Shown: positions 1 through 64,000 of the stretch, in pieces | Numbering within the stretch: position 1 is the stretch's first letter | Layout: every line of letters begins with the position of its first letter | Virus record (IMG/VR): IMGVR_UViG_3300033148_006964 | Location: 1 to 64,000 of that record | DNA from: a virus | Length of the DNA: 64,000 nt | Reading direction: 5' to 3' (one strand) | Program-made: the position numbers and the translations under genes | Notes under the pieces: generated by a model | The model's input: the letters and a program-made list of their open reading frames with translations, nothing else | What the model was told of the DNA's origin: nothing | The model's database searches: none

Positions 1-157
1 TGTTAACCATCTTCTTAAACTTTTCTCCTCTGGCTACTGATGTGGTTGGGTAGAGGCGATAATTTTGTTCCCCTACTTCATAGTGTAAAAAAATAGCAGC
101 TGAAACAATACCATCGATATCATTATGAAATACGATGTGGTAAGTTTTTTCGTTCAT
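1..157 (-). CDS. DHH-family phosphoesterase, N-terminal part (cut by window edge)
   Basis: The gene reads leftwards from an ATG at 157 and is open to base 1, giving 52 residues. An AGGAG ribosome site lies at 165-169 on the minus strand. The peptide begins MNEKTYHIVFHNDIDGIVSA. The hydrophobic strand followed by H-N-D-I-D-G is the first metal-binding motif of DHH phosphoesterases (known family members include RecJ exonuclease, c-di-AMP and nanoRNA phosphodiesterases and related phage proteins). The catalytic DHH motif itself would lie outside the window, so the substrate cannot be named. A minus-strand promoter-like site lies about 45 bases upstream at 202-217. The alternative is another D-x-D Rossmann-like hydrolase, but the N-terminal pattern fits DHH well. 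Confidence 0.7.
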   Translation of the reverse strand, partial: MNEKTYHIVFHNDIDGIVSAAIFLHYEVGEQNYRLYPTTSVARGEKFKKMVN

Positions 158-201
158 TCGGTCAACTCCTTTTAGTATGGGGGTTTTAAATAAAACTTTC
201 T

Positions 202-217
202 CTATAGTAGTTATTAC
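202..217 (-). promoter_or_regulatory. Minus-strand promoter-like site A (GTAATAASTANWATRG family)
   Basis: Read on the minus strand this is GTAATAACTACTATAG. It is one of four near-identical 16-mers in the window (others at 38621-38636, 43164-43179 and 44528-44543), all on the minus strand and each just upstream of a minus-strand transcription unit. TACTAT would be the -10 hexamer. No -35 match is seen, but the GTAATAA next to the hexamer is conserved like an extended -10. It would drive the DHH gene. Confidence 0.55.
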
Positions 218-241
218 AAAAATTAATAAAAAATAACCACC

Positions 242-271
242 AAAAAAGGGCCGGAAAAAATCCAGCCCTTT
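242..271 (-). terminator. Rho-independent terminator
   Basis: An AAAGGGC/GCCCTTT stem extended by GGA/TCC across a C-A mismatch is followed on the minus strand by a run of six T. It would end the leftward transcript of the 313-1229 pair just before promoter site A. A second short hairpin (CAGCG/CGCTG, about 284-302) lies between it and the stop codon of the upstream gene. Confidence 0.65.
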
Positions 272-312
272 AATGGGAAGAAAGCAGCGCTAGGCAACGC
301 TGTCAGAAAAAA

Positions 313-558
313 TTATTTATTTCGCAATTTACTATGAGTAAGTCTTTTGTCTGTAAGATGACTCATACGATAATTAGCTTTGTTTAATCTTATAGAATGA
401 GTCATATCTTTTGGAGCATCACCTTTAGTTGTAAGAGGCTGCGTATCATGATCAGCCGTTGCTTTTGCTAAAGTGTTATCTAAACTTGAAGCATCATTAT
501 ATATAGAAGACGCTATTTTTTCCGAGAACTTTTGAAGCACTATCTTATTGATATGCAT
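313..558 (-). CDS. Small hypothetical protein, 81 aa
   Basis: This short, basic, soluble-looking protein is not recognised. It carries K-A-T-A and E-K-I-A-S segments (FSEKIASS near residue 11), the short Lys-x-Ala pattern that recurs through the head-gene block. Its ATG overlaps the stop codon of the upstream gene by one base (TAATG), so the two are probably translationally coupled. The pair is transcribed away from the terminase cluster. Confidence 0.6.
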   Translation of the reverse strand: MHINKIVLQKFSEKIASSIYNDASSLDNTLAKATADHDTQPLTTKGDAPKDMTHSIRLNKANYRMSHLTDKRLTHSKLRNK

Positions 559-1229
559 TATTGTCTACGAGCATTAAATGGATTAATCATACCAAGACCA
601 GCGGTTCCGGCAGCTCCAGCAGCAACTCCTGTTGCAAGTTGATTTTGTCTTAAGACTGGTTTAAACACTTGACCAGCTGTAGCCATTTGGTGTTGTAAGC
701 TACCACCAAATCCTCTGGAAGCTTTAGCTGCTCTGTAAGCAGATCTGACTCCTGCTCCGAGATTTTTAAACTGGCCACCAAGAACTCTTCCTGCTGATTG
801 AACTCCTTTAAAAATAGCTCCAGTTGGAAACCCTAGTTTTTCGAGTTCATCATTAAATGCAGCTTCTTTAATAATATCATAAGCTTCTGAACTTGAGACT
901 TTTTGAAGATTGCCACTTTGTTTAGGCCCAAGACGCATACCAACGGCCAAACCACGTTTAAAGTAAGAACTTGCGAGTGCAGCGTTTTCCTGGTCATTAA
1001 AAGTACTAAATCTTTTAGCAAGATTTTGTGTAAGAGCTGCGTTTTCTTTAGCGTTAGCTTCAGTAAACTGAGTAGCCATTATATTACCCATGGTTTCCGC
1101 TCCGGATGAACGACCTTTTTTATAACCGATAGTTCCTAAAGCAGTTCCACCAGCAAGTGCCCCACCCGCACCATATGTTCCGATTCTTTTAAGAATTTTA
1201 GCTACATTAACTTTAGCTATCTTATCCAT
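558..1229 (-). CDS. Hypothetical Gly/Ala-rich protein, 223 aa, probable virion or head-associated
   Basis: The protein has a Gly/Ala-rich hydrophobic N-terminal stretch (about residues 18-35), a central helical region and another Gly/Ala-rich C-terminal stretch (about 195-215). The centre holds FNDELEKLG, which resembles segments in neighbouring plus-strand proteins (FEDEIQKIA at 7837-8433, FDNFEKLA at 6923-7498). That links it to the same structural group despite its opposite strand. An AAAGGTG-type ribosome site precedes the ATG at 1229. Function is unknown. Internal virion, membrane-interacting or injected protein are all possible. Confidence 0.6.
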   Translation of the reverse strand: MDKIAKVNVAKILKRIGTYGAGGALAGGTALGTIGYKKGRSSGAETMGNIMATQFTEANAKENAALTQNLAKRFSTFNDQENAALASSYFKRGLAVGMRLGPKQSGNLQKVSSSEAYDIIKEAAFNDELEKLGFPTGAIFKGVQSAGRVLGGQFKNLGAGVRSAYRAAKASRGFGGSLQHQMATAGQVFKPVLRQNQLATGVAAGAAGTAGLGMINPFNARRQ

Positions 1230-1356
1230 TTTTAATCACCTTTGAAAAAAAAGATATCTTATTGTATAATATGTATATAAGTATAATATAGTTTATTATT
1301 ATTAATAATAGCTATGAAATTATTAATATAGGAGAAAATGTTGTATATTATGTATT

Positions 1357-2439
1357 ATGAGTAAAGTACCATTTGAAAAATTTATAATCACGTTCTTATT
1401 ATTTAATAAGGACATAAGGTTTATCATTGATAAACTCAATACCTTTGGGTACAATGTTGATGAAGATGAGGTGTCTGAGATTTTTAGTGAGGTTAAACGT
1501 TTATTGCCTAAAGACTTAAGTAAACATATAGCTAATAGACAGCCGTTAGATATAGAAGATAAACATCATGTTCAATGGTTAAAACAATTTGATATATTTG
1601 AGTTTTATGATTTTATTATAAGACGAGATCAAAAATTAAAAAAAGTTCCCTCATATTTTAAACAATGTGAAGATTGTTTATGGATTCATTCAAATGAAGA
1701 TATTATGAGTTTAATAAATATATTTTTATTTAATGGTGAAGATCATGAATCTATCTCTAAAATTGTAAACTTTAAATATAAAAAGACAATCAGTTTAAAG
1801 ACTCTTGATTTATATAATAGAGTATTTTGGGAAACTAAAGATATCACAGCAAAAGAAGCTTTATTTCATTGTATTCCATTTAGAAACAATGCTTTAATTA
1901 TTAGACGGTTAAGAAATGGTGATCTTAAATTTGGTGTTGTAGATCAAACTACAGAAGTTGAAGCTAATGAGGGTGATGAATCTAATGATGGGTGCGATAT
2001 ATCTTTTACATTTCATAATTCAGAATATATTAAGTGGAAAATAGGTTATAAAGATGTAACAATACCATCTACTGAGGATTTTCTTGAAAAAGTAAAAACT
2101 GATAGTTTTTATAAATACTATGAAACTATGAATATGACTCAGAGTATTGAAATTGAAAAGGAAGATGGCAATAGTTTAAAGCTTGGCGCATTTGATGTTA
2201 AGAAAACAAAAAGACGTAATGTTGAAGAACAACGTGTTAAAATGGCTAAGTATTGGCTTGATATGTATTTAAAGGCTGATAAGTCTAAACCTATAGGTAG
2301 AAGTTCAAAAGAAGACTTCTTTGAAAAGATGGCTAATTTAGAACTTAATTATGAAGAAGATGATAAGATTGCTCTTATTGATGATGTCCCTGAAGTTATG
2401 AAAGACATTAAAGGTGATATTTCAAGCGCAACAATTTGA
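1357..2439 (+). CDS. Hypothetical protein upstream of terminase, 360 aa (small-terminase candidate)
   Basis: No family is recognised with confidence. The protein is acidic, mainly helical, and has a Cys pair (CEDCLWIH, about residues 104-111). FFEKMANLEL near the C-terminus is another copy of the E-K-x-A type motif. It ends 8 bases before the terminase large subunit, the usual place of a small terminase subunit, but no helix-turn-helix is obvious, so that role is only positional inference. The start has no good Shine-Dalgarno. A ribosome site at 1330-1334 instead serves an 8-codon reading frame (ATG at 1338, stop 1362-1364) that overlaps the ATG at 1357, so translation may be coupled to this leader. 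A TATATT hexamer at 1344-1349 alternatively suggests a leaderless message. Confidence 0.65.
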   Translation: MSKVPFEKFIITFLLFNKDIRFIIDKLNTFGYNVDEDEVSEIFSEVKRLLPKDLSKHIANRQPLDIEDKHHVQWLKQFDIFEFYDFIIRRDQKLKKVPSYFKQCEDCLWIHSNEDIMSLINIFLFNGEDHESISKIVNFKYKKTISLKTLDLYNRVFWETKDITAKEALFHCIPFRNNALIIRRLRNGDLKFGVVDQTTEVEANEGDESNDGCDISFTFHNSEYIKWKIGYKDVTIPSTEDFLEKVKTDSFYKYYETMNMTQSIEIEKEDGNSLKLGAFDVKKTKRRNVEEQRVKMAKYWLDMYLKADKSKPIGRSSKEDFFEKMANLELNYEEDDKIALIDDVPEVMKDIKGDISSATI

Positions 2440-2447
2440 GGAAATAA

Positions 2448-4109
2448 ATGGCTACAGCTGTTGAATTTGCTACTAATATATTCTATCTTAATGGTGCTCC
2501 TTTAAACTTGCCTTATGAGTCTATGAGGCACATACACCCTATATACAACAAAAGAACTAATGCAATGCTTTTTAAATTTGGAAGGCAGACACATAAATCT
2601 ACCACTGTTGGATATAAGATTACTATTCCATGTTTAAAATTTGAAAATTATCATTCATTATATGTAGCGCCTACTGGGAATCAAGTATCAGTGTTTTCAA
2701 CTGATAAGCTTGATAGTACATTAAGAGAATCGGAAGTTATTCAAGATCATTATATAGATACTAAAACAAAAGATCAAATATCATATAAAGAACTTACGAA
2801 TGGTAGTAGGATTTATCTTCGGTCTGCTTTTCATTCTGCCGATTCGATACGTGGGATATCTGCTGATCAAACGTGTATTGATGAGATACAGGATATATGT
2901 AGTGATCATATTCCTGTTATTGAGCAATGTATGAGCCATAGTTTAGCAAAATGGGAATCATTAAAAGATAGAGTTCCTAATCTTCCAATGCATTTATTTA
3001 ATTGTAGAATATATGCAGGCACTCCAAAAACTATTGAAAATACAATGGAGAGATATTGGGATCAATCAACTCAGAATGAATGGATTATAAAATGTACTCA
3101 TCAGGGATGTAAAAAATATAATTATATTAATGAATTTAATATTGGGGATACTTGTTTGATCTGTAATAAATGTGGGAAACCAATTTATTATGAAAACGGT
3201 CAATGGGTTAAAATGGCATCTGAAGGTATTATCGATAGTTTTAGAACTCCTCAGATTATTTTAAATTGGATTAATAATATAAACAATCCTGAAGCATGGA
3301 AAATAAATGTTATAAATACCAGGAGATTATATTCTACTGAAAAATATTTTAATGAAGTGTTAGCGCTTCCATATGCAAATGCCAGGCATCCATTAAGTGT
3401 AGCTGAAATAAAAGCGGTTTGTGAAGACTATGATATGGTTGATGAGAATGTTGGTTATGGTGACGCTATGCTTGGCGGGACGCCTTTGTTTGCCGGTATA
3501 GATTGGGGCAAAGGTGATACAGCTTCTGGTACTTCATATTCAATACTTACTATTGGTGGTCATATTAAAGGTAAGTTTAAGACCGTATTTAAAAAAAGGT
3601 ATACAGGAAAACTTGGTGCTCCATTACCTCAAGTAGAAGATATGTTAAATATTATACGTAGATTTAGATGCGTGTTAACGATTGCTGATACTGGTGATGG
3701 AAGAACTTCTAATGCCATGATGGTAGAAGCATTAGGCCCAAGATCATTTGGTGAAATATATGAACATGGAACTATGAAACAAAAGATCAAATGGGATGGA
3801 GATAAAGGTATTTATATTATGAATCGGACTAGAATAATGACCGATTTATTAATGGAGATCAAACGCGAAGAAGTTTCTTTTTTTAAGTATGAGCAGTTTA
3901 AAGAGTTTCAATCTGATTTTACTGGGATATACGCAGATTACAGTGAACGTACCAGGTTGACTAAGTATGATCATAATGTTCCAGATGATGCTTTTCATTC
4001 TTATATGTTTGCAAGAATAGCAAGTAAAATATTTAGAGGAGAATATGCTAAGTATCTTACTGGGGCATCAGTTGGAGCGATAAATAAAGACGCTATTTCA
4101 TTAGGATAA
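2448..4109 (+). CDS. terL: Terminase large subunit (ATPase and nuclease)
   Basis: This is the DNA-packaging motor. The N-terminal ATPase has a Walker-A-like GRQTHKST (residues 45-52), Walker B CIDEIQD (143-149) and a coupling motif AGTPKT (190-195). A zinc-ribbon-like insertion has cysteines at 216, 221, 236, 239 and 242. The RNase-H-like nuclease follows, with candidate metal ligands D352 (FAGIDWGKG), D414/D417 (ADTGDGR) and D513/D514 (VPDDAFHSY). At 553 residues it is complete and of normal length. The start at 2448 has GAGGAAATAA upstream. It heads the head-gene block with the 360-aa gene before it. The zinc ribbon between the two domains is an elaboration, not a defect. Confidence 0.93.
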   Translation: MATAVEFATNIFYLNGAPLNLPYESMRHIHPIYNKRTNAMLFKFGRQTHKSTTVGYKITIPCLKFENYHSLYVAPTGNQVSVFSTDKLDSTLRESEVIQDHYIDTKTKDQISYKELTNGSRIYLRSAFHSADSIRGISADQTCIDEIQDICSDHIPVIEQCMSHSLAKWESLKDRVPNLPMHLFNCRIYAGTPKTIENTMERYWDQSTQNEWIIKCTHQGCKKYNYINEFNIGDTCLICNKCGKPIYYENGQWVKMASEGIIDSFRTPQIILNWINNINNPEAWKINVINTRRLYSTEKYFNEVLALPYANARHPLSVAEIKAVCEDYDMVDENVGYGDAMLGGTPLFAGIDWGKGDTASGTSYSILTIGGHIKGKFKTVFKKRYTGKLGAPLPQVEDMLNIIRRFRCVLTIADTGDGRTSNAMMVEALGPRSFGEIYEHGTMKQKIKWDGDKGIYIMNRTRIMTDLLMEIKREEVSFFKYEQFKEFQSDFTGIYADYSERTRLTKYDHNVPDDAFHSYMFARIASKIFRGEYAKYLTGASVGAINKDAISLG

Positions 4110-4124
4110 AACAAAGAGGTTAAT

Positions 4125-4481
4125 ATGCCGTTTAAATCAGAATCTCAGAGAAAAAAATGTTACTACCTCACGGCTAAGGGAAAAGCTGGAAGTTGGAATT
4201 GCGACGAGTGGGAGGCCGTTACGCCAAAAAACAAAAAATTACCGGAAAGTCTAAAGAAAATATCTTGCGAAATGTCTACTTCTTTTGCGAAGATTGCTAA
4301 GGAATTGTTTAATCCACAAAAGTCTCCTCTAATATCTACAACTATAATACAAAAAAATATGATTGAAAACGCTAAACAAGAAAAGATGAAAGGAATGACT
4401 CCTATAGAATATAGAAACGAAGTTACTTCAAGAAGCAGAGGCATTATAGCCAGAAACAAACAAACAGCTAAAAGTGTTTGA
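4125..4481 (+). CDS. Small protein with PFKSxxQRxxxY N-terminus, 118 aa
   Basis: It begins MPFKSESQRKKCYY, a signature of many small phage proteins of unknown function that start PFxSxxQRxxxY and continue to a W-x-x-x-T-P segment, seen here as CDEWEAVTPK. The rest is basic and helical and includes SFAKIAKE, a Lys-x-Ala motif like that of the neighbouring head proteins. An AAAGAGG ribosome site precedes the ATG. The stop codon directly abuts the stop of the convergent gene at 4482, leaving no intergenic base. It is probably a minor virion or packaging-associated protein, with function unknown. Confidence 0.7.
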   Translation: MPFKSESQRKKCYYLTAKGKAGSWNCDEWEAVTPKNKKLPESLKKISCEMSTSFAKIAKELFNPQKSPLISTTIIQKNMIENAKQEKMKGMTPIEYRNEVTSRSRGIIARNKQTAKSV

Positions 4482-4898
4482 TTACCTTTTAAGATGTTCT
4501 GGGACGAATAAGCCACCTTCATTAATATATCCATCAACATCTATGCTTAAATCTTTATTAGGATCGATACTGACATCATTTACACCTTGATGGTTTAACG
4601 CCGCTTCATTAAGTATTTCCTGTACAGTTGATTCAAATAGATCTTCGTACCATTTTTCAGACTGTTGGTATTCAGCAAGAGAAGCACCTCTGAATTCTGA
4701 TATAAGATTAGATTTAATTAAGACTAAAGCATCAAATGGGATTTGATTTTTGCCTTTTCGAACTATAACTATTTCGAATAGTTTTGCAGTATAAGCTTTA
4801 AAGATATCAGTAAGTAGTTCTTTTTTATCCAGCTTTGGATCTGCGTTAATAATTGAATCTTTGAGTTCTTTTTGAAAATCTTGAGATTCATTTGACAT
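4482..4898 (-). CDS. Hypothetical acidic protein, 138 aa
   Basis: This soluble, acidic, helical protein is not recognised. A GTG at 4904 would add two residues, but the ATG at 4898 is preferred because it lies just after AAGGGGTGGCT, a leader motif also seen before the genes at 14760, 22370 and 44230. It is the only minus-strand gene in the head block and is convergent with the 118-aa gene, with the two stop codons touching. Residues 1-60 look helical, and the acidic C-terminal third contains D-x-N/D-x-D segments without a clear EF-hand. Confidence 0.6.
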   Translation of the reverse strand: MSNESQDFQKELKDSIINADPKLDKKELLTDIFKAYTAKLFEIVIVRKGKNQIPFDALVLIKSNLISEFRGASLAEYQQSEKWYEDLFESTVQEILNEAALNHQGVNDVSIDPNKDLSIDVDGYINEGGLFVPEHLKR

Positions 4899-5044
4899 AG
4901 CCACCCCTTGGTTAAGTTATGTCTTAATATAATGAATTATTTACTGAACATCAATAATAGTTGTGATTTTTTTGTAAAAATGTTATATTTTGATTAACGT
5001 AGTATGATGTTATTGTATATTATATTGAAACAATTGTAAATGTA

Positions 5045-5866
5045 ATGATAAATATTATAGAATTAATAAAAGAAAAAGCGCAAAAGGCTTCTGAAGATTA
5101 TTTGCTTTTTGGAGATAGTCTTAATGATGCTATTGTTTCTTTTCATCAAAGTGGCGAAATTGATAATGACGAGATATTAAAACGGATTTGCGAGCAAGCT
5201 AATCAAAATGTATATCTTGGAATATTTAATGATGATCAATGTGATAAGTCTAATATTCAGTTCCCTATAGCAGATTTTACAAAAATTAAAGAGCAAACTC
5301 AAAAAAGTGAGCAGGCTATGAAAGAATACCAAACACCTCCTGGAAGTTTTAAATCATTATTAAGCAATGTTGTAACGCCGCCTGATATAGAGCAGGTTAC
5401 AGATAGTAATGTTAAACTCGCAGAATTAAACAATACAGTTGAGTATCGTACTGCGTTTCGTAATCTTCATGGAAGCATGGAGACTTTAAAACATGCTGAG
5501 ATGCGGGATGCTGAAAACGCTTTCAATAAGTTGGCCCATGAAACTAAGATTATGGTAGCTAATGGAGAGTCGATAGGTGATATTGCTAAAATTGCAGCAA
5601 GATATGTAAAAGAGCAGGGGCTGGATATGAATAAGATCGCTTCTGCTTATGATATTGTGCATAAAGAGCTTATGAATAGTGGTTTTAGTGTAAAGACGGA
5701 TTTTACTAAAGTATCGTCACTTAAAGTCAATCCTAATTCGGAAATGCTTAAACCAGTTAATGAATTAGTTCTTTCTCTTGAGAAGATCGCAGCTCTTGAT
5801 GATATGTGTAACAATATATCTAAGGTATTAAACGCTTTTGATGGAGTAGTGAATGAGCAGTTATGA
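5045..5866 (+). CDS. Hypothetical helical protein with repeated K-x-A motifs, 273 aa
   Basis: The family is not recognised. The protein is helical and contains many Lys-x-Ala(S) motifs: VKLAELN, FNKLAHE, DIAKIAARY, MNKIASAY, TKVSSL and SLEKIAAL. Such motifs recur in nearly all head-block proteins and may be protease sites. There is no Shine-Dalgarno immediately before the ATG. The 140-base upstream gap is AT-rich with TATATT at 5016-5021. It overlaps the next gene by 14 bases and so belongs to the same operon. A minor capsid, core or internal head protein is inferred from position only. Confidence 0.6.
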   Translation: MINIIELIKEKAQKASEDYLLFGDSLNDAIVSFHQSGEIDNDEILKRICEQANQNVYLGIFNDDQCDKSNIQFPIADFTKIKEQTQKSEQAMKEYQTPPGSFKSLLSNVVTPPDIEQVTDSNVKLAELNNTVEYRTAFRNLHGSMETLKHAEMRDAENAFNKLAHETKIMVANGESIGDIAKIAARYVKEQGLDMNKIASAYDIVHKELMNSGFSVKTDFTKVSSLKVNPNSEMLKPVNELVLSLEKIAALDDMCNNISKVLNAFDGVVNEQL

Positions 5867-6641
5867 AGATGATAAAAAAGGGGCTATGGAGGAGGCTTTA
5901 GATCTAGCGAAAAAAAAATTAGTTCATGCTAGAAATGTAGTTGAATCAAAAATACCCTTAGCTGTTTTGCCGAAACTTGATAAAGAACCTGTTTCAAGTA
6001 CGGCAAAGAGTAGGGTTATGTACGCCGCTTTAGGTGCATTAAGTGGTCTTGCAGCTTCTGGTGTTTTAGTTCCCTTTATTACTCGTGGTAAATATAGAAT
6101 GTCAAAGCCTCAGATCGCAGCGACAACATTATCTATGGCGTTTGGTTCTGCGTCTTTTCCGGAAATACAGGAATTAGCATTTGCGAAAAAAAGAGGTGAA
6201 ATAAGCGGTAAAGAAGCATCAAAACGTTATAGTAAGTTAATGTATAGTGCTAATAAAGTTGAAGAGATTAAAGATCCATTGGAAAGGCTTTATAAAAGTA
6301 GAATGAATAAAACAGCTGGTGCATTTGGTACTGCTGCAAAATATATTGGGAAAAAAATGCTTAAGGGGACAGGAACGGTTGCTAAAGAATATGGTAGAGC
6401 TGTTGTTCAACGACCATGGGTAGGTGGTTTAGGAGAAAGAACTTTTGGTCTTATCGCAAAAGGAACAGCTGGATATGGATTATATAGAGGGGGTAAGGCT
6501 ATATATAATAGAATGGGCCCTCCTCGTTCCGGAGCTAATTATACTACATTTCTTAGAAATCAGACATTAGCTGGAAACATACAGCCTTCAGAACTTAATC
6601 AGTCTGATTTAATATCTGTAAGAAGGTTAGGTCTTAAATGA
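5853..6641 (+). CDS. Hypothetical protein with hydrophobic segments, 262 aa
   Basis: The N-terminal 50 residues are charged. A hydrophobic segment follows at about 52-75 (YAALGALSGLAASGVLVPFI), then a basic region, a possible processing motif RMNKTAGAFG (about 149), and a Gly-rich C-terminal half. The ATG lies inside the preceding gene, and its own end overlaps the next gene by ATGA. It is one of a series of small Gly/Ala-rich, partly hydrophobic proteins between terminase and protease. These could be internal head or ejected membrane-active proteins, but no function is demonstrated. Confidence 0.6.
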   Translation: MSSYEDDKKGAMEEALDLAKKKLVHARNVVESKIPLAVLPKLDKEPVSSTAKSRVMYAALGALSGLAASGVLVPFITRGKYRMSKPQIAATTLSMAFGSASFPEIQELAFAKKRGEISGKEASKRYSKLMYSANKVEEIKDPLERLYKSRMNKTAGAFGTAAKYIGKKMLKGTGTVAKEYGRAVVQRPWVGGLGERTFGLIAKGTAGYGLYRGGKAIYNRMGPPRSGANYTTFLRNQTLAGNIQPSELNQSDLISVRRLGLK

Positions 6642-6910
6642 AGTGGAAAAAATATTTTTTTAGAGAGATGGAGAAAGAAGCCCTTTTAGGTGGCCTTATA
6701 ATGGGTGGTGTTAATATTGGAGCATCTGCTATGGAAGCTAGTTCTCAAATCAAACAATACAAACAAAAGGCTCAACTTGGAGCACCCATGGCAAGTAACC
6801 CAGCTACGTCTCAATTCAAGCTACAATCTCCTAATGCATATCAATTTGAAGGTGGCAAACATACTAATTTTAAATCTGTAATGCCGAATCAATTTCCGCT
6901 TTATAGTTAA
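6638..6910 (+). CDS. Small hypothetical protein, 90 aa
   Basis: The start overlaps the previous stop as ATGA, indicating translational coupling. The N-terminus reads FFREMEKEALLGGLIMGG, an E-K-x-A motif followed at once by a Gly-rich hydrophobic segment, the same arrangement seen in 7509-7826 and 7837-8433. The C-terminal half is polar and Gln/Asn/Ser-rich. Function unknown; one of the head-block set. Confidence 0.55.
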   Translation: MKWKKYFFREMEKEALLGGLIMGGVNIGASAMEASSQIKQYKQKAQLGAPMASNPATSQFKLQSPNAYQFEGGKHTNFKSVMPNQFPLYS

Positions 6911-6922
6911 AAGGGGCACATA

Positions 6923-7498
6923 ATGAGTGTAATTAAAGAAGCAGCTGATAGACTCTTATCACGAGGTGAGATCAGTGAAGAGGAATATAAAGGAATAGAT
7001 TTTGATAACTTTGAGAAATTAGCTAAAGCTAAAGGAATAAAAAGGTTTTTTACCTATTTAAAAGCTCAAGCTAAACATCCTACAATGGTGAAAACCCCTA
7101 CTGATATTATGAAGAAAACATTTAAAACGCGTGGTGTTGATGCATTATTAGTTGGGGCTGGAATAGCTTTAGCGAAAGAATCTTTGATAGACCCAATAGT
7201 TGGCTCTGCTAAGATTCAAAGTTCTTACAGTCAACTTGCTAAAAAAACACCTCAACTCGCTGAAAAGGATAAAGATCAAATAAAAGATTATTTTAATGTT
7301 ATTAAAACCTTTTCACCAAAAGCAGCCTCTAATCCTCTTGTTGCCGGAGCCCTTGTAAATAAAATGATAGAGTTTGGTGGGGTGGATCATAAACTTGTTC
7401 AGGATATTGCTTCTATAGAAGCTGGTGCTCCTGGCTTGTTAGGAAAAGCCAGGGAGAACATTATTAAAAGTGTTGTTGGTGCAGCAGCAGCGGTTTAA
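6923..7498 (+). CDS. Hypothetical protein, 191 aa
   Basis: An AAAAGGGG ribosome site precedes the ATG. The N-terminal 60 residues are charged and contain DNFEKLAKAKG. The remainder is helical with moderately hydrophobic stretches (residues 74-90 and the Ala-rich C-terminus). The segment ADRLLSRGEISEEEY resembles short SHOCT-like 'G-x-I-x-x-E-E-Y' modules, but this is weak. The operon continues from 6638 with a 12-base gap. No function assigned. Confidence 0.55.
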   Translation: MSVIKEAADRLLSRGEISEEEYKGIDFDNFEKLAKAKGIKRFFTYLKAQAKHPTMVKTPTDIMKKTFKTRGVDALLVGAGIALAKESLIDPIVGSAKIQSSYSQLAKKTPQLAEKDKDQIKDYFNVIKTFSPKAASNPLVAGALVNKMIEFGGVDHKLVQDIASIEAGAPGLLGKARENIIKSVVGAAAAV

Positions 7499-7508
7499 GG
7501 ATAAAAAT

Positions 7509-7826
7509 ATGAATATTCCAATAGTAAATATGAGAATAGCCCTTGAAAAGAATGCTGGCGCAATAGGTGGTGCTGTTAAAGCTGTTTGGAAACATCCTAA
7601 AATTACTTTAGCAATAATCGGCACCGGAGCTGCTGGTCTTGGGACTTTAGCTCTTGCCGATAAGATTCATGATGCTTATAATATTTCCAGTGAAATGCGT
7701 AAACGTAAGGTTATGAATAATCAAATAGAAATATTAAATGATATTCTGGATTCTCAAAGAAAATTAGAACCTGGTAATATTCCGGTTATAAAAAAACAAA
7801 AACAAATAATTGAACCTTTATATTAA
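7509..7826 (+). CDS. Small hypothetical membrane-type protein, 105 aa
   Basis: The reading frame extends back to 7470, but the ATG at 7509 is chosen because TAAGGA lies 8 bases before it and an earlier start would run 29 bases into the previous gene. The protein begins MNIPIVNMRIALEKNAGAIG, again an E-K-x-A motif followed by a hydrophobic region (about residues 34-55, a possible membrane helix), then a charged helical C-terminus. Same small head-block set, function unknown. Confidence 0.6.
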   Translation: MNIPIVNMRIALEKNAGAIGGAVKAVWKHPKITLAIIGTGAAGLGTLALADKIHDAYNISSEMRKRKVMNNQIEILNDILDSQRKLEPGNIPVIKKQKQIIEPLY

Positions 7827-7836
7827 GGAGTGTGAG

Positions 7837-8433
7837 ATGAATGATCAGATTTTAGAACGGATTTATGAAGAAGCTTTTGAAGATGAAATTCAAAAAATAG
7901 CCGCAAGCGAAAAGGGTCCATATGGATATCTTGGTAGTTCTTTAAAGTCAACGGTACCATATACTATAGGTGGTGAATTTGCCGGTGGTGGCATAGGGGC
8001 TGGTATTGGTGCTGGCGTAGGTGCTTTAGGCGCACTTCTTGTTAAAAAAAGTCCTAAAGCAGGCGCTGCAGCTGGAGCCTTAGCTGGTGGTTATGCTGGC
8101 GCACTTGGTGGAGGTCTTACTGGTGCAGCTAAAGGTTATAAAAAGTTTATTAAAAAAGAAACAGGTAAAGATGTATCTGGTGCTGGAGCTTTAGGTAAGT
8201 CGTATTTACATCTAGGCGGTAAAGGCCTTCTTGGTGCAGCAGCCGGTACTGGTGTAGGCGCTGGTGTAGGTGCTGGTGTGGGTGCTCTTGCTGCATTATT
8301 AGCTAAAAAGAGTCCGAAATCAGGCGCTGCAATTGGGTCTTTAATTGGGGGTGGAACCGGTTATGGTGGGGGAGCTCTTCACGGCACCGCTCTTGGTTCA
8401 AAGTCTTTAGTTAAATCGTATCAAAAGAAATAA
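7837..8433 (+). CDS. Glycine-zipper protein with two repeated halves, 198 aa
   Basis: The ATG at 7837 follows AAGGAG by 6 bases; an earlier in-frame ATG at 7810 would overlap the preceding gene. After a charged N-terminus (FEDEIQKIAASEK) come two copies of a Gly/Ala-rich unit, each ending in a KKSPKxGAA segment (KKSPKAGAA and KKSPKSGAA). The G-x-x-x-G spacing is typical of glycine zippers, which pack in membranes or form pores. An internal virion protein that acts on host membranes during DNA entry would fit, but that is inference. Confidence 0.6.
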   Translation: MNDQILERIYEEAFEDEIQKIAASEKGPYGYLGSSLKSTVPYTIGGEFAGGGIGAGIGAGVGALGALLVKKSPKAGAAAGALAGGYAGALGGGLTGAAKGYKKFIKKETGKDVSGAGALGKSYLHLGGKGLLGAAAGTGVGAGVGAGVGALAALLAKKSPKSGAAIGSLIGGGTGYGGGALHGTALGSKSLVKSYQKK

Positions 8434-8442
8434 AGGATTAAC

Positions 8443-10344
8443 ATGATTAAATATGTTGAATTCGATGCCTTTGATGAATATGGACAACATATAATTCCGG
8501 TAGATGCAGTTTGTTCTATGAATAAAACCGCATCTACTGGATATTCTCCTGAATTAATGAAGGTCATTCTTGCGTTAAAACGCAGGGATGATCGTTATTA
8601 TGTTGTAGTTAATGCTTTAGGTTCGTCTGAAGTGTGGGGATCTAATAAAAACGGTGATGGGTTTCCTGAAGTAGGTTTAAAACATAAATCCCTTCGTACT
8701 GATATGGGAACTACTGATGATTATGGATATAAGACATTTGAATATTATGCAAAACTATTTAAACATCATGTAAATAAAGACCCTAAACGTAGCTTTGGAG
8801 AAGTTCTTTTTGCTCATTGGAATTCAGTTCTTCATAGAGTTGAGCTTATAGTAGCAATTAATACTGCAACTGGTAAAGATATTATAAAAGCTCTTGAAGC
8901 AAATGAACAGGTTGGGGTGTCGATGGGAGCTAAAGTACGCTATGATCGCTGTAGTATTTGTGGAAATAAAGCTAAGACAAGGACTCAATATTGTAAACAT
9001 CTTAAAAATTATATGGGTAGAATTGTTTCGAAAGAAAAGGCTGCTCAATGGTCTTTAGAATTAGGTAAGACCATACTTCCAGGATCTCAAGTTTTTGCTT
9101 ATAATGATCATCCAAGATTTTTTGATATATCAAAAGTTTATGTTGGTGCTGATAGAACAGCTTTTATTCTTGGTAAAGCCGCTTCTAACGGGATTGTAAT
9201 AGCATCTGTTGATATGGCAGAAGCTTATGGAATGACCGATGAAGTTTTTGATAAGATAGCTGAAGTGGGAAAAGAAGGTGCAATTAATAAAATTATAGGT
9301 GGTCCTTCAACAAATTCAAGTATAGATGGAAAAGTTATTCCTACCAGTAAGACAATCGCATTAAAAAAAGCTATAGATGAAAATGTTAAAAAAACAATAT
9401 CAGAAGAACCTGTTATTCCTTCAAGTTTTATTAATTCAATAACTGAACCAAAGACTATTCCTTTAAGTCATATTGTTTCAACTTTATTTGGACTTGGTAT
9501 TCATCCTAAGCCAACTGAGTTTCAAAGAATAGTACTTGTTAGTAATGGTCAAAAATCTTTAGCAGATGAACTTGATAAAGATAATTTAGTATTTGATTAT
9601 AAAGATGATAAAGTAAAACCTCAAGAATTAGATATATCAAATAATAATTTCAACGATATGCTTGGAAGGCTTTTAATTCCATTTCTAAAATCTCGAAGTG
9701 CTATGCCTAATTTTCTTGAACCAAGAATTAATGCGGTTATGATAAAGACAAGTGAAGCTAAATGGTTAGATCCTGTTGAAGATCCTGATAAAGGTGAATC
9801 TAAGATAACGCCTATAGTAGCTTTGGCTGGGGTTGCGGCTTTATACGCAACTCTTAAAGCAAAGGCGGCAGGGTATGGCCCGAAACAATTTGCAGAAATA
9901 TGGACTAAAAAACCATGGTTACGAATATTAATCGGTGGTTCTATTATAAATAAGATTCTGGAACAAACTAATGCAGCTGATGTTAACGATCCTTTATTAA
10001 GACCGGCAAGTGATTATGCAGATATATTACAAGATACTAATTTTTCAGGCCATATAACAAAACAAGGGTCAGAAGAATTAGATAAGACGGCGAAGTTTAA
10101 GCCTTCTGCTTTTGCTTCAGCTATGGGTAGGGGAGCTATAGCTGGAACTGTTCTTTTTCCGAGTGCGTATATAATTAATTCATATAATCAGAGATCATTA
10201 TATAATAAAGGTAAACCTCTTTTTCCTGGTGCAGGTTTGTCTCCAAAGACTATGGCAATTGGAGGCGGCGTCGCAACGGTAGCAGGAAGTGGTATATTAA
10301 GTAAAGGATTATCACTTGCTAAAAAGGTTGTTAAAATAAAGTAA
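8443..10344 (+). CDS. Prohead (head maturation) protease with long C-terminal extension, 633 aa
   Basis: The N-terminal 260 residues fit the phage prohead serine protease type. Candidate catalytic residues are H108/H109 (FKHHVNKDP) and S160 (QVGVSMGAKV). A zinc-binding-like cluster follows, C170-x-x-C173 with C184 and H186, and then F-F-D-I-S-K-V and A-D-R-T-A-F. This Ser-Met-Gly plus CxxC...CxH arrangement is known from head maturation proteases of other large phages. The C-terminal approximately 370 residues are unassigned and hydrophobic at about 455-475 and 555-630. NKTAS (27-31) and LDKTAK (about 550) look like copies of the motif proposed as its own cleavage signal. It lies between terminase and capsid genes as expected. 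Confidence 0.75.
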   Translation: MIKYVEFDAFDEYGQHIIPVDAVCSMNKTASTGYSPELMKVILALKRRDDRYYVVVNALGSSEVWGSNKNGDGFPEVGLKHKSLRTDMGTTDDYGYKTFEYYAKLFKHHVNKDPKRSFGEVLFAHWNSVLHRVELIVAINTATGKDIIKALEANEQVGVSMGAKVRYDRCSICGNKAKTRTQYCKHLKNYMGRIVSKEKAAQWSLELGKTILPGSQVFAYNDHPRFFDISKVYVGADRTAFILGKAASNGIVIASVDMAEAYGMTDEVFDKIAEVGKEGAINKIIGGPSTNSSIDGKVIPTSKTIALKKAIDENVKKTISEEPVIPSSFINSITEPKTIPLSHIVSTLFGLGIHPKPTEFQRIVLVSNGQKSLADELDKDNLVFDYKDDKVKPQELDISNNNFNDMLGRLLIPFLKSRSAMPNFLEPRINAVMIKTSEAKWLDPVEDPDKGESKITPIVALAGVAALYATLKAKAAGYGPKQFAEIWTKKPWLRILIGGSIINKILEQTNAADVNDPLLRPASDYADILQDTNFSGHITKQGSEELDKTAKFKPSAFASAMGRGAIAGTVLFPSAYIINSYNQRSLYNKGKPLFPGAGLSPKTMAIGGGVATVAGSGILSKGLSLAKKVVKIK

Positions 10345-10376
10345 GGAGGTTTATTTTATTAAGGTAATAAAAAAGG

Positions 10377-10411
10377 TTGCGTTAAATATGATATTAATGT
10401 TATATTATAAG
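10377..10411 (+). promoter_or_regulatory. Sigma70-like promoter, TTGCGT-18-TATATT
   Basis: TTGCGT at 10377-10382 and TATATT at 10401-10406 (18-base spacer) continue into TATATTATAAG. The same TTGCNT plus TATATTATA pattern occurs at 28744, 31181 and 46051. It would start the scaffold-to-capsid transcript in the largest gap of the head block. Confidence 0.5.
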
Positions 10412-10456
10412 CGTGAACAAATTATGTAAGGCTGTAGTCAATCAGTTTATCGTATT

Positions 10457-10501
10457 AACTACTTGTAGTTAGGTACAAGCTTTCATTTTTGAGGTGAAAG
10501 C
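10457..10501 (+). promoter_or_regulatory. Structured 5' leader with two perfect hairpins
   Basis: Downstream of the candidate promoter are two inverted repeats: AACTAC/GTAGTT (10457-10470, two-base loop) and GCTTTCA/TGAAAGC (10479-10501, nine-base loop). Neither is followed by a T run, so they are not terminators. They lie 70-115 bases before the next gene and could stabilise the message or control translation. The rest of the 226-base gap (10345-10570) shows no gene. Confidence 0.4.
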
Positions 10502-10570
10502 AATTGACGTATTCAAAATAAATAGGAAATTAATTAATTCCTCAAAACATATTTTAATTGGAGGTTAGAC

Positions 10571-11614
10571 ATGGAACACAGAAAGTCATCGTTTGAGGAT
10601 CATCTGAATATTATAGTTGACGCTGCTAAAACTGCTTCAACAGATGTTCCCGCTACTGATAGCTCTCTTTTATCTAAACTTGCTAACGAGATAAATCCCG
10701 AGGGCGCTGAAAAACAGGCCGCAGTAAGTGCGCCTGCTGCTCCTGCTGCAGAAGGTGAAGTTACTCCAGCTGCTAGTTCAGTTGCCGGTGCAGCTACAGC
10801 AGTTGCCGCAGCTACAGAAGCAGTTGCTACTCCTCAGACTACTCTTGTTGGTGGAAACCCGGCAGAGGCAGCTGCAGGAGAAATGCAAGCTCCGACTAAA
10901 CCAAATGAAGGTGTTGCTGTTTCTGCTGGTGATGGTTTGGTAACTGATGCTAATAATATGAATCGTACCCCCGAATCTGTTGCGGCTGCTGCTCGTGATG
11001 GTGGTGGTGATGAAAGTGGAAAGCCAGCCGCTTCTTATGATGGTGCGACGCCTACTGGTGGTGCTGCAAGTCCTGCTGAAAAAACGGCTGAGGAAAAAGA
11101 GTGCGAAAAAATGGGTTCTCTTATGGCTGTTTCTTTTAAAGAAAGACTTGAAAAAGACGCTGCTGATGTAGATTATACAAATGCTCTTACTTATCTTAAT
11201 GATAACAACGTTCTTGCTGATTATAATATTGAAGATAAGGGTCTTGAAAAACAGGCTTCTGAAGCTCCGGTCAATTGTCTTGAAAAGATCGCTAATAAAC
11301 AGGCTCTTTCTCGTGAAGACATTGTTGGCGCAGCAAATGAACTTGTTGATTTTGAAAAGAATGCTGCTGATGCTGAGATTCAAGGACGCCAGGACGCACA
11401 GAATTATGTTGCTGAGTTGCTTGAAAAGAATGCGGAAACTGAGGAAGCTGAAAAGAACGCTGCTGCAAATTCTGAAACTGCTCCTGCTGCTCCTGCTGCA
11501 CCTGCTGCACCTGCCACACCTGTAGTGGAAAATGAGAAAATAGCTGAGCTATTAAAGGATGAAAAGGTCGTCAGTGCAGTTAAAGCACTTAAAGATGCTG
11601 GTCTTATAGCTTAA
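10571..11614 (+). CDS. Probable scaffold or prohead-core protein, Ala-rich acidic, 347 aa
   Basis: The protein is acidic and Ala/Pro-rich with low-complexity stretches near residues 55-95 and 305-320. Its most striking feature is at least ten copies of a short motif E-K-x-A: AEKQA, AEKTA, LEKDA, LEKQA, LEKIA, FEKNA, LEKNA, AEKNA, NEKIA. A strong TTGGAGG ribosome site precedes the ATG. Position after the protease and before the capsid gene, acidity and many putative processing sites fit an internal scaffold or core protein that is cut up during maturation. No sequence family is recognised, so the role is inferred. The high Ala content uses GCT/GCA repeats, not GC-rich DNA. Confidence 0.6.
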   Translation: MEHRKSSFEDHLNIIVDAAKTASTDVPATDSSLLSKLANEINPEGAEKQAAVSAPAAPAAEGEVTPAASSVAGAATAVAAATEAVATPQTTLVGGNPAEAAAGEMQAPTKPNEGVAVSAGDGLVTDANNMNRTPESVAAAARDGGGDESGKPAASYDGATPTGGAASPAEKTAEEKECEKMGSLMAVSFKERLEKDAADVDYTNALTYLNDNNVLADYNIEDKGLEKQASEAPVNCLEKIANKQALSREDIVGAANELVDFEKNAADAEIQGRQDAQNYVAELLEKNAETEEAEKNAAANSETAPAAPAAPAAPATPVVENEKIAELLKDEKVVSAVKALKDAGLIA

Positions 11615-11630
11615 TAATTAGGAGATTTTA

Positions 11631-12128
11631 ATGCTTCCTAAAACTAATATAGGTAGACTTATCTTGGAGTCTGTGACTCCAAGAGAGCCTACCGTAAAAA
11701 CAGCATCATTAAAGTATGATGTAGACGCTACGGTTAAGATTTCTGAAGGCCTTATAAAAATAGCTTCTATCCCTTATAAGGAAGAAGTTTATGGTAATGT
11801 CCAGGAAATGCTTAAAATAGCTGCAGAATGTATGAAAGAGGTCAGTGCGTCTTTACATGATTCACAAGTTAAGAATACTGATTTTGAAAAAGCCGCAGAA
11901 GTTCGAATTCTTCTTGATGATATGATAGAAAACGGCTTAGTCAGTGAAGAGGATTTCGAAGAAAAAATTGCTGAATTATTAAAGAAAGATGAAAAAGATC
12001 TTTCTATTATTAAAGAAGCAGTAAAAATATCTCAAAATAAAGAAGGATGTAATGTCTTTTTTGAAAAAAGTGCAGAAAACGAGGGTGGTTCCACAGAAAA
12101 GCGTGGGATGTTTGATGGCGTTTTATAA
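11631..12128 (+). CDS. Hypothetical head protein with E-K-x-A motifs, 165 aa
   Basis: This acidic helical protein has TASLKYD, LIKIASI, MLKIAAE, FEKAAEV, EEKIAEL and FEKSAEN segments, so it carries the same short motif about six times in 165 residues. A TAGGAG ribosome site lies before the ATG. It directly follows the putative scaffold gene (16-base gap) and may be a second core protein or a chaperone. The family is not recognised. Confidence 0.6.
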   Translation: MLPKTNIGRLILESVTPREPTVKTASLKYDVDATVKISEGLIKIASIPYKEEVYGNVQEMLKIAAECMKEVSASLHDSQVKNTDFEKAAEVRILLDDMIENGLVSEEDFEEKIAELLKKDEKDLSIIKEAVKISQNKEGCNVFFEKSAENEGGSTEKRGMFDGVL

Positions 12129-12186
12129 AAAGTATATTTTGGATTTGATTAAATAATTTTATTAATTTTTATTTTGGAGGGATACA

Positions 12187-12642
12187 ATGTTAGAAGTATT
12201 GACACCACTAAATAAAGTGGAGCGAGTTTCTAGAGTTATTGATCCGTCAAATTTCGTTGCTGTTCCTGGTATTTGGGCAGAACTTAGTGGCGCAGGTGCT
12301 CTTTCAAATATTGCAACTAGTGATGAAACCGGTATCCGTAAAATGGTTATGGGCTCTGCATCAAGCAATGTTTATGAGTCACATGATGTTGAGGTAGGCC
12401 GTATTGCTACTATGGAATCTTTTGGTATTCGTGTTAAAGTTGACACTGAAGGATATACTGGAGCTATTGTAGCTGGTAATTTCCTGGTAGTTAGTGCCGC
12501 TGATGGTACCGAAGGCAAATTAATAGCAGAAGGTGTTGCTCCGTCTGGTAATTATACAAGAGTTGCTCAAGTTGAAGAGTATAGTGTTTCAGCTTCAACA
12601 ATTGTTTTTAGGACGATTTCACCAGTTGATGTTGCACTTTAA
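12187..12642 (+). CDS. Virion protein, probable capsid decoration, 151 aa (paralog 1)
   Basis: The sequence is beta-rich and ends FRTISPVDVAL. It is clearly homologous over its whole length to the first 150 residues of the next gene (shared: L-T-P-x-N-K-V-E-R-V-S-R-V-I-D-P near residue 5, and V-Y-E-S-H-D-V-E-V-G-R-I near 60). GGAGGGATACA precedes the ATG. Two tandem copies just before the capsid gene suggest a surface or decoration protein. No catalytic motif is visible. Confidence 0.65.
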   Translation: MLEVLTPLNKVERVSRVIDPSNFVAVPGIWAELSGAGALSNIATSDETGIRKMVMGSASSNVYESHDVEVGRIATMESFGIRVKVDTEGYTGAIVAGNFLVVSAADGTEGKLIAEGVAPSGNYTRVAQVEEYSVSASTIVFRTISPVDVAL

Positions 12643-12675
12643 TATTTAAATATATTCAATCTTAAGGAGTGAATA

Positions 12676-13518
12676 ATGCTTGAAATTTTAACCCCTATGA
12701 ATAAAGTTGAACGAGTCTCTCGTGTCATAGATCCTGCAAATTTTATTGCAGATCCTGGCATTTGGGGTGAGATCAATGGGAGTGGGGTTCTTGCAAATAT
12801 TGTAGCTGGTGATGAATCTGGTATACGTAAACTAATTATTGGTAGTGCTACTGCTAGTGTATATGAATCACACGATGTTGAAGTCGGTCGTATTACTACT
12901 ATGGAGTCTTTCGGGGTCAGAGTAAAAACTGACCAGCATGTACACAGGATTCTAGTTGGAGATTACTTAGTAGTTTGCGCAGAATCAGATTCAGAAGGTA
13001 AACTTGTTGCAGTTAGTCAAGCCGCTGCAGGTAGCTATTTTACTGTAGGGCATGTTGAAGAAAAAGATTCAACTGCAGGAACCATAACATTTAGAACTAT
13101 TTCACCACGTCTTGTAATAAGTACTGGTGAGGAAAGTTCTAGTTCCAGTTCTTCAAGTTCTCAAAGTTCTTCTAGTTCAAGTTCTGAGAGTTCTGAGAGT
13201 TCTGAGAGTTCTGAGAGTTCAAGTTCTTCAAGTTCTTCGAATAGCTCAAGTTCTTCGAACAGTTCTAGCTCAAGTTCTCCAAGTTCTGAAAGTTCTGAAA
13301 GTTCTGAAAGTTCAAGTTCTGAGAGTTCTTCCAGTTCTTTGAATAGTTCTAGCTCAAGTTCTCCAAGTTCTACAAGTTCTGAGAGTTCTGAGAGTTCAAG
13401 TTCTGAGAGTTCTTCCAGTTCTTTGAATAGTTCTAGTTCAAGTTCTCCAAGTTCTCCAAGTTCTGAAAGTAGTTCTTTGAACAGTTCTAGTTCTAGTTCT
13501 TCGAGTTCTAGTCCGTAA
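12676..13518 (+). CDS. Virion protein, paralog 2, with Ser-rich C-terminal tail, 280 aa
   Basis: Residues 1-150 are a paralog of the preceding 151-aa protein. From about residue 154 the chain is almost entirely serine, broken by Glu, Asn, Pro, Leu, Gln or Thr every few residues. The tail would project from the particle if the first domain binds the capsid, and long Ser tracts are plausible sites of sugar attachment. TAAGGAG precedes the ATG. A hairpin follows the stop. The gene looks like a tandem duplication in which one copy gained the tail. Confidence 0.7.
   Translation: MLEILTPMNKVERVSRVIDPANFIADPGIWGEINGSGVLANIVAGDESGIRKLIIGSATASVYESHDVEVGRITTMESFGVRVKTDQHVHRILVGDYLVVCAESDSEGKLVAVSQAAAGSYFTVGHVEEKDSTAGTITFRTISPRLVISTGEESSSSSSSSSQSSSSSSSESSESSESSESSSSSSSSNSSSSSNSSSSSSPSSESSESSESSSSESSSSSLNSSSSSSPSSTSSESSESSSSESSSSSLNSSSSSSPSSPSSESSSLNSSSSSSSSSSP
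13135..13515 (+). repeat. In-frame Ser-rich minisatellite
   Basis: About 380 bases built mainly from AGTTCT-type hexamers with variants (AGTTCA, GAGAGT, TCGAGT). They encode the Ser-rich tail of the second virion paralog. A larger unit is itself repeated: a stretch encoding SSSSLNSSSSSSPSS occurs more than once around 13330-13450. The same codon pattern appears in four other genes of the window. Confidence 0.9.
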
Positions 13519-13529
13519 TAAATAAGGTT

Positions 13530-13603
13530 TGGGGTTGACCTTAATCAGCCCCACTTTTAACTTGTAAATTAAGGTTTATAAACTGAACCTTTAGATCAGT
13601 TTA
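13530..13603 (+). terminator. Two consecutive hairpins between Ser-rich gene and capsid gene
   Basis: The first is TGGGGTTGA (13530-13538) pairing with TCAGCCCCA (13545-13553), a 9-bp stem with one G-T pair, followed by CTTTTAA, a weak terminator. The second is TAAACTGA/TCAGTTTA (13579-13603). Together they could partly stop or process the transcript so that the capsid gene is expressed at a different level from the genes before it. Confidence 0.5.
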
Positions 13604-13643
13604 AATAAAACTATTGTAACATATTTAACGTAAGGAGCATATT

Positions 13644-14672
13644 ATGCTTAAGGATCTTTCAGCTGTTCAGTTTAATGAGCAGTTTTTGGAAAAAATAGCC
13701 AGCGTATCTGGTCAGCAAGAGTTGACTGAAGCTGGTCGTCAGTATGTAAAGACTGAGTTGCAGGAAGCTGCTTTTTCCAGAGCAATCGTTCCCCAGGAAC
13801 CGATTACTACTGCAGATTGTCAGCGTAATGTAAATGATCAGTCTCTTTATTTGATTCGTGATATCGAACCGGATGCATCAGCTATTGGTGTTGATAATCT
13901 CGGTGAGCCTGATGGTAGTTATGTAAAAGGTGAAAGATATATCATACCTGTTGTTAATTTTACAACTAAGCGTTTTCAGATTACAGTTGAAGACCTTCGC
14001 GCTTATCAGTATAAAATTACAAAGCGTATTGAAGATAAATCAGTCCCTGTATTGGAAAAGCTTGAAGATAAATTCTTTATGCGCCTTACTGGTGCGGCAT
14101 TAGCAGTTGCTTCAGCAGGTTCTCAAAAGGGTGTACCTGGTAACGATCAGGTAAATACTCTTCGTATTAATCAGCTTGACTTTGTTGATATTAAGAATAC
14201 TCTTGCTTCTGGTATTAATGGATCTGACGCAAAACGCAAAGAAGTTGCTTGTGTTTTAATGTGTCAGGAAGCTTTTGAAACAGCTGTTATTCTTCCAGGT
14301 GCTGGTGATGATTTTGGTAAAGACCGTGTTCTTAATGGTATTACTTCGGATACTCTTTATGGGTCGAAAGTAATTAAAACCATTAAAAGTGATATTCTTC
14401 CTGTTGGTCATCTTTGGGCATTTACATCTCCGGATTTTCTTGGTCATAATTTTGCTCTTGGTGATCCTAGTTTTGAGATTAAATCAAATTTTGGTTTAAT
14501 CGAATGGCAGACTAAAGAGTCTATCGCAATGGGTATTGGTAATGCACTTTCAGTTTCATTGCTTGCTCTTAAGGGTTCTGTTGCACCTGGTACTGCAACT
14601 GGTCTTGAAATTACGACTGCAGGTACAATTGATGCAGCTATTTCAACATATTACGCTAGTTTGACTGTATAA
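13644..14672 (+). CDS. Major capsid protein (HK97-like fold expected), 342 aa
   Basis: Length, position after protease and scaffold, a strong TAAGGAG ribosome site and a strong terminator directly downstream all indicate the major capsid protein. The N-terminus is short and helical and holds LEKIAS at residues 15-20, the motif repeated through the head genes; cutting there would leave a mature chain of about 322 residues. The segment YIIPVVNFTTKRFQITVEDL (about 99-118) and the long helix of residues 125-155 resemble the P-domain and spine-helix region of HK97-type capsids. The identification is by composition and context, not by a diagnostic motif. Confidence 0.75.
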   Translation: MLKDLSAVQFNEQFLEKIASVSGQQELTEAGRQYVKTELQEAAFSRAIVPQEPITTADCQRNVNDQSLYLIRDIEPDASAIGVDNLGEPDGSYVKGERYIIPVVNFTTKRFQITVEDLRAYQYKITKRIEDKSVPVLEKLEDKFFMRLTGAALAVASAGSQKGVPGNDQVNTLRINQLDFVDIKNTLASGINGSDAKRKEVACVLMCQEAFETAVILPGAGDDFGKDRVLNGITSDTLYGSKVIKTIKSDILPVGHLWAFTSPDFLGHNFALGDPSFEIKSNFGLIEWQTKESIAMGIGNALSVSLLALKGSVAPGTATGLEITTAGTIDAAISTYYASLTV

Positions 14673-14698
14673 GTTTAATTAGTAAATAAAGATTAAGA

Positions 14699-14732
14699 GG
14701 CCTGGCCCGGTGTCGGGCTGGGCCTTTTTTTT
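14699..14732 (+). terminator. Strong Rho-independent terminator after capsid gene
   Basis: An 11-bp stem of GGCCTGGCCCG pairing with CGGGCTGGGCC (two G-T pairs), loop GTGT, is followed by eight T. It is by far the most GC-rich hairpin in this part of the window and would end the capsid message. Confidence 0.9.
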
Positions 14733-14759
14733 AAAAAACAAACTAATGGGTGGCGCGTT

Positions 14760-14954
14760 GTGGGATTGCATAAAAATGTTTCAGATAAACCACAATATAT
14801 AGTTGTGAATATGGTTAAAACTAAAATTGCACCTGGCGATATAGTTAATCTTAGTGTGCGTGATATGCAACATTCTGGTAATAATATACGACACTTTGAA
14901 TCTGTATCTAAATCTGCAATAGTTGATAGTAAAGATTACGCAAAAATAAAATAA
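14760..14954 (+). CDS. Small protein homologous to N-terminus of the next gene, 64 aa
   Basis: The start is GTG at 14760, preceded by GGGTGGCGC, a leader motif also found before other genes here. The protein matches the N-terminal domain of the following gene in pattern: I-x-P-G-D-I-V-N-L-S-V-R-D-M versus V-E-P-N-Q-I-V-D-L-T-E-R-D-T. It is therefore a paralog without the basic tail. A small beta-rich head or neck protein is likely; function unknown. Confidence 0.6.
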   Translation: MGLHKNVSDKPQYIVVNMVKTKIAPGDIVNLSVRDMQHSGNNIRHFESVSKSAIVDSKDYAKIK

Positions 14955-14980
14955 AATAATATTAAAAGGAGAGGCATGTT

Positions 14981-15661
14981 ATGGAATATATTAATAAAGC
15001 TGATAAAAGAAAATTGGTTAGTATAGGCCAAAAAAAAGAATGGGTTGAACCAAATCAAATCGTAGACCTAACTGAAAGAGATACAAGATTTCTTGGAGCC
15101 AATTCTGCATTTGTAGTTAAATGTACAGGTCGTATGAAGAGGGTTCTTGGAAGAGCAGCAAGAAGAGCCGAAAGATTAAAGAATAGAAAAGCTAAAGCTG
15201 CCAAAGATAATAAGGCAATTAAAGCTACTAAGAAGGCTAAAAAAATTGCTAAAGCTGCTAAAATTGCTAAAGTTGTTAGAGTAAAAGTTAAAGCAGCTAG
15301 AAAAGCAGCTAGAATTATTAGATTAAAAGCTAGAGCGATTAAAAAGGCTGCTAAAGCAGCTAAAGTGGCTAAGATAGCTAAAGTGGCTAAAAAAGTAGCT
15401 AAAGCAGCTAAAGCAGTTAAAACAGCTAAAGCAACTAAAGTAACTAAAGCAGCTAAAGTAACTAAAACAACTAAAGTATCGTCTGAAGATAAGAAAGAAC
15501 TTAAAAAGATTTTAACTAGGCATACAAAAGATGTTTTAATTAAAATAGGTAGTAATATAAAATTAAAGTTGAATAAAAAAGATAAAAAAGATATTTTAAT
15601 TAAAGAGATTCTTAAAACTTCTAAAGAAGTAGGTTATTCGAAAGTTTTAAAGAATATTTAA
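14981..15661 (+). CDS. Histone-H1-like Lys/Ala-rich protein, 226 aa
   Basis: Residues 1-50 form a small domain related to the preceding 64-aa protein. Residues about 55-165 are a Lys/Ala repeat (AKAAK, AKVAK, TKATK units) like the C-terminal tail of histone H1 and of bacterial Hc1-type proteins, which bind and condense DNA. The last 60 residues are basic and helical (KKELKKILTRH). AAAGGAGAGG precedes the ATG. A structural anchor plus a DNA-condensing tail suggests a virion protein that organises packaged DNA or coats a surface electrostatically. The DNA repeats are GCTAAA-type and probably unstable. Confidence 0.7.
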   Translation: MEYINKADKRKLVSIGQKKEWVEPNQIVDLTERDTRFLGANSAFVVKCTGRMKRVLGRAARRAERLKNRKAKAAKDNKAIKATKKAKKIAKAAKIAKVVRVKVKAARKAARIIRLKARAIKKAAKAAKVAKIAKVAKKVAKAAKAVKTAKATKVTKAAKVTKTTKVSSEDKKELKKILTRHTKDVLIKIGSNIKLKLNKKDKKDILIKEILKTSKEVGYSKVLKNI

Positions 15662-15686
15662 CAAATAATAAATTTGGATCTTAATT

Positions 15687-16178
15687 ATGTCTTTATCTTT
15701 AGCAGATTATAGGGAAGCTTTAAGAAACTTTATTAAGGATAGTAGTACCCTTAATAGGTTGTTAAATTTTGTTGAAGAAAATGATGATGACGAAATTGAT
15801 ATGTATATAAATATGGCTTTAGGGTTTCTTAATACGATACCTCCAATGCTTGAAGCATATACTGTTGAAACATTTCCAGTTCCAAGTTTATTAATTCATC
15901 AAGCTGTTATTGAATGTTTGATATCAAATAGTGTAGTAAATGCTAGAAATGATATAACATATAATAACGGTGGAGTTACGGTTAAGATATCTGATGGAGA
16001 TAGATATTTAAAATTACTTCAGATTCTTTATCGTGCAACTGATCAGGAAATTACATCTTTTTCTAAGATGAAAATATCTATTAATATAAACGGTGGATGG
16101 GGAGGGGTTTCTTCCCCTTATGCATACCTTAATGCAGGATACCAAACATTACAACCAAGTTCTTTGTTCGCTGGATAA
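15687..16178 (+). CDS. Probable head-tail connector/neck protein, 163 aa
   Basis: The N-terminal half is helical and acidic (residues 1-80). IHQAVIECLISNS (about 71-83) and the following beta-rich segment are reminiscent of small head-completion adaptor proteins. Position after the capsid gene supports this, but no diagnostic motif is present. The upstream ribosome site is weak (GGATC). A GTG-started gene follows 10 bases later. Alternative: another minor head protein. Confidence 0.45.
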   Translation: MSLSLADYREALRNFIKDSSTLNRLLNFVEENDDDEIDMYINMALGFLNTIPPMLEAYTVETFPVPSLLIHQAVIECLISNSVVNARNDITYNNGGVTVKISDGDRYLKLLQILYRATDQEITSFSKMKISININGGWGGVSSPYAYLNAGYQTLQPSSLFAG

Positions 16179-16188
16179 GGGGAATATT

Positions 16189-16962
16189 GTGTCAAAACTT
16201 AATGTTATAAGAATGCTAAAATTAGCAAATGAAGATCCGGAAGTACGTAAATCATTACTCACTTTGGCTAAAATAGCAGCTGATGATAATTCGGAGTTTG
16301 ATGAAACGGTTCCCGGAGCTGAAGAGAATGATGATAAAAATAACGAAAAGGATAAAGAGGGTAAAAAGCCTCAAGAAAATCCTCCACCCGTACCTCCTGT
16401 TGAAGCCGCGCCGGTAGCGCCAGCTGTTGCTCCTGTTGAAGGTGGTAGCCCAGAAGAAGCTGGGGCTAGAGCTGCTCAAGCGTTTATAGGCCCTGAGATA
16501 ATGGGGGCTGCTATAAGTGGTGATCCTGGTGCTCAGGAAGTTGTAAGTAGAACAGCAGGTCAAATTGCTGGAGCTGTAGCCGAATCTGCAGCTAGATCTA
16601 TAGCAACTGGGGCTGCTGGTGCTCCTACAACAGCCGTACCTGCTGTAGAAGGGCCGCCAGTTGAAGGGGCTGCTTCTGGTGTAGAAGCTGTTCCAGCTGT
16701 ACCTGAAGCTCCTGTGGTTTCTCCTGAGCAGCAAGTAGCGGATCAGGTTATACCTAATGAAGTAGCTCAACCGGCTGCCGTTCCTACTGACGTAGTTCCG
16801 GCTGCTCCTGGAGCACCTGCTGCTGCTGCACCTGCTGCTGCTGCACCTGCTGCTGCTGCACCTGCTGCTGCTGCACCTGCTGCTGCACCTGCTCAAAAAC
16901 TTTATACAGCTGAAGAGGTAGCTAAATTACTTCAGCAACTTGGAACGGCAAAGGCAGCATAA
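16189..16962 (+). CDS. Ala/Pro-rich low-complexity protein, 257 aa
   Basis: An earlier in-frame ATG at 16093 would overlap the preceding gene by 86 bases. The GTG at 16189 has AAGGGG 8 bases upstream and gives a natural N-terminus, MSKLNVIRMLKLANEDP. The chain then holds LLTLAKIAADD, an acidic stretch, a long Ala/Pro/Val-rich region and four copies of an A-A-A-A-P unit before a short charged C-terminus (YTAEEVAKLLQQL). Composition resembles the putative scaffold at 10571-11614. It may be another core protein or an extended head fiber. A strong terminator follows. Confidence 0.6.
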   Translation: MSKLNVIRMLKLANEDPEVRKSLLTLAKIAADDNSEFDETVPGAEENDDKNNEKDKEGKKPQENPPPVPPVEAAPVAPAVAPVEGGSPEEAGARAAQAFIGPEIMGAAISGDPGAQEVVSRTAGQIAGAVAESAARSIATGAAGAPTTAVPAVEGPPVEGAASGVEAVPAVPEAPVVSPEQQVADQVIPNEVAQPAAVPTDVVPAAPGAPAAAAPAAAAPAAAAPAAAAPAAAPAQKLYTAEEVAKLLQQLGTAKAA

Positions 16963-16993
16963 CGTCCTTTAAGACGTGTAAGAAAGATTAAAA

Positions 16994-17020
16994 GGGCGAG
17001 CTTTGACTCGCCCATTTTTA
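16994..17020 (+). terminator. Rho-independent terminator
   Basis: GGGCGAG (16994-17000) pairs with CTCGCCC (17007-17013) around a CTTTGA loop and is followed by ATTTTTA. It ends the head operon before the lysis pair. A smaller CGTC/GACG hairpin lies just after the stop codon at 16963-16976. Confidence 0.9.
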
Positions 17021-17039
17021 TATTAACGAGGAGGAAGTA

Positions 17040-17486
17040 ATGGAATTCGAACTAACAAACATAGTAGTAGTAATTATGAGTATTTATATTATAACTCAGT
17101 TTATAGCTAGAATTACTCCGACTAAGAAAGATGATGAAATAGTCGGTATTATTGGGAAAATATTAAATATTATTTTCCTTAAGTCTAACATTAAAGAGTT
17201 AATGCAGGACCAACTTAAAGCAAATGTGTTTAAAGAAGCTGTTGGCAATGCTATGGCTAGCAATAAAAGTGTAGCTGAGAAAATTGAAAAAGAAATCGAT
17301 AAAGCTGCTAAAAATATTGAAAAAGAAATTAAAGAAAAAAAGATTTCTATTGAAACAGCTATAAAGCGTATCGGACCTACTCCTATTATGGTTAAGAATG
17401 TGGAAGATAAAATAAATAAAAAACTTTCAAATTTTAATCCACGAACAAGACTAGGACTTAGAATTAAAAATATTTTTAGGGGGTGA
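17040..17486 (+). CDS. Small N-terminally anchored membrane protein, holin-like candidate, 148 aa
   Basis: Residues 6-24 (LTNIVVVIMSIYIITQFIA) form a membrane helix. The TPTKKDDEIVGIIGKIL segment after it is a pattern I associate with small phage membrane proteins near lysis genes. The rest is a long charged helix, probably coiled coil (about 75-115). It is preceded by GAGGAGG and followed 4 bases later by a peptidase gene, as in holin-endolysin pairs. Only one clear membrane segment is present, so a holin role is an inference; a virion-anchored or spanin-like role is also possible. Confidence 0.5.
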   Translation: MEFELTNIVVVIMSIYIITQFIARITPTKKDDEIVGIIGKILNIIFLKSNIKELMQDQLKANVFKEAVGNAMASNKSVAEKIEKEIDKAAKNIEKEIKEKKISIETAIKRIGPTPIMVKNVEDKINKKLSNFNPRTRLGLRIKNIFRG

Positions 17487-17490
17487 AACA

Positions 17491-18072
17491 ATGCAATATA
17501 AAAAAGTAACAAACAATTTTGCATTTTATGAATTTAGACCAAGTGGCAGCCCAAAGAGTTGGATGCCAACTAGTAAATATCAAAAAAAAATGATTGTTAG
17601 TCTTGCAAAAAATCTTCAAATTGTAAGAGATAAGATATCAAAAGGTTATATGAAAATTACTAATGGCGTTAGAGTTGAAGAGGATTATAATCGTTTAATA
17701 AAAAATGGTTATAAACCATCTAAAACAAGCGATCATTATTTTGGTCTTGCAATTCCGTTAACTCTTAATAGTTATAAATATAAAAAATATGGGCCTACTT
17801 ATAATTTTACTATGGGAGCTGTGGATATAGTACCTTATGGTATAACTGTTCTTAATTTATTTTCAATAGCAATAAATTTATGTGAAAACGATGAATGTGA
17901 TTTTGGACAAATTATTTATGAAAAAAATCCTAAAACTAAAGCTGAATGGATACATTTTGGCGGTTCTCCAAAACCATTTTTATCAGAGGAAATAATAAAC
18001 TTTTTAAATAGAAATAAATATTTACAATCACTTGATGGTGGTAAAACGTATAAAACTTTTAATCTGGCATAA
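17491..18072 (+). CDS. M15-type peptidase, probable endolysin, 193 aa
   Basis: The motifs fit zinc-dependent L-Ala-D-Glu or D-Ala-D-Ala peptidases of the M15 family, which cut peptidoglycan cross-links. SDHYFGLA (S80-D81-H82) matches the S-x-H-x-x-G-x-A motif, D112 lies in GAVDIVP, and H155 in EWIHFGG. Zinc ligands would be H82, D112 and H155. The spacing between the first His and the Asp is enlarged by about 23 residues compared with the usual compact motif, so an insertion loop is present. There is no signal peptide. It follows a membrane protein by 4 bases, which suggests a lysis cassette, although M15 domains are also found in tail-associated lysins. Confidence 0.7.
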   Translation: MQYKKVTNNFAFYEFRPSGSPKSWMPTSKYQKKMIVSLAKNLQIVRDKISKGYMKITNGVRVEEDYNRLIKNGYKPSKTSDHYFGLAIPLTLNSYKYKKYGPTYNFTMGAVDIVPYGITVLNLFSIAINLCENDECDFGQIIYEKNPKTKAEWIHFGGSPKPFLSEEIINFLNRNKYLQSLDGGKTYKTFNLA

Positions 18073-18078
18073 TATATT

Positions 18079-18687
18079 ATGAGATTTTCTAGTGTAGATG
18101 TTATAAAGACAGAAAGAAACTTTTTTTATATTGAATGGGATATGACTCCTGAATCATTAGAGTTTATTGATGATTATAATTTTATGATATATTGGAGCTT
18201 TGATCCAGTTTCAGGGTTTATACCTATATTAGATGAAGATGGTAACCCAGTTGTAATTGATGGTGCGGTTGGCCCATTATCTTATACACACGAAGTAAAA
18301 CAATATGATTTTAATAAAGATAGGTATTATAAAGTTAGAGCATTATTGAAACATTTATATTCAAGTTCTTCTAGTGAAAGTTCTAATTCATCAAGTTCTT
18401 CAAGCTTAAATTCTGAATCTTCAAGTTCTACAGAATCTTCAAGCTCTTTAAATTCTTCAAGCTCTAGCAATTCAAGTTCAAGCTCTTCAAGTTTAAATTC
18501 TTCTTCTTCAAGTTCTTCGAGTTTAAACTCTTCAAGCTCCAGCTCTCAAAGTTCAAGCAGCTCAAACTCTTCAAGCTCTTCAAGCTTAAATTCTTCAAGT
18601 TCCAGCTCTCATAGTTCAAGCTCTTTAAATTCTTCTAGCTCTTCTAGTTCTTCTAGTTCTGAAAGTTCTAGCAGTTCGTTTCCATAA
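18079..18687 (+). CDS. Virion protein with beta domain and Ser-rich tail, 202 aa
   Basis: Residues 1-94 form a compact, beta-rich domain of unknown family (SVDVIKTERNFFYIEWDMTP near the start) that resembles a fibronectin-like or receptor-binding domain in pattern only. Residues 95-200 are a Ser-rich tract broken by Asn, Leu, Glu, Gln and His, ending in FP. The previous gene ends 6 bases upstream. No good ribosome site is seen, so it may depend on coupling. It lies next to the long Ser-rich gene and close to the modification cassette. Confidence 0.65.
   Translation: MRFSSVDVIKTERNFFYIEWDMTPESLEFIDDYNFMIYWSFDPVSGFIPILDEDGNPVVIDGAVGPLSYTHEVKQYDFNKDRYYKVRALLKHLYSSSSSESSNSSSSSSLNSESSSSTESSSSLNSSSSSNSSSSSSSLNSSSSSSSSLNSSSSSSQSSSSSNSSSSSSLNSSSSSSHSSSSLNSSSSSSSSSSESSSSSFP
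18361..18678 (+). repeat. In-frame Ser-rich minisatellite
   Basis: Repeats of AGTTCT, TCAAGC and AATTCT type encode the tail of the 202-aa protein. Units such as S-S-S-S-S-L-N recur at irregular spacing. Codon use alternates AGT/AGC with TCT/TCA, as in the other Ser tracts. Confidence 0.9.
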
Positions 18688-18703
18688 AAGTTTGAGGTGA
18701 TTA

Positions 18704-21700
18704 ATGAGCGTTATTGTAGATCCTACTGAAAAAAAATATATACACGATGGAATTGAATCTGTCCCGACGTTTGATAGCGGTAAAGAAAAAATTGCCGTTA
18801 ATGAATACCTTGCGGAGGTATGGCAAGGGGACGTATTTAAGTATCATGAAATAGGTGATACGTTAATTAGTGATGTAAATAATAAACGATATATTGCAGA
18901 CCCTACTATTGAAGTTGACCATGATCCAGATGAGTATGAATATAAAAGTAAATTAACACGCATTCAAGTAAAATTAAAAAAAGATAAAATATATCTTAGA
19001 CACAGAGAGTCTGGGAAAACTGGTTATTTATTACCAAAGGCGATCATTGCAAGTAATGACGCGACTCCGACACAAGAAGACATAATAGAGAATATTACAT
19101 TAAAGGATTTTCAACTTGTTGAAGGTGAACCTGCTTTAATTGGTGATTTTAAATATGTTGATTTTTATTTTAAGAAAAACCCATCAGGAATTACTGTTAG
19201 ACACGAAATATCAAAACAAATCGCAATAGATTATCCTAATAGAAAATTTTATGGAGTAGCATGGGAAATAAGTGATTCAAGAATTGAAAACTTATTAAAG
19301 GCCGGTAATATATGTAAATTTGTTCAAATAGAACTTAATGGTAAGTTGTATTTAATTGAATATTGGCGTAGAGCCGATATGTTAAATGAAAATGGAGATC
19401 CAGTAGATATAACTCATGATTACACCACAGTATCAGCCAATCTATCAAGCGATACAACCTTTACAGTTGGTACATATTATATAATAGTTGATGTAGCTCT
19501 TGGTATTTATAATTTAAATTTGGATTGTGCCGGTGGTGATATAGTAATTAAAACATTAATCGGTGCATCTAAAAATTTAAATCAGAGAAGCAGTGGAGCT
19601 ATAACAACAAGTAATACATCGTTAACAAATAAAGTCATTTTTACGTCTCCTCATGATGATTCTCGTGGCGAAATAATTGCCGGTTCCTCTGGTAGTCCTG
19701 CAACTGGGGATATAAGCAGAATACTACTTTGGCTTGATACAGCAAATGCGGTTGCGTTTTCTATGTCTTATGTTGAATTTCATTATGTTGGAGCAGAGAA
19801 TGTAATTGCTAATGGTAGTAATACTCGTAGCAATAGCACTATTGCATTAGACCATATAACATTTAAAAATTGTGAAATAACAGTATCAGTTAAATCGAAA
19901 TCATTTATTGGAGATTTTAGCACTGCTATAAATAATGACATTGGAGCAGTTTCATTAAATAGAATTTATATAGATAATACAAATACAATTTCTGATTCTT
20001 TAAAAGGTTATGCTATACTTTTTTATAGAAGTACCGGATTTTCTTTAACAAATAGTTGGATCAATCCAACTGGAAAGGCTTCTTCAGGAATATTAACAAC
20101 ATTTGCTAATGCTGATGTTAATATTAAAAATAATTTTATTAATTTAAACACAAGAGCAATATTATTTGTACTAAATTCTACATCAAATATAACTCTTAAT
20201 ATGTGGAATAATTATCTTACAAGTGATAGTGATGAAAATAGTACAGTTTATTTAAAAGAAGGAGCAGGAACATTCACAATATATTATTACAATAATATTC
20301 ATATTAATTGTAATCCGGGTGCTGGTGATTATGTTGTAGAATTAAATAGTGCACCAGTTATGCATGAGTCTAATAATGCTTGGTACAATTGCACAGAAAC
20401 TGATGCATCTGGTTTTGTTCCAACTAATAAAATAACATCAGATCCTGCACTTATTAATGCTCCACTTGGTTGTGTTATATCAATAGAAAGTGTGTTTGAA
20501 GATGGTTATTTTTCTCCTGTAGTTGGGGACTATACTGAAGGAGGCCTTTCAAATTACGATACTCAAGGTGTAGATGAAAGTATATATACTCCGGACGGAT
20601 ATGAACACGATGGAGCAGACTCATTACCATGCGGTGTATATTATAGAGTAAGCAGTTTTGGCGATGACAACAGTAGCTCTTCTAGTTCTCAGAGTTCTTC
20701 AAGTTCTCAGAGTTCTTCAAGTTCTCAGAGTTCTTCGAGTCAATCAAGCTCTTCAAGTTCTTCAAATTCTTCAAGCTCTTTAAGTTCTTCAAGCCAATCA
20801 AGTTCTTCAAATTCTTCAAGTTCTCATAGTTCTTCGAGTCAATCAAGCTCTTCAAGTTCATTAAGTTCTCCAAGTTCTGAAAGCTCTTCAAACTCTTCTA
20901 GTTCTTCTAATTCTTCTAGTTCTCAGAGTTCTTTAAGCTCTTCAAGTTCTTCTAGTTCATCAAGTTCTTTAAGTTCTTCTAGTTCATCAAGCTCTTCTAG
21001 TTCATCAAGTTCTTCTAGTTCATCAAGTTCTTTAAGTTCTTCTAGTTCATCAAGCTCTTCAAGCTCTTCTAATTCGTCAAGTTCTTCAAACTCTTCAAGT
21101 TCTTCAAGTTCTCAGAGTTCTTCAAGTTCTTCGGCTGATGATGATTTTTATTCTAATACAGTTTATATAGGAATGGAAAAAGATGGCGTTCATGAAGCAA
21201 TACATCATGTTGAATGCACATTACATAATAGGTATTATGGTGAACCATGTTTTGTTTTAAAAAAGAAAAGTACTGGTGTTAGATGTACTAATTGTTGGTC
21301 TTCACATCGTCAACAAAGAATAAAAACTCATTGTACTATATGCAATGGGTCTGGTTTTGTAGATGGATATTATAAGCCGATTAAAGTTCAAATATCTTTT
21401 GATTCAGACCCTAAAAAATCAGATTCACAAAAAGAATGGGAAAATGTATATGATACAAAGCGAGCAAGAACATGTGGGTATCCATTACTTAGACCTAAAG
21501 ATCTAATAGTAAATCGTGATGATTATAAACGTTATGTTATTACACATGTAGAAGAAACTGAATTGCCTTTGCTTAGTGAAAATGCGTCTATTCATTCTCA
21601 AAAAAGTCATATATTAAGTCAATTATTAACCTTAGAGGAATTAAATCCGGATGACAATGAATATGATATATTATTAGAAGAATCGTCAAGCTCTTCTGAA

Positions 21701-22327
21701 ATGAGCTCTGGAAGCTCTTCTAGTTCTAGTAATTCGTATAGTTCTGCATCTACTGGTGAAGATGATTTTTATTCTAAAACAGTTTTTATTGGAAGATTTA
21801 GTGATGGAATACATGAAGCTATAAAATATGCAGAAGGAGTTTTATATACAAATTATAGTGGAAGACCCTCGTATGTTGTTAAACGTAAAAGCTTTGGAAC
21901 TAGATGCCCGGATTGTTGGTCTGCTAATAGGGAGCAAAGAGTAATAAGCCATTGCGATACATGTAAAGGGACTGGTTTTGCTACAGGGTATTATCAGCCT
22001 ATAATAGTTCAAATTGCATATGATTCAGATCCAAGAAAATCTGATTCTCAAAAAACAGGTGAAGATATATATAAAGTAAAAAAAGTACGGCTTTCTAATT
22101 ATCCATTAATAAGGCCAAAAGACTTAGTTATAAGTATAGATCTATATAAACGATATGTCGTAAAACATGTAGAGACAACAAAACTTCCAAAATTATCAGA
22201 AAGTGTTGCAAAATTATCAAAACAGAATTATATTATTAGTCAGATATTGACTCTTCAAGAACTTAATACGGATAGTATCGAATACGAACTAAATCTTAAC
22301 AATATTTCTCCGATTCCTCCAATTTAA
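18704..22327 (+). CDS. Large Ser-rich virion protein with beta-helix-like region and two CxxC domains, 1207 aa
   Basis: About residues 1-240 are an N-terminal virion domain. About 240-650 are Asn/Thr/Ile-rich and look like a right-handed beta-helix of the kind found in tail spikes (many N-N, S-N-T and I-x-N-x-x-I turns). Residues 657-810 are almost pure Ser-rich linker. Two homologous C-terminal domains of about 180 residues follow, separated by a shorter Ser tract. Each holds two CxxC pairs (CTNCW...CTICNGSGF and CPDCW...CDTCKGTGF), a zinc-binding pattern like DnaJ cysteine repeats, followed by F/Y-D-S-D-P-K/R-K-S-D-S-Q-K. TTTGAGGTG precedes the ATG. It is probably a tail fiber, spike or head fiber; function of the CxxC domains is unknown. 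Confidence 0.7.
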   Translation: MSVIVDPTEKKYIHDGIESVPTFDSGKEKIAVNEYLAEVWQGDVFKYHEIGDTLISDVNNKRYIADPTIEVDHDPDEYEYKSKLTRIQVKLKKDKIYLRHRESGKTGYLLPKAIIASNDATPTQEDIIENITLKDFQLVEGEPALIGDFKYVDFYFKKNPSGITVRHEISKQIAIDYPNRKFYGVAWEISDSRIENLLKAGNICKFVQIELNGKLYLIEYWRRADMLNENGDPVDITHDYTTVSANLSSDTTFTVGTYYIIVDVALGIYNLNLDCAGGDIVIKTLIGASKNLNQRSSGAITTSNTSLTNKVIFTSPHDDSRGEIIAGSSGSPATGDISRILLWLDTANAVAFSMSYVEFHYVGAENVIANGSNTRSNSTIALDHITFKNCEITVSVKSKSFIGDFSTAINNDIGAVSLNRIYIDNTNTISDSLKGYAILFYRSTGFSLTNSWINPTGKASSGILTTFANADVNIKNNFINLNTRAILFVLNSTSNITLNMWNNYLTSDSDENSTVYLKEGAGTFTIYYYNNIHINCNPGAGDYVVELNSAPVMHESNNAWYNCTETDASGFVPTNKITSDPALINAPLGCVISIESVFEDGYFSPVVGDYTEGGLSNYDTQGVDESIYTPDGYEHDGADSLPCGVYYRVSSFGDDNSSSSSSQSSSSSQSSSSSQSSSSQSSSSSSSNSSSSLSSSSQSSSSNSSSSHSSSSQSSSSSSLSSPSSESSSNSSSSSNSSSSQSSLSSSSSSSSSSSLSSSSSSSSSSSSSSSSSSSSLSSSSSSSSSSSSNSSSSSNSSSSSSSQSSSSSSADDDFYSNTVYIGMEKDGVHEAIHHVECTLHNRYYGEPCFVLKKKSTGVRCTNCWSSHRQQRIKTHCTICNGSGFVDGYYKPIKVQISFDSDPKKSDSQKEWENVYDTKRARTCGYPLLRPKDLIVNRDDYKRYVITHVEETELPLLSENASIHSQKSHILSQLLTLEELNPDDNEYDILLEESSSSSEMSSGSSSSSSNSYSSASTGEDDFYSKTVFIGRFSDGIHEAIKYAEGVLYTNYSGRPSYVVKRKSFGTRCPDCWSANREQRVISHCDTCKGTGFATGYYQPIIVQIAYDSDPRKSDSQKTGEDIYKVKKVRLSNYPLIRPKDLVISIDLYKRYVVKHVETTKLPKLSESVAKLSKQNYIISQILTLQELNTDSIEYELNLNNISPIPPI
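20672..21133 (+). repeat. In-frame Ser-rich minisatellite (about 154 codons)
   Basis: The longest complete Ser tract in the window. AGTTCTTCAAGTTCT-type units encode Ser with scattered Gln, Asn, Leu, His, Pro and Glu. A shorter tract with the same composition separates the two CxxC domains (about 21683-21745). Confidence 0.9.
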
Positions 22328-22369
22328 AAATAGCTAAAGGCTTCCGGGAAACCGGGCAAAGGGTGGCGA

Positions 22370-23233
22370 ATGGCTAAAGAAACTCTCTTTTTAACAGAAA
22401 ACAAAAAACCAGTTTATTTAGAAAATCATTACAATGGAGCTTCTTGCTTTCTAGTATTAAGCGGTCCATCTCTTCAAAATATTGATTTATCACTTTTAAA
22501 ATCTCCAGGTATCCTTACTTTTGGGTTAAACAATTCGCCTCGAATGGTACGCCCTAATATATGGACATTAGTTGATGACCCAGGAAATTTTATAATGAGT
22601 ATATGGAGAGATCCTACAATACTTAAACTTATTCCTGATGGGAAACCTGGTAAGAAATTGTTCGATAATACACGATGGAAACAATCAAGGCTTAAGGTAA
22701 GAAACTGTCCTAATATTTTTTATTATCCACGAAATAATCGTTTTAATGCAGATACTTATTTAACAGAAGACACTGTAAATTGGGGGTCTCATAAAGATTA
22801 CGGTGGAACCAGATCTGTTATGCTTGCAGCTGTTAGGCTAGCATATTATATTGGTATTAGAAAATTATTTCTTATTGGTTGTGATTTTGGCATGGCTTTA
22901 GGAGAACAAAATTATGCCTGGGAACAAGATAGAACAAGGCATGCGGTTAATAATAATAATGGCACGTATCGTGTGCTTAATGAGAGGTTTAAACTTTTAA
23001 AACCTAAATTTGATGAAGCTGGATTTTATGTATTTAATTGTACTCCTGATTCAGGTTTAAAAGTATTTCCATCTATGAATTATGAAGATGCTATTAAAAT
23101 AGCATCTAGAGAATTTACTCATGTAGATCATGAAAGAACTCATGGTATGTACGAACGAAAAGCATTAGAAAAAGAAGCTAAAAAGAAAGAAGAGAGGAGA
23201 AAAAAGCGTGAGAAAGAAAAAGAAGGCAAATAA
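22370..23233 (+). CDS. DUF115/sialyltransferase-like Rossmann protein, 287 aa
   Basis: The pattern CFLVLSGPSLQNIDLSLLK, then FGLNNSPRM and WTLVDDP, is that of a large group of bacterial and phage proteins (DUF115/MptE-like and related glycosyltransferase-like Rossmann folds) often found in glycan loci. R-K-L-F-L-I-G-C-D-F-G (about 164-174) is a typical later core motif. The C-terminus is a highly charged Lys/Glu helix. It opens the modification cassette. A small CCGG-GAAA-CCGG hairpin (22344-22355) and AAAGGGTGGC lie directly before the ATG. Role in transferring a sugar is inferred from family and context. Confidence 0.6.
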   Translation: MAKETLFLTENKKPVYLENHYNGASCFLVLSGPSLQNIDLSLLKSPGILTFGLNNSPRMVRPNIWTLVDDPGNFIMSIWRDPTILKLIPDGKPGKKLFDNTRWKQSRLKVRNCPNIFYYPRNNRFNADTYLTEDTVNWGSHKDYGGTRSVMLAAVRLAYYIGIRKLFLIGCDFGMALGEQNYAWEQDRTRHAVNNNNGTYRVLNERFKLLKPKFDEAGFYVFNCTPDSGLKVFPSMNYEDAIKIASREFTHVDHERTHGMYERKALEKEAKKKEERRKKREKEKEGK

Positions 23234-24059
23234 AATGAACGAGGGGGTTATTTATTACAATAAGGGAATGAAAATGCTAGTTAGACTTATTGTCTCACTT
23301 CATTCTTTAAGAAAGGTGTATGATAAAAATGTTGCTATTTTAATAGAAGGTGAAGAGTCAGACGAGTGTAAAGAAATAGCTAATATGTATAATGCACAAA
23401 TTGTTGATGTTGATTTTGGAGAATCGTATAAGAATAAAACATATTTAAATAGTTGTTTATCACATACTGTAACTCCTTACGACACTTCTATATGGATAGA
23501 TTCTGATACAGTTATATTAAAAGATCCGTCTAAGTTATTTGAACATGCAAGAAAAAATGAATTTGCTATTGCTCAATTTGCAAATTGGGTTACTAATGGC
23601 TCTAAAATAAGAAAAAGAATAAAGGCATGGGAACCTTATTTGCCAGAATTTGTTAAAGATGCAATAAATTTTGGACCTGCAATTAATTGTGGAGTATATG
23701 CATTTCATAAAGATGGCAAATTGGTTAAGGATTGGTTTGATCATGCTGTAAAGGGTAAGACTAGTTTTATACCGGATGAGGTGTGTTGTCAGGTTATATT
23801 ACCACAATATCCGCATATAATTGTAGATCCAAAGTATAATACAAGTTGTAGATATGGTACGGTTGATAAAAATACTGTTATTATTCATTATCATGGAAGA
23901 AAGCATTGTAGAATAAAAGATGGTAAATATTTAAATAATTCTAAATTATGGTTTAATGAATATAATGAAATAAAAGATTTAGATATAATAAAGTCTTTAG
24001 TTAAAAAAGATCGTCAATTAAGAATAAACCTTAAAATTTTTGAAAAGTTAAACAAATGA
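23208..24059 (+). CDS. Glycosyltransferase, GT8-like, 283 aa
   Basis: The sequence IWIDSDTVIL (D-x-D metal/nucleotide-sugar motif) and NFGPAINCGVYAF fit a GT-A fold transferase that uses nucleotide sugars, similar in pattern to family GT8. Near the C-terminus VIIHYHGRKH supplies the usual His. The GTG at 23208 has GAGGAG 8 bases upstream and overlaps the previous gene by 26 bases; an ATG at 23235 (MNEGVIYYNKG) is the alternative. Acceptor unknown. It ends overlapping the next gene by ATGA. Confidence 0.75.
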   Translation: MRKKKKANKMNEGVIYYNKGMKMLVRLIVSLHSLRKVYDKNVAILIEGEESDECKEIANMYNAQIVDVDFGESYKNKTYLNSCLSHTVTPYDTSIWIDSDTVILKDPSKLFEHARKNEFAIAQFANWVTNGSKIRKRIKAWEPYLPEFVKDAINFGPAINCGVYAFHKDGKLVKDWFDHAVKGKTSFIPDEVCCQVILPQYPHIIVDPKYNTSCRYGTVDKNTVIIHYHGRKHCRIKDGKYLNNSKLWFNEYNEIKDLDIIKSLVKKDRQLRINLKIFEKLNK

Positions 24060-25006
24060 AAAAAGATAATTGGTTTAAAGATTATCATGAAATTCCAGAA
24101 TTAGGAATTAAAGGATTAAGATCCATAAAGAATAGGATTAAATATTATCATATTAATGATTTTAAAAAGGCTTCGGTATTAGATATTGGATGTAATATGG
24201 GGCAGATGTCGTTTCAAGCAGAAAAATGGGGCGCGTCTCAAGTAATAGGAGTTGAATATGATAGGGTTGCCTGGAAAAAGGCAATACTTAATAAAAAACA
24301 ATTAAAATCATCCGTCATCTTTACTCTTGATGATATTGATAATCCTCTTTTTTGGAGAGGTATTAATCCTAGTGATGTAGTTTTATTTTTGGCTGTCTTT
24401 GGAACTAAAGAATTAAAAGATAGATTTTCAATTCTTAATAAAGCGTGTTTAAAAACTAAGAATGTAATGTATTTTGAAGGCCATAGAAAGGCCAAAACAA
24501 ATGTTTATGTAAAAAATATTCTTCAATATACTGATTTTAGTCAAATTGAGTTTTTAGGAACGGTAGGAAAAAAACGAGCATTTCTTAGATGTTCGCGTGA
24601 AACCCTTACGCCTAAAGGCTGTATTGAAAAAATATTAAAACTAAAAGGTCGTTATAATAAAATAGCTATAATAGGAAAAGGAGATGTTGGTAAGACCTAT
24701 ATACGAAAACGTTTAGGTGATTGTGGCTCTCATTTAGTCGTAGACGATAGAAGAGTATGGGATAATGAAAAATTGAGCTTAGAAAAATTAAGTTTAGAAA
24801 AGTTAAACTCTACTAAAAAAATAATATTATTTGATTATAGATCGCTTTTATATGTTGATGATTTTGAGGTAGTTTTTTTTCTAACGCCTAATGAAAAGCT
24901 TTTGCAAAGAGCTCAACGGGCCAGCACAAGGTCCAGAGTTAATGAATTGGAATTTAAATATGATAAAGTAGAACGGTTTTATACTGTAATAACCAGAGGA
25001 AGATAA
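24056..25006 (+). CDS. SAM methyltransferase fused to a P-loop-like domain, 316 aa
   Basis: Residues 40-60 contain VLDIGCNMGQ, the SAM-binding motif I of class I methyltransferases, and VIGVEYD follows as the acidic motif II. After about residue 200 a second region begins with IAIIGKGDVGKT (GKGDVGKT at 207-214), which matches a P-loop, then VDDRRVW and FFLTPNEKLL, suggesting a small kinase-like or nucleotide-binding domain. Start overlaps the preceding stop (ATGA). The two-domain arrangement in a glycan cassette suggests modification of a sugar or precursor, but substrate is not known. Confidence 0.65.
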   Translation: MKKDNWFKDYHEIPELGIKGLRSIKNRIKYYHINDFKKASVLDIGCNMGQMSFQAEKWGASQVIGVEYDRVAWKKAILNKKQLKSSVIFTLDDIDNPLFWRGINPSDVVLFLAVFGTKELKDRFSILNKACLKTKNVMYFEGHRKAKTNVYVKNILQYTDFSQIEFLGTVGKKRAFLRCSRETLTPKGCIEKILKLKGRYNKIAIIGKGDVGKTYIRKRLGDCGSHLVVDDRRVWDNEKLSLEKLSLEKLNSTKKIILFDYRSLLYVDDFEVVFFLTPNEKLLQRAQRASTRSRVNELEFKYDKVERFYTVITRGR

Positions 25007-25007
25007 C

Positions 25008-26402
25008 ATGAAAGATTTTACTATAGTTACAGCTTGTAGCAAAGATTATATAGATAAGCTTAAATGGTGTATGCCAACCTGGACTATTAAACCACAGTTT
25101 AAAAATAAAAAATTAATAATTTTTTATATAGATGATATGAATGAATCTGATCTTTATTTTGCTAAAAATTATTTTTCTAATGTTAAATTTGTTAAGTGGC
25201 AAATGGAAAAATTTGACAGCAAAAGGGAATTAGTATTGTCGTCTTTTGTACTTGGTGTTAATCATATTGAAACTGAGTATTATGTAAAAATAGATGGCGA
25301 TAGTTTTTTTATTAATGATAAAGATGTTTTAGAGAATGATGATTTTAATTATGATTTAGTAGCGCATAGATGGGGGTATACAAAACCTGGATATTGGATA
25401 GCAGAGCTTAATAATTTTTATTATAATAAGAATGATAAAGTAGATAAAAATATACATATATTCAGACAATCTAGAATAGCCAGTTTTTTCTGTTTGCATA
25501 AAACCGAATTTGTTAAGAAAGTAGTATCATTTTTTAATAATAGATTGCCTGTTCCTAGTCATGATACAACTTTGTGGTATTATGCTAATGAGATGCCCGA
25601 TAGGACATGGAAGGCAAAAAATGTTAAGCGTTATGGTGTTACTAATAAATCTAGGTTTAGAAGTTTAAAAGAATCTATACGTTCCTTGCCTAGTGCTAAT
25701 AACCCATATTTAAATGATATATTATTAAAAAAAATTAGATTAAAAATATCAGATGCATGTAAATTTAAATGTAATAAATGTAATAGTTTTTGTGGGATGA
25801 TGCCATCAAATAATTTTATGGGTGTAGATATTTTATTTAATTTTATAGATGATTCCATACAAAATAATAAAAAATGGAAAAAAATAATTATAGATGGCGG
25901 AGATCCTTTATGTCATCCAAATTTACCAACTATATTTAATCTATTAAAAATGTATAAAGATAAATTTAATAAATGTAAATTTGAATTTAATGTAGTAGAT
26001 AATAGTTTAGTTCAAATAGTTAAAAAAACTATCCCTAATTGGATTACTTTAAATGTTTCTAATTGTAGGAATAATAAAATAAAACGAGCCATAATGAATG
26101 CTCCATGTGATAATAATGAAAAAAATGTTAGATCATGCTCTTCTCCATGGAATGATGGAATAGTATTTAATAATAATGGATATTTTTTATGTAACGTTGG
26201 TGCATCTATAGCACGTATTTTAAATTTGGATATTGGTATAAAATATTTACAAGATGTAGATGCTGATTCATTATTAGAACAAAAAAAAGAATTATGTACT
26301 CTTTGTGGGTATAGTGATTGTAAAACAAAACGAGATGGTGATTATATAAGTGATTCGTGGATAAAAATTATTAAAGAACATTCTACAAAGAAGGCCGTAT
26401 GA
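25008..26402 (+). CDS. Glycosyltransferase-like domain fused to a radical-SAM domain, 464 aa
   Basis: Residues 1-210 look like a GT-A transferase: FTIVTACSKDYIDKLKWCMP at the start and YYVKIDGDSF (D-x-D type, 91-100), then an aromatic segment with WGYTKPGYW. Residues 243-460 form a radical-SAM domain: C251-x3-C255-x2-C258 binds the iron-sulfur cluster, and IDGGDPLCHPNL (295-306) is the GGE-like SAM-binding motif with Asp for Glu. C-terminal cysteines (CSSPW, CNVG, CTLCGYSDCK) resemble an auxiliary SPASM-like cluster region. It starts one base after the previous stop and overlaps the next gene by ATGA. The fusion implies linked sugar transfer and radical chemistry on one product. Confidence 0.65.
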   Translation: MKDFTIVTACSKDYIDKLKWCMPTWTIKPQFKNKKLIIFYIDDMNESDLYFAKNYFSNVKFVKWQMEKFDSKRELVLSSFVLGVNHIETEYYVKIDGDSFFINDKDVLENDDFNYDLVAHRWGYTKPGYWIAELNNFYYNKNDKVDKNIHIFRQSRIASFFCLHKTEFVKKVVSFFNNRLPVPSHDTTLWYYANEMPDRTWKAKNVKRYGVTNKSRFRSLKESIRSLPSANNPYLNDILLKKIRLKISDACKFKCNKCNSFCGMMPSNNFMGVDILFNFIDDSIQNNKKWKKIIIDGGDPLCHPNLPTIFNLLKMYKDKFNKCKFEFNVVDNSLVQIVKKTIPNWITLNVSNCRNNKIKRAIMNAPCDNNEKNVRSCSSPWNDGIVFNNNGYFLCNVGASIARILNLDIGIKYLQDVDADSLLEQKKELCTLCGYSDCKTKRDGDYISDSWIKIIKEHSTKKAV

Positions 26403-27142
26403 TTATAGATTATTGTGTTTTTTGTCATAATTTTCAAAGAAGATTATGTTGGGTGCTATCTAATATATGTCAACAAAAAGGAGATGTTCCAGATATAAGG
26501 GTTCAAATATCTTCTTTAAAAAATAACGGATCTCCATCAACAGAAGAGGTTGTTGAAGAATTCAGTAAAAGAGGATTAGATATTTTACACAGAGTGTATC
26601 CTGATGAAGAATCTTTTGCCAGAAGGGGAATCGTAAGGAATAATAATATAAAAGATTCTATGAAGGATTGGATATTTTTTGCAGACTCAGATAGTTTATA
26701 TGAAGAAACTTTTTTTGAGACTATGAAAAGGCAATTATGTGATGAATTTAAAGGATCTAAGTGTATTGCTTCTTTTAATAGGCATTTTACCGTTATTGAA
26801 ACAACTAATGAAATTATGGACAAGATGACTGATGTATATATAGAAGATGCATTTCAAAAGGCATCTAATATAGAGACTACTGGATACACTGGAAGACGTA
26901 TAGCCAGCGGTAGTATGCAATTAGCACATTACGATGGAATTATGGCTATGAATAATGGGTTATACGTTAATCCTAAAAGATGTAAAGATAAACATTTATT
27001 TAAAAGAGGCCAAAAGGCTCGAAGCGATGTTCAATTCAGACATGCTATGGGCGGCACAAGAAAGATGAAATTTGGAAAACAAATTCATTTAAACCATTAT
27101 AGGGATAAGCATTTAGGCTATCACTCTGAAGATCAGAGGTAA
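26399..27142 (+). CDS. Glycosyltransferase, GT2-like, 247 aa
   Basis: The N-terminus MIIDYCVFCHNFQRRLCWVL, then an R-x-R-G-I-V-R-N-N segment (about 75-83) and IFFADSDSLY (D-x-D, about 92-101), fits a GT-A inverting transferase close to family GT2. The C-terminal R-S-D-V-Q-F-R-H and H-L-N-H-Y-R-D-K motifs resemble those of phage-type GT2 enzymes. ATGA overlap with the preceding fusion gene indicates one operon. Acceptor unknown. Confidence 0.7.
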   Translation: MIIDYCVFCHNFQRRLCWVLSNICQQKGDVPDIRVQISSLKNNGSPSTEEVVEEFSKRGLDILHRVYPDEESFARRGIVRNNNIKDSMKDWIFFADSDSLYEETFFETMKRQLCDEFKGSKCIASFNRHFTVIETTNEIMDKMTDVYIEDAFQKASNIETTGYTGRRIASGSMQLAHYDGIMAMNNGLYVNPKRCKDKHLFKRGQKARSDVQFRHAMGGTRKMKFGKQIHLNHYRDKHLGYHSEDQR

Positions 27143-27148
27143 TTTAAT

Positions 27149-27727
27149 ATGAGAACACCAATAGTATATGTATATGACAAAAAAAAGATAGTGTATTATC
27201 CTATTCCTAAAGCAGCAAGTCATTCAATAAGAGAGTATTTAGGGGAATATGATACAAAAGCTAAATTAAAACTTGATAAATTAGTACATCGGTTTAATAA
27301 TTATTTTAGATTTACATTTGTTAGAAATCCTTATGATAGGTTTGCATCTTTTTATTACGATAAAATAATGCATTGGAATTGCCATCCAAGATGTAGATCT
27401 TTTTTAATGAGATATGGGATTAATTATAATACAACATTAAATCAGGCAGCTGATAAATTACGTAAATATATTACTAACAATGTTCATACTTTGCATCAAT
27501 ATAGATTTATATCTTCTAAAGGTAATATTACTGTTAATTTTATTGGTAAGCTTGAAAATATTCAAAATGATATTCATATTGTTAACAGATACGCTAAAAC
27601 ATCTACTAATTTAAGAATTTTAAATGCTGTTGGTAGAAAGTATAATAAACAATACGATAAAGAATATAAAGATATTATATATGATACGTATAAAGAAGAT
27701 TTTGAATTATTAACTTATGATAAATAG
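27149..27727 (+). CDS. Sulfotransferase (PAPS-dependent, Sulfotransfer_2 type), 192 aa
   Basis: The 5'-phosphosulfate-binding motif is PIPKAASHSI (residues 18-27) and the 3'-phosphate motif is FVRNPYDRFASFYY (57-70). Both are characteristic of sulfotransferases that move sulfate from PAPS to carbohydrate hydroxyls. A His near residue 47 may be the catalytic base. The length is short but contains both motifs. In a glycan cassette this predicts sulfated sugars. Sulfotransferases are uncommon in phages, and acceptor identity is not visible. Confidence 0.8.
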   Translation: MRTPIVYVYDKKKIVYYPIPKAASHSIREYLGEYDTKAKLKLDKLVHRFNNYFRFTFVRNPYDRFASFYYDKIMHWNCHPRCRSFLMRYGINYNTTLNQAADKLRKYITNNVHTLHQYRFISSKGNITVNFIGKLENIQNDIHIVNRYAKTSTNLRILNAVGRKYNKQYDKEYKDIIYDTYKEDFELLTYDK

Positions 27728-27740
27728 TTAGGGGATATAA

Positions 27741-28343
27741 ATGAATCAAAAGGATATAGATAAATTATACGGTAATAGGTTTTTTAAAAGAAGGATTAAA
27801 AAATACCATGATAAAGAAATAATATTAGCAGAGGTTATTTATAGTGTGTTTAAACCTAAGTCTGTATTTGATATAGGATGCGCATTAGGGAGTTATTTAT
27901 TGAAATATAAAGCGCTTGGAAGTATAGTTTTAGGATGTGATAAATATTTTGAATTTGCTAAAAAGTATTGTGATAAAGAGATATTGCCGTTTTTATTTAG
28001 TTTAGATGTTGAAGAAAAGTGGAATCTTGATGAATGTAACAAACATGATTTAGTTCAATGTATAGAAGTCGCAGAACATATAAAATCTGAATCATCAAAA
28101 CAGTTTGTTAATAATGTATGTAGTATGTCATTAAAATATATACTGTTTACCGCAGCCCCTCCTGGTCAACGTGGTACCGGTCATATTAATTGTAAAGAAA
28201 AAGAATTTTGGATAAATTTATTTAATAATAATGGATTTATTGTAGATGTAAAAAAACAAAAAGAGCTTTTTAAAGCTATTAAAAATTCTAAAAATTCTTT
28301 AGGATTAGTAAAAAATATCATTATCTTTAAATCGGATCATTAA
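27741..28343 (+). CDS. Class I SAM methyltransferase, 200 aa
   Basis: Motif I is VFDIGCALGSYLLKY (about 38-52), motif II is LGCDKY, and QCIEVAEHI (about 110-118) fits motif IV of small-molecule or glycan methyltransferases. AAPPGQRGTGHINCKEKEFW near residue 140 is a pattern often seen in methyltransferases of surface-glycan loci. TAGGGG precedes the ATG. It is separate from the methyltransferase at 24056, so at least two methylations may occur. Confidence 0.75.
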   Translation: MNQKDIDKLYGNRFFKRRIKKYHDKEIILAEVIYSVFKPKSVFDIGCALGSYLLKYKALGSIVLGCDKYFEFAKKYCDKEILPFLFSLDVEEKWNLDECNKHDLVQCIEVAEHIKSESSKQFVNNVCSMSLKYILFTAAPPGQRGTGHINCKEKEFWINLFNNNGFIVDVKKQKELFKAIKNSKNSLGLVKNIIIFKSDH

Positions 28344-28363
28344 AATTTTTTAAGGAGAATCCT

Positions 28364-28705
28364 GTGAAACAAGCAAAAATCTGGGGAACCACAAACGATT
28401 TATTCTTTAAAAACAACGTAGAAGTGCATCGAATAGAAATTAATGCTGGTGGGTTTTGCAGTAAACACCTACATGAATATAAATTTAATATGTTCTTTGT
28501 TGAGTCTGGTACTATTGAAGTTTCTATATGGACTAAAGAAGGGCTGGTTGATAAGACTATTCTTAAACCAGGAGAAAAGACAGCCGTACCTCCAAATGTG
28601 CATCATAGGTTTAGAGCGGTTGAAGATGTAGTTGCTTATGAGATTTATTGGACAGAATTGAATTCTGATGATATAATTAGAGAGACAATAGGCGGTAGTA
28701 AATGA
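28364..28705 (+). CDS. Cupin-domain protein, 113 aa
   Basis: This single-domain cupin has the G-x5-H-x-H-x3,4-E-like motif (GGFCSKHLHEYKFN, about 28-41) and the second motif P-x-x-V-H-H-R-F (about 77-84). Similar small proteins act as sugar-phosphate isomerases or epimerase-like enzymes in nucleotide-sugar pathways. AAGGAGAA precedes a GTG start. It is the last gene of the cassette; the TnpB element lies directly after it and may have replaced further genes. Confidence 0.7.
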   Translation: MKQAKIWGTTNDLFFKNNVEVHRIEINAGGFCSKHLHEYKFNMFFVESGTIEVSIWTKEGLVDKTILKPGEKTAVPPNVHHRFRAVEDVVAYEIYWTELNSDDIIRETIGGSK

Positions 28706-28743
28706 TAACTTACCTCTTTTTTTAAAACACTTTACAAAAAAAT

Positions 28744-28777
28744 TTGCTTTTTGCAAATAAATAGTATATATTATAAG
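28744..28777 (+). promoter_or_regulatory. Promoter of tnpB 1, TTGCTT-17-TATATT
   Basis: TTGCTT (28744-28749), a 17-base spacer and TATATT (28767-28772) continue as TATATTATAAG. Only 9 bases separate the -10 from the ATG, so the message would be leaderless or nearly so. The second tnpB has the same geometry. Confidence 0.55.
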
Positions 28778-28781
28778 TATT

Positions 28782-29972
28782 ATGAAACTAGTCTATAAAT
28801 CATATAAGTTTAGATTAAATCCAAATGCCAAGGAAGAAATTCTAATTGCGAAGCATTTTGGATCATGTAGGTTTATATTTAATAGATATCTAAATTCTAG
28901 AAAAGAGAGCTATTTAACAAAAAAGAAATCGATTAATTATTATGATAATGCGAAAGATTTAACATTGTTAAAGAAAAATAAAGATTTTGAATGGCTTAAA
29001 GAAATAAACTCTCAAAGTTTACAATCATCATTAAGAAATTTAGATACGGCATATAATAGGTTTTTTAGAAATCAAGCTAGGTTTCCTAAATTCAAAAGTA
29101 AATATAATAAACAAAGCTTTACAATCCCCCAATCAGTATATATCAAAAATAATAAATTATATATACCTAAGTTTAAAGATGGTATTAAAATAAATACTCA
29201 TAGAAAGATCAATGGGAATATTTGTTTTGCCACAATATCAAAGTCAGCAACAGGCAAATACTATACAAGTATTACTTGTGAAGTAAAACATAAACCATTT
29301 AAAAAAACAAAATCAAGGGTTGGTATTGATACAGGAATAAAAAATTTAGCGATCCTTTCCGATGGAACTATATATGAAAATATTAAAACACTTAAACCTA
29401 ATCTTAAAAAATTAAAATATGAACAAAGGCAACTATCAAAGAAGAAAAAAGGTGGCTCATTAAGGGCAAAACAGAAAATAAGGCTTGCAAAAATATATGA
29501 AAGGGTATCTAATACCAGAAAGGACTATTTACATAAAGTCAGTACAGAGATTGTCAAAAACCACGATATAATCTGTATTGAAGATTTATCTGTAAAAAAT
29601 ATGATGAAAAATCATCATTTAGCTCAAGCGTTTTCTGACGTCGCATTAGGTATCTTTTATACAATGCTTAATTATAAGTGTGATTGGAATAATAAAACAA
29701 TTGTAAAAATTGATAAATTTTTTCCAAGCAGTAAAACGTGTAATATTTGTAATTTTATTAAGCAGGATTTATCTTTAAAAGATAGAGAGTGGACTTGCCC
29801 TAGTTGTAATACAAAGCATGATAGAGATATAAATGCAAGTATTAATATAAGAAATCAAGGTCTTAAAATATTGTCTGGTTTAGGAACTAAGTCGGACATT
29901 AAACAAAAACAGGTAGAGGCGTTCTCATTAGAGGAGTCTACGAAACCTGAAGTCTCAGTACCTTGTGCATGA
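28782..29972 (+). CDS. tnpB: TnpB RNA-guided nuclease, 396 aa, intact
   Basis: This is a typical complete TnpB/OrfB. The RuvC triad residues are D183 (GIDTGIKNLA), E267 (CIEDLS) and D349 (HDRDINASIN). The zinc ribbon has C320, C323, C339 and C342. In known systems TnpB with an omega RNA made from the 3' end of the element cleaves DNA beside a short target motif. The guide would be read from sequence just past the right end (from about 29983). No Shine-Dalgarno is present because the promoter -10 lies 9 bases from the ATG. The intact motifs suggest an active nuclease. Confidence 0.92.
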   Translation: MKLVYKSYKFRLNPNAKEEILIAKHFGSCRFIFNRYLNSRKESYLTKKKSINYYDNAKDLTLLKKNKDFEWLKEINSQSLQSSLRNLDTAYNRFFRNQARFPKFKSKYNKQSFTIPQSVYIKNNKLYIPKFKDGIKINTHRKINGNICFATISKSATGKYYTSITCEVKHKPFKKTKSRVGIDTGIKNLAILSDGTIYENIKTLKPNLKKLKYEQRQLSKKKKGGSLRAKQKIRLAKIYERVSNTRKDYLHKVSTEIVKNHDIICIEDLSVKNMMKNHHLAQAFSDVALGIFYTMLNYKCDWNNKTIVKIDKFFPSSKTCNICNFIKQDLSLKDREWTCPSCNTKHDRDINASINIRNQGLKILSGLGTKSDIKQKQVEAFSLEESTKPEVSVPCA

Positions 29973-29982
29973 GGTAGTTCAC

Positions 29983-30381
29983 ATGGCTCAGGAAAATTCT
30001 TTTTCAGAACGGGATATAGGCCGTATACAACAACAGTTAGAAGATATTATCCGTACTAATGGTACTACAGATAATACTTTATCGCAACTTTTTGCTAAAT
30101 TAGAGCAGTATGGAAAAAGTATTACTTTAATAGAAGCAAAAGTAAAAGAAGCTGATAGACGATTAACTGAAAATCATGAAGAAATAGATAGTAATGCTGA
30201 AAAGTTAATCAATGAACGAGAGCAAAGAATAAAAGATATTAATAAGGAAACTTATGCAAGATCTACGTTTGAAGAAGGTATTAAAGGGAGTGCTCGTACT
30301 ACTAAATGGGTGGTTATTATTATAACTCTAATATGTTTAGTCGCTTCTGCAATTAGTGCCGTTGTGACTCTTGCAAGGTGA
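29983..30381 (+). CDS. Coiled-coil protein with C-terminal membrane helix, 132 aa
   Basis: The frame extends upstream into the TnpB element, but ATG 29983 is chosen because it begins a natural N-terminus (MAQENSFSERDIGRIQQQ) and lies 8 bases after GAGGT, which belongs to the element right end. Residues 10-95 are heptad-like and charged (coiled coil). Residues about 108-130 (TTKWVVIIITLICLVASAIS) form a membrane helix. It may be a spanin-like, holin-like or membrane-tethered virion protein; no family is certain. Confidence 0.65.
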   Translation: MAQENSFSERDIGRIQQQLEDIIRTNGTTDNTLSQLFAKLEQYGKSITLIEAKVKEADRRLTENHEEIDSNAEKLINEREQRIKDINKETYARSTFEEGIKGSARTTKWVVIIITLICLVASAISAVVTLAR

Positions 30382-30384
30382 AAT

Positions 30385-31131
30385 ATGGATATAGCAATTG
30401 TTGAAAGCAATCAATTAAATATTAAAAAAATTAGAAACACACTTAATAATAAGTTATGGAAAACCAGATTTTTTAGTGATGCTACAGAATTTGGTGAAAG
30501 CGATTTATCAAAATTCGATGTAATTATAGTAGATGTAATATTAACTGAAGGTAGTGGTAGAGAGCTTATAAATGCTGTTAAAAATAAAACTTCAGCAGAT
30601 TTATATTTAATGTCTTATGAGCCAAAATTATTTAATACTACTGATGTTAGTAGTAAGCGTATTTCAGGATTATTAAATATAACTGATAAAAACGATTTAA
30701 TTAAAGCTTTAGAATATACTGATTCAAAATTACGGATTAAAAATAATATAAAGAAAGAGCGCACAGTAGTAGAGGGACTTATTTCCAATACAAATGGATA
30801 TGTATTAGATTGTGAAAAAGGAATAATAACAATTGGCCTTTATGCAATCATGTCTGATAATAGTAAAAGAATTTTTGAAGAACGAATTAAAAAACTATCT
30901 TGTAATAATTGTATTATTTATTTTGCAAAAACAAACCCTACCTTATCTGTGTTTCTTCCTATGTTGACTTACTTTTATAATTTTTTTAATAAGTTGGAAA
31001 ATGGTCATATGGTTTTTTGTACTGAAGTTAAAGACGATATGCGACTTGTTAATGATTGTGGGTTAACTAAATTATTTCCAGTATTTAAAAATATAAAAGA
31101 AGCTACCTTATGGCTTAATGACTATATTTAA
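30385..31131 (+). CDS. CheY-like receiver plus STAS-like fusion protein, 248 aa
   Basis: Residues 1-112 have the receiver pattern: acidic E7 in IAIVESN, D50 at the end of FDVIIVD as the phosphoacceptor site, LMS at about residues 75-77 in place of the usual Thr/Ser strand, and K102 in NITDKND for the conserved Lys. Residues about 137-248 look like a STAS domain (GYVLDCEKGIITIGL, then helix/strand alternation ending KLFPVFKNIKEATLWL), a fold used by anti-sigma-factor antagonists. This combination is unusual in a phage and suggests a signalling or sigma-regulatory role. It starts 3 bases after the previous gene. The STAS assignment is less certain than the receiver. Confidence 0.55.
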   Translation: MDIAIVESNQLNIKKIRNTLNNKLWKTRFFSDATEFGESDLSKFDVIIVDVILTEGSGRELINAVKNKTSADLYLMSYEPKLFNTTDVSSKRISGLLNITDKNDLIKALEYTDSKLRIKNNIKKERTVVEGLISNTNGYVLDCEKGIITIGLYAIMSDNSKRIFEERIKKLSCNNCIIYFAKTNPTLSVFLPMLTYFYNFFNKLENGHMVFCTEVKDDMRLVNDCGLTKLFPVFKNIKEATLWLNDYI

Positions 31132-31180
31132 TGGTTAAAAGCATATATAGTAGAATTATATAATAAATTGAATCTTTCAA

Positions 31181-31210
31181 TTGCCTTACCGGTGCATTTA
31201 GAGTTATATT
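31181..31210 (+). promoter_or_regulatory. Promoter-like site TTGCCT-18-TATATT with upstream hairpin
   Basis: TTGCCT (31181-31186) and TATATT (31205-31210) continue as TATATTATAGG, matching the 10377 site. A perfect AATTGAA-TCT-TTCAATT hairpin overlaps the upstream side (about 31167-31183). It precedes the neck/sheath/tube operon. Confidence 0.5.
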
Positions 31211-31249
31211 ATAGGTGAGGATCTTTGAAATTTTCGTATTAGGTAATAT

Positions 31250-32173
31250 ATGACTGTACCTTTAATAAATTTTCCACTTTCCGCGATAGTAGATGGGTTG
31301 TTAAGCTATCTTCATTATGAATTTGGTAATGCAGAAGTTACGCCTCCTGAATATAGGTGGAATTCTGATGATAGAGCTAGTAAAATAAGGATATCAGCGC
31401 CATTTGTTATAGATAATGAGAAACCAATGAGCGCACCATTTATTGTTGTAGAAAGAGGTCCGTTTACATTTTCTAATTCTGTAATTGATAATGTGAAAAG
31501 TGGAGATCCAAATGTTCTTACCAACATAAAAAAAATTGATTGGATGGATGGAACTGTTAATGTTATATGTGGGTCCGGAACAGCTGGAGAAGCATCAAGT
31601 CTTGCCAATTTCGTAGGAATGATGTTTCAGGCAGATAAGAGCGGCATAAAAGAAACGTTAAGATTTGTTCGTAATCTTAATTATATAGATGTATCACCTG
31701 AGATACCTGTATATAAAGAAACGGAAGTAAAGCGTTGGGAAGTAACATTAAGGATAAATGTTTCGTTACAATTTGGGTGGTTAAAACAAGATCTTAATAC
31801 TACTAGATGGAATAAAGTATCTGTAGTTACAATCGGTGACGATGAAGTTGCTTATTCAGACGCCGGAGAAACCGTTAAAAAATCTCCTATTTTAGTAGAT
31901 AAGACAAAAGATTTTGGATTTTTAACTACAAATGATCCACAATTATTAGAATCTGAATTTAATAAAGGTTGGTATTATATAAGATTTAGAGACAACGTTA
32001 ACGATCAATTGTATACTATAGTTGATGTTGTTGATAATCATTCGTTAAAATTACAAACGCATGATGTGAATGGCGACCCTGTACTTTGGAGGGCGTCTAA
32101 AGGTGAACGCGACGTAGAATATGATTTATTATGGAACACTATTCATGTTCATATTGAGCTTCCACAAAAATAA
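31250..32173 (+). CDS. Probable neck/tail-completion protein, 307 aa
   Basis: The protein begins MTVPLINFPLSAIVDGLLSY and is a mixed alpha/beta chain with no catalytic motif. Position immediately before the tail sheath gene is the usual place of tail terminator or neck proteins in contractile-tailed phages. TAGGTAATAT precedes the ATG, a weak ribosome site. The assignment is positional. Confidence 0.5.
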   Translation: MTVPLINFPLSAIVDGLLSYLHYEFGNAEVTPPEYRWNSDDRASKIRISAPFVIDNEKPMSAPFIVVERGPFTFSNSVIDNVKSGDPNVLTNIKKIDWMDGTVNVICGSGTAGEASSLANFVGMMFQADKSGIKETLRFVRNLNYIDVSPEIPVYKETEVKRWEVTLRINVSLQFGWLKQDLNTTRWNKVSVVTIGDDEVAYSDAGETVKKSPILVDKTKDFGFLTTNDPQLLESEFNKGWYYIRFRDNVNDQLYTIVDVVDNHSLKLQTHDVNGDPVLWRASKGERDVEYDLLWNTIHVHIELPQK

Positions 32174-32194
32174 TTTAAGCAAGGAGAAATAGAT

Positions 32195-34981
32195 ATGACT
32201 GCATACCGAGGACCGCATGTGGCGGTTGAACAAACATTTGAAACATCTCCCGGTGCCGTAGCTATTGAAAATCTGCCACCTGCAATCGCAGCCTCTGCAT
32301 TTGACATTTTTGCAGAAGAGGCATTAGATACATGGTATGGTATTTTAGGAGCTAGTTCTGGAGTTGAAACACCATGGGAAGTAGATGGTGTCACAATAGA
32401 TAAAGTCGTCTATGATAAAGATGTAATTGATCAAAGGGCATATGATTTTTATCCTGTTAATGTATATGCTAGTAGTCAATTTGGTAATATTGAATTAGAT
32501 AAAGAGGATAAAGTTTCTTCTGATGGTATTACTTTTTATAAAGACGATGTTTATGATGTGCCTGATACAGAAAAGGTAGTTGGATCTTGCACTGGAGTTC
32601 TTCCGTATTATAAAAGTATGGGCTCTTTAGTAACGATTCTGGAAGCTAATAAGTCTACTGTTATTATTACTAATGGCGCTATTGTAACGGCTCAAATAAA
32701 ACCTGGCCAACATGTTTTTGTAACAAGTGACGCAGGAACATCCTGGACATTAGTTGGTGTAGTTGGATCAATTGGAACAGATGAAACTAAAATTCATCTT
32801 GCCAGTGCTTATAGTGCTGCTATAGCTGCTGGAAACGGAATAGCTGTAGGATGCGCACCTGAAACTAATGCAACAATAGCCTTGAATACGCTTTCAGATA
32901 CATTATATGATGCTAATGCTGATTTTATAGCTGCTAAAGTTAAGGTCGGTGATCTGGTTAATATTACAAGCCTATCATTAAGTAGCGAAATCGTTGCCTC
33001 AGTAAGATCTATAATAAATGCTAATACTATTAAATTTAATACTGTAACGCAAACAAGGCCAGATGATTATTTTACTCAATATAAAATATCAGCTGCAGCG
33101 CCTGGTGTTACGGTTGCAGCAAGTACATATAGTATTACAAGATTTGTTGGGTTTTCTCAGAACTACGGTTTAGAGATACTTGAAGATGAAGCGTCTGTTA
33201 AAACTGGTGTTGTAATTAAAGCAGTAGATACTGTTAATTATCTTTCATTTAAAATACCTAGCATTGTGCAAGAAGCTTCTCAGGCTTCGAGTTCTTCGAG
33301 TTCTTTGAATTCTTCCAGTTCTAGTTCAGAATCTTCGAGTTCTGAAAGATCAAGTAGCTCAAGTTCTGAATCTTCAAGTTCAAGTTCTGAAAGTTCAGCA
33401 TCTTCAGGGTCTATGAGTTCTTCCAGTTCTTCTCTTTCTTTAAGTTCTGAAAGTTCGTCCAGCTCTGTATATGGAGATACAGTTCCTGCACTTTCTGCTG
33501 GTGATGTGATTATGATTACCAGTACTAATGATGATAGTATCTCTGAAGCAAATATGACGCCGTATAAAATAGATACTATTACTTTTGATGGGACCGATTA
33601 TACTATTACGTCTCAGACTCATCTGTATAGAAGTTGTGCGGGTACTGTTAATATTGCTAATGGTGATTATCTACATGCCTGGCATCCTGAGCTTGAAAGT
33701 TCTGTTGCAGCAGATTTTAGAGCTGTTAGATCTGAAGAGAATCAGGTTGTTAAACGTATTTCTAGTCCAAAAGATATTACAAACGCCTGGTGTAGTGGTG
33801 ATGAAATAGATGTTCATAATGAGCTTGCATTTATGGCTTTAAGCGCATTTAATACATCTGGCGGTAAGGTTTGTTACGGTATTAATGCTGATGCTACTGC
33901 ATCAAGTATTTCAACTGAATACGCCGCATGCCTTGAGGAGTTGAAGCTTTATGACGTTTATAGTCATTGTCTTGGAACTACAGATGCTGGTGTTAATGCG
34001 TTAATGTCTGCATATTGTGACGGCCAAGCTGATCCTTATGAAGGACATGAACGTGTTGCTGTTCTCGCTTATGATGAAGATGACGCTTACTTAATGGGAA
34101 CTGATACAGGCACTTCAGCTGCATCAGGTGTTATAACCCTTACAGGTGGAACGTTTAATCCTCTTACAGCAGGTTTAACTGTAGGTGATACTGTAGATCT
34201 TTTTGATTCAGATGGAGATCTTGTAGGAAGTGCAAATGTTACTGAAACTCCTACAACGTTAACATCTATACAAACTGATGGAATCCTAACTACTGGTGTT
34301 TCGTTTAACTTTTTAAGCGGTAGAAAAGACGACCAGGCAAATCGTATAGCCCTTCTTGGTGCGATTACAAATAGACGTAATAAAGTCGTTTGGCCTAGTT
34401 ATTTTTATGCTGAAGTTGATAATACCAGATATTTACTTCCGCCTTATTATATTGCTGCTAATATTTGCGGTGAAGATTCTGGCGTTATAGTATCTCAATC
34501 TTTTACAAGAAAGTCTTTTACACCTTCTGGTATGTCTAATATTCAACTTAATACTAATACTTATTTTAGAAAGTCTCAACTTGACGAAATAGGTTCAGGT
34601 GGTATAGATATTATGATTCAAGATGCGACTATAACTCAAAGTATTAAATCGCGTCATGATCTTACTACTAATATGGACGCAGTTGAATATAGAGAATGGT
34701 CAATTACTAAACAAGCTGATGTAGCGGCTAAAACTTTAAGAAATGCTATTGATCCTTATGTTGGTAGATACAATATAACACCAGATCTATTTAAGTTTAT
34801 AGGTCAAGTATGCGGTATTGTAAGTGCTAAACTTGTTAAAGATGGTATTGTTAAAAAATTAGAAGTTAGTTCAATAAAACGTGATGAAACGATTTCTGAT
34901 AAAATTAATATTACCGCAAAAGCGACTGTTTTTGTAGCTGCAAATACTTATGAAATAGATTTACTTGTTGTATCACGTTAA
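32195..34981 (+). CDS. Contractile tail sheath protein with inserted Ser-rich spacer, 928 aa
   Basis: The N-terminus (YRGPHVAVEQTFETSPGAVA) and C-terminal third (NRRNKVVWPSYFYAEVDNTR, then DAVEYREWSITKQADVAAKT, LRNAIDPYVGRYN) follow the pattern of tail sheath proteins, whose C-terminal domain forms the conserved contractile core. Between them, residues 365-424 are a Ser-rich spacer with Glu, Leu, Asn, Arg and Met, presumably a surface loop on the sheath. AAGGAGAA precedes the ATG. At 928 residues it is longer than common sheaths because of outer-domain insertions. It establishes the myovirus type. Confidence 0.8.
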   Translation: MTAYRGPHVAVEQTFETSPGAVAIENLPPAIAASAFDIFAEEALDTWYGILGASSGVETPWEVDGVTIDKVVYDKDVIDQRAYDFYPVNVYASSQFGNIELDKEDKVSSDGITFYKDDVYDVPDTEKVVGSCTGVLPYYKSMGSLVTILEANKSTVIITNGAIVTAQIKPGQHVFVTSDAGTSWTLVGVVGSIGTDETKIHLASAYSAAIAAGNGIAVGCAPETNATIALNTLSDTLYDANADFIAAKVKVGDLVNITSLSLSSEIVASVRSIINANTIKFNTVTQTRPDDYFTQYKISAAAPGVTVAASTYSITRFVGFSQNYGLEILEDEASVKTGVVIKAVDTVNYLSFKIPSIVQEASQASSSSSSLNSSSSSSESSSSERSSSSSSESSSSSSESSASSGSMSSSSSSLSLSSESSSSSVYGDTVPALSAGDVIMITSTNDDSISEANMTPYKIDTITFDGTDYTITSQTHLYRSCAGTVNIANGDYLHAWHPELESSVAADFRAVRSEENQVVKRISSPKDITNAWCSGDEIDVHNELAFMALSAFNTSGGKVCYGINADATASSISTEYAACLEELKLYDVYSHCLGTTDAGVNALMSAYCDGQADPYEGHERVAVLAYDEDDAYLMGTDTGTSAASGVITLTGGTFNPLTAGLTVGDTVDLFDSDGDLVGSANVTETPTTLTSIQTDGILTTGVSFNFLSGRKDDQANRIALLGAITNRRNKVVWPSYFYAEVDNTRYLLPPYYIAANICGEDSGVIVSQSFTRKSFTPSGMSNIQLNTNTYFRKSQLDEIGSGGIDIMIQDATITQSIKSRHDLTTNMDAVEYREWSITKQADVAAKTLRNAIDPYVGRYNITPDLFKFIGQVCGIVSAKLVKDGIVKKLEVSSIKRDETISDKINITAKATVFVAANTYEIDLLVVSR
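33287..33466 (+). repeat. Ser-rich spacer inside the tail sheath gene
   Basis: About 60 codons of AGTTCT-type repeats inserted in frame within the sheath coding sequence. Unlike the other tracts it lies between two folded domains of a core tail protein, so each sheath subunit would display it. Confidence 0.9.
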
Positions 34982-35037
34982 CTGAAATTATAATTATTTT
35001 TCTGTTAAAGAAAAGTTTTTATATATAGGAGGTCATT

Positions 35038-35871
35038 ATGGCCGATAGTCAAGAAAAAAAACCAATGCAGTCAATAGATGACTATATTGATCATACAGCG
35101 TCATGGGATTGGGAAGATAAGCATGTTTCTCAAGCCTATTTAGATCCAGAAGATGGAATAGCTAATAAAGACTCTATTGCGATTAATGATATTGTTGAAT
35201 CGGGAACAGTGTTAATAGCGGCAGGTCCTGCCGATCTTGACAAAGCTCTTGATCTATCTATCAATGCAGATGGTTTTAGAGTTGTTCCAATTGGTTTAGT
35301 TGAAACTGCTCAAATAAGTATGAACAAACCATTAAGTCGTATTTTTGAAATTGGATCAAAACTTAGTTACATTGTACCAGGTAGAACTGTTGGTGGAGTA
35401 AGTCTAAGTCGAGTATTTTTTGATGGTCCAAGTCTTATGAAAGCGTTGTATATGGGTGAAGTAAAAGCTGATGCCGCTAATGTTGATAAGAAATTAGTTA
35501 AGTTTATATCGAATCAATACAATGACGATGATGGCAATGCAGCTTATCAAAAATTTGCTCATATAGGATCTGGTAATCTAGCTATGAATTTAGCTTCTTC
35601 ATTTTTTGATCAGCCAATAGGTCTTGCGTTTTATTTTAAAGATCAGCAAAGTGATACTGTTGGCCAAACTTATTTTGAAGGTTGTCGGGTTAATACATAT
35701 AACCTTGGCATTTCAGCAAATATGAATGTGCTTACAGAATCTGTGAATATGGAATTTATAAGATGTCGTCCAATAGTAACAGTAGGTTATACTTCCAGTT
35801 ATTCTAGAAGTACTGATCTTGCTGATATTAATATTGTGTCGTCTGCACCATCTGCAGTTCCTAGTGCATAA
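35038..35871 (+). CDS. Tail tube protein, 277 aa
   Basis: The gene directly after a sheath gene in contractile tails normally codes the tube. The chain is beta-rich with LSRIFEIGSKLSYIVPGRTV, then FDGPSLMKALY and INMEFIRCRP-like strands (NVLTESVNMEFIRCRP), a pattern common in T4 gp19-type or similar tube proteins. ATAGGAGGT precedes the ATG and a strong terminator follows. No enzyme motif is present. Confidence 0.7.
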   Translation: MADSQEKKPMQSIDDYIDHTASWDWEDKHVSQAYLDPEDGIANKDSIAINDIVESGTVLIAAGPADLDKALDLSINADGFRVVPIGLVETAQISMNKPLSRIFEIGSKLSYIVPGRTVGGVSLSRVFFDGPSLMKALYMGEVKADAANVDKKLVKFISNQYNDDDGNAAYQKFAHIGSGNLAMNLASSFFDQPIGLAFYFKDQQSDTVGQTYFEGCRVNTYNLGISANMNVLTESVNMEFIRCRPIVTVGYTSSYSRSTDLADINIVSSAPSAVPSA

Positions 35872-35894
35872 CATTATTAATAGCTAAAAAAAAG

Positions 35895-35930
35895 AAACCC
35901 CTGTAAAATAATATTACAGGGGTTTTATTT
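35895..35930 (+). terminator. Rho-independent terminator after tail tube gene
   Basis: AAACCCCTGTA (35895-35905) pairs with TACAGGGGTTT (35915-35925), an 11-bp stem with a 9-base loop, followed by T-rich sequence. It closes the sheath/tube operon before the second TnpB element. Confidence 0.92.
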
Positions 35931-35939
35931 TATTATTTT

Positions 35940-37163
35940 TTATTAAATAATACTTGATATTTTAATTTCCTTATATTATATTATTCACTGTATGAATATT
36001 ATAACTTATAATGTAAAAATTCAGGGGAAATATGAAGATTCTCTTATTAAGACATTAAGTCTTCAAAGAGATTTAGTTAATTTTTGCTCTAAGCTTCATT
36101 TTGGTGCTAAAAAAAATTCTATTGTTGACCTTCATAATAAAGCATATAAAAATGCCAGATTAAAATACCCAGATGCTTTTAGCCAACTTGTAATTCGAGC
36201 TGAACAGGAAACATTAGGATCTTATCGCACGGCAAAATCAAATAAACATAACCTTAAACAACCTATTAATAAGCATAACTTATCATGTAGACTTGATAAA
36301 AGGGCTTATTCCAAGTTTACAAAACAGTCAATAAGAATATCAACTATCGATGGTAGAAAAGAGTTTGATCTTAAATTATATCCAAAAATAGACAATTTAT
36401 TTGATAGATATACTACAGCTGATCCTCTTGTGTTTTGTAAAAATGATAAGTTATGGTTGTCCGTTAGTTTTAACATACCAGAACAGGTCATTGCAGAAAA
36501 TAAACTTGCCGTTGGTGTAGATCTTGGGAAGCGTAATTTAGCTGTAACATCTGATGGTAAATTAATCTCTGGAAGAGAATTTAATAAACACAAGCGTAGA
36601 ATTCGTTATAATAAAAGAATGTTGCAAAGCGTAGGTTCTAAATCTTCAAAACATAAACTCAGAAAAATAAGAAGAAAAGAATATAATTTTTCAAAGAATT
36701 ATACGCATCATGTTGCTAATGAAATATTAGATACAGGTGCTAATATTATTGTATTAGAAGATTTAACAAAAATCAAAAAGAAAAAAAATAAATATCAAAA
36801 TAAAAATAACATTTCTCAAGTTCCGTTTTATTTGCTTCGTTCTATATTGGAATATAAGGCACCTCTTTTAAATAAGAAGGTAACGGTTATAAATCCAAAG
36901 AATACAAGTAAAAATGATTATAGGGGTATTAAGCCTGGTATAAGAAAAGGTGGAGAATATAAAACCAGTGATGGTTTAATTTTTCACGCAGATCTTAATG
37001 CCGCAAATAATATAGCCTTAAAATCAAAACACCCTTCTCTACTTGTTGATCCAATTAATTCGTTTAGAAGGCAGGGTGCGGTCAAACACCCAATAGTAGA
37101 CTCTCAAATTAGCATTGCTAATGGAGAGGTCTACAAGCCCACGGCTTTAGCTGTTGGCGTTTG
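35940..37163 (+). mobile_element. TnpB-only element 2
   Basis: A second tnpB gene with no tnpA, inserted between the tail tube terminator and the dNTP-hydrolase-like gene. The right end has GCCCACGGC-TTTA-GCTGTTGGC (one mismatch, about 37137-37158) followed by GTTTGAC, the usual hairpin near the end of such elements. The left limit is not determined. The right end forms the 3' end of the convergent gene. Confidence 0.55.
35954..35982 (+). promoter_or_regulatory. Promoter of tnpB 2, TTGATA-17-TATATT
   Basis: TTGATA (35954-35959), 17 bases, then TATATT (35977-35982). The ATG starts 9 bases after the -10, exactly as in tnpB 1, so this message is also predicted leaderless. Confidence 0.55.
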
Positions 37164-37164
37164 A
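35992..37164 (+). CDS. TnpB-like protein lacking the zinc-ribbon cysteines, 390 aa
   Basis: The RuvC residues are present: D177 (VGVDLGKRNLAV), E256 (VLEDLT) and D334 (HADLNAANNI). The region that normally reads T-S-x-x-C-x-x-C-G ... C-x-x-C is here NPKNTSKNDYRGIKPGIRKG with no cysteine, so the zinc ribbon is lost. The N-terminal domain is only distantly like that of tnpB 1, so this is a separate lineage and not a duplication. It may be an active variant, a nuclease that no longer needs zinc, or a repurposed DNA-binding protein. Message leaderless as described for its promoter. The C-terminal codons overlap the convergent gene by 34 bases. Confidence 0.8.
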   Translation: MNIITYNVKIQGKYEDSLIKTLSLQRDLVNFCSKLHFGAKKNSIVDLHNKAYKNARLKYPDAFSQLVIRAEQETLGSYRTAKSNKHNLKQPINKHNLSCRLDKRAYSKFTKQSIRISTIDGRKEFDLKLYPKIDNLFDRYTTADPLVFCKNDKLWLSVSFNIPEQVIAENKLAVGVDLGKRNLAVTSDGKLISGREFNKHKRRIRYNKRMLQSVGSKSSKHKLRKIRRKEYNFSKNYTHHVANEILDTGANIIVLEDLTKIKKKKNKYQNKNNISQVPFYLLRSILEYKAPLLNKKVTVINPKNTSKNDYRGIKPGIRKGGEYKTSDGLIFHADLNAANNIALKSKHPSLLVDPINSFRRQGAVKHPIVDSQISIANGEVYKPTALAVGV

Positions 37165-37754
37165 CCCCACCACATTAAAGATATAACGTTCCATAAAGCT
37201 TGATATAAATGAAGGAATCCAGATTCAGAGTCATATATATATTTAGTACGCATACATTTAAAATGTCTGTAAAATGCCCCATGATATCTTTTAGGATCGA
37301 CTAACATCCAATTATCATCATCATATTTAATAGCGCCATGAGCGTATACATCAGCAAGAATATTAAGAACATCAGGATCAATAAGATCCCATCTTTCTAT
37401 GTCTGATGAATATGATAATAGATCTTCAGTTATATAATCTTCTTTTTTTAATAAGAAACATATAAGAAAAGCAATAACAGCAAGATTTTCACAGTTAGTT
37501 CCTGGAATAAATCTATGTCCTGTGCTCCAATTACGCATTAATGACATTATAGTGTTATATATTATTGCTTCTTTTTTTTTATCTAAAAGATTAAGTTTGT
37601 GTAACGATCCACCAGGGAGAAATTCATTTGCAGCAAGTACTACCCTGCTTATCTGAGCCATCGGAAGAAGATCCCATCTGGCTTTTTTGCTATCAAACTT
37701 TATGCCTTGTTTACTAAAATCTGCGTTTTTATCAGTACTTTGTTTATTGTTCAT
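37131..37754 (-). CDS. dATP/dGTP diphosphohydrolase-like protein, 207 aa
   Basis: Two related segments are present. KFDSKKARWDLLP (residues 19-31) and RWDLIDPDVLNILADVY (121-137) are both the start of the dATP/dGTP-diphosphohydrolase domain seen in phage nucleotide enzymes, and only the second continues with GAIKYDDDNW (140-149) and ESGFLHLYQALWN (177-189). Such proteins remove pyrophosphate from purine dNTPs. The C-terminal nine or so residues (TPTAKAVGL) are encoded by the right end of the neighbouring TnpB element. AAGGA 8 bases before the ATG is weak. It lies downstream of the RNA terminator. Confidence 0.65.
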   Translation of the reverse strand: MNNKQSTDKNADFSKQGIKFDSKKARWDLLPMAQISRVVLAANEFLPGGSLHKLNLLDKKKEAIIYNTIMSLMRNWSTGHRFIPGTNCENLAVIAFLICFLLKKEDYITEDLLSYSSDIERWDLIDPDVLNILADVYAHGAIKYDDDNWMLVDPKRYHGAFYRHFKCMRTKYIYDSESGFLHLYQALWNVISLMWWGQTPTAKAVGL

Positions 37755-37776
37755 AAAAAAATCCTTGTTTTAAATT

Positions 37777-37808
37777 AAAAAAAGAGGGCATGCATTACAC
37801 ACGCCCTC
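37777..37808 (-). terminator. Rho-independent terminator of the noncoding RNA
   Basis: On the minus strand GAGGGC and GCCCTC close a 13-base loop and are followed by seven T. There is no reading frame directly upstream on the minus strand, so its substrate is the structured RNA described at 37777-38616. Confidence 0.85.
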
Positions 37809-38616
37809 CCACACTCTAACTAAAGATCGATCGCGGTTTTCTTTGCGCAAACTGACGTTAGCGTAGAAGACTGCAGCTCTTCAGATTAAGATCTCAAGAA
37901 GCTTTCGAATCCGCGATCCCTTATTTATAAGGGATATTAGTTTCGTGGCGAAACACCACGCTTTAAACTTAGAGTATATTTTTTTGTTCTCTTACTTAGA
38001 TGGATATGTTTCGCCACCCAGAATAGGTAATACTAGGAGAAGATCCCGCGTAATAACCGTGGGACGTTACGAAATTCCTGGAGGCGACCGGTTCCGCCGT
38101 GTCATCCATCTGTTGTAGAAACATACTCTGAGCCTGAATTTATTAAGTATTCGAATTTATTCGAAAATACGTGTAAATGTGCTGTTTAAACAGCGAAGCT
38201 TTAAACAGACAGGCGATAAGAGTATGCATTAAAGATATGACGAGACGTCATACCATTGCAATTTCTAAGAGAAAAATTTATTATCTTTTTTTTAGCTGTT
38301 CTCAAACTAGATTGAGCGAGTTTGTAACCTTAACTTAGTCACTGAAGATCCAGGATATACATCGACGGCGCCGCCCATAGAATAAATATTATATTATATT
38401 ATACAACAAAACTAGCATTCACTAAAAGGGTCTGTCAGCGACTTAGCAGATATGGTACATAGATGCTAATAAAGCGTTTGACAGAATTTTGCGCAAGCCC
38501 AAATTCAAAGAATTTGGATGTCTGAGCAAAATACTTTTAAGAGTGAATATAGAATACAGATGGTGAAACACCACCTATCTAATGACTTTGAGAAAACACA
38601 CTATTTTAATATAAAA
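37777..38616 (-). ncRNA. Candidate large structured noncoding RNA, about 840 nt
   Basis: No reading frame covers this region. A promoter-like site (38621-38636) lies at one end and a T-run terminator at the other, both for the minus strand. Many self-complementary segments are present. Subdomain 1 (38417-38548) folds as a three-way junction: ATTCACT/AGTGAAT plus AAAAG/CTTTT; TTTTGC/GCAAAA with inner CCAAATTC/GAATTTGG; TCTGTCA/TGACAGA with inner TTAGCA/TGCTAA. Subdomain 2 has closing helices 38122-38129/38219-38226, 37998-38005/38104-38111 and 37829-37836/37911-37918, and hairpins at 37916-37935, 37944-37960, about 38043-38063 and about 38237-38253. Size and phage context recall ornate RNAs such as GOLLD and ROOL; class membership is not tested. 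An AT-rich stretch at 38388-38404 could divide it into two RNAs. Confidence 0.7.
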
Positions 38617-38620
38617 CCTT

Positions 38621-38636
38621 CTATTATACTTATTAC
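38621..38636 (-). promoter_or_regulatory. Minus-strand promoter-like site B
   Basis: Minus-strand GTAATAAGTATAATAG, with a perfect TATAAT as -10. Transcription would begin near 38616 and run into the structured RNA. The upstream CTTTGT is shared with site C. Confidence 0.6.
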
Positions 38637-38658
38637 ACAAAGTTTATAAAAAATAACA

Positions 38659-41600
38659 TTATGAAGCAGGTAATTGGCATGAATCTCCATCACAATACTT
38701 TTCACCAATAGCTTGATTTATAAAATTTGTATAATTAGGTTTTTTCAAATTTTTTGACATTTTTATATAAGTAGCTTCATCTATTTCTTCATACGGAGCT
38801 TGTTTATATCCGTGATCATTGTATGGAAGCATACTTACTGATTTTAATCTAGAGTCAAATATTGATAAAGCATTTGCTATATCTCTGACTTCATCTTTCT
38901 TAAATGTAACTGTTATAGAAACTTGATTATCACACCAGTATTTTTGGTAATCTGAAGCGTTTAAAAATTGTTCCCACATTGTTACTTCTTTTTTCCCTTT
39001 AATAAAATATTTGGTTTTTACTGGAAATTCTACAACCATCATAGTATCCTCCTTGCCATAGCAAGGAACAACATTATATCCAGCTTCTACCATAATATTT
39101 ACTAAAGGCGAACTCTTAGCGACTATAATTCTTCTTATATAATATTCTGAATGAGCATAATGAATACCTGGCGATACTCCTGGCAATAACGATACTGAGC
39201 CAGAAGGTTTTACTGAGGTAATCTTAATGCTTCTTGGGATACATAACCAATCAGAATATATACCATCGAGTTCTCTTAAATATTTATAACCTTGTTGAGA
39301 CCATTCTAATACTGTTTGCCTACCGTGCCTGATAAAAGCATCGATAATTCCAGATTGCGAAGTACCAATCCTTCTATTACGAAGTAATACTGCGTTTGTA
39401 GGTTCCCAGTGAGTTGGTAACAATGTTACAGTCTTTGCATATAAATATGCATATTTAAGTGTTAGTCGATACTCATCATATGTCGCATGCAAAGAAGGGA
39501 AAGTTTCAACTAAATTGCATAATTCATATGATTCTAAAGTTTGTTCACTTTGATGTAAGTATATACCAGTACACGAGTTACAAGAATCATCTAACAATTT
39601 ACTTGAGATAACTCCAAGAGTATGGTGGCTATCTACAGTTCCGTTATATACATCTTCATGTCCATCAAATTCTACAGAAACAACTTTATGGTTAGCTATA
39701 GCGGCTAATTCTTTAAGTTGTTTATACGATGTTAGTGCAAATTTATTACCCGTAGACCCAGTTTGTCTTATTCTATAAGGAACACTATTTTGCTTGCACC
39801 CTTCCATCCATTCTAATTTAAAAGGATCTCTTTTTAATTTAAATTTAAGATCATTGTAAATTTTTATTTGAGATGCAAGTTTAGCCTTTTGTGTTAATTC
39901 AAATTTATCTTTTTGAGCTTGTTTTCTTTTTTTTGATCCATGCCCTGTATTAAGAAAAATTAAATTACATTTTTGACTACAAAAAGCGGTATTTCTAAGA
40001 CGATACGGAACATCATATTCTACTTTGCATTGATCGCACGTTCTAGTTATTATACATTTACCAACTTTATTATATTTAGCTTTTAATCCAGTAGATATGG
40101 CTTTTTCAAAGTATTCTTTTTGTACGCCTTTATGCCATTTTTTTAAACTTTCTCCTTTAAACTGAGATCTCCATTCTTCAGAATCCCAATATTTTTTCAT
40201 TATAATTTTTTGTTTTTCCATCCTATCTATAGTCTTATTGCCTATTTTTCTTTTAGTATCTTTAGAATGTTGTTTTCCATACATAGGATTTGATTCACCA
40301 GAACTATGAAATGAAATGTGTTCACTTTGAGGAATTGCCTCTAAGTTATTAATTAAATCATTTTTTTTATTTTTATCAATATGATGAATATGAACCTTCT
40401 TAGGTATTTTTTTATTAGAATAAGCTTCAAATATTCTTCTTGATTGAATATCTAAAATCCAATTCTCTTTACCAGGAGTGGTTTCTACATATCGTCGATC
40501 TCTTTTTACATAAGCTCTAAATGGCATTAAAGAATCTCCTGCTTGTAGCTCATAACATAACGCTATGTACCCGTCGCGCCTAATAAATTTATGGTCTTCT
40601 GTAACCCTAACACAACTTCCATCATCTAAAGTCACTTTATATACTGGTACCTTTTCACCAGTTTTATGAAATTGTCTCATATATGATATTGTTGATTTTC
40701 CATTTTTATCAAGACTATAAACAGGAACATCATTATCTTCATCAACTAGTTGTTTTATTGGTACAGCGTTTCTACCATCAGCTACGGCAATTAGTGTCTC
40801 ACCAACTACACAGCAGGGGTTACATCCGACTGCCTTATAGTCAAGATCATTTTGTGGATCTACCATACGGCTATATTTTTTTGCATTATCAAGCCAAAAT
40901 AAACCTGGTTCACCATTAACAGCTATTTTTTTAGCGATATCCGTATAGTCTTGTCCAACCTCTGCAAAAACACTATTATTTGAAGCCCATCTCCAGTTTT
41001 TTAATTCTTTAGGAAATAGCTTATAATCCTTCATATTAATAAACTGTTCATCGTTAGGATCGCCAAGTGCAATTAATGCAGTTCTTCTAACGTTTCCAGA
41101 TACAACACATTTTCCTATCATAGCGCAAATGTCAACTATAATAGTTGATGTTATTTTTTGGTCTATATGTGTTATTAACATTTTAGTTAACATATTTACC
41201 ATTTGTTTTAAAGGTCCTGAACCACTAGCCGTACCTCCAAAGCCTTTAATTGGAGCTCCTTCAGGACGTATTATTGAATAATCAAATTCAGGTATTTCAG
41301 ATCCAGTAAAAAAACCATTGAGTACAATACTCATGGTTTCAACCCAACCTTCTCTTGTGTCTGGAACTATAGCCGCCGTTTTAACAAAAGCTGGTTGTTT
41401 AATAATTATCTCACCAGCACCTTTAGTGTCAAATCCTACACCAACACCTAACATTGACATATCCATAAGAAAACGAAAAGGCCCAACAGGGTCTAATGCA
41501 AGATTTTTACTTGATACATACGAGCAATTTCCTGTAAGAATATTATCAGCTAAAGCAAATTTACCTTCATTTTTTACTGTAACACAAAATACTTCTTCAT

Positions 41601-42957
41601 ATCTATTTGTAGGAGTTACAGAATTTACAGTCCAATAGTTTTCTCTTTCTGTAGGCATTTTATCTAAAAAAGATTTTTTATGCTTATCCCTTAAAAAGAA
41701 ATCACTAGTTAAAAATTTTGATATAAAGACAACACTATGTATAGTATGTTCTCTATTAGTAAGATTTGATATTCGTTTACAACTACGTATTCTATTAGAT
41801 CCAATACCAAGTTTATAACAAACATCTCTTACAAATTTTAACGATTTTTTATTGCTACTATGTAATATTGAAGATCCGTTTGATACAGATCCGTCAGCAG
41901 CAAAATATCCTATTAGCCATCCTAATAAATAAGAACTATTTTCATGAATATCAGGTAATCTTTTATAATAATTTGGTAGATTTTTTATTATAGTTTTTGT
42001 CTTTTTCTCTTCAATATCTTTTTTATTGAAATAATTAGACAATTTCATTTTTTCTCCAAATAATTCTAATCGATTTGAATGGCGTTCTGTTTCAACTGAT
42101 GTTCCATCTCCGTAACATATTCCATGCATAATTCCTATTGAAGATGGTTTTAAGTTTGAAGAATTTAAACAGTTTTGACCAAAGACACATTGTAATTTAT
42201 GTTTATTTGGTCTAAGGTCTTTTGTTAAAAATTCTACATATTTAAAATTTCTATATTTAACTCTTCTATCTATACAAAACCACCTATGGTCTTTTGTTGT
42301 AAAGATTGTTTTTTTTACACCACATCTAGTTAAAATTAATTCATATAACTGTTGTTTTCCAAAACTATTAATTGGAGCTTTTACCCACTTACCATTATTT
42401 GTAAGGATGGTTTGTTGGGTGTCTTTACAATCTCCTAGTTTTTTTACACCTTCGCTAGTTATAAACTCAGTATTATATTCAAAACAATTATTTAAACATG
42501 CTGCTCCTACTTTATTAACGTGCTCAGTGTTTGACATCCATATGCCTCTACCTGGAGGAAGGAACTTCATATTAAATATTAAATCATACATGATCTTTGC
42601 TGATGCTTGAGCTTTACCGTTATACCATGGAACTCTATGAGAAAAACAATGTCGTTTTTGTATTGTAAAGCAACCTTCCACAACACGTCTAACAGTTTCA
42701 AACCATTTTTCTTTTTTTGTTTTTCCATATTCATCTTCATATGTTCTTGAGTAAGTCCTCATATAAGTAAATTCACCCAGAGGCCCCCAAGGTACTTTTT
42801 TCTTGGCATAACCTTGCACAAATTCTTCACTTAAATAAAAAGGTATAAATCTTGATGAGGTTTCTTCTTGTACAAAAAAACCACTATTTGACTTTAAAAC
42901 TGAACCATGCAAGTTGTCAGCCAAAATTTCCTCCTCAGTTTTTGATATTATATCCAT
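38659..42957 (-). CDS. nrdJ: Adenosylcobalamin-dependent ribonucleotide reductase (class II, RTPR-type) with two inteins, 1432 aa
   Basis: The extein matches monomeric B12-dependent reductase: PPGRGIWMSNTEHV, LMDMSMLGVGVGFDTKG, SGNVRRTA, IKITSVKPSGSVSLLPGVSPG and a C-terminal CDGDSC Cys pair for re-reduction. Removing residues 158-477 and 716-1136 leaves a 691-residue enzyme. After splicing, the active site reads C715-S1137-E1138...C1147. In the known enzyme these correspond to the thiyl-radical Cys408, Glu410 and redox Cys419, with identical spacing (Cys to Cys 11). C478 would be the partner redox Cys119. The enzyme makes deoxynucleotides without oxygen, needing B12 from the host. Start overlaps the upstream 62-aa gene by 10 bases. 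Confidence 0.92.
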   Translation of the reverse strand: MDIISKTEEEILADNLHGSVLKSNSGFFVQEETSSRFIPFYLSEEFVQGYAKKKVPWGPLGEFTYMRTYSRTYEDEYGKTKKEKWFETVRRVVEGCFTIQKRHCFSHRVPWYNGKAQASAKIMYDLIFNMKFLPPGRGIWMSNTEHVNKVGAACLNNCFEYNTEFITSEGVKKLGDCKDTQQTILTNNGKWVKAPINSFGKQQLYELILTRCGVKKTIFTTKDHRWFCIDRRVKYRNFKYVEFLTKDLRPNKHKLQCVFGQNCLNSSNLKPSSIGIMHGICYGDGTSVETERHSNRLELFGEKMKLSNYFNKKDIEEKKTKTIIKNLPNYYKRLPDIHENSSYLLGWLIGYFAADGSVSNGSSILHSSNKKSLKFVRDVCYKLGIGSNRIRSCKRISNLTNREHTIHSVVFISKFLTSDFFLRDKHKKSFLDKMPTERENYWTVNSVTPTNRYEEVFCVTVKNEGKFALADNILTGNCSYVSSKNLALDPVGPFRFLMDMSMLGVGVGFDTKGAGEIIIKQPAFVKTAAIVPDTREGWVETMSIVLNGFFTGSEIPEFDYSIIRPEGAPIKGFGGTASGSGPLKQMVNMLTKMLITHIDQKITSTIIVDICAMIGKCVVSGNVRRTALIALGDPNDEQFINMKDYKLFPKELKNWRWASNNSVFAEVGQDYTDIAKKIAVNGEPGLFWLDNAKKYSRMVDPQNDLDYKAVGCNPCCVVGETLIAVADGRNAVPIKQLVDEDNDVPVYSLDKNGKSTISYMRQFHKTGEKVPVYKVTLDDGSCVRVTEDHKFIRRDGYIALCYELQAGDSLMPFRAYVKRDRRYVETTPGKENWILDIQSRRIFEAYSNKKIPKKVHIHHIDKNKKNDLINNLEAIPQSEHISFHSSGESNPMYGKQHSKDTKRKIGNKTIDRMEKQKIIMKKYWDSEEWRSQFKGESLKKWHKGVQKEYFEKAISTGLKAKYNKVGKCIITRTCDQCKVEYDVPYRLRNTAFCSQKCNLIFLNTGHGSKKRKQAQKDKFELTQKAKLASQIKIYNDLKFKLKRDPFKLEWMEGCKQNSVPYRIRQTGSTGNKFALTSYKQLKELAAIANHKVVSVEFDGHEDVYNGTVDSHHTLGVISSKLLDDSCNSCTGIYLHQSEQTLESYELCNLVETFPSLHATYDEYRLTLKYAYLYAKTVTLLPTHWEPTNAVLLRNRRIGTSQSGIIDAFIRHGRQTVLEWSQQGYKYLRELDGIYSDWLCIPRSIKITSVKPSGSVSLLPGVSPGIHYAHSEYYIRRIIVAKSSPLVNIMVEAGYNVVPCYGKEDTMMVVEFPVKTKYFIKGKKEVTMWEQFLNASDYQKYWCDNQVSITVTFKKDEVRDIANALSIFDSRLKSVSMLPYNDHGYKQAPYEEIDEATYIKMSKNLKKPNYTNFINQAIGEKYCDGDSCQLPAS
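39550..40812 (-). other. Intein 2 of nrdJ with HNH homing endonuclease (421 aa)
   Basis: Protein residues 716-1136. It begins CVVGETLIAVADG (block A), has VTEDHKF (block B, T-x-x-H), an HNH endonuclease HIHHIDKNKKNDLINNLEA (about 856-874) with NPMYGKQHSKDTKRKIG-like NUMOD segments and a CxxC...CxxxC zinc-type cluster, and ends EDVYNGTVDSHHTLGVI (block F) then GIYLHQ before S1137. A terminal Gln instead of Asn is known in some inteins. The boundary is set by the spacing of the restored active site, so it is well supported. Confidence 0.85.
41527..42486 (-). other. Intein 1 of nrdJ with LAGLIDADG homing endonuclease (320 aa)
   Basis: Protein residues 158-477. It starts CFEYNTEFITSEGVKKLGD, has TTKDHRW as the block B His motif and two LAGLIDADG-type motifs, IMHGICYGDGTS (about 276-287) and LLGWLIGYFAADGSV (344-358). 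It ends VTVKNEGKFALADNILTGN followed by C478. The intein interrupts just before the Cys that acts in the redox pair, so the host protein is inactive until spliced. Confidence 0.88.
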
Positions 42958-43136
42958 AAAGGTTTATCTTCATTCTTTTTTGGGGTTGCTGCGTATTTTT
43001 TCTTTTTATAATATTGTTCAATTTCGATTGGAACTTCTTTATCATTATTAACTGCGTTAATATTATGAATCATTCCAAAGAATTTATCCTTAAAGTTTTC
43101 AGGCATTGATAGTGACACATAAACACGATCCGACAT
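42948..43136 (-). CDS. Small hypothetical protein, 62 aa, upstream of nrdJ
   Basis: AAAGGAG lies 6 bases before the ATG. The short basic C-terminus (YYKKKKYAATPKKNED) overlaps the nrdJ start by 10 bases, so the two are co-translated. It is not recognised; a reductase accessory role is possible from position only. Promoter-like site C lies 28 bases upstream. Confidence 0.6.
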   Translation of the reverse strand: MSDRVYVSLSMPENFKDKFFGMIHNINAVNNDKEVPIEIEQYYKKKKYAATPKKNEDKPLWI

Positions 43137-43163
43137 CTTATCTCCTTTATATAAATAACTATT

Positions 43164-43179
43164 CCATAATAGTTATTAC
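43164..43179 (-). promoter_or_regulatory. Minus-strand promoter-like site C, in front of the nrdJ unit
   Basis: Minus-strand GTAATAACTATTATGG, with TATTAT as -10 and CTTTGTGTAATAA preceding as in site B. It would start a message of the 62-aa gene and nrdJ. Confidence 0.6.
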
Positions 43180-43199
43180 ACAAAGGAGGATAAGATAAC

Positions 43200-43226
43200 A
43201 AAAGCGGATCATGGAGATCCGCTTTT
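43200..43226 (-). terminator. Rho-independent terminator
   Basis: AAAAGCGGATC (43200-43210) pairs with GATCCGCTTTT (43216-43226) around a 5-base loop. On the minus strand the 3' arm itself ends in a TTTT run. The stem contains the stop codon of the gene at 43209-43751. Confidence 0.8.
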
Positions 43227-43751
43227 ATCTATTTTAGCATCATATTCATCTTTAACAAAACCTATAGGAGCACTATTCCAATGATGCATTCTAAATGCCG
43301 CAATCATTTGAGGATATGCTTTTTCTATCATGATAATATTATCATGATCTGAATTTTCTATGGTATTTGCTAGACCAGTTACCAACGCGCCACTCATATA
43401 CTTGTACCAATAAAAAGATCCCCTTTTACATGTGTCTGCATTATATTTAATTTTTCTCTTTGTATCAGGAGTCGCAATGATTGGATGTAATGATACAGGC
43501 ACTTTGTTCCAGTTCGGTTCTTTAAATGCGTCAACCATATGAGGATACATTGATTTTATTTTATTAAGATTATTATTATCTGCATGCTGTATTGCTTGTG
43601 TAAGGCTTTTAAAAAAGTCCGATTGTTGTGCCATATACCATTCAAAACAACCTTTTTCAAACATAATATTCTCCGTTTCACTTTTTTTTAAAAATTTTAA
43701 AAACTTAATTGATAAGATCAGTATTATTATTAAAACAACACCGATCCCCAT
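43209..43751 (-). CDS. Membrane-anchored protein with two tandem repeats, 180 aa
   Basis: ATG at 43751 is preferred; a TTG at 43775 would overlap the upstream gene. Residues 1-22 form an N-terminal membrane helix (MGIGVVLIIILILSIKFLKF). Two repeats of about 57 residues follow: KGCFEWYMAQQSDFF...AYPHMVDAF-type first copy and RGSFYWYKYMSGALV...AYPQMIAAF second. Shared positions include W-Y near the start, L-x-x-x-I and Y-P-x-M-x-x-A-F near the end, and W-N. The function is unknown. There is no clear Shine-Dalgarno, so it may be coupled to the upstream gene, which stops 11 bases earlier. Confidence 0.6.
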   Translation of the reverse strand: MGIGVVLIIILILSIKFLKFLKKSETENIMFEKGCFEWYMAQQSDFFKSLTQAIQHADNNNLNKIKSMYPHMVDAFKEPNWNKVPVSLHPIIATPDTKRKIKYNADTCKRGSFYWYKYMSGALVTGLANTIENSDHDNIIMIEKAYPQMIAAFRMHHWNSAPIGFVKDEYDAKIDKSGSP

Positions 43752-43761
43752 TAATACATTA

Positions 43762-44031
43762 TTACAGATCAACAAAATTTTTAATACTCATTTCAATTTT
43801 TATACTACCTTTTTTAGGTAACGGCATTTCACCAAGAGCTATTCCTTCATCGTTATACGCTACTACTTTTACTGGTATTAAACTTGTTTTCTTTCCTTCT
43901 TGCCCACGCTTATCCGCTATCACCGCAAGATCTTCATTGATATCAAAACCCTGTCCTTCTTTATAAACTGATGGATCTTCATCTTTAGTTTTAAGGTCTT
44001 TGAAATTAAGCAACTTATTATTATCTGGCAT
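43762..44031 (-). CDS. Small hypothetical protein, 89 aa
   Basis: The frame could begin further upstream, but ATG 44031 (MPDNNKLLNFKDLKTKDEDP) follows AGGAGGAG by about 4 bases and is chosen. The protein is charged and soluble; no family is recognised. A terminator hairpin lies just upstream of its ribosome site, so expression may require read-through. Confidence 0.55.
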   Translation of the reverse strand: MPDNNKLLNFKDLKTKDEDPSVYKEGQGFDINEDLAVIADKRGQEGKKTSLIPVKVVAYNDEGIALGEMPLPKKGSIKIEMSIKNFVDL

Positions 44032-44054
44032 AACTCCTCCTAATAAAAAAAAAT

Positions 44055-44080
44055 AAAAAAAGAGGTTGATATACAACCTC
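44055..44080 (-). terminator. Rho-independent terminator or attenuator
   Basis: On the minus strand GAGGTTG-TATAT-CAACCTC is followed by seven T. It lies between the 45-aa gene (upstream) and the 89-aa gene (downstream). Confidence 0.8.
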
Positions 44081-44092
44081 TTTTAAATTGAT

Positions 44093-44230
44093 TTACACTC
44101 TATTAATCCTTCTACTGTTTTTTTTCATTTCCTTTCTGATTCTTTTTTTTGCTACATAATTTCTTGGCCTTATCTTTGATTTAATACTTCCAATACCGGT
44201 TGGATTTAAAATTGAATCTAATGCATGCAT
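44093..44230 (-). CDS. Very small basic protein, 45 aa
   Basis: This short gene reads MHALDSILNPTGIGSIKSKI at the start and has a basic C-terminal half (KKRIRKEMKKNSRRINRV). It has a strong AAAAAAGGAGG ribosome site. The basic tail suggests nucleic-acid or membrane binding, but no family is recognised. An AAAGGGTGGCT element lies in its leader. Support is the strong ribosome site and position in a small-gene unit. Confidence 0.5.
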   Translation of the reverse strand: MHALDSILNPTGIGSIKSKIRPRNYVAKKRIRKEMKKNSRRINRV

Positions 44231-44268
44231 ACGGCCTCCTTTTTTAGCCACCCTTTAAGTATGTTTGT

Positions 44269-44415
44269 TTAAGCTTCAAATATATTTGCTAAAACATTAT
44301 CATCTTCATCAAATAAGTTTTTGTTTGATTGTGTTTTTCCGATGAACCCCTCATTAAAATTTTCATTTCTTTCACTAGGTAATAAATCATTATCATATAA
44401 TTCATCATCTTCCAT
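44269..44415 (-). CDS. Very small acidic protein, 48 aa
   Basis: Starts MEDDELYDNDLLPSERNENF and ends ANIFEA. CAAGGAG lies 8 bases before the ATG. It is strongly acidic, as many small phage proteins that act on host factors or nucleoid proteins are. Promoter-like site D lies about 110 bases upstream, making it the first gene of the unit 44415 to 43209. Confidence 0.5.
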   Translation of the reverse strand: MEDDELYDNDLLPSERNENFNEGFIGKTQSNKNLFDEDDNVLANIFEA

Positions 44416-44527
44416 TATAAACTCCTTGATATAATATGTAAGATCTTTAAATATTATATATCATTGGAGCTTTATATTGCAAATTATATGTTAAGATTTT
44501 TTTTAATTATAAAGATAATAACTGTTC

Positions 44528-44543
44528 CCATATTAGTTATTAC
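44528..44543 (-). promoter_or_regulatory. Minus-strand promoter-like site D
   Basis: Minus-strand GTAATAACTAATATGG, with TAATAT as -10. It precedes the four small genes between 44415 and 43209. The distance to the first gene is about 110 bases and AT-rich. Confidence 0.55.
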
Positions 44544-44562
44544 GTAAAAAAAAGAAAAATCA

Positions 44563-44597
44563 CAAAAAAAAAGACAAAGCAAATCGCTTTGTCTTTT
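44563..44597 (-). terminator. Rho-independent terminator
   Basis: AAGACAAAGC (44571-44580) pairs with GCTTTGTCTT (44586-44595) around a 5-base loop, and on the minus strand T-rich sequence follows. It closes the operon that ends at 44624. Confidence 0.9.
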
Positions 44598-44623
44598 AAT
44601 ATTAAATAAGAACTGTTATGTCA

Positions 44624-45385
44624 TTATACAGTGCGTTTCCATTCTTCATTTATATAACTATATATTTGTCTCTCATTATAGCATAAGATTGGAACCCCAG
44701 AAATAATAACAGCAACTTTATAACCATCTTTTATGGGCATTAAGTATTTATTTTTATTAATACTAGCCTGGGCAGTTTCAATATCATCAAAATAATCTCT
44801 AACCTGTACAGTTTTAGTTTTTTCATTTATAGAGTATTCAACTGTAAATCCAGCTATTTCATATTTATCATCAACAGAGTCTATATCTATATCAGGTATA
44901 ATCTGACCACCTTCATTTGCTGGATCACTTACTTGTTCTTTCATCATTTCTGTTGTCTTTGTATTTATAATGCCACCTTCAATTTCATTATTAGACCTAA
45001 CGTCTTGTACACTACTTGGGTCAAATCCTGGGTTTTTAGATTTAGGCATTGCAGGTAGTTCGCCTTTTTTTAATTCTATTATATTAGGTTTAGAGTCTGT
45101 TTTTTCATCTTCACTATCAATAGGATGCGCTATGTCTTCCATTACCGCTGTATTTGTATCGTCTTCTACATTTTCTGGTTCAGATGTTTCCGCAATCTCT
45201 TCTAAAGTTTTAGCGTTAACAGCTTCAGGAGCTTCCTGGGCGTCTTTAATAAGATCTTCCATAGGATTACCAGAAGAGCCAGCATTGTACTCTATAGAGC
45301 CTTCTCCTTTTGCTGTTACAGATTCAACATCAACATCCTTAGATTCTTCATTTTCTGCATGTACATTAGTTTTTTCTTCGTTCAT
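44624..45385 (-). CDS. Acidic hypothetical protein, 253 aa
   Basis: ATG 45385 is preferred to the one at 45391 because GGAGG is 6 bases from it. The N-terminal 150 residues are acidic, disordered-looking and low in hydrophobics; the C-terminal 80 residues form a folded domain (FTVEYSINEKTKTVQVRDYF, then LMPIKDGYKVAVIISGVPIL). No family is recognised. It is the last gene of a three-gene unit with the next two entries. Confidence 0.55.
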   Translation of the reverse strand: MNEEKTNVHAENEESKDVDVESVTAKGEGSIEYNAGSSGNPMEDLIKDAQEAPEAVNAKTLEEIAETSEPENVEDDTNTAVMEDIAHPIDSEDEKTDSKPNIIELKKGELPAMPKSKNPGFDPSSVQDVRSNNEIEGGIINTKTTEMMKEQVSDPANEGGQIIPDIDIDSVDDKYEIAGFTVEYSINEKTKTVQVRDYFDDIETAQASINKNKYLMPIKDGYKVAVIISGVPILCYNERQIYSYINEEWKRTV

Positions 45386-45400
45386 TACCATCCTCCAGCA

Positions 45401-45739
45401 TTAAAGTTTATTATTTCGGTTTTGTAATTCTTTATCCATGGTTTCAAATATAGATATTATTGATGACTTTATAAGTTCATCTTTTAATATTATGTAAATC
45501 GGGTATTCAAGATTAAGCACCCCACTGGGGTCAATTATGCCTATTTCGCAATTAAAAAGGTGTTTTCTAAGAAAAGATACTGCATTAATAAGTTTTGATT
45601 TATCTAATAATTTAACATGATATTCGCCTTTTGGCTTTTCATCAATAAGGACTTCACGAATTTCAAAAAATTTATATTCCATTATAGCATAATGGATATT
45701 TTGTGGTTGAGTTGGTATGCCGTATCTATACGATTTCAC
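45401..45739 (-). CDS. Hypothetical protein, 112 aa
   Basis: The GTG start overlaps the stop of the upstream ribbon-helix-helix gene by four bases (GTGA), so the two are coupled. The protein has alternating strands and helices and no recognisable motif. It may be the partner of that DNA-binding protein. Confidence 0.55.
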   Translation of the reverse strand: MKSYRYGIPTQPQNIHYAIMEYKFFEIREVLIDEKPKGEYHVKLLDKSKLINAVSFLRKHLFNCEIGIIDPSGVLNLEYPIYIILKDELIKSSIISIFETMDKELQNRNNKL

Positions 45740-45939
45740 TTAGCGTCCTGGATTGATAATTTTATTTTAAATTTATTGGGATCATCAATATATGAATCTA
45801 TGAAAGCTGATAATATAGATTGCATAGTCGTTCCATTTTTATGAGCAGTTTCTTTAAATTCTTTTCTTTGTACATTTAAAAGTTTTAAATTTAATGTAGA
45901 CACTTTGTCTTCGCTTAGATCATTAATATTATTTATCAT
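45736..45939 (-). CDS. Small ribbon-helix-helix-type DNA-binding protein, 67 aa
   Basis: The pattern VSTLNLKLLNVQRKEFKETA then GTTMQSILSAFIDSYI is a strand followed by two helices, as in Arc/CopG-type repressors that bind operator DNA as dimers. It opens a minus-strand unit facing the divergent tail operon across an AT-rich gap (45940-46116), so it may control one of them. The ATG has no strong ribosome site (ATAGGAC is the nearest). Confidence 0.6.
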   Translation of the reverse strand: MINNINDLSEDKVSTLNLKLLNVQRKEFKETAHKNGTTMQSILSAFIDSYIDDPNKFKIKLSIQDAK

Positions 45940-46050
45940 ATTTAGTCCTATTTTTATTATTATATTTTATATATTGTTTAATATAATATATGATAATGTT
46001 TTATGCAAATAATTTGTGATAATATATTATTTTATATATTATTTTATATG

Positions 46051-46085
46051 TTGCATTATATGGGTTAAAATATTATTTTATAATC
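46051..46085 (+). promoter_or_regulatory. Promoter-like site TTGCAT-17-TATTTT for the tail operon
   Basis: TTGCAT (46051-46056), 17 bases, then TATTTT (46074-46079) running into ATAATC. It fits the TTGCNT series (10377, 28744, 31181) and lies 32 bases before the start of the tail chaperone gene. The rest of the 177-base divergent gap is AT-rich with no other feature seen. Confidence 0.5.
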
Positions 46086-46116
46086 ATTGACTAATTAAAT
46101 GCAATAAGGAGGCATT

Positions 46117-46869
46117 ATGGAAGATAAACAAAGTGGTGGAGTTTTTGATCAAAAACCTATAAAAGAAGATGTCCCAGCTGCGTCTCCTATAGCAGAGGCG
46201 CCTAAAGAAAATTTTAAATCACCTGAAAATCAATCTCAACAACAAATGCCTCATAAAGCAATAAAAGAAAATGAGGATACTAAAAATTTAGGATCTTCTA
46301 GTGATGCTGATAATGTTCAGGAAGAGCTTGAAGATTTGGAAAAGGTATCTCCAGAAGATTTAAAATTAGCGGAACAGTTAATTTTTAAAGGATATGCTGA
46401 AAAAGATATTGAGATGCTAAATTTACCAGGAAATGTTTTTACAATTTGTTCTACAAGTGCTGCTGAATATGACATTATTGATGAAGTGGTTTTTGATAAA
46501 GTAAAAGGGTATGAGACAGATGACGGTAAAATAGATATGCCTCAAAATAAGCTAACAGCGTTAAAAACAGCTCTTATGATAGCTATTTCATATAGAGGTA
46601 GGAATAAAGAAGAGATCTGCGTTGATTCTGTGAACCATTTAAATACTATTAAAAATGCGATAATAAAGATCAGTGAATACCAAATGCTTGGTGAGATTAA
46701 AAAATTAGATGAATTAAAAGAAAGTTTAAAAAAATCATTATTGGTAAGGGCAATTCATATAATGAAACTTCCTACACAGATAATAGATTTTCTTTCTTCT
46801 GAAAAGCTCGCTTTTGATAGCACTATGTATAGGATTATGACTACTAAAAAAATACTCCCAAAATCCTAG
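46117..46869 (+). CDS. Tail assembly chaperone, zero-frame product, 250 aa
   Basis: ATAAGGAGG precedes the ATG. The N-terminal 85 residues are polar and disordered-looking; the rest is helical (from PEDLKLAEQLIFKGYAEKDI). Its position directly before the tape-measure gene is that of tail assembly chaperones (lambda G/GT type), which often use a programmed -1 frameshift. A slippery heptamer lies just before its stop codon, and the -1 frame is open for another 101 codons. Thus the gene very probably yields two products, this one and a longer fusion. Confidence 0.7.
   Translation: MEDKQSGGVFDQKPIKEDVPAASPIAEAPKENFKSPENQSQQQMPHKAIKENEDTKNLGSSSDADNVQEELEDLEKVSPEDLKLAEQLIFKGYAEKDIEMLNLPGNVFTICSTSAAEYDIIDEVVFDKVKGYETDDGKIDMPQNKLTALKTALMIAISYRGRNKEEICVDSVNHLNTIKNAIIKISEYQMLGEIKKLDELKESLKKSLLVRAIHIMKLPTQIIDFLSSEKLAFDSTMYRIMTTKKILPKS
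46857..46863 (+). other. Programmed -1 frameshift site CCCAAAA
   Basis: The heptamer C-CCA-AAA fits the X-XXY-YYZ rule in the zero frame of the chaperone gene (codons CCA 46858-46860 and AAA 46861-46863). The zero-frame stop follows at 46867-46869. Slipping back one base leads into the open -1 frame. Confidence 0.75.
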
Positions 46870-47168
46870 GGACTACTACAGGTACGGCTCGTGCTAATTT
46901 TATAGCTAATAATATTAAGTTTGAGTATGGGTCAACCCGCGAAAGTATCGCAATTTCAGAATTTAATCGTCAAAGAGGAATAACGTTTATATCTTCACTC
47001 TTTGCTGTAGTAGACCCAAAACAAATTAATAAAGCGGTACAGCAGTATAGAAGTGTTTTATATCCTGAAGAGAGATATGATGATATTATGTATATTAAGA
47101 AAGCTCAAAAAATGTTTGAAAAACTTAGAAAACATGATATTAAGATTATGCCGTTTAAGATTAAGTAG
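46863..47168 (+). CDS. -1 frame extension of the tail assembly chaperone (101 residues added)
   Basis: From base 46863 the -1 frame reads ILGTTTGTARANFIANN and continues to a stop at 47166-47168 without interruption; the fusion product would be 350 residues. There is no start codon or ribosome site near the beginning (the first in-frame ATG lies more than 200 bases in), so independent translation is unlikely. A C-terminal extension made at low frequency is what GT-type chaperones need. Confidence 0.75.
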   Translation: MLGTTTGTARANFIANNIKFEYGSTRESIAISEFNRQRGITFISSLFAVVDPKQINKAVQQYRSVLYPEERYDDIMYIKKAQKMFEKLRKHDIKIMPFKIK

Positions 47169-47198
47169 TAAAATTTAAGAATTAATTATATAATAATA

Positions 47199-47227
47199 GG
47201 GATATGGATTGCTCATATCCCTTTTTT
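47199..47227 (+). terminator. Rho-independent terminator
   Basis: GGGATATG (47199-47206) pairs with CATATCCC (47214-47221) around a 7-base loop, followed by six T. It lies between the chaperone pair and the tape-measure gene and would lower expression of downstream genes. Confidence 0.92.
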
Positions 47228-47280
47228 GTTTTATATTATATGTACCTGCCATTAATATGTTTTTTATTTAAGGAGTTAAG

Positions 47281-50200
47281 ATGCCGCCTCCTAATGCACC
47301 TTCTTATGGTTCCGGCCCATTAAATTATGCTAACCAAGGTGGCGCCGATCCATTTGGTTCGTTTGATAATAGGATAAGATATAATGATATGGTGCGTCAC
47401 CAAATGGTTGCGCAGTATCAGCAAAGTATTGTCAGTCCGGCAACCATGACATTATCACAACAAAGACAAGTTGCTACACAGCAAAGATTTCAATATGGAG
47501 TAACGGGTGGCCAGGATATTAGACATTATCAAAGACAAGCTGAATTAAATAGAGTTGCTGGAGCTTCCGGATTTGCTAAAGGTGCCGTTGGTTTTGCAGC
47601 ATGGACCGCTGCAGATGCAGCTGTTGGTATGACTGGTGCCTCAGCAATTGCGGGCAGCGCACTTGGAGGAGGCATTTTAGGAGGGGCAGCTGGGTTGGCG
47701 ACAACTTTTGCAGCTCCGCTTGCTTTAGGTATGGCTACTGCACATTATGTAAATAAAGGAATAGATCAAACGTTTGAAAGACAACGTTTTATGCATTCTA
47801 CGGCTGCTGATATTTCTCAATATCGTGATAGACTTGGATTTAATAGTCTTTCATATAATGATGCAACTAGGCTTGGTTCGAGTCTTGGAAGATCTATGAA
47901 CGCACCAGGTCAATTTTTTTCAAAAGAACAACAGACAAGAATACATAAAATAGGTCTTTCTAATGACCTTATATCCGCTCGTGGTAAAGGGATGAGTGCT
48001 GGTAGCATTAGGCAATATGAGCAAAATTTTTCTGAATTAAAAGATACGACAGAAGAAGTAGTAAAACTTTTGCAGACGACAATAGAAGGTGGGATGTCTG
48101 TTATTAAAGAATTGCAAGGTAAAGGTTTTACTTCTATGAAACAGATTAAACAACAAGTGATGCAGGCAAAAGCGTTTGGTGGTTTTACTGGGATGGGTGC
48201 TCAAAATATGATGGCGTTAGGCGCAGCAGGAGCACAGGCAGTACAGGGAACTCCGTTTGGTGCAACCCAAGGAGCAGCTCAATATCAATTAGGTGCAGTT
48301 AACGCGTCGTCTTTAGCACAATCTGGAGGGTCAGCAGCATATGCGGTAAAGAGGGTTGGTGGTGTAGCTGCTGCTGGAGCAGCAATAGCTAATTTTCAAA
48401 TGAATATGGCTCAAACTGGAATGGGCACTAAATTAGCGGCATACGCTATGAACGCTGATGGTACTGTAAATCAAAAAAGGTTTGATACATTAATTAGCGG
48501 CAACGCATCTGCTTATGATATAGTTACAGGTGCCAATCAAACTGGCTATGCAATGGGTCAGGGTGGAAGAGCTATGTTTGCTTTACATAAAGAGGATTTT
48601 TATAATTCTTTAAATGAAAGACAAAGAGCGGGATTGGTGCAGCAAAATTTTAAAGCCTGGAGAGGCGGTAAAGCTGGAAATTTAAAACAACAAGCTTGGG
48701 CATTTGCTGGTTTAGGAACAAACGATCAAAGGCAACAACGAGTTGTAATGGAACAATTAACTGGTAATTCCGGATATGCAACCGCAGATGCTTATGGAGC
48801 TGCGACTCAGATGGGTTTAAATAGGGTTGTTAATACTAATGACGCAGGTGTTTTAGATTTAATGATAGGAAATGAAATACGAAATGTTAAAAGGATTGGT
48901 AAAGGGCTCGCTTATACAGGTGAAAGAATAGGGTATGGAGCAATCTCTATAGGGGAAGATATTGGAAAAGCATGGAGCAGCTTGGGTAGTGGGATTGGAA
49001 GACTTGGTGACGCGGCGATAGGTGGATACGGGTGGGGTGGAGCAAGTAGAGCTAAATATGGCGATCTTGGTGATGCTGCAAAGACGATGTACGGTCTTGG
49101 TGTTAGTGGGGGTAGTAGAGGTAAACGCGCTTTACAAGCTATGTCTGTTGAAGAAACGAAATCATTATACGCAACACCTGTTAAGGGTTTAATTTCATCT
49201 GATGCAATTAAAAATATGTCTGGTGATAGTGTTGCATATTCTATGCAAGCTTTATTATCAGCGTCTACAACGGGTGGAAACGCTGCTCTTGATAGCAATC
49301 TTAAAGAAGCCCTTGGTCTTTCCGGATCAAAGCATTTAAAACAACTTAAAGAAAATCCTGCTATGTATTATGCAAGCTTTAAAGCTGCTGTTACTGATCA
49401 GTATAAATCTACATCTGCAAAGTGGGAAGATGCTGCTGGAGCTTTTGAAACATATAAAAAACAACTTAGCTCTTCAGGAGCAAGAGAAGCTCAAAGTATT
49501 GTTTCAAAAGCAGTACAAGAAACTGGGCCGGTTAATTTAAATAACTCTATATTAAATAATTATGTAAAAGCTGCACGAGCTAGAAATATTATGGGTGCGG
49601 CAGAACAGTTTGGAGATATTGCAGGTAATATAAATGAACTTAATAAAAGAGTAGAAAGTGTTGGAAGGGCTAAATTATCATATGCAGATCAAATTGCTGG
49701 TGGTATAGGACAATATCGTGCGTTTCATAAATTTGCAGGGGCAAAAGTTGGAAATAAAGATTTTATGTCAGGATTACGTAGTACGGGATTAGGAATATTG
49801 GAAAAGGCTGGAGCGATAGATCCAGCTACAGGTAAAATTAAAGAAAGTTGGTCTGGGTTTGGTGCTGAAAAAGATATTACAGCTGATTATTTAAAGAAAT
49901 ATACGGAAGAAGAAAGAACATTAATAGATAAAGGATTTTTAGATCCTGATACTGGGGTACTGTTTAATACTATAGGTGAATATTCTCAAGCAGTAACAGC
50001 TAGGGATAGAGAGCTTTCAGGAGCTAGAGGTATTGGTGCTGTTAATCAATTAGAAAGATCTCTTAAAACTGGAAAAATGACATTATCTGAAAAGGGTGGT
50101 GCAGCTATACGATCAGCTTTAATATCTGGAAGAGATGTTGAAAGTCTTAGTGATTTAACACAAAAGGACAAAAAGTCACTTGCCGCTATATATACTAGAG

Positions 50201-50613
50201 GTGATACTGCTGTTTTAAATGAAAAGATAAAAGAAGGTGAATTAAATACTTTTATAAGAAGTGAAAACACTCAAGAAAAGTATAGGAGCACACAAGAAAA
50301 ACTTGATAGAGCATATTCTAATGTAGATCTTATAGCGGCTGGCGGGGGAGATAAAGGCAATACTTTAGTATATGATGGTGGCGAGTATACATGGATGAGT
50401 AAAAAGGCCGCTAAAACTGTTATTGGCGGAAAAGATAGTAAAGCTAAAATAACTGACGCTGAAGACGCAATGGAGCGTGAAGAGAAAAAATCTGGAAGAT
50501 TGCAAAGTACTAGATTAATAGAAACTTTACACGAAACAGCACAGGGGCGAGGCGTGGCGACACAAGTATCTCCTCCTGTTATGAATTATTGGAATAATAA
50601 ATGGTCTCTATAA
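47281..50613 (+). CDS. Tape-measure protein, 1110 aa
   Basis: It is a very long, Gln/Ala/Gly-rich helical protein with a hydrophobic segment at about residues 108-158 (many Gly/Ala, probable membrane-spanning). Long genes of this composition directly after the frameshifting chaperone are tape measures, which fix tail length and may pass into the host membrane. TAAGGAG precedes the ATG. The family is not recognised by a motif, since tape measures diverge quickly. Length implies a tail of well over 100 nm by the usual 1.5 angstrom per residue rule. Confidence 0.8.
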   Translation: MPPPNAPSYGSGPLNYANQGGADPFGSFDNRIRYNDMVRHQMVAQYQQSIVSPATMTLSQQRQVATQQRFQYGVTGGQDIRHYQRQAELNRVAGASGFAKGAVGFAAWTAADAAVGMTGASAIAGSALGGGILGGAAGLATTFAAPLALGMATAHYVNKGIDQTFERQRFMHSTAADISQYRDRLGFNSLSYNDATRLGSSLGRSMNAPGQFFSKEQQTRIHKIGLSNDLISARGKGMSAGSIRQYEQNFSELKDTTEEVVKLLQTTIEGGMSVIKELQGKGFTSMKQIKQQVMQAKAFGGFTGMGAQNMMALGAAGAQAVQGTPFGATQGAAQYQLGAVNASSLAQSGGSAAYAVKRVGGVAAAGAAIANFQMNMAQTGMGTKLAAYAMNADGTVNQKRFDTLISGNASAYDIVTGANQTGYAMGQGGRAMFALHKEDFYNSLNERQRAGLVQQNFKAWRGGKAGNLKQQAWAFAGLGTNDQRQQRVVMEQLTGNSGYATADAYGAATQMGLNRVVNTNDAGVLDLMIGNEIRNVKRIGKGLAYTGERIGYGAISIGEDIGKAWSSLGSGIGRLGDAAIGGYGWGGASRAKYGDLGDAAKTMYGLGVSGGSRGKRALQAMSVEETKSLYATPVKGLISSDAIKNMSGDSVAYSMQALLSASTTGGNAALDSNLKEALGLSGSKHLKQLKENPAMYYASFKAAVTDQYKSTSAKWEDAAGAFETYKKQLSSSGAREAQSIVSKAVQETGPVNLNNSILNNYVKAARARNIMGAAEQFGDIAGNINELNKRVESVGRAKLSYADQIAGGIGQYRAFHKFAGAKVGNKDFMSGLRSTGLGILEKAGAIDPATGKIKESWSGFGAEKDITADYLKKYTEEERTLIDKGFLDPDTGVLFNTIGEYSQAVTARDRELSGARGIGAVNQLERSLKTGKMTLSEKGGAAIRSALISGRDVESLSDLTQKDKKSLAAIYTRGDTAVLNEKIKEGELNTFIRSENTQEKYRSTQEKLDRAYSNVDLIAAGGGDKGNTLVYDGGEYTWMSKKAAKTVIGGKDSKAKITDAEDAMEREEKKSGRLQSTRLIETLHETAQGRGVATQVSPPVMNYWNNKWSL

Positions 50614-50624
50614 GGAATTAGATT

Positions 50625-51425
50625 ATGGCTGAAAATGAAGTATTAATAAACTCTGTTGAAGATAATGCAATAAGGCCTTATAATGTCGGAGTAACTGAAC
50701 ACGATAAGACTTTAGCTACAATTGTATTATATAGATCTAAAGATTCTTTAATTTCAGATAGTTCTGATAATATTGATTATTTAAATTCTTTTGAAATCCC
50801 AATACCTACTATAAGTTCTGAAACGGTTCCGCAAGATGGTAATGTAAGGCAAAGGGTTGGGACAATGTTAGAAATACCAAAGCTTAAAAATTTTGGTGGT
50901 CCTGATAATAATTATTATGGAATATTTAATAATTTTTCTCTTCTTAAGGTTTCAGAGATCCAATCTCAAAATGTAAAGGTACATCAAAATTTTAGTAATG
51001 TTTGGAACGCTTTTTTCTTTGGGGATAAACCTGAAATATATTCATTTAATGGATTTTTTCTAGATACAAGAGAGTATCCTTATTATCAAGAATTTCTTAT
51101 GGCTTATGAAGAATATCTTTCTGGAAGAAAATGTGTTGAAAACCAAATGGAATTAAAAGTCGTATATGATGGTAGAATAGTTGATGGCTATATGTTAAAC
51201 ATATCAACCATTAATGCCGCTGGTGATCCATTTATGAAAAACTTTTCATTTTCAGTATTAGTAAAATCTACGTCATGGCTTAGAAATAATTTGGTAGTTA
51301 AAAGAGCAATACAAGGCCTTTCAGACGATCATATGAGGGTTTCAGAGTTGAACGGGTTTTCAAATGAATATAGATTAGCAAAACAATTTGATACTGGAGA
51401 ATTAGATTCTTTAGAAACAGATTAA
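50625..51425 (+). CDS. Tail/baseplate protein, 266 aa
   Basis: The protein is beta-rich with FNGFFLDTREYPYYQEFLMA (about 142-161) and VVYDGRIVDGYMLNISTINA, strands typical of baseplate hub-associated proteins of contractile tails. No enzymatic motif is present. AAGGAATTAG precedes the ATG. Placement between tape measure and hub supports a baseplate role, for instance a tail-tube-to-hub connector. Confidence 0.55.
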   Translation: MAENEVLINSVEDNAIRPYNVGVTEHDKTLATIVLYRSKDSLISDSSDNIDYLNSFEIPIPTISSETVPQDGNVRQRVGTMLEIPKLKNFGGPDNNYYGIFNNFSLLKVSEIQSQNVKVHQNFSNVWNAFFFGDKPEIYSFNGFFLDTREYPYYQEFLMAYEEYLSGRKCVENQMELKVVYDGRIVDGYMLNISTINAAGDPFMKNFSFSVLVKSTSWLRNNLVVKRAIQGLSDDHMRVSELNGFSNEYRLAKQFDTGELDSLETD

Positions 51426-51443
51426 AAGTATGAAAGCGAAATA

Positions 51444-54125
51444 ATGGCAAAGCAAGGTTATAATTATGAATTCCGCATGTTTCTTGAAGGGGTGTTAACT
51501 CCATTCAAAAGTGCTAATATTATGAACACACCAAACGGTGTAGAAGCTAATATTAATGTTTATTCATGTAAACAAGCTCTTAATATAAAACCTAAGACCG
51601 CTGTACAAATATTTTATAGGGATTGGGTTTATGACCAAAGTAAACCTGCGTGGAGAATAATGTTTGACGGATTCTTTTCAAGTTTTTATAAACAAGATTC
51701 AGCGCCGGATATAAGAAGTGTTAGTCTGATATGCAGAGATTTTAGAATGGATATAAGAAAAAACCCAGCAGCTCTTTCATTTCAAAGTAAAAATGATCTT
51801 GCGCCTCAAGTACGATATAACGCAGCAGGGATATTTAAAACTTTTGTCGTTAAAGGTGTGACTAAAAAAACAAGTAAAGGTAAAAGAATACATACTTATG
51901 GAAATTCTGGTTTAGATGATATTAGTGAGACTCTTGCGTATATAGCTGGTACTGCGTATGGAAAGGGGGCGAAGAAGCTTAAAAATGGAACTTATCAAGC
52001 TCAATCAGATTTTGGGACTTGTATCAAAGCTATAAAAGGTGATATAGGAGATGGCGGTTTGTTTCTTGACTCTCTTATTAGAGGTATATGGCTTGAAGCT
52101 GTTGGTGGAACTTCTATAAATGCTTTTATGAATAAAAGAATACGAGTTGATAAAAGATTTTTTATTCCTACTAATGCTGCTGGATATAATTTTTGGAGAA
52201 GAAAGAATGCCGGGTTACAAATAGGTAGTTATATGATGGGTAATGCACAATTTACCAGTGTTGAAGCTACCATAATGAGACTTGCTGGTTTATTTTCTGT
52301 TAGGGCGTATTCTTGTAATACACCTTCTTTAATACCTATTGGTGTTGATTCACCAGCTTCAGATTATGCTATTTCAGATGGAGTTAGAAAATTTCTTGTT
52401 GAAAGAGCTGATTCTGAGTTTGGTGCGAAATTTATACTTAATGAAACTATGTTGCTTCCGCCGCTTGAGTTTACTGCTCCTCCAAATTGTAATCTTATAT
52501 TACCGCCTATGTGTAATAAAATTACATGGAATTATGATATGGATGCCGATGTTACAAGAGGGTACTTTCAAACATTAAATGTATTTCCAACAAAGAAAAG
52601 TACTAATCAATTAGCAAGTAAGTCAATACAAGTGCCTAACGCTTTATTTAATATTGCTAAAGAAGAAGGCAACTCTAAAGATATATATGGAAGATCAAAA
52701 CCACCGTTAACACTTGAAGAAAGATATAAAGGTGTTAGTGTTTTTTATAATAGAGTTGAATGGTTATTAGCTGCAAAAGATGCTGCTTCATCTGCTATAA
52801 ATAAGACATTTAATAAAAAAGCAAGAGCAAGGTTAGAGTCTGAAATATCTGATCTTCAAGAATCTATAGATAAAGCTGCTGGACTTGAAGTTGAATCGAT
52901 GTCTTCCGAACTTACCCCACAACAAATAGTAGAGATTAAAGCGGCTATAAAAAGAAAAATAAAAGCAAAAGCAAAAACTACTTATAATAAAGGCCAGGCT
53001 GTAGCCGGTAAAACTGATGATGCTATTAAAAGACATGCGTTATTAAAGTACCTTAATGTAAAATATGCTGGAAGAGTCGTTACCGCTGAAATGGCTTTTA
53101 ATCCATATTTAATGTGTGGGTTTCCAGGCGCGGTAGTAACTGATGATAAATTATATGGAGACGAATCGATTAAAACTATAATCGGAATGGTTCAACAGGT
53201 TAAGCATCAATTATACATAACACCGGAAACAGCTGATGCTTTTACTGTAGTTGTTTTAAATAACGCAAGGTTTGAAGATGAACCTACTGATATGGATGAG
53301 TTTGGGAATTTATTATGGTCTAAAGAAACTGATTCTTCTTCAGCTTTAATAGATCCAAAAACTTTAGAATATAAAGATTCAACATATCATGTTCAAGATC
53401 CTAAAGCGTTAGTCGCTTTAAATAAAGAAAATAAAGCTGATTTAAAAAAGAAACAATTCAATCCTTATGATTTAAGAGAAAGGCAATTAAGACCTGATTA
53501 TATATACGCTAAAGATCTATTAACATTAACCGCTGAAGCTATTGCTAATGGAGAAAGAAATCAAATATATGTCGATGAAATATATGAACCAAATAAAATA
53601 GCTAAGTTTTATAGAGATGCCTTACAACATAATAGTGAAAGCTTTATGATCGGAAATACAGTTGTTAATAATAATAATGAAAAATTTATGTATGATACAG
53701 TACACGAAGGTCTTGTTAAGATGCGTGAAAATTATCCTGAATTAATGAACGACTATATCTCATGCATTAAATATGTATCCAGAAATGTATGTTCTGCAGA
53801 CGCATTTTATCAGGGAATATTAGGGTTATCAGTTAAAAATGTTAGAACCATTGCAGGTAATACAGCTGTTTTATATGAAAACATCCAAAAGGGGTTTGAC
53901 GATACTCGTATAGATGATGAATATTTTGGAGTTACGACTAACTTATGGGATAGTGGAAAAATAGATAATTTAATTAAATATTTTAGTAGTACTGGAGCTA
54001 TGACGGAGCCTGGTCAATGTAGTAGTATACGTGAAAGTATTCCTGTGACTGCATTTATAGAAGAACGAAAGAATGTTGTTAAAACTTATGTTGCCGAGGT
54101 TACAAAGACTGCAAGAGGAAGCTAA
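51444..54125 (+). CDS. Probable baseplate hub protein, 893 aa
   Basis: The N-terminal segment VQIFYRDWVYDQSKPAWRIM and FDGFFSSFYKQDS (about 53-85) resemble hub proteins of gp27/gpD type, whose first domain forms a tube-like ring. A helical, Lys/Glu-rich insert lies at about 455-520. The C-terminal half is less clear. No lysozyme motif is seen. The upstream ribosome site is AAAGCG, weak. It ends overlapping the sigma-like gene by one base (TAATG). Confidence 0.55.
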   Translation: MAKQGYNYEFRMFLEGVLTPFKSANIMNTPNGVEANINVYSCKQALNIKPKTAVQIFYRDWVYDQSKPAWRIMFDGFFSSFYKQDSAPDIRSVSLICRDFRMDIRKNPAALSFQSKNDLAPQVRYNAAGIFKTFVVKGVTKKTSKGKRIHTYGNSGLDDISETLAYIAGTAYGKGAKKLKNGTYQAQSDFGTCIKAIKGDIGDGGLFLDSLIRGIWLEAVGGTSINAFMNKRIRVDKRFFIPTNAAGYNFWRRKNAGLQIGSYMMGNAQFTSVEATIMRLAGLFSVRAYSCNTPSLIPIGVDSPASDYAISDGVRKFLVERADSEFGAKFILNETMLLPPLEFTAPPNCNLILPPMCNKITWNYDMDADVTRGYFQTLNVFPTKKSTNQLASKSIQVPNALFNIAKEEGNSKDIYGRSKPPLTLEERYKGVSVFYNRVEWLLAAKDAASSAINKTFNKKARARLESEISDLQESIDKAAGLEVESMSSELTPQQIVEIKAAIKRKIKAKAKTTYNKGQAVAGKTDDAIKRHALLKYLNVKYAGRVVTAEMAFNPYLMCGFPGAVVTDDKLYGDESIKTIIGMVQQVKHQLYITPETADAFTVVVLNNARFEDEPTDMDEFGNLLWSKETDSSSALIDPKTLEYKDSTYHVQDPKALVALNKENKADLKKKQFNPYDLRERQLRPDYIYAKDLLTLTAEAIANGERNQIYVDEIYEPNKIAKFYRDALQHNSESFMIGNTVVNNNNEKFMYDTVHEGLVKMRENYPELMNDYISCIKYVSRNVCSADAFYQGILGLSVKNVRTIAGNTAVLYENIQKGFDDTRIDDEYFGVTTNLWDSGKIDNLIKYFSSTGAMTEPGQCSSIRESIPVTAFIEERKNVVKTYVAEVTKTARGS

Positions 54126-54817
54126 TGCCTAACGATAAAGATCAAATATTAGAATGGCAAAAATCTAAAAGTCCTGAACTTTTTGCTAATCTTGTAATTC
54201 GCTATCAACCTGTTATAAATAAGGTCGTTAGTAAGTATAGAACTGTTGGTGTTGCTCCAGCTACTTTAAGAGCACAAGCTACATCTCAATTAATAAAGGC
54301 ATTTAAATCTTATGATGCTACTAAAGGTGCTCAACCGACTACACATATATGGAACAATCTTCAAAAGGTTCAAAGGATAGCTGCAGAAAGTCAAATGTCT
54401 GGACATATTCCTGAAAATAGAAATCTTAAAAGATCTACTTTTACTATTGTTAGAGATAATCTTACAGATAGACTTGGTTATGAGCCTAATGTTTCTGAAA
54501 TGGCAGATGAACTTGGATGGAATAAAAGAGAAGTTGGTAGAATGAATCATGAACTTGCTGGAGAAACAACTGCGTCTGAAGCTAAATTTGATTTTTATGG
54601 CAACTCTGTTACAAAAGAGCATTCTGATAAAGCTCTTGTTGATTATTTATATTACGATCTTGATAATAAAGAGAAGGCAATATTTGAACATACTTTTAAT
54701 TATGGTGGTAAAAAGGTATTAAGTAATAAAGAACTTGCTAAAAAATTAAATGTAAATGAGATGGCGATACATAGATTAAAAAAACGCCTTAGTCAAAAGA
54801 TTCGGAGTTACCGTTAA
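54125..54817 (+). CDS. Sigma-70-family RNA polymerase sigma factor, 230 aa
   Basis: Region 2 is at about residues 10-90 (LFANLVIRYQPVINKVVSKY, then FKSYDATKGAQPTTHIWNNL, the region 2.3-2.4 type). Region 3 is about 105-145 (TDRLGYEPNVSEMADELGWN, a helix-turn-helix typical of sigma-70). Region 4 is about 170-230 (SNKELAKKLNVNEMAIHRLK, then KRLSQKIRSY). The full order 2-3-4 identifies a sigma factor that would direct host polymerase to phage promoters. It sits inside the baseplate operon, overlapping both neighbours by one base, which is an odd place for a regulator. A structural role for a sigma-like fold cannot be excluded. Confidence 0.8.
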   Translation: MPNDKDQILEWQKSKSPELFANLVIRYQPVINKVVSKYRTVGVAPATLRAQATSQLIKAFKSYDATKGAQPTTHIWNNLQKVQRIAAESQMSGHIPENRNLKRSTFTIVRDNLTDRLGYEPNVSEMADELGWNKREVGRMNHELAGETTASEAKFDFYGNSVTKEHSDKALVDYLYYDLDNKEKAIFEHTFNYGGKKVLSNKELAKKLNVNEMAIHRLKKRLSQKIRSYR

Positions 54818-56889
54818 TGTCTCCTCCAAAAATAGCATGCCAAGTTCAGGCTAATTTACTTTCTACTACAGCGAAGTTGATTGAGAAAGTTGAATCAATC
54901 TCATTAACAGTAAACTCTATTATAGCTTTAGTGGCTAAAGTAAAATATGGAATTCTTAATTTTACTGACATGGCTAGTGCTGAACTAATATCTGCAGTTA
55001 GTTCGATAGCTGCTAATGCTGCACAGGTTGCTTTAGGTGCTATTTCTAAAGCTTCGGCAGCGTTATTGGAAGCTATTTTATCTTCACTTCTTAAAATATT
55101 ACTTGCGTTTCCTACGGCTATTTTTTCACTTGTTGCAATCCCTCAAGATCAAGCGATAGATGCTGCTGATAAAGAAAGATTATACCTTTTAAATGCAAAA
55201 GCTAATCTTAAACGTATTATTAGTATAATAATACATTGGACTAACGGGTTTGATAGTAATAAATATTATAAGCAGATGATCAACGCAATACCTTATATAA
55301 ATAAAGCTTTTGAATTATGTGAAGAGTTAATAATTGAATTAGAAGGATCACCAACTGAAGATGATAGTGAATTAAATTCACGTTTTAATGAAAGCAAATA
55401 CAATTCATTAAGAGGCAATATATTACAAGCTATTGAAATAACTAAACCATCTTCTGTTATTGTTGAAAACAGCCGTATTACTCAAATCATAGAAAAGAAA
55501 CGTGTTGATACTTATCAATCAGAAGCTAATGTTATTAATAATAAATATGCAATTAAAAAATCTGAATTAGTTGAATGGTATCATAATGAAACAGTTAAAA
55601 ATACCCCTGAAAATGAAGATAAATGGGGAGAAAGATTAGGAGATTCTTTAAAGCTTGAAGGTATAAAATTAGAATATGCAACCAGGTTGAAGGCTTTAAA
55701 TGTATCTAAAAAGGAAGAGCTTGCTATCGCTGAATTAAATTCCAGTTCACAAGGAATAATAGATAAAAGCGCATACGTCGAATCGGCATTAGGACTTGCA
55801 GCAAGGTTCCGTAATGATATGCAAGTTTTATCAAATGAACTCTTTCAATTTATTAAAAATATAAAAGACGCTTTTTTACAATATAAAAGATGTCAGGTAA
55901 TGTGTAATACGATATATAATATAGAAGGTTTAATTAAAAAACTTATTGGTGAAATAATTAAACTATTAAAAAACGTTGGTAATGGTGCTTCCAGCGTAAT
56001 AGTAAAGGTGCTTGAAACGTCATCTGCATTAATCAGTTTTACTCATGATAAGTTTGAAGACAATATAGATAGATATGAGGATTCTTCTAAAGATATTTCG
56101 ACCAGTGAAATGTCTACAACTATCGTTACCGGTAACGGGGCTTTAATGTCCGCAAATAGTGCTTTATCTGCTTCGGTTACAGATAGTTTAATTCAACTTA
56201 TAAATTCAGACGACACAATGGAAAATTCTGATGACAACTTTAGAGAGTTTATTAATAATATGGCAAATATTTCTGATTGGGATGGTAAATTAAATATTTG
56301 GTCTGTTGATCATTTAAACGCATCCGTATCTCCTTATTCTAAATTAATATCTGATTCTACGACAATGCTTGCTAAAATACCTAAATTAGCATTTTCTACG
56401 GATGAAGAGGATCGTTTAAAATTGCGTGGGACTATAACTGTTGTTAATAAATTATTTAAAGTATTGTTTGCCCATAACTCAGAGGTCAGTAGTGTCCTGT
56501 ATTCTTATACACCATATAGAGCGTCTGAAACTGGTGATTTAAAAAAGATACTTGCAACAGCTAATCTTTTGGATCAATTTGCGCTTGGAATGAGTATAAC
56601 TTCATTAATTACTGAATTAGCCATGATGAACGTTGAGTTTTCAATAGACGAGGCACTTCCTACGTTAAGTAATTGTCAGGCAGCTTATCCTGATCTGTAT
56701 CAAGATGAAGGAATTCAGAAAGCAATAGCAATATTAAAAGGAAGTATTCCACCTGTGGATATAGATAAAAATATTCAAAATAAAAGAGAAGACAATCTCT
56801 TTGCGTTAAAAGATGCTCAACAAAAACTAAAAGCATTTGAGATTAATGTGCCTGAAGATGAAATGTACAACAGCGCTCTCGATAATTAA
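54817..56889 (+). CDS. Large helical tail/baseplate protein, 690 aa
   Basis: The start overlaps the stop of the sigma-like gene. The chain is helical, with an Ala/Ser/Leu-rich region at about 45-110, a charged central portion and no recognisable domain. It sits between the hub-like and the baseplate-wedge-like genes and is presumably part of the baseplate or an internal tail protein. It is not portal-like in any motif I can see. Confidence 0.5.
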   Translation: MSPPKIACQVQANLLSTTAKLIEKVESISLTVNSIIALVAKVKYGILNFTDMASAELISAVSSIAANAAQVALGAISKASAALLEAILSSLLKILLAFPTAIFSLVAIPQDQAIDAADKERLYLLNAKANLKRIISIIIHWTNGFDSNKYYKQMINAIPYINKAFELCEELIIELEGSPTEDDSELNSRFNESKYNSLRGNILQAIEITKPSSVIVENSRITQIIEKKRVDTYQSEANVINNKYAIKKSELVEWYHNETVKNTPENEDKWGERLGDSLKLEGIKLEYATRLKALNVSKKEELAIAELNSSSQGIIDKSAYVESALGLAARFRNDMQVLSNELFQFIKNIKDAFLQYKRCQVMCNTIYNIEGLIKKLIGEIIKLLKNVGNGASSVIVKVLETSSALISFTHDKFEDNIDRYEDSSKDISTSEMSTTIVTGNGALMSANSALSASVTDSLIQLINSDDTMENSDDNFREFINNMANISDWDGKLNIWSVDHLNASVSPYSKLISDSTTMLAKIPKLAFSTDEEDRLKLRGTITVVNKLFKVLFAHNSEVSSVLYSYTPYRASETGDLKKILATANLLDQFALGMSITSLITELAMMNVEFSIDEALPTLSNCQAAYPDLYQDEGIQKAIAILKGSIPPVDIDKNIQNKREDNLFALKDAQQKLKAFEINVPEDEMYNSALDN

Positions 56890-56949
56890 TTAAAGAGTAA
56901 TCAAGCTAATTATCGTTTCAAATATTATTTTGTATAAGAGGACGTATAC

Positions 56950-57396
56950 ATGGACATTGATTTTATAACAGATCTATCTTCAGATTTTAAGATTTCACTT
57001 AGTGACAATCCACAAGGTGTATCCGGTAATAGAGCTTTAGTCAATAGGTTTGAAATAACATTTTTTACAAAAAATAGACAATTTTTATTTAATGATGAAG
57101 ATATAGTTGTAGATGAATATGGTGGTGATGCTGAGAAACTTATAAATAAACCTCGTGTATTAAATAATGTACAATCTATAGCGGCTGCTATGGATATAGT
57201 AGTTTCTCAAACAGTAAAAAGTATGAAGAACAATGAGCCTTCAAATATACCATCTACAGAAAAGATCGATAGTGCTAAAGTCATTGGAATAAATATTATT
57301 AGCGATACCGTGTACGGTACTGTTCAAATATTTCCAGTAGAAACTGAATCGTATGAAGATATTCTTTTTAATTTGCCAATTATTCGAAGGACGTAG
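56950..57396 (+). CDS. Baseplate wedge protein, gp25-like candidate, 148 aa
   Basis: The length, position immediately before a baseplate-J-like gene and a VNRFEITFFTKNRQFLFNDE segment fit small wedge proteins of the gp25/W type, though the core motif is not fully conserved. A TAAGAGG ribosome site precedes the ATG. It ends 2 bases before the next gene, so they are co-translated. Confidence 0.5.
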   Translation: MDIDFITDLSSDFKISLSDNPQGVSGNRALVNRFEITFFTKNRQFLFNDEDIVVDEYGGDAEKLINKPRVLNNVQSIAAAMDIVVSQTVKSMKNNEPSNIPSTEKIDSAKVIGINIISDTVYGTVQIFPVETESYEDILFNLPIIRRT

Positions 57397-57398
57397 TT

Positions 57399-60300
57399 AT
57401 GTTTAATTTTTATGAGTTTATCAGAAAAAGATGGTCAGAAAATTCTGCCTCAAGTGGCCAAAAGGGAACTGTAGTCGATGAACTTGCTGTTAAACCTACA
57501 GGACTTGTTCTTTCTGATTTTTATAATTCTTTAGTATCTCAGCAAGCTATAAATAATATAACAAACTGGGAAACGATGACTGAAGATTCTATGGATTATT
57601 TTGGAAATAAATTCTTTTATCCTCGTATTGATGGTGATCAAGCTTTTGGTTTTATAAGGATTTATTTTGATAGTAAAAAGGATATACTTATTACTTCAGA
57701 TAGTAGGGCGGTCTCTACGACTGGACTTAGATATTCCGCTATTCAACCAGGTACAATAAGTGGTAATTCATTTAAAATATCTGATGAGAGTTTTGCGTTA
57801 TATTATGTGGACGTTCAAATATTAGCTGCATCTAAAGGTGATGCATATAATATAGATATTGGTGAAATAGTACAACTTGAGGCTGTTGATTTTACATATA
57901 AAGCAGTGACTAATGTTGAAGAAATATCATATGGAACTGTACATGAGACTAATGAAGAATATTTTAATAGATTGAAATATTCTATTTCAGATCGTAGTAT
58001 GATGAATCATCGGAGTATATTTGCAAGACTTCCAGAGTTTTTTCCTGTAATACATTCTATTTATATAGCCGGTCCTGGCGATAGATATATGATCAGAGAT
58101 CTGGTTAGCGCTGTCGATCCTACTGAACCTATACAAGAAACTGATTATCTTGGTAAGATAACTGGTGAAAATATTATAAAAAATATAGGTTTTTATCAGA
58201 TTTTTCCACCAAAAGCTGGAACAGTATTAGCTGATACCTGGGGTCCTTTTACCATACCGACTAATTATCAATATCCATTGACTATCGAAGCGTCTGATAT
58301 AACAAATGCAGATCCTGCTTTTCATGGATACGATTTAAGCCAGGAATGTTCTAACGATATGTATCAAGGTCTTTATTTTGATGATTTTAAAAATTATATG
58401 GAAATAAAAACTGAAGATCTATTTAATATCTTTGATGAAGATGTTGGTTTTACTGATGTTCTCATTCCAGATTCGGATTGGATATATGGAGCTCATGGGG
58501 CTTCGTCTGGAGATTTTGCGACATTATCAGATGGTGTTAAGCCTATTCAAGTTATGAATTTTAATAATAATCAAATAACTCTTGCTGGTGGTGATCTAAG
58601 TTCTATATCAATAAATAAAGATATAAAAAAACGTACTGGCATAAAACTTGAAGGTTCTTTTATATGGCCTGCATATGATCCAGATAATAACGATAAGACT
58701 GTAGATAGCAATTTACAGCTTATGGTAGGTGGTATAAATGAAACATTTGTTGAAGGATATACTGGTTTTGGTTTTGGTATAAGGCTTACTGGAGAATATA
58801 AAGAATCATTAGAAAGTGATCCTACAAAAATAGGACTACCTAATGCTATTATATATTTTGCTCATTCTGAAAAATATGGAGATGGGCAGATATTTGCTAC
58901 TGATTCTGATATTTCCAGCCATATAGGTATAACTGATCTTGGGGCTTTAGCTGAAACCTCATGGAGATTAGAACCTGGTATTGAATATGAATTTGAATTT
59001 GTTCTTCATGATGAGGGAATAACTACAGATCCTGATCAACGTACTTTATATATGACATTATATCTTAAAAAGCTTAGTAATGATAACCCGCTTGATACTA
59101 CAGGAGTCCTTGAAAATAAACTTCAATGGCAATTACCAGCAACTGTTCTTAATGCATTTAAACAAGAAGCATTTAACGCAGATTCTACTCATTATGGAAC
59201 TATGATGAAAGTAACTTTAGATACTGAATCAATCGATCCTGATGATGCATGGTTAATAAATGATCTTAGGGCATTTGATATATCAGAACAACGTGCTACA
59301 GCTCTTTTAGCATTAGATGTAAAAGAACTGGAAAGCCCTGTATCGATCTATTTAAGAGGCTATGGTGAGTCTTCAGTAAGTGATTTGACCTCTAATGGGT
59401 ATTTAGTATATATATGGGATAAGGAACGTACTACGGACGCTACAAGTGATACTGAGTTAACTGCTGGTGGTTGGACATTACTTGATGGTTTGTCTAATCC
59501 TGATGGATCTAAAGATGTATTATCTACATTACCTTCAGAATTGATCCAAAATATAGAAAGATATAAAGTGGATAATAAATATGGTACTAATGTGTTTTTA
59601 TTAATCACTACAAGTGGAACTTCAAAATCACAATATAAGTTCTCAGGAGCAGTACTAAATGATATTCAAGCTGAACTTAGGGTAGATTATGCTAAGATTC
59701 AAAGCGAACTTTCAACAAAGTATCATGCTAATAATAAAGCTGATATTTATGTATCTACATTAAGAAACTCAAAAGACCCTGAACCTGTTACTGTTGTTCT
59801 TGAAAAACAAACTTTAGAGTCATATTTTGAAATGAATTCTGATAATTCAAATGTTCCTGTTGCAGAAATAGTATCAGTAGCAATAGGTTCAACAGAAGAA
59901 GAAACTCAGGTATTGGCCGAAACAGAGTATATAGTGTCATCTGGTAACTCTACTTTTATTGGATCTGCCCAGGAAGTGATTAAAATAACTTTAGATGGGT
60001 ATGATTCAGATGTTATATCTGTAGAATACAGGCCTTATCCTCAAGTTCAAAATATACAAGAATTTTTTGACGGGCCTCAATATCAAAAGATATTTGGAGA
60101 TATTTTAGTAAGACATCAATTTCCATGTGAATTATCTTTTCCTGTAGTATATACTGGCCCGATTGAAGAAGATCAAATGATCGAAGAGATCAAAGGTTAT
60201 GTTGATTCAAATATAAATAGTATTTTTTCGGTTCGTGAGCTTATAAAATATTTATATGACAGCGGATTTGCAAATAGCATTCAAGAACCTATTAATGTAG

Positions 60301-60416
60301 AATATTCTAAATGGAATGATGAATTTAATAAAGATTATGGTGAATTTACTAATAATCTTGAAATCCGTACTGTAGATTTTTTTAAAATAGATGATCTAAC
60401 GGTTAGTAAACTATAA
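57399..60416 (+). CDS. Baseplate J-like wedge protein, 1005 aa
   Basis: The N-terminal third resembles the baseplate J/gp6 type: YYVDVQILAASKGDAYNIDI, VTNVEEISYGTVHETNEEYF (about 172-191) and RLKYSISDRSMMNHRSIFAR. The middle (about 300-650) is a beta-rich insert, probably a carbohydrate-binding-like or arm domain (FIWPAYDPDNNDKT, FGFGIRLTGEY). The C-terminal part, including RHQFPCELSFPVVYTGP and IEEIKGYVDSNINSIFSVRE, returns to the gp6-like ring pattern. It is larger than a typical J protein because of the insert. Confidence 0.7.
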   Translation: MFNFYEFIRKRWSENSASSGQKGTVVDELAVKPTGLVLSDFYNSLVSQQAINNITNWETMTEDSMDYFGNKFFYPRIDGDQAFGFIRIYFDSKKDILITSDSRAVSTTGLRYSAIQPGTISGNSFKISDESFALYYVDVQILAASKGDAYNIDIGEIVQLEAVDFTYKAVTNVEEISYGTVHETNEEYFNRLKYSISDRSMMNHRSIFARLPEFFPVIHSIYIAGPGDRYMIRDLVSAVDPTEPIQETDYLGKITGENIIKNIGFYQIFPPKAGTVLADTWGPFTIPTNYQYPLTIEASDITNADPAFHGYDLSQECSNDMYQGLYFDDFKNYMEIKTEDLFNIFDEDVGFTDVLIPDSDWIYGAHGASSGDFATLSDGVKPIQVMNFNNNQITLAGGDLSSISINKDIKKRTGIKLEGSFIWPAYDPDNNDKTVDSNLQLMVGGINETFVEGYTGFGFGIRLTGEYKESLESDPTKIGLPNAIIYFAHSEKYGDGQIFATDSDISSHIGITDLGALAETSWRLEPGIEYEFEFVLHDEGITTDPDQRTLYMTLYLKKLSNDNPLDTTGVLENKLQWQLPATVLNAFKQEAFNADSTHYGTMMKVTLDTESIDPDDAWLINDLRAFDISEQRATALLALDVKELESPVSIYLRGYGESSVSDLTSNGYLVYIWDKERTTDATSDTELTAGGWTLLDGLSNPDGSKDVLSTLPSELIQNIERYKVDNKYGTNVFLLITTSGTSKSQYKFSGAVLNDIQAELRVDYAKIQSELSTKYHANNKADIYVSTLRNSKDPEPVTVVLEKQTLESYFEMNSDNSNVPVAEIVSVAIGSTEEETQVLAETEYIVSSGNSTFIGSAQEVIKITLDGYDSDVISVEYRPYPQVQNIQEFFDGPQYQKIFGDILVRHQFPCELSFPVVYTGPIEEDQMIEEIKGYVDSNINSIFSVRELIKYLYDSGFANSIQEPINVEYSKWNDEFNKDYGEFTNNLEIRTVDFFKIDDLTVSKL

Positions 60417-60441
60417 TTATTAATAGAAAGGCAGGGAAAAG

Positions 60442-60708
60442 ATGGCTATAACGATACTAGTAAATGAACAGAGGGAAGAAATAATAACACCGGCTTATAC
60501 ATCAAGACCTCGTAATAAGACTATGAGAATAACTGTTAAAGATGGTGATACTGTTGAACAGATCGTAAAAGTCAATGGTAGTGAAGTAGAAGCATTAAAG
60601 CATGTTGTTGATGGTAAGTCAGTAGAAGGTAAGAAAATAACAGCATTAGGTACTTTAGATTTTGTAGATGAAAATGATGTTGATGCAGTATCTATAGAAG
60701 AAAAATAA
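60442..60708 (+). CDS. Small hypothetical protein, 88 aa
   Basis: A beta-rich small protein (MAITILVNEQREEIITPAYT), with GAAAGGCAGGG before the ATG. It lies between baseplate J and the long fiber gene and may be a fiber-attachment or baseplate accessory protein. No family is recognised. Confidence 0.55.
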   Translation: MAITILVNEQREEIITPAYTSRPRNKTMRITVKDGDTVEQIVKVNGSEVEALKHVVDGKSVEGKKITALGTLDFVDENDVDAVSIEEK

Positions 60709-60722
60709 TTTAAGGAGTTATA

Positions 60723-63700
60723 GTGGCAGCGATTACTTGGGAAGGTGATGAAAGTACTAACTGGGAGACGGGTGGTAATTGGTCAGGTGGTGTTAAACCG
60801 ACTAACGCTGATGACGTAACCTTAGATGGAACAGCAAGTGATAGTTGTGTATTAAATGCCGCTTCTGTTTGTAAAACCCTTACTATAACTAATGCTTATG
60901 CAGATAGCTTTGATACTAATGGTCAGCCTTTGACTGTTTCAGGATCATGTTCGTTGGAATCTGATGGTACAGGAGACCTTACTATTGATGCGTTAGTTAC
61001 TGTTGATGCTGATGGTACGTTTAAAATAGGAACTTGGAATTCAGTTGATTGTTCAGCAGGAAGTTTAGACTTACAGGGTGACGGGGACTTTGATAATAGC
61101 TCAGGCGGAAATATTACATGGAAAAAAATCTCAGGTGCGGCTGCTGGTAAGAAAACTAATCAAACAGGATCAAATCATTGGTTATGCCAACAATATACTG
61201 GTGGAGCTGGTGAGCATGACGTTAATACAAAATATCTTTACGTTAACCCCACTGGTGCTAATGATATTGTTTTGCATGCAGATCATAATTTTACTGGAAC
61301 AGGCCGTTTGTTTATAAAAATAAACGCTGCAATAACTTTATTGTTACCTAAAATCAACGCTACCTTTCGTTTAGTAATGGGTCAAAATAATGATAATGTA
61401 TGTGGAATACAATGTCAAGGGAATATTTTTTCCGGACAACTGATTATTTTAAAAGAACAAGCTTCTAATTTTACCGTTGATTTTAATAACCAAAATGTAA
61501 CTGCGTCAAATCTTTATTTTGGAAATCAAAATGTTGGTGGTACTTTCACTTTTAATTGGGGTGATGGTACACATGATTTTAGCAGTTTTATAGAAAGTAC
61601 AACATATAACGCAGGTGTAACTACTTGTAATTTTGAAGGCTCAACAATTACTTGTGCAGGAGATTTAGCCCTGGGAACTAATACTACCCCCGATGCTGGA
61701 ACTTCATCATTTACGTTTGATGGAGGAGCTCAACTGGTTACTCTTGAGGGGCAGTCTTTATATACAGTAATCCAAGATAATACTTCTTTAACTCTGCAGG
61801 ATGCTTTTGCTTGTAATTCTTTAACAGTTAATGGCAGCAGTGATCTTGATTTTAATAGCCAAACAGTAAATTGTGCAGCAGGATTTGTTTGGAATTCTTC
61901 AGGAGTGCTTACGGCGGATGCAGCATTAACTTTGTCTGGAAACAGTGACCTTACTGCTGATGGCGAAACTTTAAGTAGATTAATTATAACTAACAATCCT
62001 ACCATTACGTGGAACGCAGCAGGGACGATAGCTGTAACTAATTATACTAATGGAGATTGGGATGGGGCAACCTTTGTTTCATCAACTCCAGATACTGCCT
62101 ATACAATAACTAACCCGGCTGCAATGGCTGTTAGTGATATGACTGTCACTGATTCAACGGCGACAGAACGAATAGATGCTACAGATAATTGTGTAGATGG
62201 TGGTGGAAATACATTATGGGATTTTGATGTATCAAGTTCTTCTAGTTCTTTAAATAGTTCTTCAAGTTCTTATAGTTCTTCAAGTTCTTATAGTTCTTCT
62301 AGTTCTGAAAGTTCTTCAAGCTCATTGGGACATTCTAGTTCTTCTAGCTCTTCAAGCTCTTCAAGTTCTCAGAGTTCTTCAAGTAGCTCTCAAAGTTCCC
62401 CAAGCTCTTCAAGTTCTCAAAGCTCTTCAAGTTCAGAAGGTTTTTGTCCTCGTCAATTTGGTGGTAATTGGCAACGTAAGATCTGGTACGATGGAACTTT
62501 TACATGGAGAGGTAGATTAGATAGGGTTAATGATAGATTAATGTTTGAATATACAGATGATTATGAAGCAGATAATTGGATTGAAAATGTAAATGCCAGG
62601 ATAGATGCTTCTGGATTTTCAGGTGTAGATGCGGATTTTACAGTAAGAGGTAATACTGCTGGTGGTGGTTTGCCTACAACTATTCATTACGGCACTGGCC
62701 ATCGTACTTATATAGCAGAAAGCGATGAAGCTACAGCAGTTGGTTGGGCATGGGAAAATACTACTGTTGTATTTGATGCTGAAGAATCTTCTAGTTCCAG
62801 TTATTATTCTGAAAGTAATAGTAACCCTGGCGATACATATCAAAGGGTTAATTTAGCGGCTAATAGAGACACAGGGGCAGTTAAACTTTGGGCTACTGCC
62901 GTTTATGATGATGGAACTAATATATGGGTAAAAGCTAAAAAACAAACGGCTTCTTTAGATATAACTGGATGGAATGCTTCTGTAGATGTCAGTGATAATA
63001 CAAACACTTCAATGATATATGGTCAATCTGTAAGATCTATTGGCGAAGGTGGTGCACTTAAAAAGGATATGATATTTGGTTGGAAAGAAGGTGACGCTTT
63101 ATATTCAAGATTTAGTGATAACGATGCTTTTGAAGCTATTCAAACAATAGACCTAACAGTATTTTCAGGCAAATCGGCATTTGATTTTGAACATGGTTTA
63201 ATTGGGGACGTCAAACTTATTCAAATTATATATGCGGATGCTGATGAAACAGTAAAATGGAAAAAAAGAGGAGACGGAGATGCTGATGCCTGGTCAGCAG
63301 CTTTAACTTTATGTGATGATTGTGAAGGCACAAAAGGATTAGCAATAGTAGAACATGGTGATGCTCATTTTGATATGTTATGGAGTGAAAATGATGTAAT
63401 TGAATATCGACAATATGATTGGATTGAAGATACCTGGTCTCCAATTTTAGCAAATGACCCATATATATTTGATACATCTACTGAAGCAGTAGTTAATACT
63501 ACAACAGTATCTCAAGTTCAAACTGCTGATTATATGTCAGCTGGTACAAATGCTATTACATGTTGGATAGGTCAAATAGGAGATGTATATTGTCAAATTG
63601 GTTGGGGAGTTTTTGAAGAGGCTGTATCTTCAAGTTCAAGTTTAAGTTCTTCCAGTTCTTTAAATTCTTCAAGCTCTTCAAGTTCTTCCAGTTCTTCTAA

Positions 63701-64000
63701 TTCTTCAAGTTCTCAGAGTTCTTCAAGTTCTCAAAGTTCTTCCAGCTCTGAGAGTTCTTCAAGTTCTTTAAATAGTTCTTCCAGTTCCGAGAGTTCTTCA
63801 AGCTCTTTAAGTTCTTCAAGTTCTCAGAGCTCTTCAAGTACCTCTTCGAGTTCTCAAAGTTCCTCTAGTTCTCAAAGCTCTTCAAGCACTTCTTCAAGTT
63901 CTCAGAGTTCTTCAAGCCTTTCCAGCTCTTCAAGTTCTCAAAGCTCTTCAAGCTCTCAAAGTTCTTCAAGTTCAAAGAGTTCTTCAAGTTCTTTAAATAG
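60723..64000 (+). CDS. Giant Ser-rich fiber protein, N-terminal part (over 1090 codons, open at window end)
   Basis: A GTG start at 60723 has TAAGGAG 7 bases upstream, and the frame is open to the last base. It begins MAAITWEGDESTNWETGGNW, the type of start seen in extracellular beta-helix and adhesin-like proteins (W-x-G-G-x-x-x-W). About residues 1-500 are Thr/Asn/Gly-rich, beta-helix-like. A Ser-rich spacer (about 504-571) separates a second folded region with ITGWNASVDVSDNTNTSMI and IKWKKRGDG-like strands (about 572-965), and another Ser-rich tract (968 to the end) is still running. Likely a tail fiber or receptor-binding protein. Its GTG start and open end explain why it is easily overlooked. 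Confidence 0.8.
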   Translation, partial: MAAITWEGDESTNWETGGNWSGGVKPTNADDVTLDGTASDSCVLNAASVCKTLTITNAYADSFDTNGQPLTVSGSCSLESDGTGDLTIDALVTVDADGTFKIGTWNSVDCSAGSLDLQGDGDFDNSSGGNITWKKISGAAAGKKTNQTGSNHWLCQQYTGGAGEHDVNTKYLYVNPTGANDIVLHADHNFTGTGRLFIKINAAITLLLPKINATFRLVMGQNNDNVCGIQCQGNIFSGQLIILKEQASNFTVDFNNQNVTASNLYFGNQNVGGTFTFNWGDGTHDFSSFIESTTYNAGVTTCNFEGSTITCAGDLALGTNTTPDAGTSSFTFDGGAQLVTLEGQSLYTVIQDNTSLTLQDAFACNSLTVNGSSDLDFNSQTVNCAAGFVWNSSGVLTADAALTLSGNSDLTADGETLSRLIITNNPTITWNAAGTIAVTNYTNGDWDGATFVSSTPDTAYTITNPAAMAVSDMTVTDSTATERIDATDNCVDGGGNTLWDFDVSSSSSSLNSSSSSYSSSSSYSSSSSESSSSSLGHSSSSSSSSSSSSQSSSSSSQSSPSSSSSQSSSSSEGFCPRQFGGNWQRKIWYDGTFTWRGRLDRVNDRLMFEYTDDYEADNWIENVNARIDASGFSGVDADFTVRGNTAGGGLPTTIHYGTGHRTYIAESDEATAVGWAWENTTVVFDAEESSSSSYYSESNSNPGDTYQRVNLAANRDTGAVKLWATAVYDDGTNIWVKAKKQTASLDITGWNASVDVSDNTNTSMIYGQSVRSIGEGGALKKDMIFGWKEGDALYSRFSDNDAFEAIQTIDLTVFSGKSAFDFEHGLIGDVKLIQIIYADADETVKWKKRGDGDADAWSAALTLCDDCEGTKGLAIVEHGDAHFDMLWSENDVIEYRQYDWIEDTWSPILANDPYIFDTSTEAVVNTTTVSQVQTADYMSAGTNAITCWIGQIGDVYCQIGWGVFEEAVSSSSSLSSSSSLNSSSSSSSSSSSNSSSSQSSSSSQSSSSSESSSSSLNSSSSSESSSSSLSSSSSQSSSSTSSSSQSSSSSQSSSSTSSSSQSSSSLSSSSSSQSSSSSQSSSSSKSSSSSLN
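62232..62435 (+). repeat. Ser-rich spacer 1 of the giant fiber
   Basis: About 68 codons of the same AGTTCT-type repeat, with Tyr, Leu, Asn, Gln, Glu and Pro interruptions. It separates two folded regions of the fiber. Confidence 0.9.
63626..64000 (+). repeat. Ser-rich spacer 2 of the giant fiber, continuing beyond the window
   Basis: At least 125 codons of AGTTCT/TCAAGT-type repeats, still open at the window end. The CAGAGTTCTTCAAGT unit recurs many times. Confidence 0.9.

Follow-up and report, generated by a model that had tools for sequence, protein, structure and literature searches.

Retrons are known mainly as bacterial anti-phage systems, in which one reverse transcriptase (RT) serves one adjacent template, and their msd stems generally contain mismatches or wobbles. 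GOLLD and ROOL are large structured non-coding RNAs known from phages or prophages. In retrons the priming G is located at the end of the outer (a1) stem or directly 3' of it, the template is removed by host RNase H, and in Ec86 the region Y of the RT binds an 8-bp stem with a UUU loop (PMC6868368). Retron-Nex1 (Ne160) comprises several msr-msd repeats without an RT within a kilobase, and these repeats appear to be duplications of one element (PMC6868368). Here, we describe a predicted minus-strand RNA (38620-37777) of a large phage, which quite likely carries retron-type template units that are used in trans by the phage's own RT.

The DNA analysed (the window) comprises bases 1-64000 of a virus record of 180,926 bases (G000), which encodes the terminase, tail sheath, baseplate J, and sigma factor of a myophage. 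Several structural proteins of this phage (12676-13518, 18079-18687, 18704-22327, and 32195-34981) contain long low-complexity tracts that are rich in serine (SSSSS with E, N, Q, L). A DHH phosphoesterase gene continues in frame across both record ends (window 1-157 joined to 180926), and therefore the genome is circular or circularly permuted. The record is gene-dense, and the 904 bases 37755-38658 are the largest ORF-free gap between confident genes in the record region examined. The longest ORFs within the gap are 42-57 aa, so that the lack of coding potential claimed in an earlier note on this DNA is borne out. The same note had placed the region between nrdJ and a dNTP-hydrolase gene in a "replication block", which is a fair label given the two neighbours (Table 1). 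The nrdJ gene itself apparently contains two inteins, of which the first type has LAGLIDADG and the other HNH/NUMOD3 domains.

Table 1. Features of the folded RNA locus, its neighbours, and the RT operon. Positions refer to the window unless the record is named.
Feature	Position	Strand	Basis or remark
Promoter of the DHH-RT-RNase HI operon	184-237	-	84% identical to the RNA promoter
DHH phosphoesterase gene	1-157, continuing 180926-179980 of the record	-	5' end in the window
Retron-type RT gene	178926-180020 of the record, outside the window	-	follows the DHH gene
RNase HI gene	178429-178917 of the record, outside the window	-	follows the RT gene
nrdJ	38659-42957	-	flanks the folded RNA region
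Promoter of the RNA, GTTATTTTTTATAAACTTTGTGTAATAAGTATAAT	38623-38657	-	-35/-10-like site at 38650-38623; recurrence at other operons
Unit B, probably a diverged larger unit, ~600 nt	37985-38598	-	weak P1, P2-like hairpin, 500-nt variable domain
P2-like hairpin of unit B, GGTGGTGTTTCACC	38562-38575	-	UUU loop, G-C closed
Three-way junction in the variable domain of unit B	38417-38548	-	MFE structure
Unit A, complete retron msr-msd-like unit, ~170 nt (169 nt)	37810-37978	-	descriptor score 26; anchor test
5' arm of P1 of unit A, UAUACUCUAA, equivalent of retron a1	37969-37978	-	fold, covariation
Invariant G directly after P1 of unit A, putative priming (branching) guanosine	37968	-	role by retron analogy (PMC6868368)
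P2 hairpin of unit A, CGUGGUGUUUCGCCACG, UUU loop	37944-37960	-	counterpart of the msr stem-loop to which region Y of the retron RT binds; compared with Ec86 (PMC6868368)
Variable multi-hairpin domain of unit A, putative msd template	37831-37943	-	fold
Conserved box of unit A directly 5' of P1', UCGAUCUUUAG, putative start of reverse transcription	37820-37830	-	motif comparison
3' arm of P1 of unit A, UUAGAGUGUG, equivalent of retron a2	37810-37819	-	fold, covariation
Intrinsic terminator of the RNA, GGAGGGCGTGTGTAATGCATGCCCTCTTTTTTT	37777-37809	-	at 37810-37782(-), 13-bp stem then T run
dATP/dGTP diphosphohydrolase gene	37131-37754	-	other flank of the folded RNA region

The promoter-like site and the T-run terminator, which the earlier note had seen at the two ends of the region, are both present. 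That the promoter is more than a mere consensus match is indicated by the recurrence of the surrounding 54 nt at 184-237(-) and by the presence of its two-part motif ahead of other operons. Its core GTAATAANTANNATRGA is also found upstream of other minus-strand operons, and promoters of this type are common to the DHH-RT-RNase HI operon, the nrdJ operon (43163-43179, minus strand), and a unit of the related phage record G017 (126045-126320). As the DHH gene is in frame across the record ends, the copy at 184-237(-) is the promoter of the DHH-RT-RNase HI operon. In related phages, several operons are preceded by a phage-specific promoter motif consisting of GTTATTTTT, a spacer of ~10-15 nt, and GTAATAACTATNATRGA. 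The dense folding that had been described for the region is reflected in an MFE of the minus strand of -249.6 kcal/mol compared to -199.1 +/- 8.1 kcal/mol for 20 dinucleotide shuffles (z = -6.2). However, the plus strand folds equally well (z = -7.2), and thus the folding energy alone does not choose the strand. The RNA was assigned to the minus strand, in agreement with the earlier proposal, because the promoter and the terminator are found on it, the genes run in its direction, and the conserved motifs read in order along it.

Based on its size, its folding, its location in a phage, and its non-coding nature, the region had been taken for a relative of GOLLD or ROOL or for one large ornate RNA of a new class. 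The Rfam gathering scan of the window yielded no match at all, be it to GOLLD, ROOL, HEARO, OLE, raiA, or a group I/II intron, and the relaxed scan (E<=5) of 37700-38700 as well as the gathering and relaxed scans of the other unit loci resulted in nothing credible. Skipping-rope RNA was also considered and is not matched in the relaxed scans. In contrast to one conserved fold of 600-850 nt, the locus and its relatives are built from repeated, modular units of 170-600 nt with a retron-type core. Kinship with GOLLD or ROOL, or a new class of that kind, is therefore largely refuted and very improbable. The part of the earlier interpretation that stands is a discrete structured minus-strand RNA outside Rfam, whose units show covariation.

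Related phages were identified by their major capsid proteins, which are 70-82% identical, and almost the complete sequence of eight large records was read. Searches via the diphosphohydrolase did not find any relatives and those via the C-terminus of nrdJ only four distant loci. Sequence homologs of the RNA beyond promoter and chance matches were found neither in the INPHARED phages nor by nhmmer with the whole RNA in the related records, and plasmids contain only chance matches to unit A. When the non-coding gaps were ranked by fold energy, G010 114113-115123, 104049-104719 of the phage's own genome, and G017 63278-64399 were far stronger than the RNA locus. Reading these gaps revealed motifs that the units have in common, in RNA sense the P1 stem, then AAG, a hairpin formed around GUUUC, a long hairpin that varies, the box UCWAUYUUUAG (also written UCNAN..UUUAG), and the P1 partner (P1'). 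A first descriptor of this order detected 22 units in the real compared to 4 in the reversed sequence, and a scored descriptor detected 29 units in 1.58 Mb but none in the reversed sequence and 0-1 per dinucleotide shuffle. Unit A has a score of 26, the highest score in 60 shuffles of its genome being 20.5. The phage's own genome contains five units, all on the minus strand (37809-37978, 104288-104524, 104539-104718, 119085-119254, and 123888-124059), and a sixth unit with a shortened box was found in the 104 kb array by reading the sequence. There are at least five clear templates at four loci in this phage. A pattern scan for P1-linker-P2 across IMG/VR revealed real units only in this phage clade; the other matches listed did not pass the unit test and are apparently due to chance or coding sequence. 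The descriptor did not detect a unit in the distant RT-bearing phages G033 and G036, whose RTs are 39-46% identical, and in G032.

Unit B is probably a diverged second unit. Its P1 is degenerate and weak (38590-38598 pairs with 37985-37991), and its 3' box is degenerate too (CATCTAAGTA). It starts with UUCUCAAAG followed by a hairpin with a UUU loop, as does the G017 unit 126045-126320, and its 5' end (TTTTCTCAAAG...GGTGTTTCACC) resembles this unit as well as a stretch of G010 at the corresponding locus. The three-way junction, which the earlier note had highlighted, exists in the MFE structure but belongs to this less typical unit and lies outside the diagnostic unit A.

The descriptor requires P1, and P1 was therefore tested separately on anchors defined by the P2 hairpin and the 3' box only. 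There are 27 such anchors in the real and a single one in the reversed sequence. The mean pairing of P1 at the anchors is 8.0 nt compared to 4.75 nt if the partners are swapped among the units, and P1 is followed by a G in 24 of the 27 anchors and in all 20 aligned core units. In these 20 core units, ten of the 13 core pairs have changed on both sides in a compensatory way, 99.6% of the cells are paired, and the covariation score is 0.80 compared to 0.24 with shuffled letters and at most 0.16 with slid partners. Because the core units were selected partly by pairing, the weight rests on the sliding control and the anchor test. Covariation, for which the earlier note had proposed a test, is thus present in the units of relatives. 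The orthologous units of G010, G017, and G028 are nearly identical in P1, P2, and the box. In contrast, their long hairpins are almost wholly different in sequence but have nevertheless stayed long and near-perfect.

The long stems contain few G-U pairs and fold equally on both strands, with no strand asymmetry in energy or G-U content. This suggested selection on a DNA copy and prompted the test for a retron. Near-perfect Watson-Crick palindromes that fold equally on either strand and contain few G-U pairs could also be expected from an element acting at the DNA level. Such an element might form single-stranded or cruciform hairpins that serve replication, recombination, or packaging, or it might be mobile and non-autonomous, and the RNA would then be incidental. 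The location of the arrays among recombination and replication genes would agree with such an element. However, all units of any genome share one strand, which is the gene strand, and the window locus has a dedicated promoter and terminator. In addition, the motif order matches msr-msd, a retron-type RT is present in every relative, and the few wobbles would also be explained by selection on an msDNA product. We therefore regard a DNA-level element as quite improbable.

Because of the msr-msd-like anatomy and the few G-U pairs in the stems, an RT was predicted to be encoded in these phages. The prediction was stated together with the search, for which the records were chosen by their capsid and terminase genes and not by their units. 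All ten related records, including fragments of 32-85 kb, contain exactly one RVT_1. The RT matches NCBIfam retron_St85_RT with 206.9 bits (4e-61), which is below the cut-off of 235, and PADLOC RT_XIII (3e-62). The nearest solved structures are those of the Ec86 RT (E=1e-35), and nearly all matches are named retron RTs. The NAxxH (N95 A96 H99) and YADD motifs are invariant in nine RTs, while region Y starts with ICG, VCG, or TCG and never with VTG in these nine. A diversity-generating retroelement was considered for this RT and set aside because it matches retron-type families and is flanked by RNase HI and DHH genes. The RT gene lies between a DHH phosphoesterase and an RNase HI gene in the nine records examined. 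The DHH and RNase HI domains were Pfam-scored in three proteins and assigned by evident similarity in the remaining ones; the match of the RNase HI in the RT operon is 9e-32. The RT gene is 140 kb away from the window RNA on the record and about 40 kb around the circle, and in 21 phage RT loci there are no units within 10 kb of the RT.

Some further structured elements were noted around RT genes. Just 3' of the RNase HI gene there is a second structured non-coding region (G000:C1 177747-178149, G002 17669-18109, G007 24661-25329, and G010 92137-92773), which has the motif CCCCGACCCCA and strong hairpins in common among the phages and does not contain the unit motifs. In a 210 kb phage record whose RT is 29% identical, a unit-like element is found about 2 kb 3' of the retron-type RT (L323 12986-13275). 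It has a P1 (TTAACTATA-G), a GTTTC hairpin, and a CUUUAG box, and may be a cis version, although it is statistically insecure. The descriptor also matches just upstream of a bacterial RT in an Anaerolineae contig (L404 5407-5534), and this match with its long GGCAACCCGG...CCGGGTTGCC arms in a TTAGCC context looks like an ordinary retron ncRNA.

The closest known systems are Retron-Eco1 (Ec86) and the St85-like retrons, which likewise have a closing stem ending at a G, a G-C closed hairpin with a UUU loop, and a long hairpin downstream. The msr stem-loop of Ec86 (ATGTTGTTTCGGCAT) and that of one phage unit (ATGGTGTTTCGCCAT) are alike at 13 of 15 positions and differ at two; the Ec86 transcript, which holds GGATGTTGTTTCGGCATCC, was confirmed with 100% in 48 E. 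coli genomes. The NAxxH and YADD motifs of the phage RT are also those of the Ec86/St85-like RTs. In the units P1 runs up to an invariant A-G, and as in an a1/a2-type stem it ends immediately 5' of the G, which by analogy would prime the reaction. As expected for an msr with one to three hairpins including a UUU-loop stem, P2 with its UUU loop is present in nearly all units. Most units contain a near-perfect long hairpin like an msd, that of unit A being shorter and branched. However, there is no single contiguous msr-msd-RT cassette because the units lie elsewhere than the RT. The phage system further differs from the Ec86/St85-like retrons in having several templates per RT with the RT far from them, an RT operon that includes RNase HI and DHH genes, and a large phage as carrier, and a known retron effector was not recognised. 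Priming would take place in an AAG or GAG context, with any base following, instead of in TAGC or its listed variants. The long stems with few G-U pairs are unlike the usual retron msd stems, and region Y has (I/V)CG, or also TCG, instead of VTG, although deviations from VTG are also known for two validated retron RTs (PMC6868368). With the Rfam msr model RF00170, no record scores above the gathering threshold of 52 bits (best match 15.1 bits); the best match of this model in G016 (14.0 bits, E 0.9) coincides with the msr of a unit.

Like Retron-Nex1, the phages have repeated msr-msd-type units without a nearby RT. Unlike Retron-Nex1, the variable domains are wholly different, there is synteny over several phage lineages, and each genome has one RT. 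Retron-type RTs are also carried by the small Pseudomonas phages PfAC01 and PfAC04 (12 kb phage records), with 26% identity over 59% of the RT. We were not able to find literature on phage-encoded retron arrays in a search that mostly covered sources other than subscription papers and preprints.

Most units are arranged in tandem at a conserved replication locus, which also contains recombination genes. The arrays have an RDF-like (Gp3) gene on one side and small-protein and exonuclease genes on the other. Arrays of two to four detected units are present in seven lineages (G000, G010, G011, G014/G016, G017, G020, and G025). The second place is that of the window RNA, where the tail-tube gene converges with the diphosphohydrolase side. 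There, G017 has one unit with a terminator directly after it (123640-123809) and another with a promoter of the RNA type before it (126045-126320). In the window's phage the terminator is found only ~22 nt ahead of the start codon of the diphosphohydrolase gene, and G011 has a structured region directly upstream of the homologous gene. Therefore, it could be possible that the folded RNA and its terminator are a cis-acting leader or attenuator controlling this gene. However, units are also found elsewhere, mostly between the RDF-like gene and the exonuclease operon, and those of G017 are in the equivalent convergence region without an adjoining diphosphohydrolase gene. Tandem repetition and a freely replaced variable domain are also unfit for a sensor, and we consider a leader unlikely.

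Two TnpB-like (OrfB_IS605 / Cas12f1-like) genes are encoded in the window (28782-29972 and 35992-37164), and a third one outside it (G000 138076-139179) is 66% identical to G017 124685-125797. One of these genes (35992-37164) is only 0.6 kb from the RNA and another is near the units in G017, as could be expected if the RNA were a guide of the TnpB-like nucleases. However, a TnpB guide RNA would normally be expected to overlap with the 3' end of its tnpB gene. The tnpB genes are also encoded by the other strand, and there is no TnpB gene near the array at locus I, so that a guide RNA is hardly probable.

The anatomy of the units, their family, covariation, and synteny, the presence and type of the RT, and the shared promoter are established computationally. 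Several points speak against the retron reading: no unit adjoins the RT, RF00170 stays below its cut-off, the AAG of the priming context and the (I/V)CG of region Y deviate from the usual TAGC and VTG, the stems have few G-U pairs, G033 and G036 are without units, and unit B is degenerate. Because of the missing cis linkage, the several templates, the AAG, the (I/V)CG, the own RNase HI and DHH genes, and the missing effector, we classify the system as retron-type, acting in trans, and not as a standard retron. Probably, one retron-type RT together with RNase HI and the DHH protein copies many dispersed or arrayed templates in trans, resulting in a fast-diverging repertoire of DNA hairpins during infection. 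We infer that msDNA is produced, with priming at 37968 and a start at the box, and that the one RT uses all units.

The RNA would be made from a phage promoter of the kind found at the RT operon, and P1 would close the unit and present the invariant G. With the UUU-loop hairpin held by its C-terminal region, the RT would start a 2'-5'-linked cDNA from the invariant G at the UUUAG box and then copy the long hairpin. The RNase HI of the RT operon would remove the template and the DHH phosphoesterase may trim the product, so that a hairpin msDNA would remain. One RT should make a set of different msDNAs in this way, mainly from the array among the recombination and replication genes. A speculative and weakly supported idea concerning their use is that the hairpins, made in the lytic phase, serve as ligands of or decoys for DNA-binding proteins of host defence or repair, or are used in phage replication. 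This is suggested by the arrays being located among recombination genes, by the phage promoter, and by the fast turnover of the hairpins.

In contrast to the common view of retrons as mainly bacterial anti-phage systems, it appears here that large phages of one lineage possess retron machinery of their own, with many templates at conserved genomic positions. If this is true, a class of large folded non-coding regions in these phages would be explained, and there would be a natural RT for many trans templates, useful for the production of single-stranded DNA in cells. The phages would make sets of hairpin DNA during infection, perhaps blunting host defences or helping replication, and the retron machinery would serve the virus instead of opposing it.
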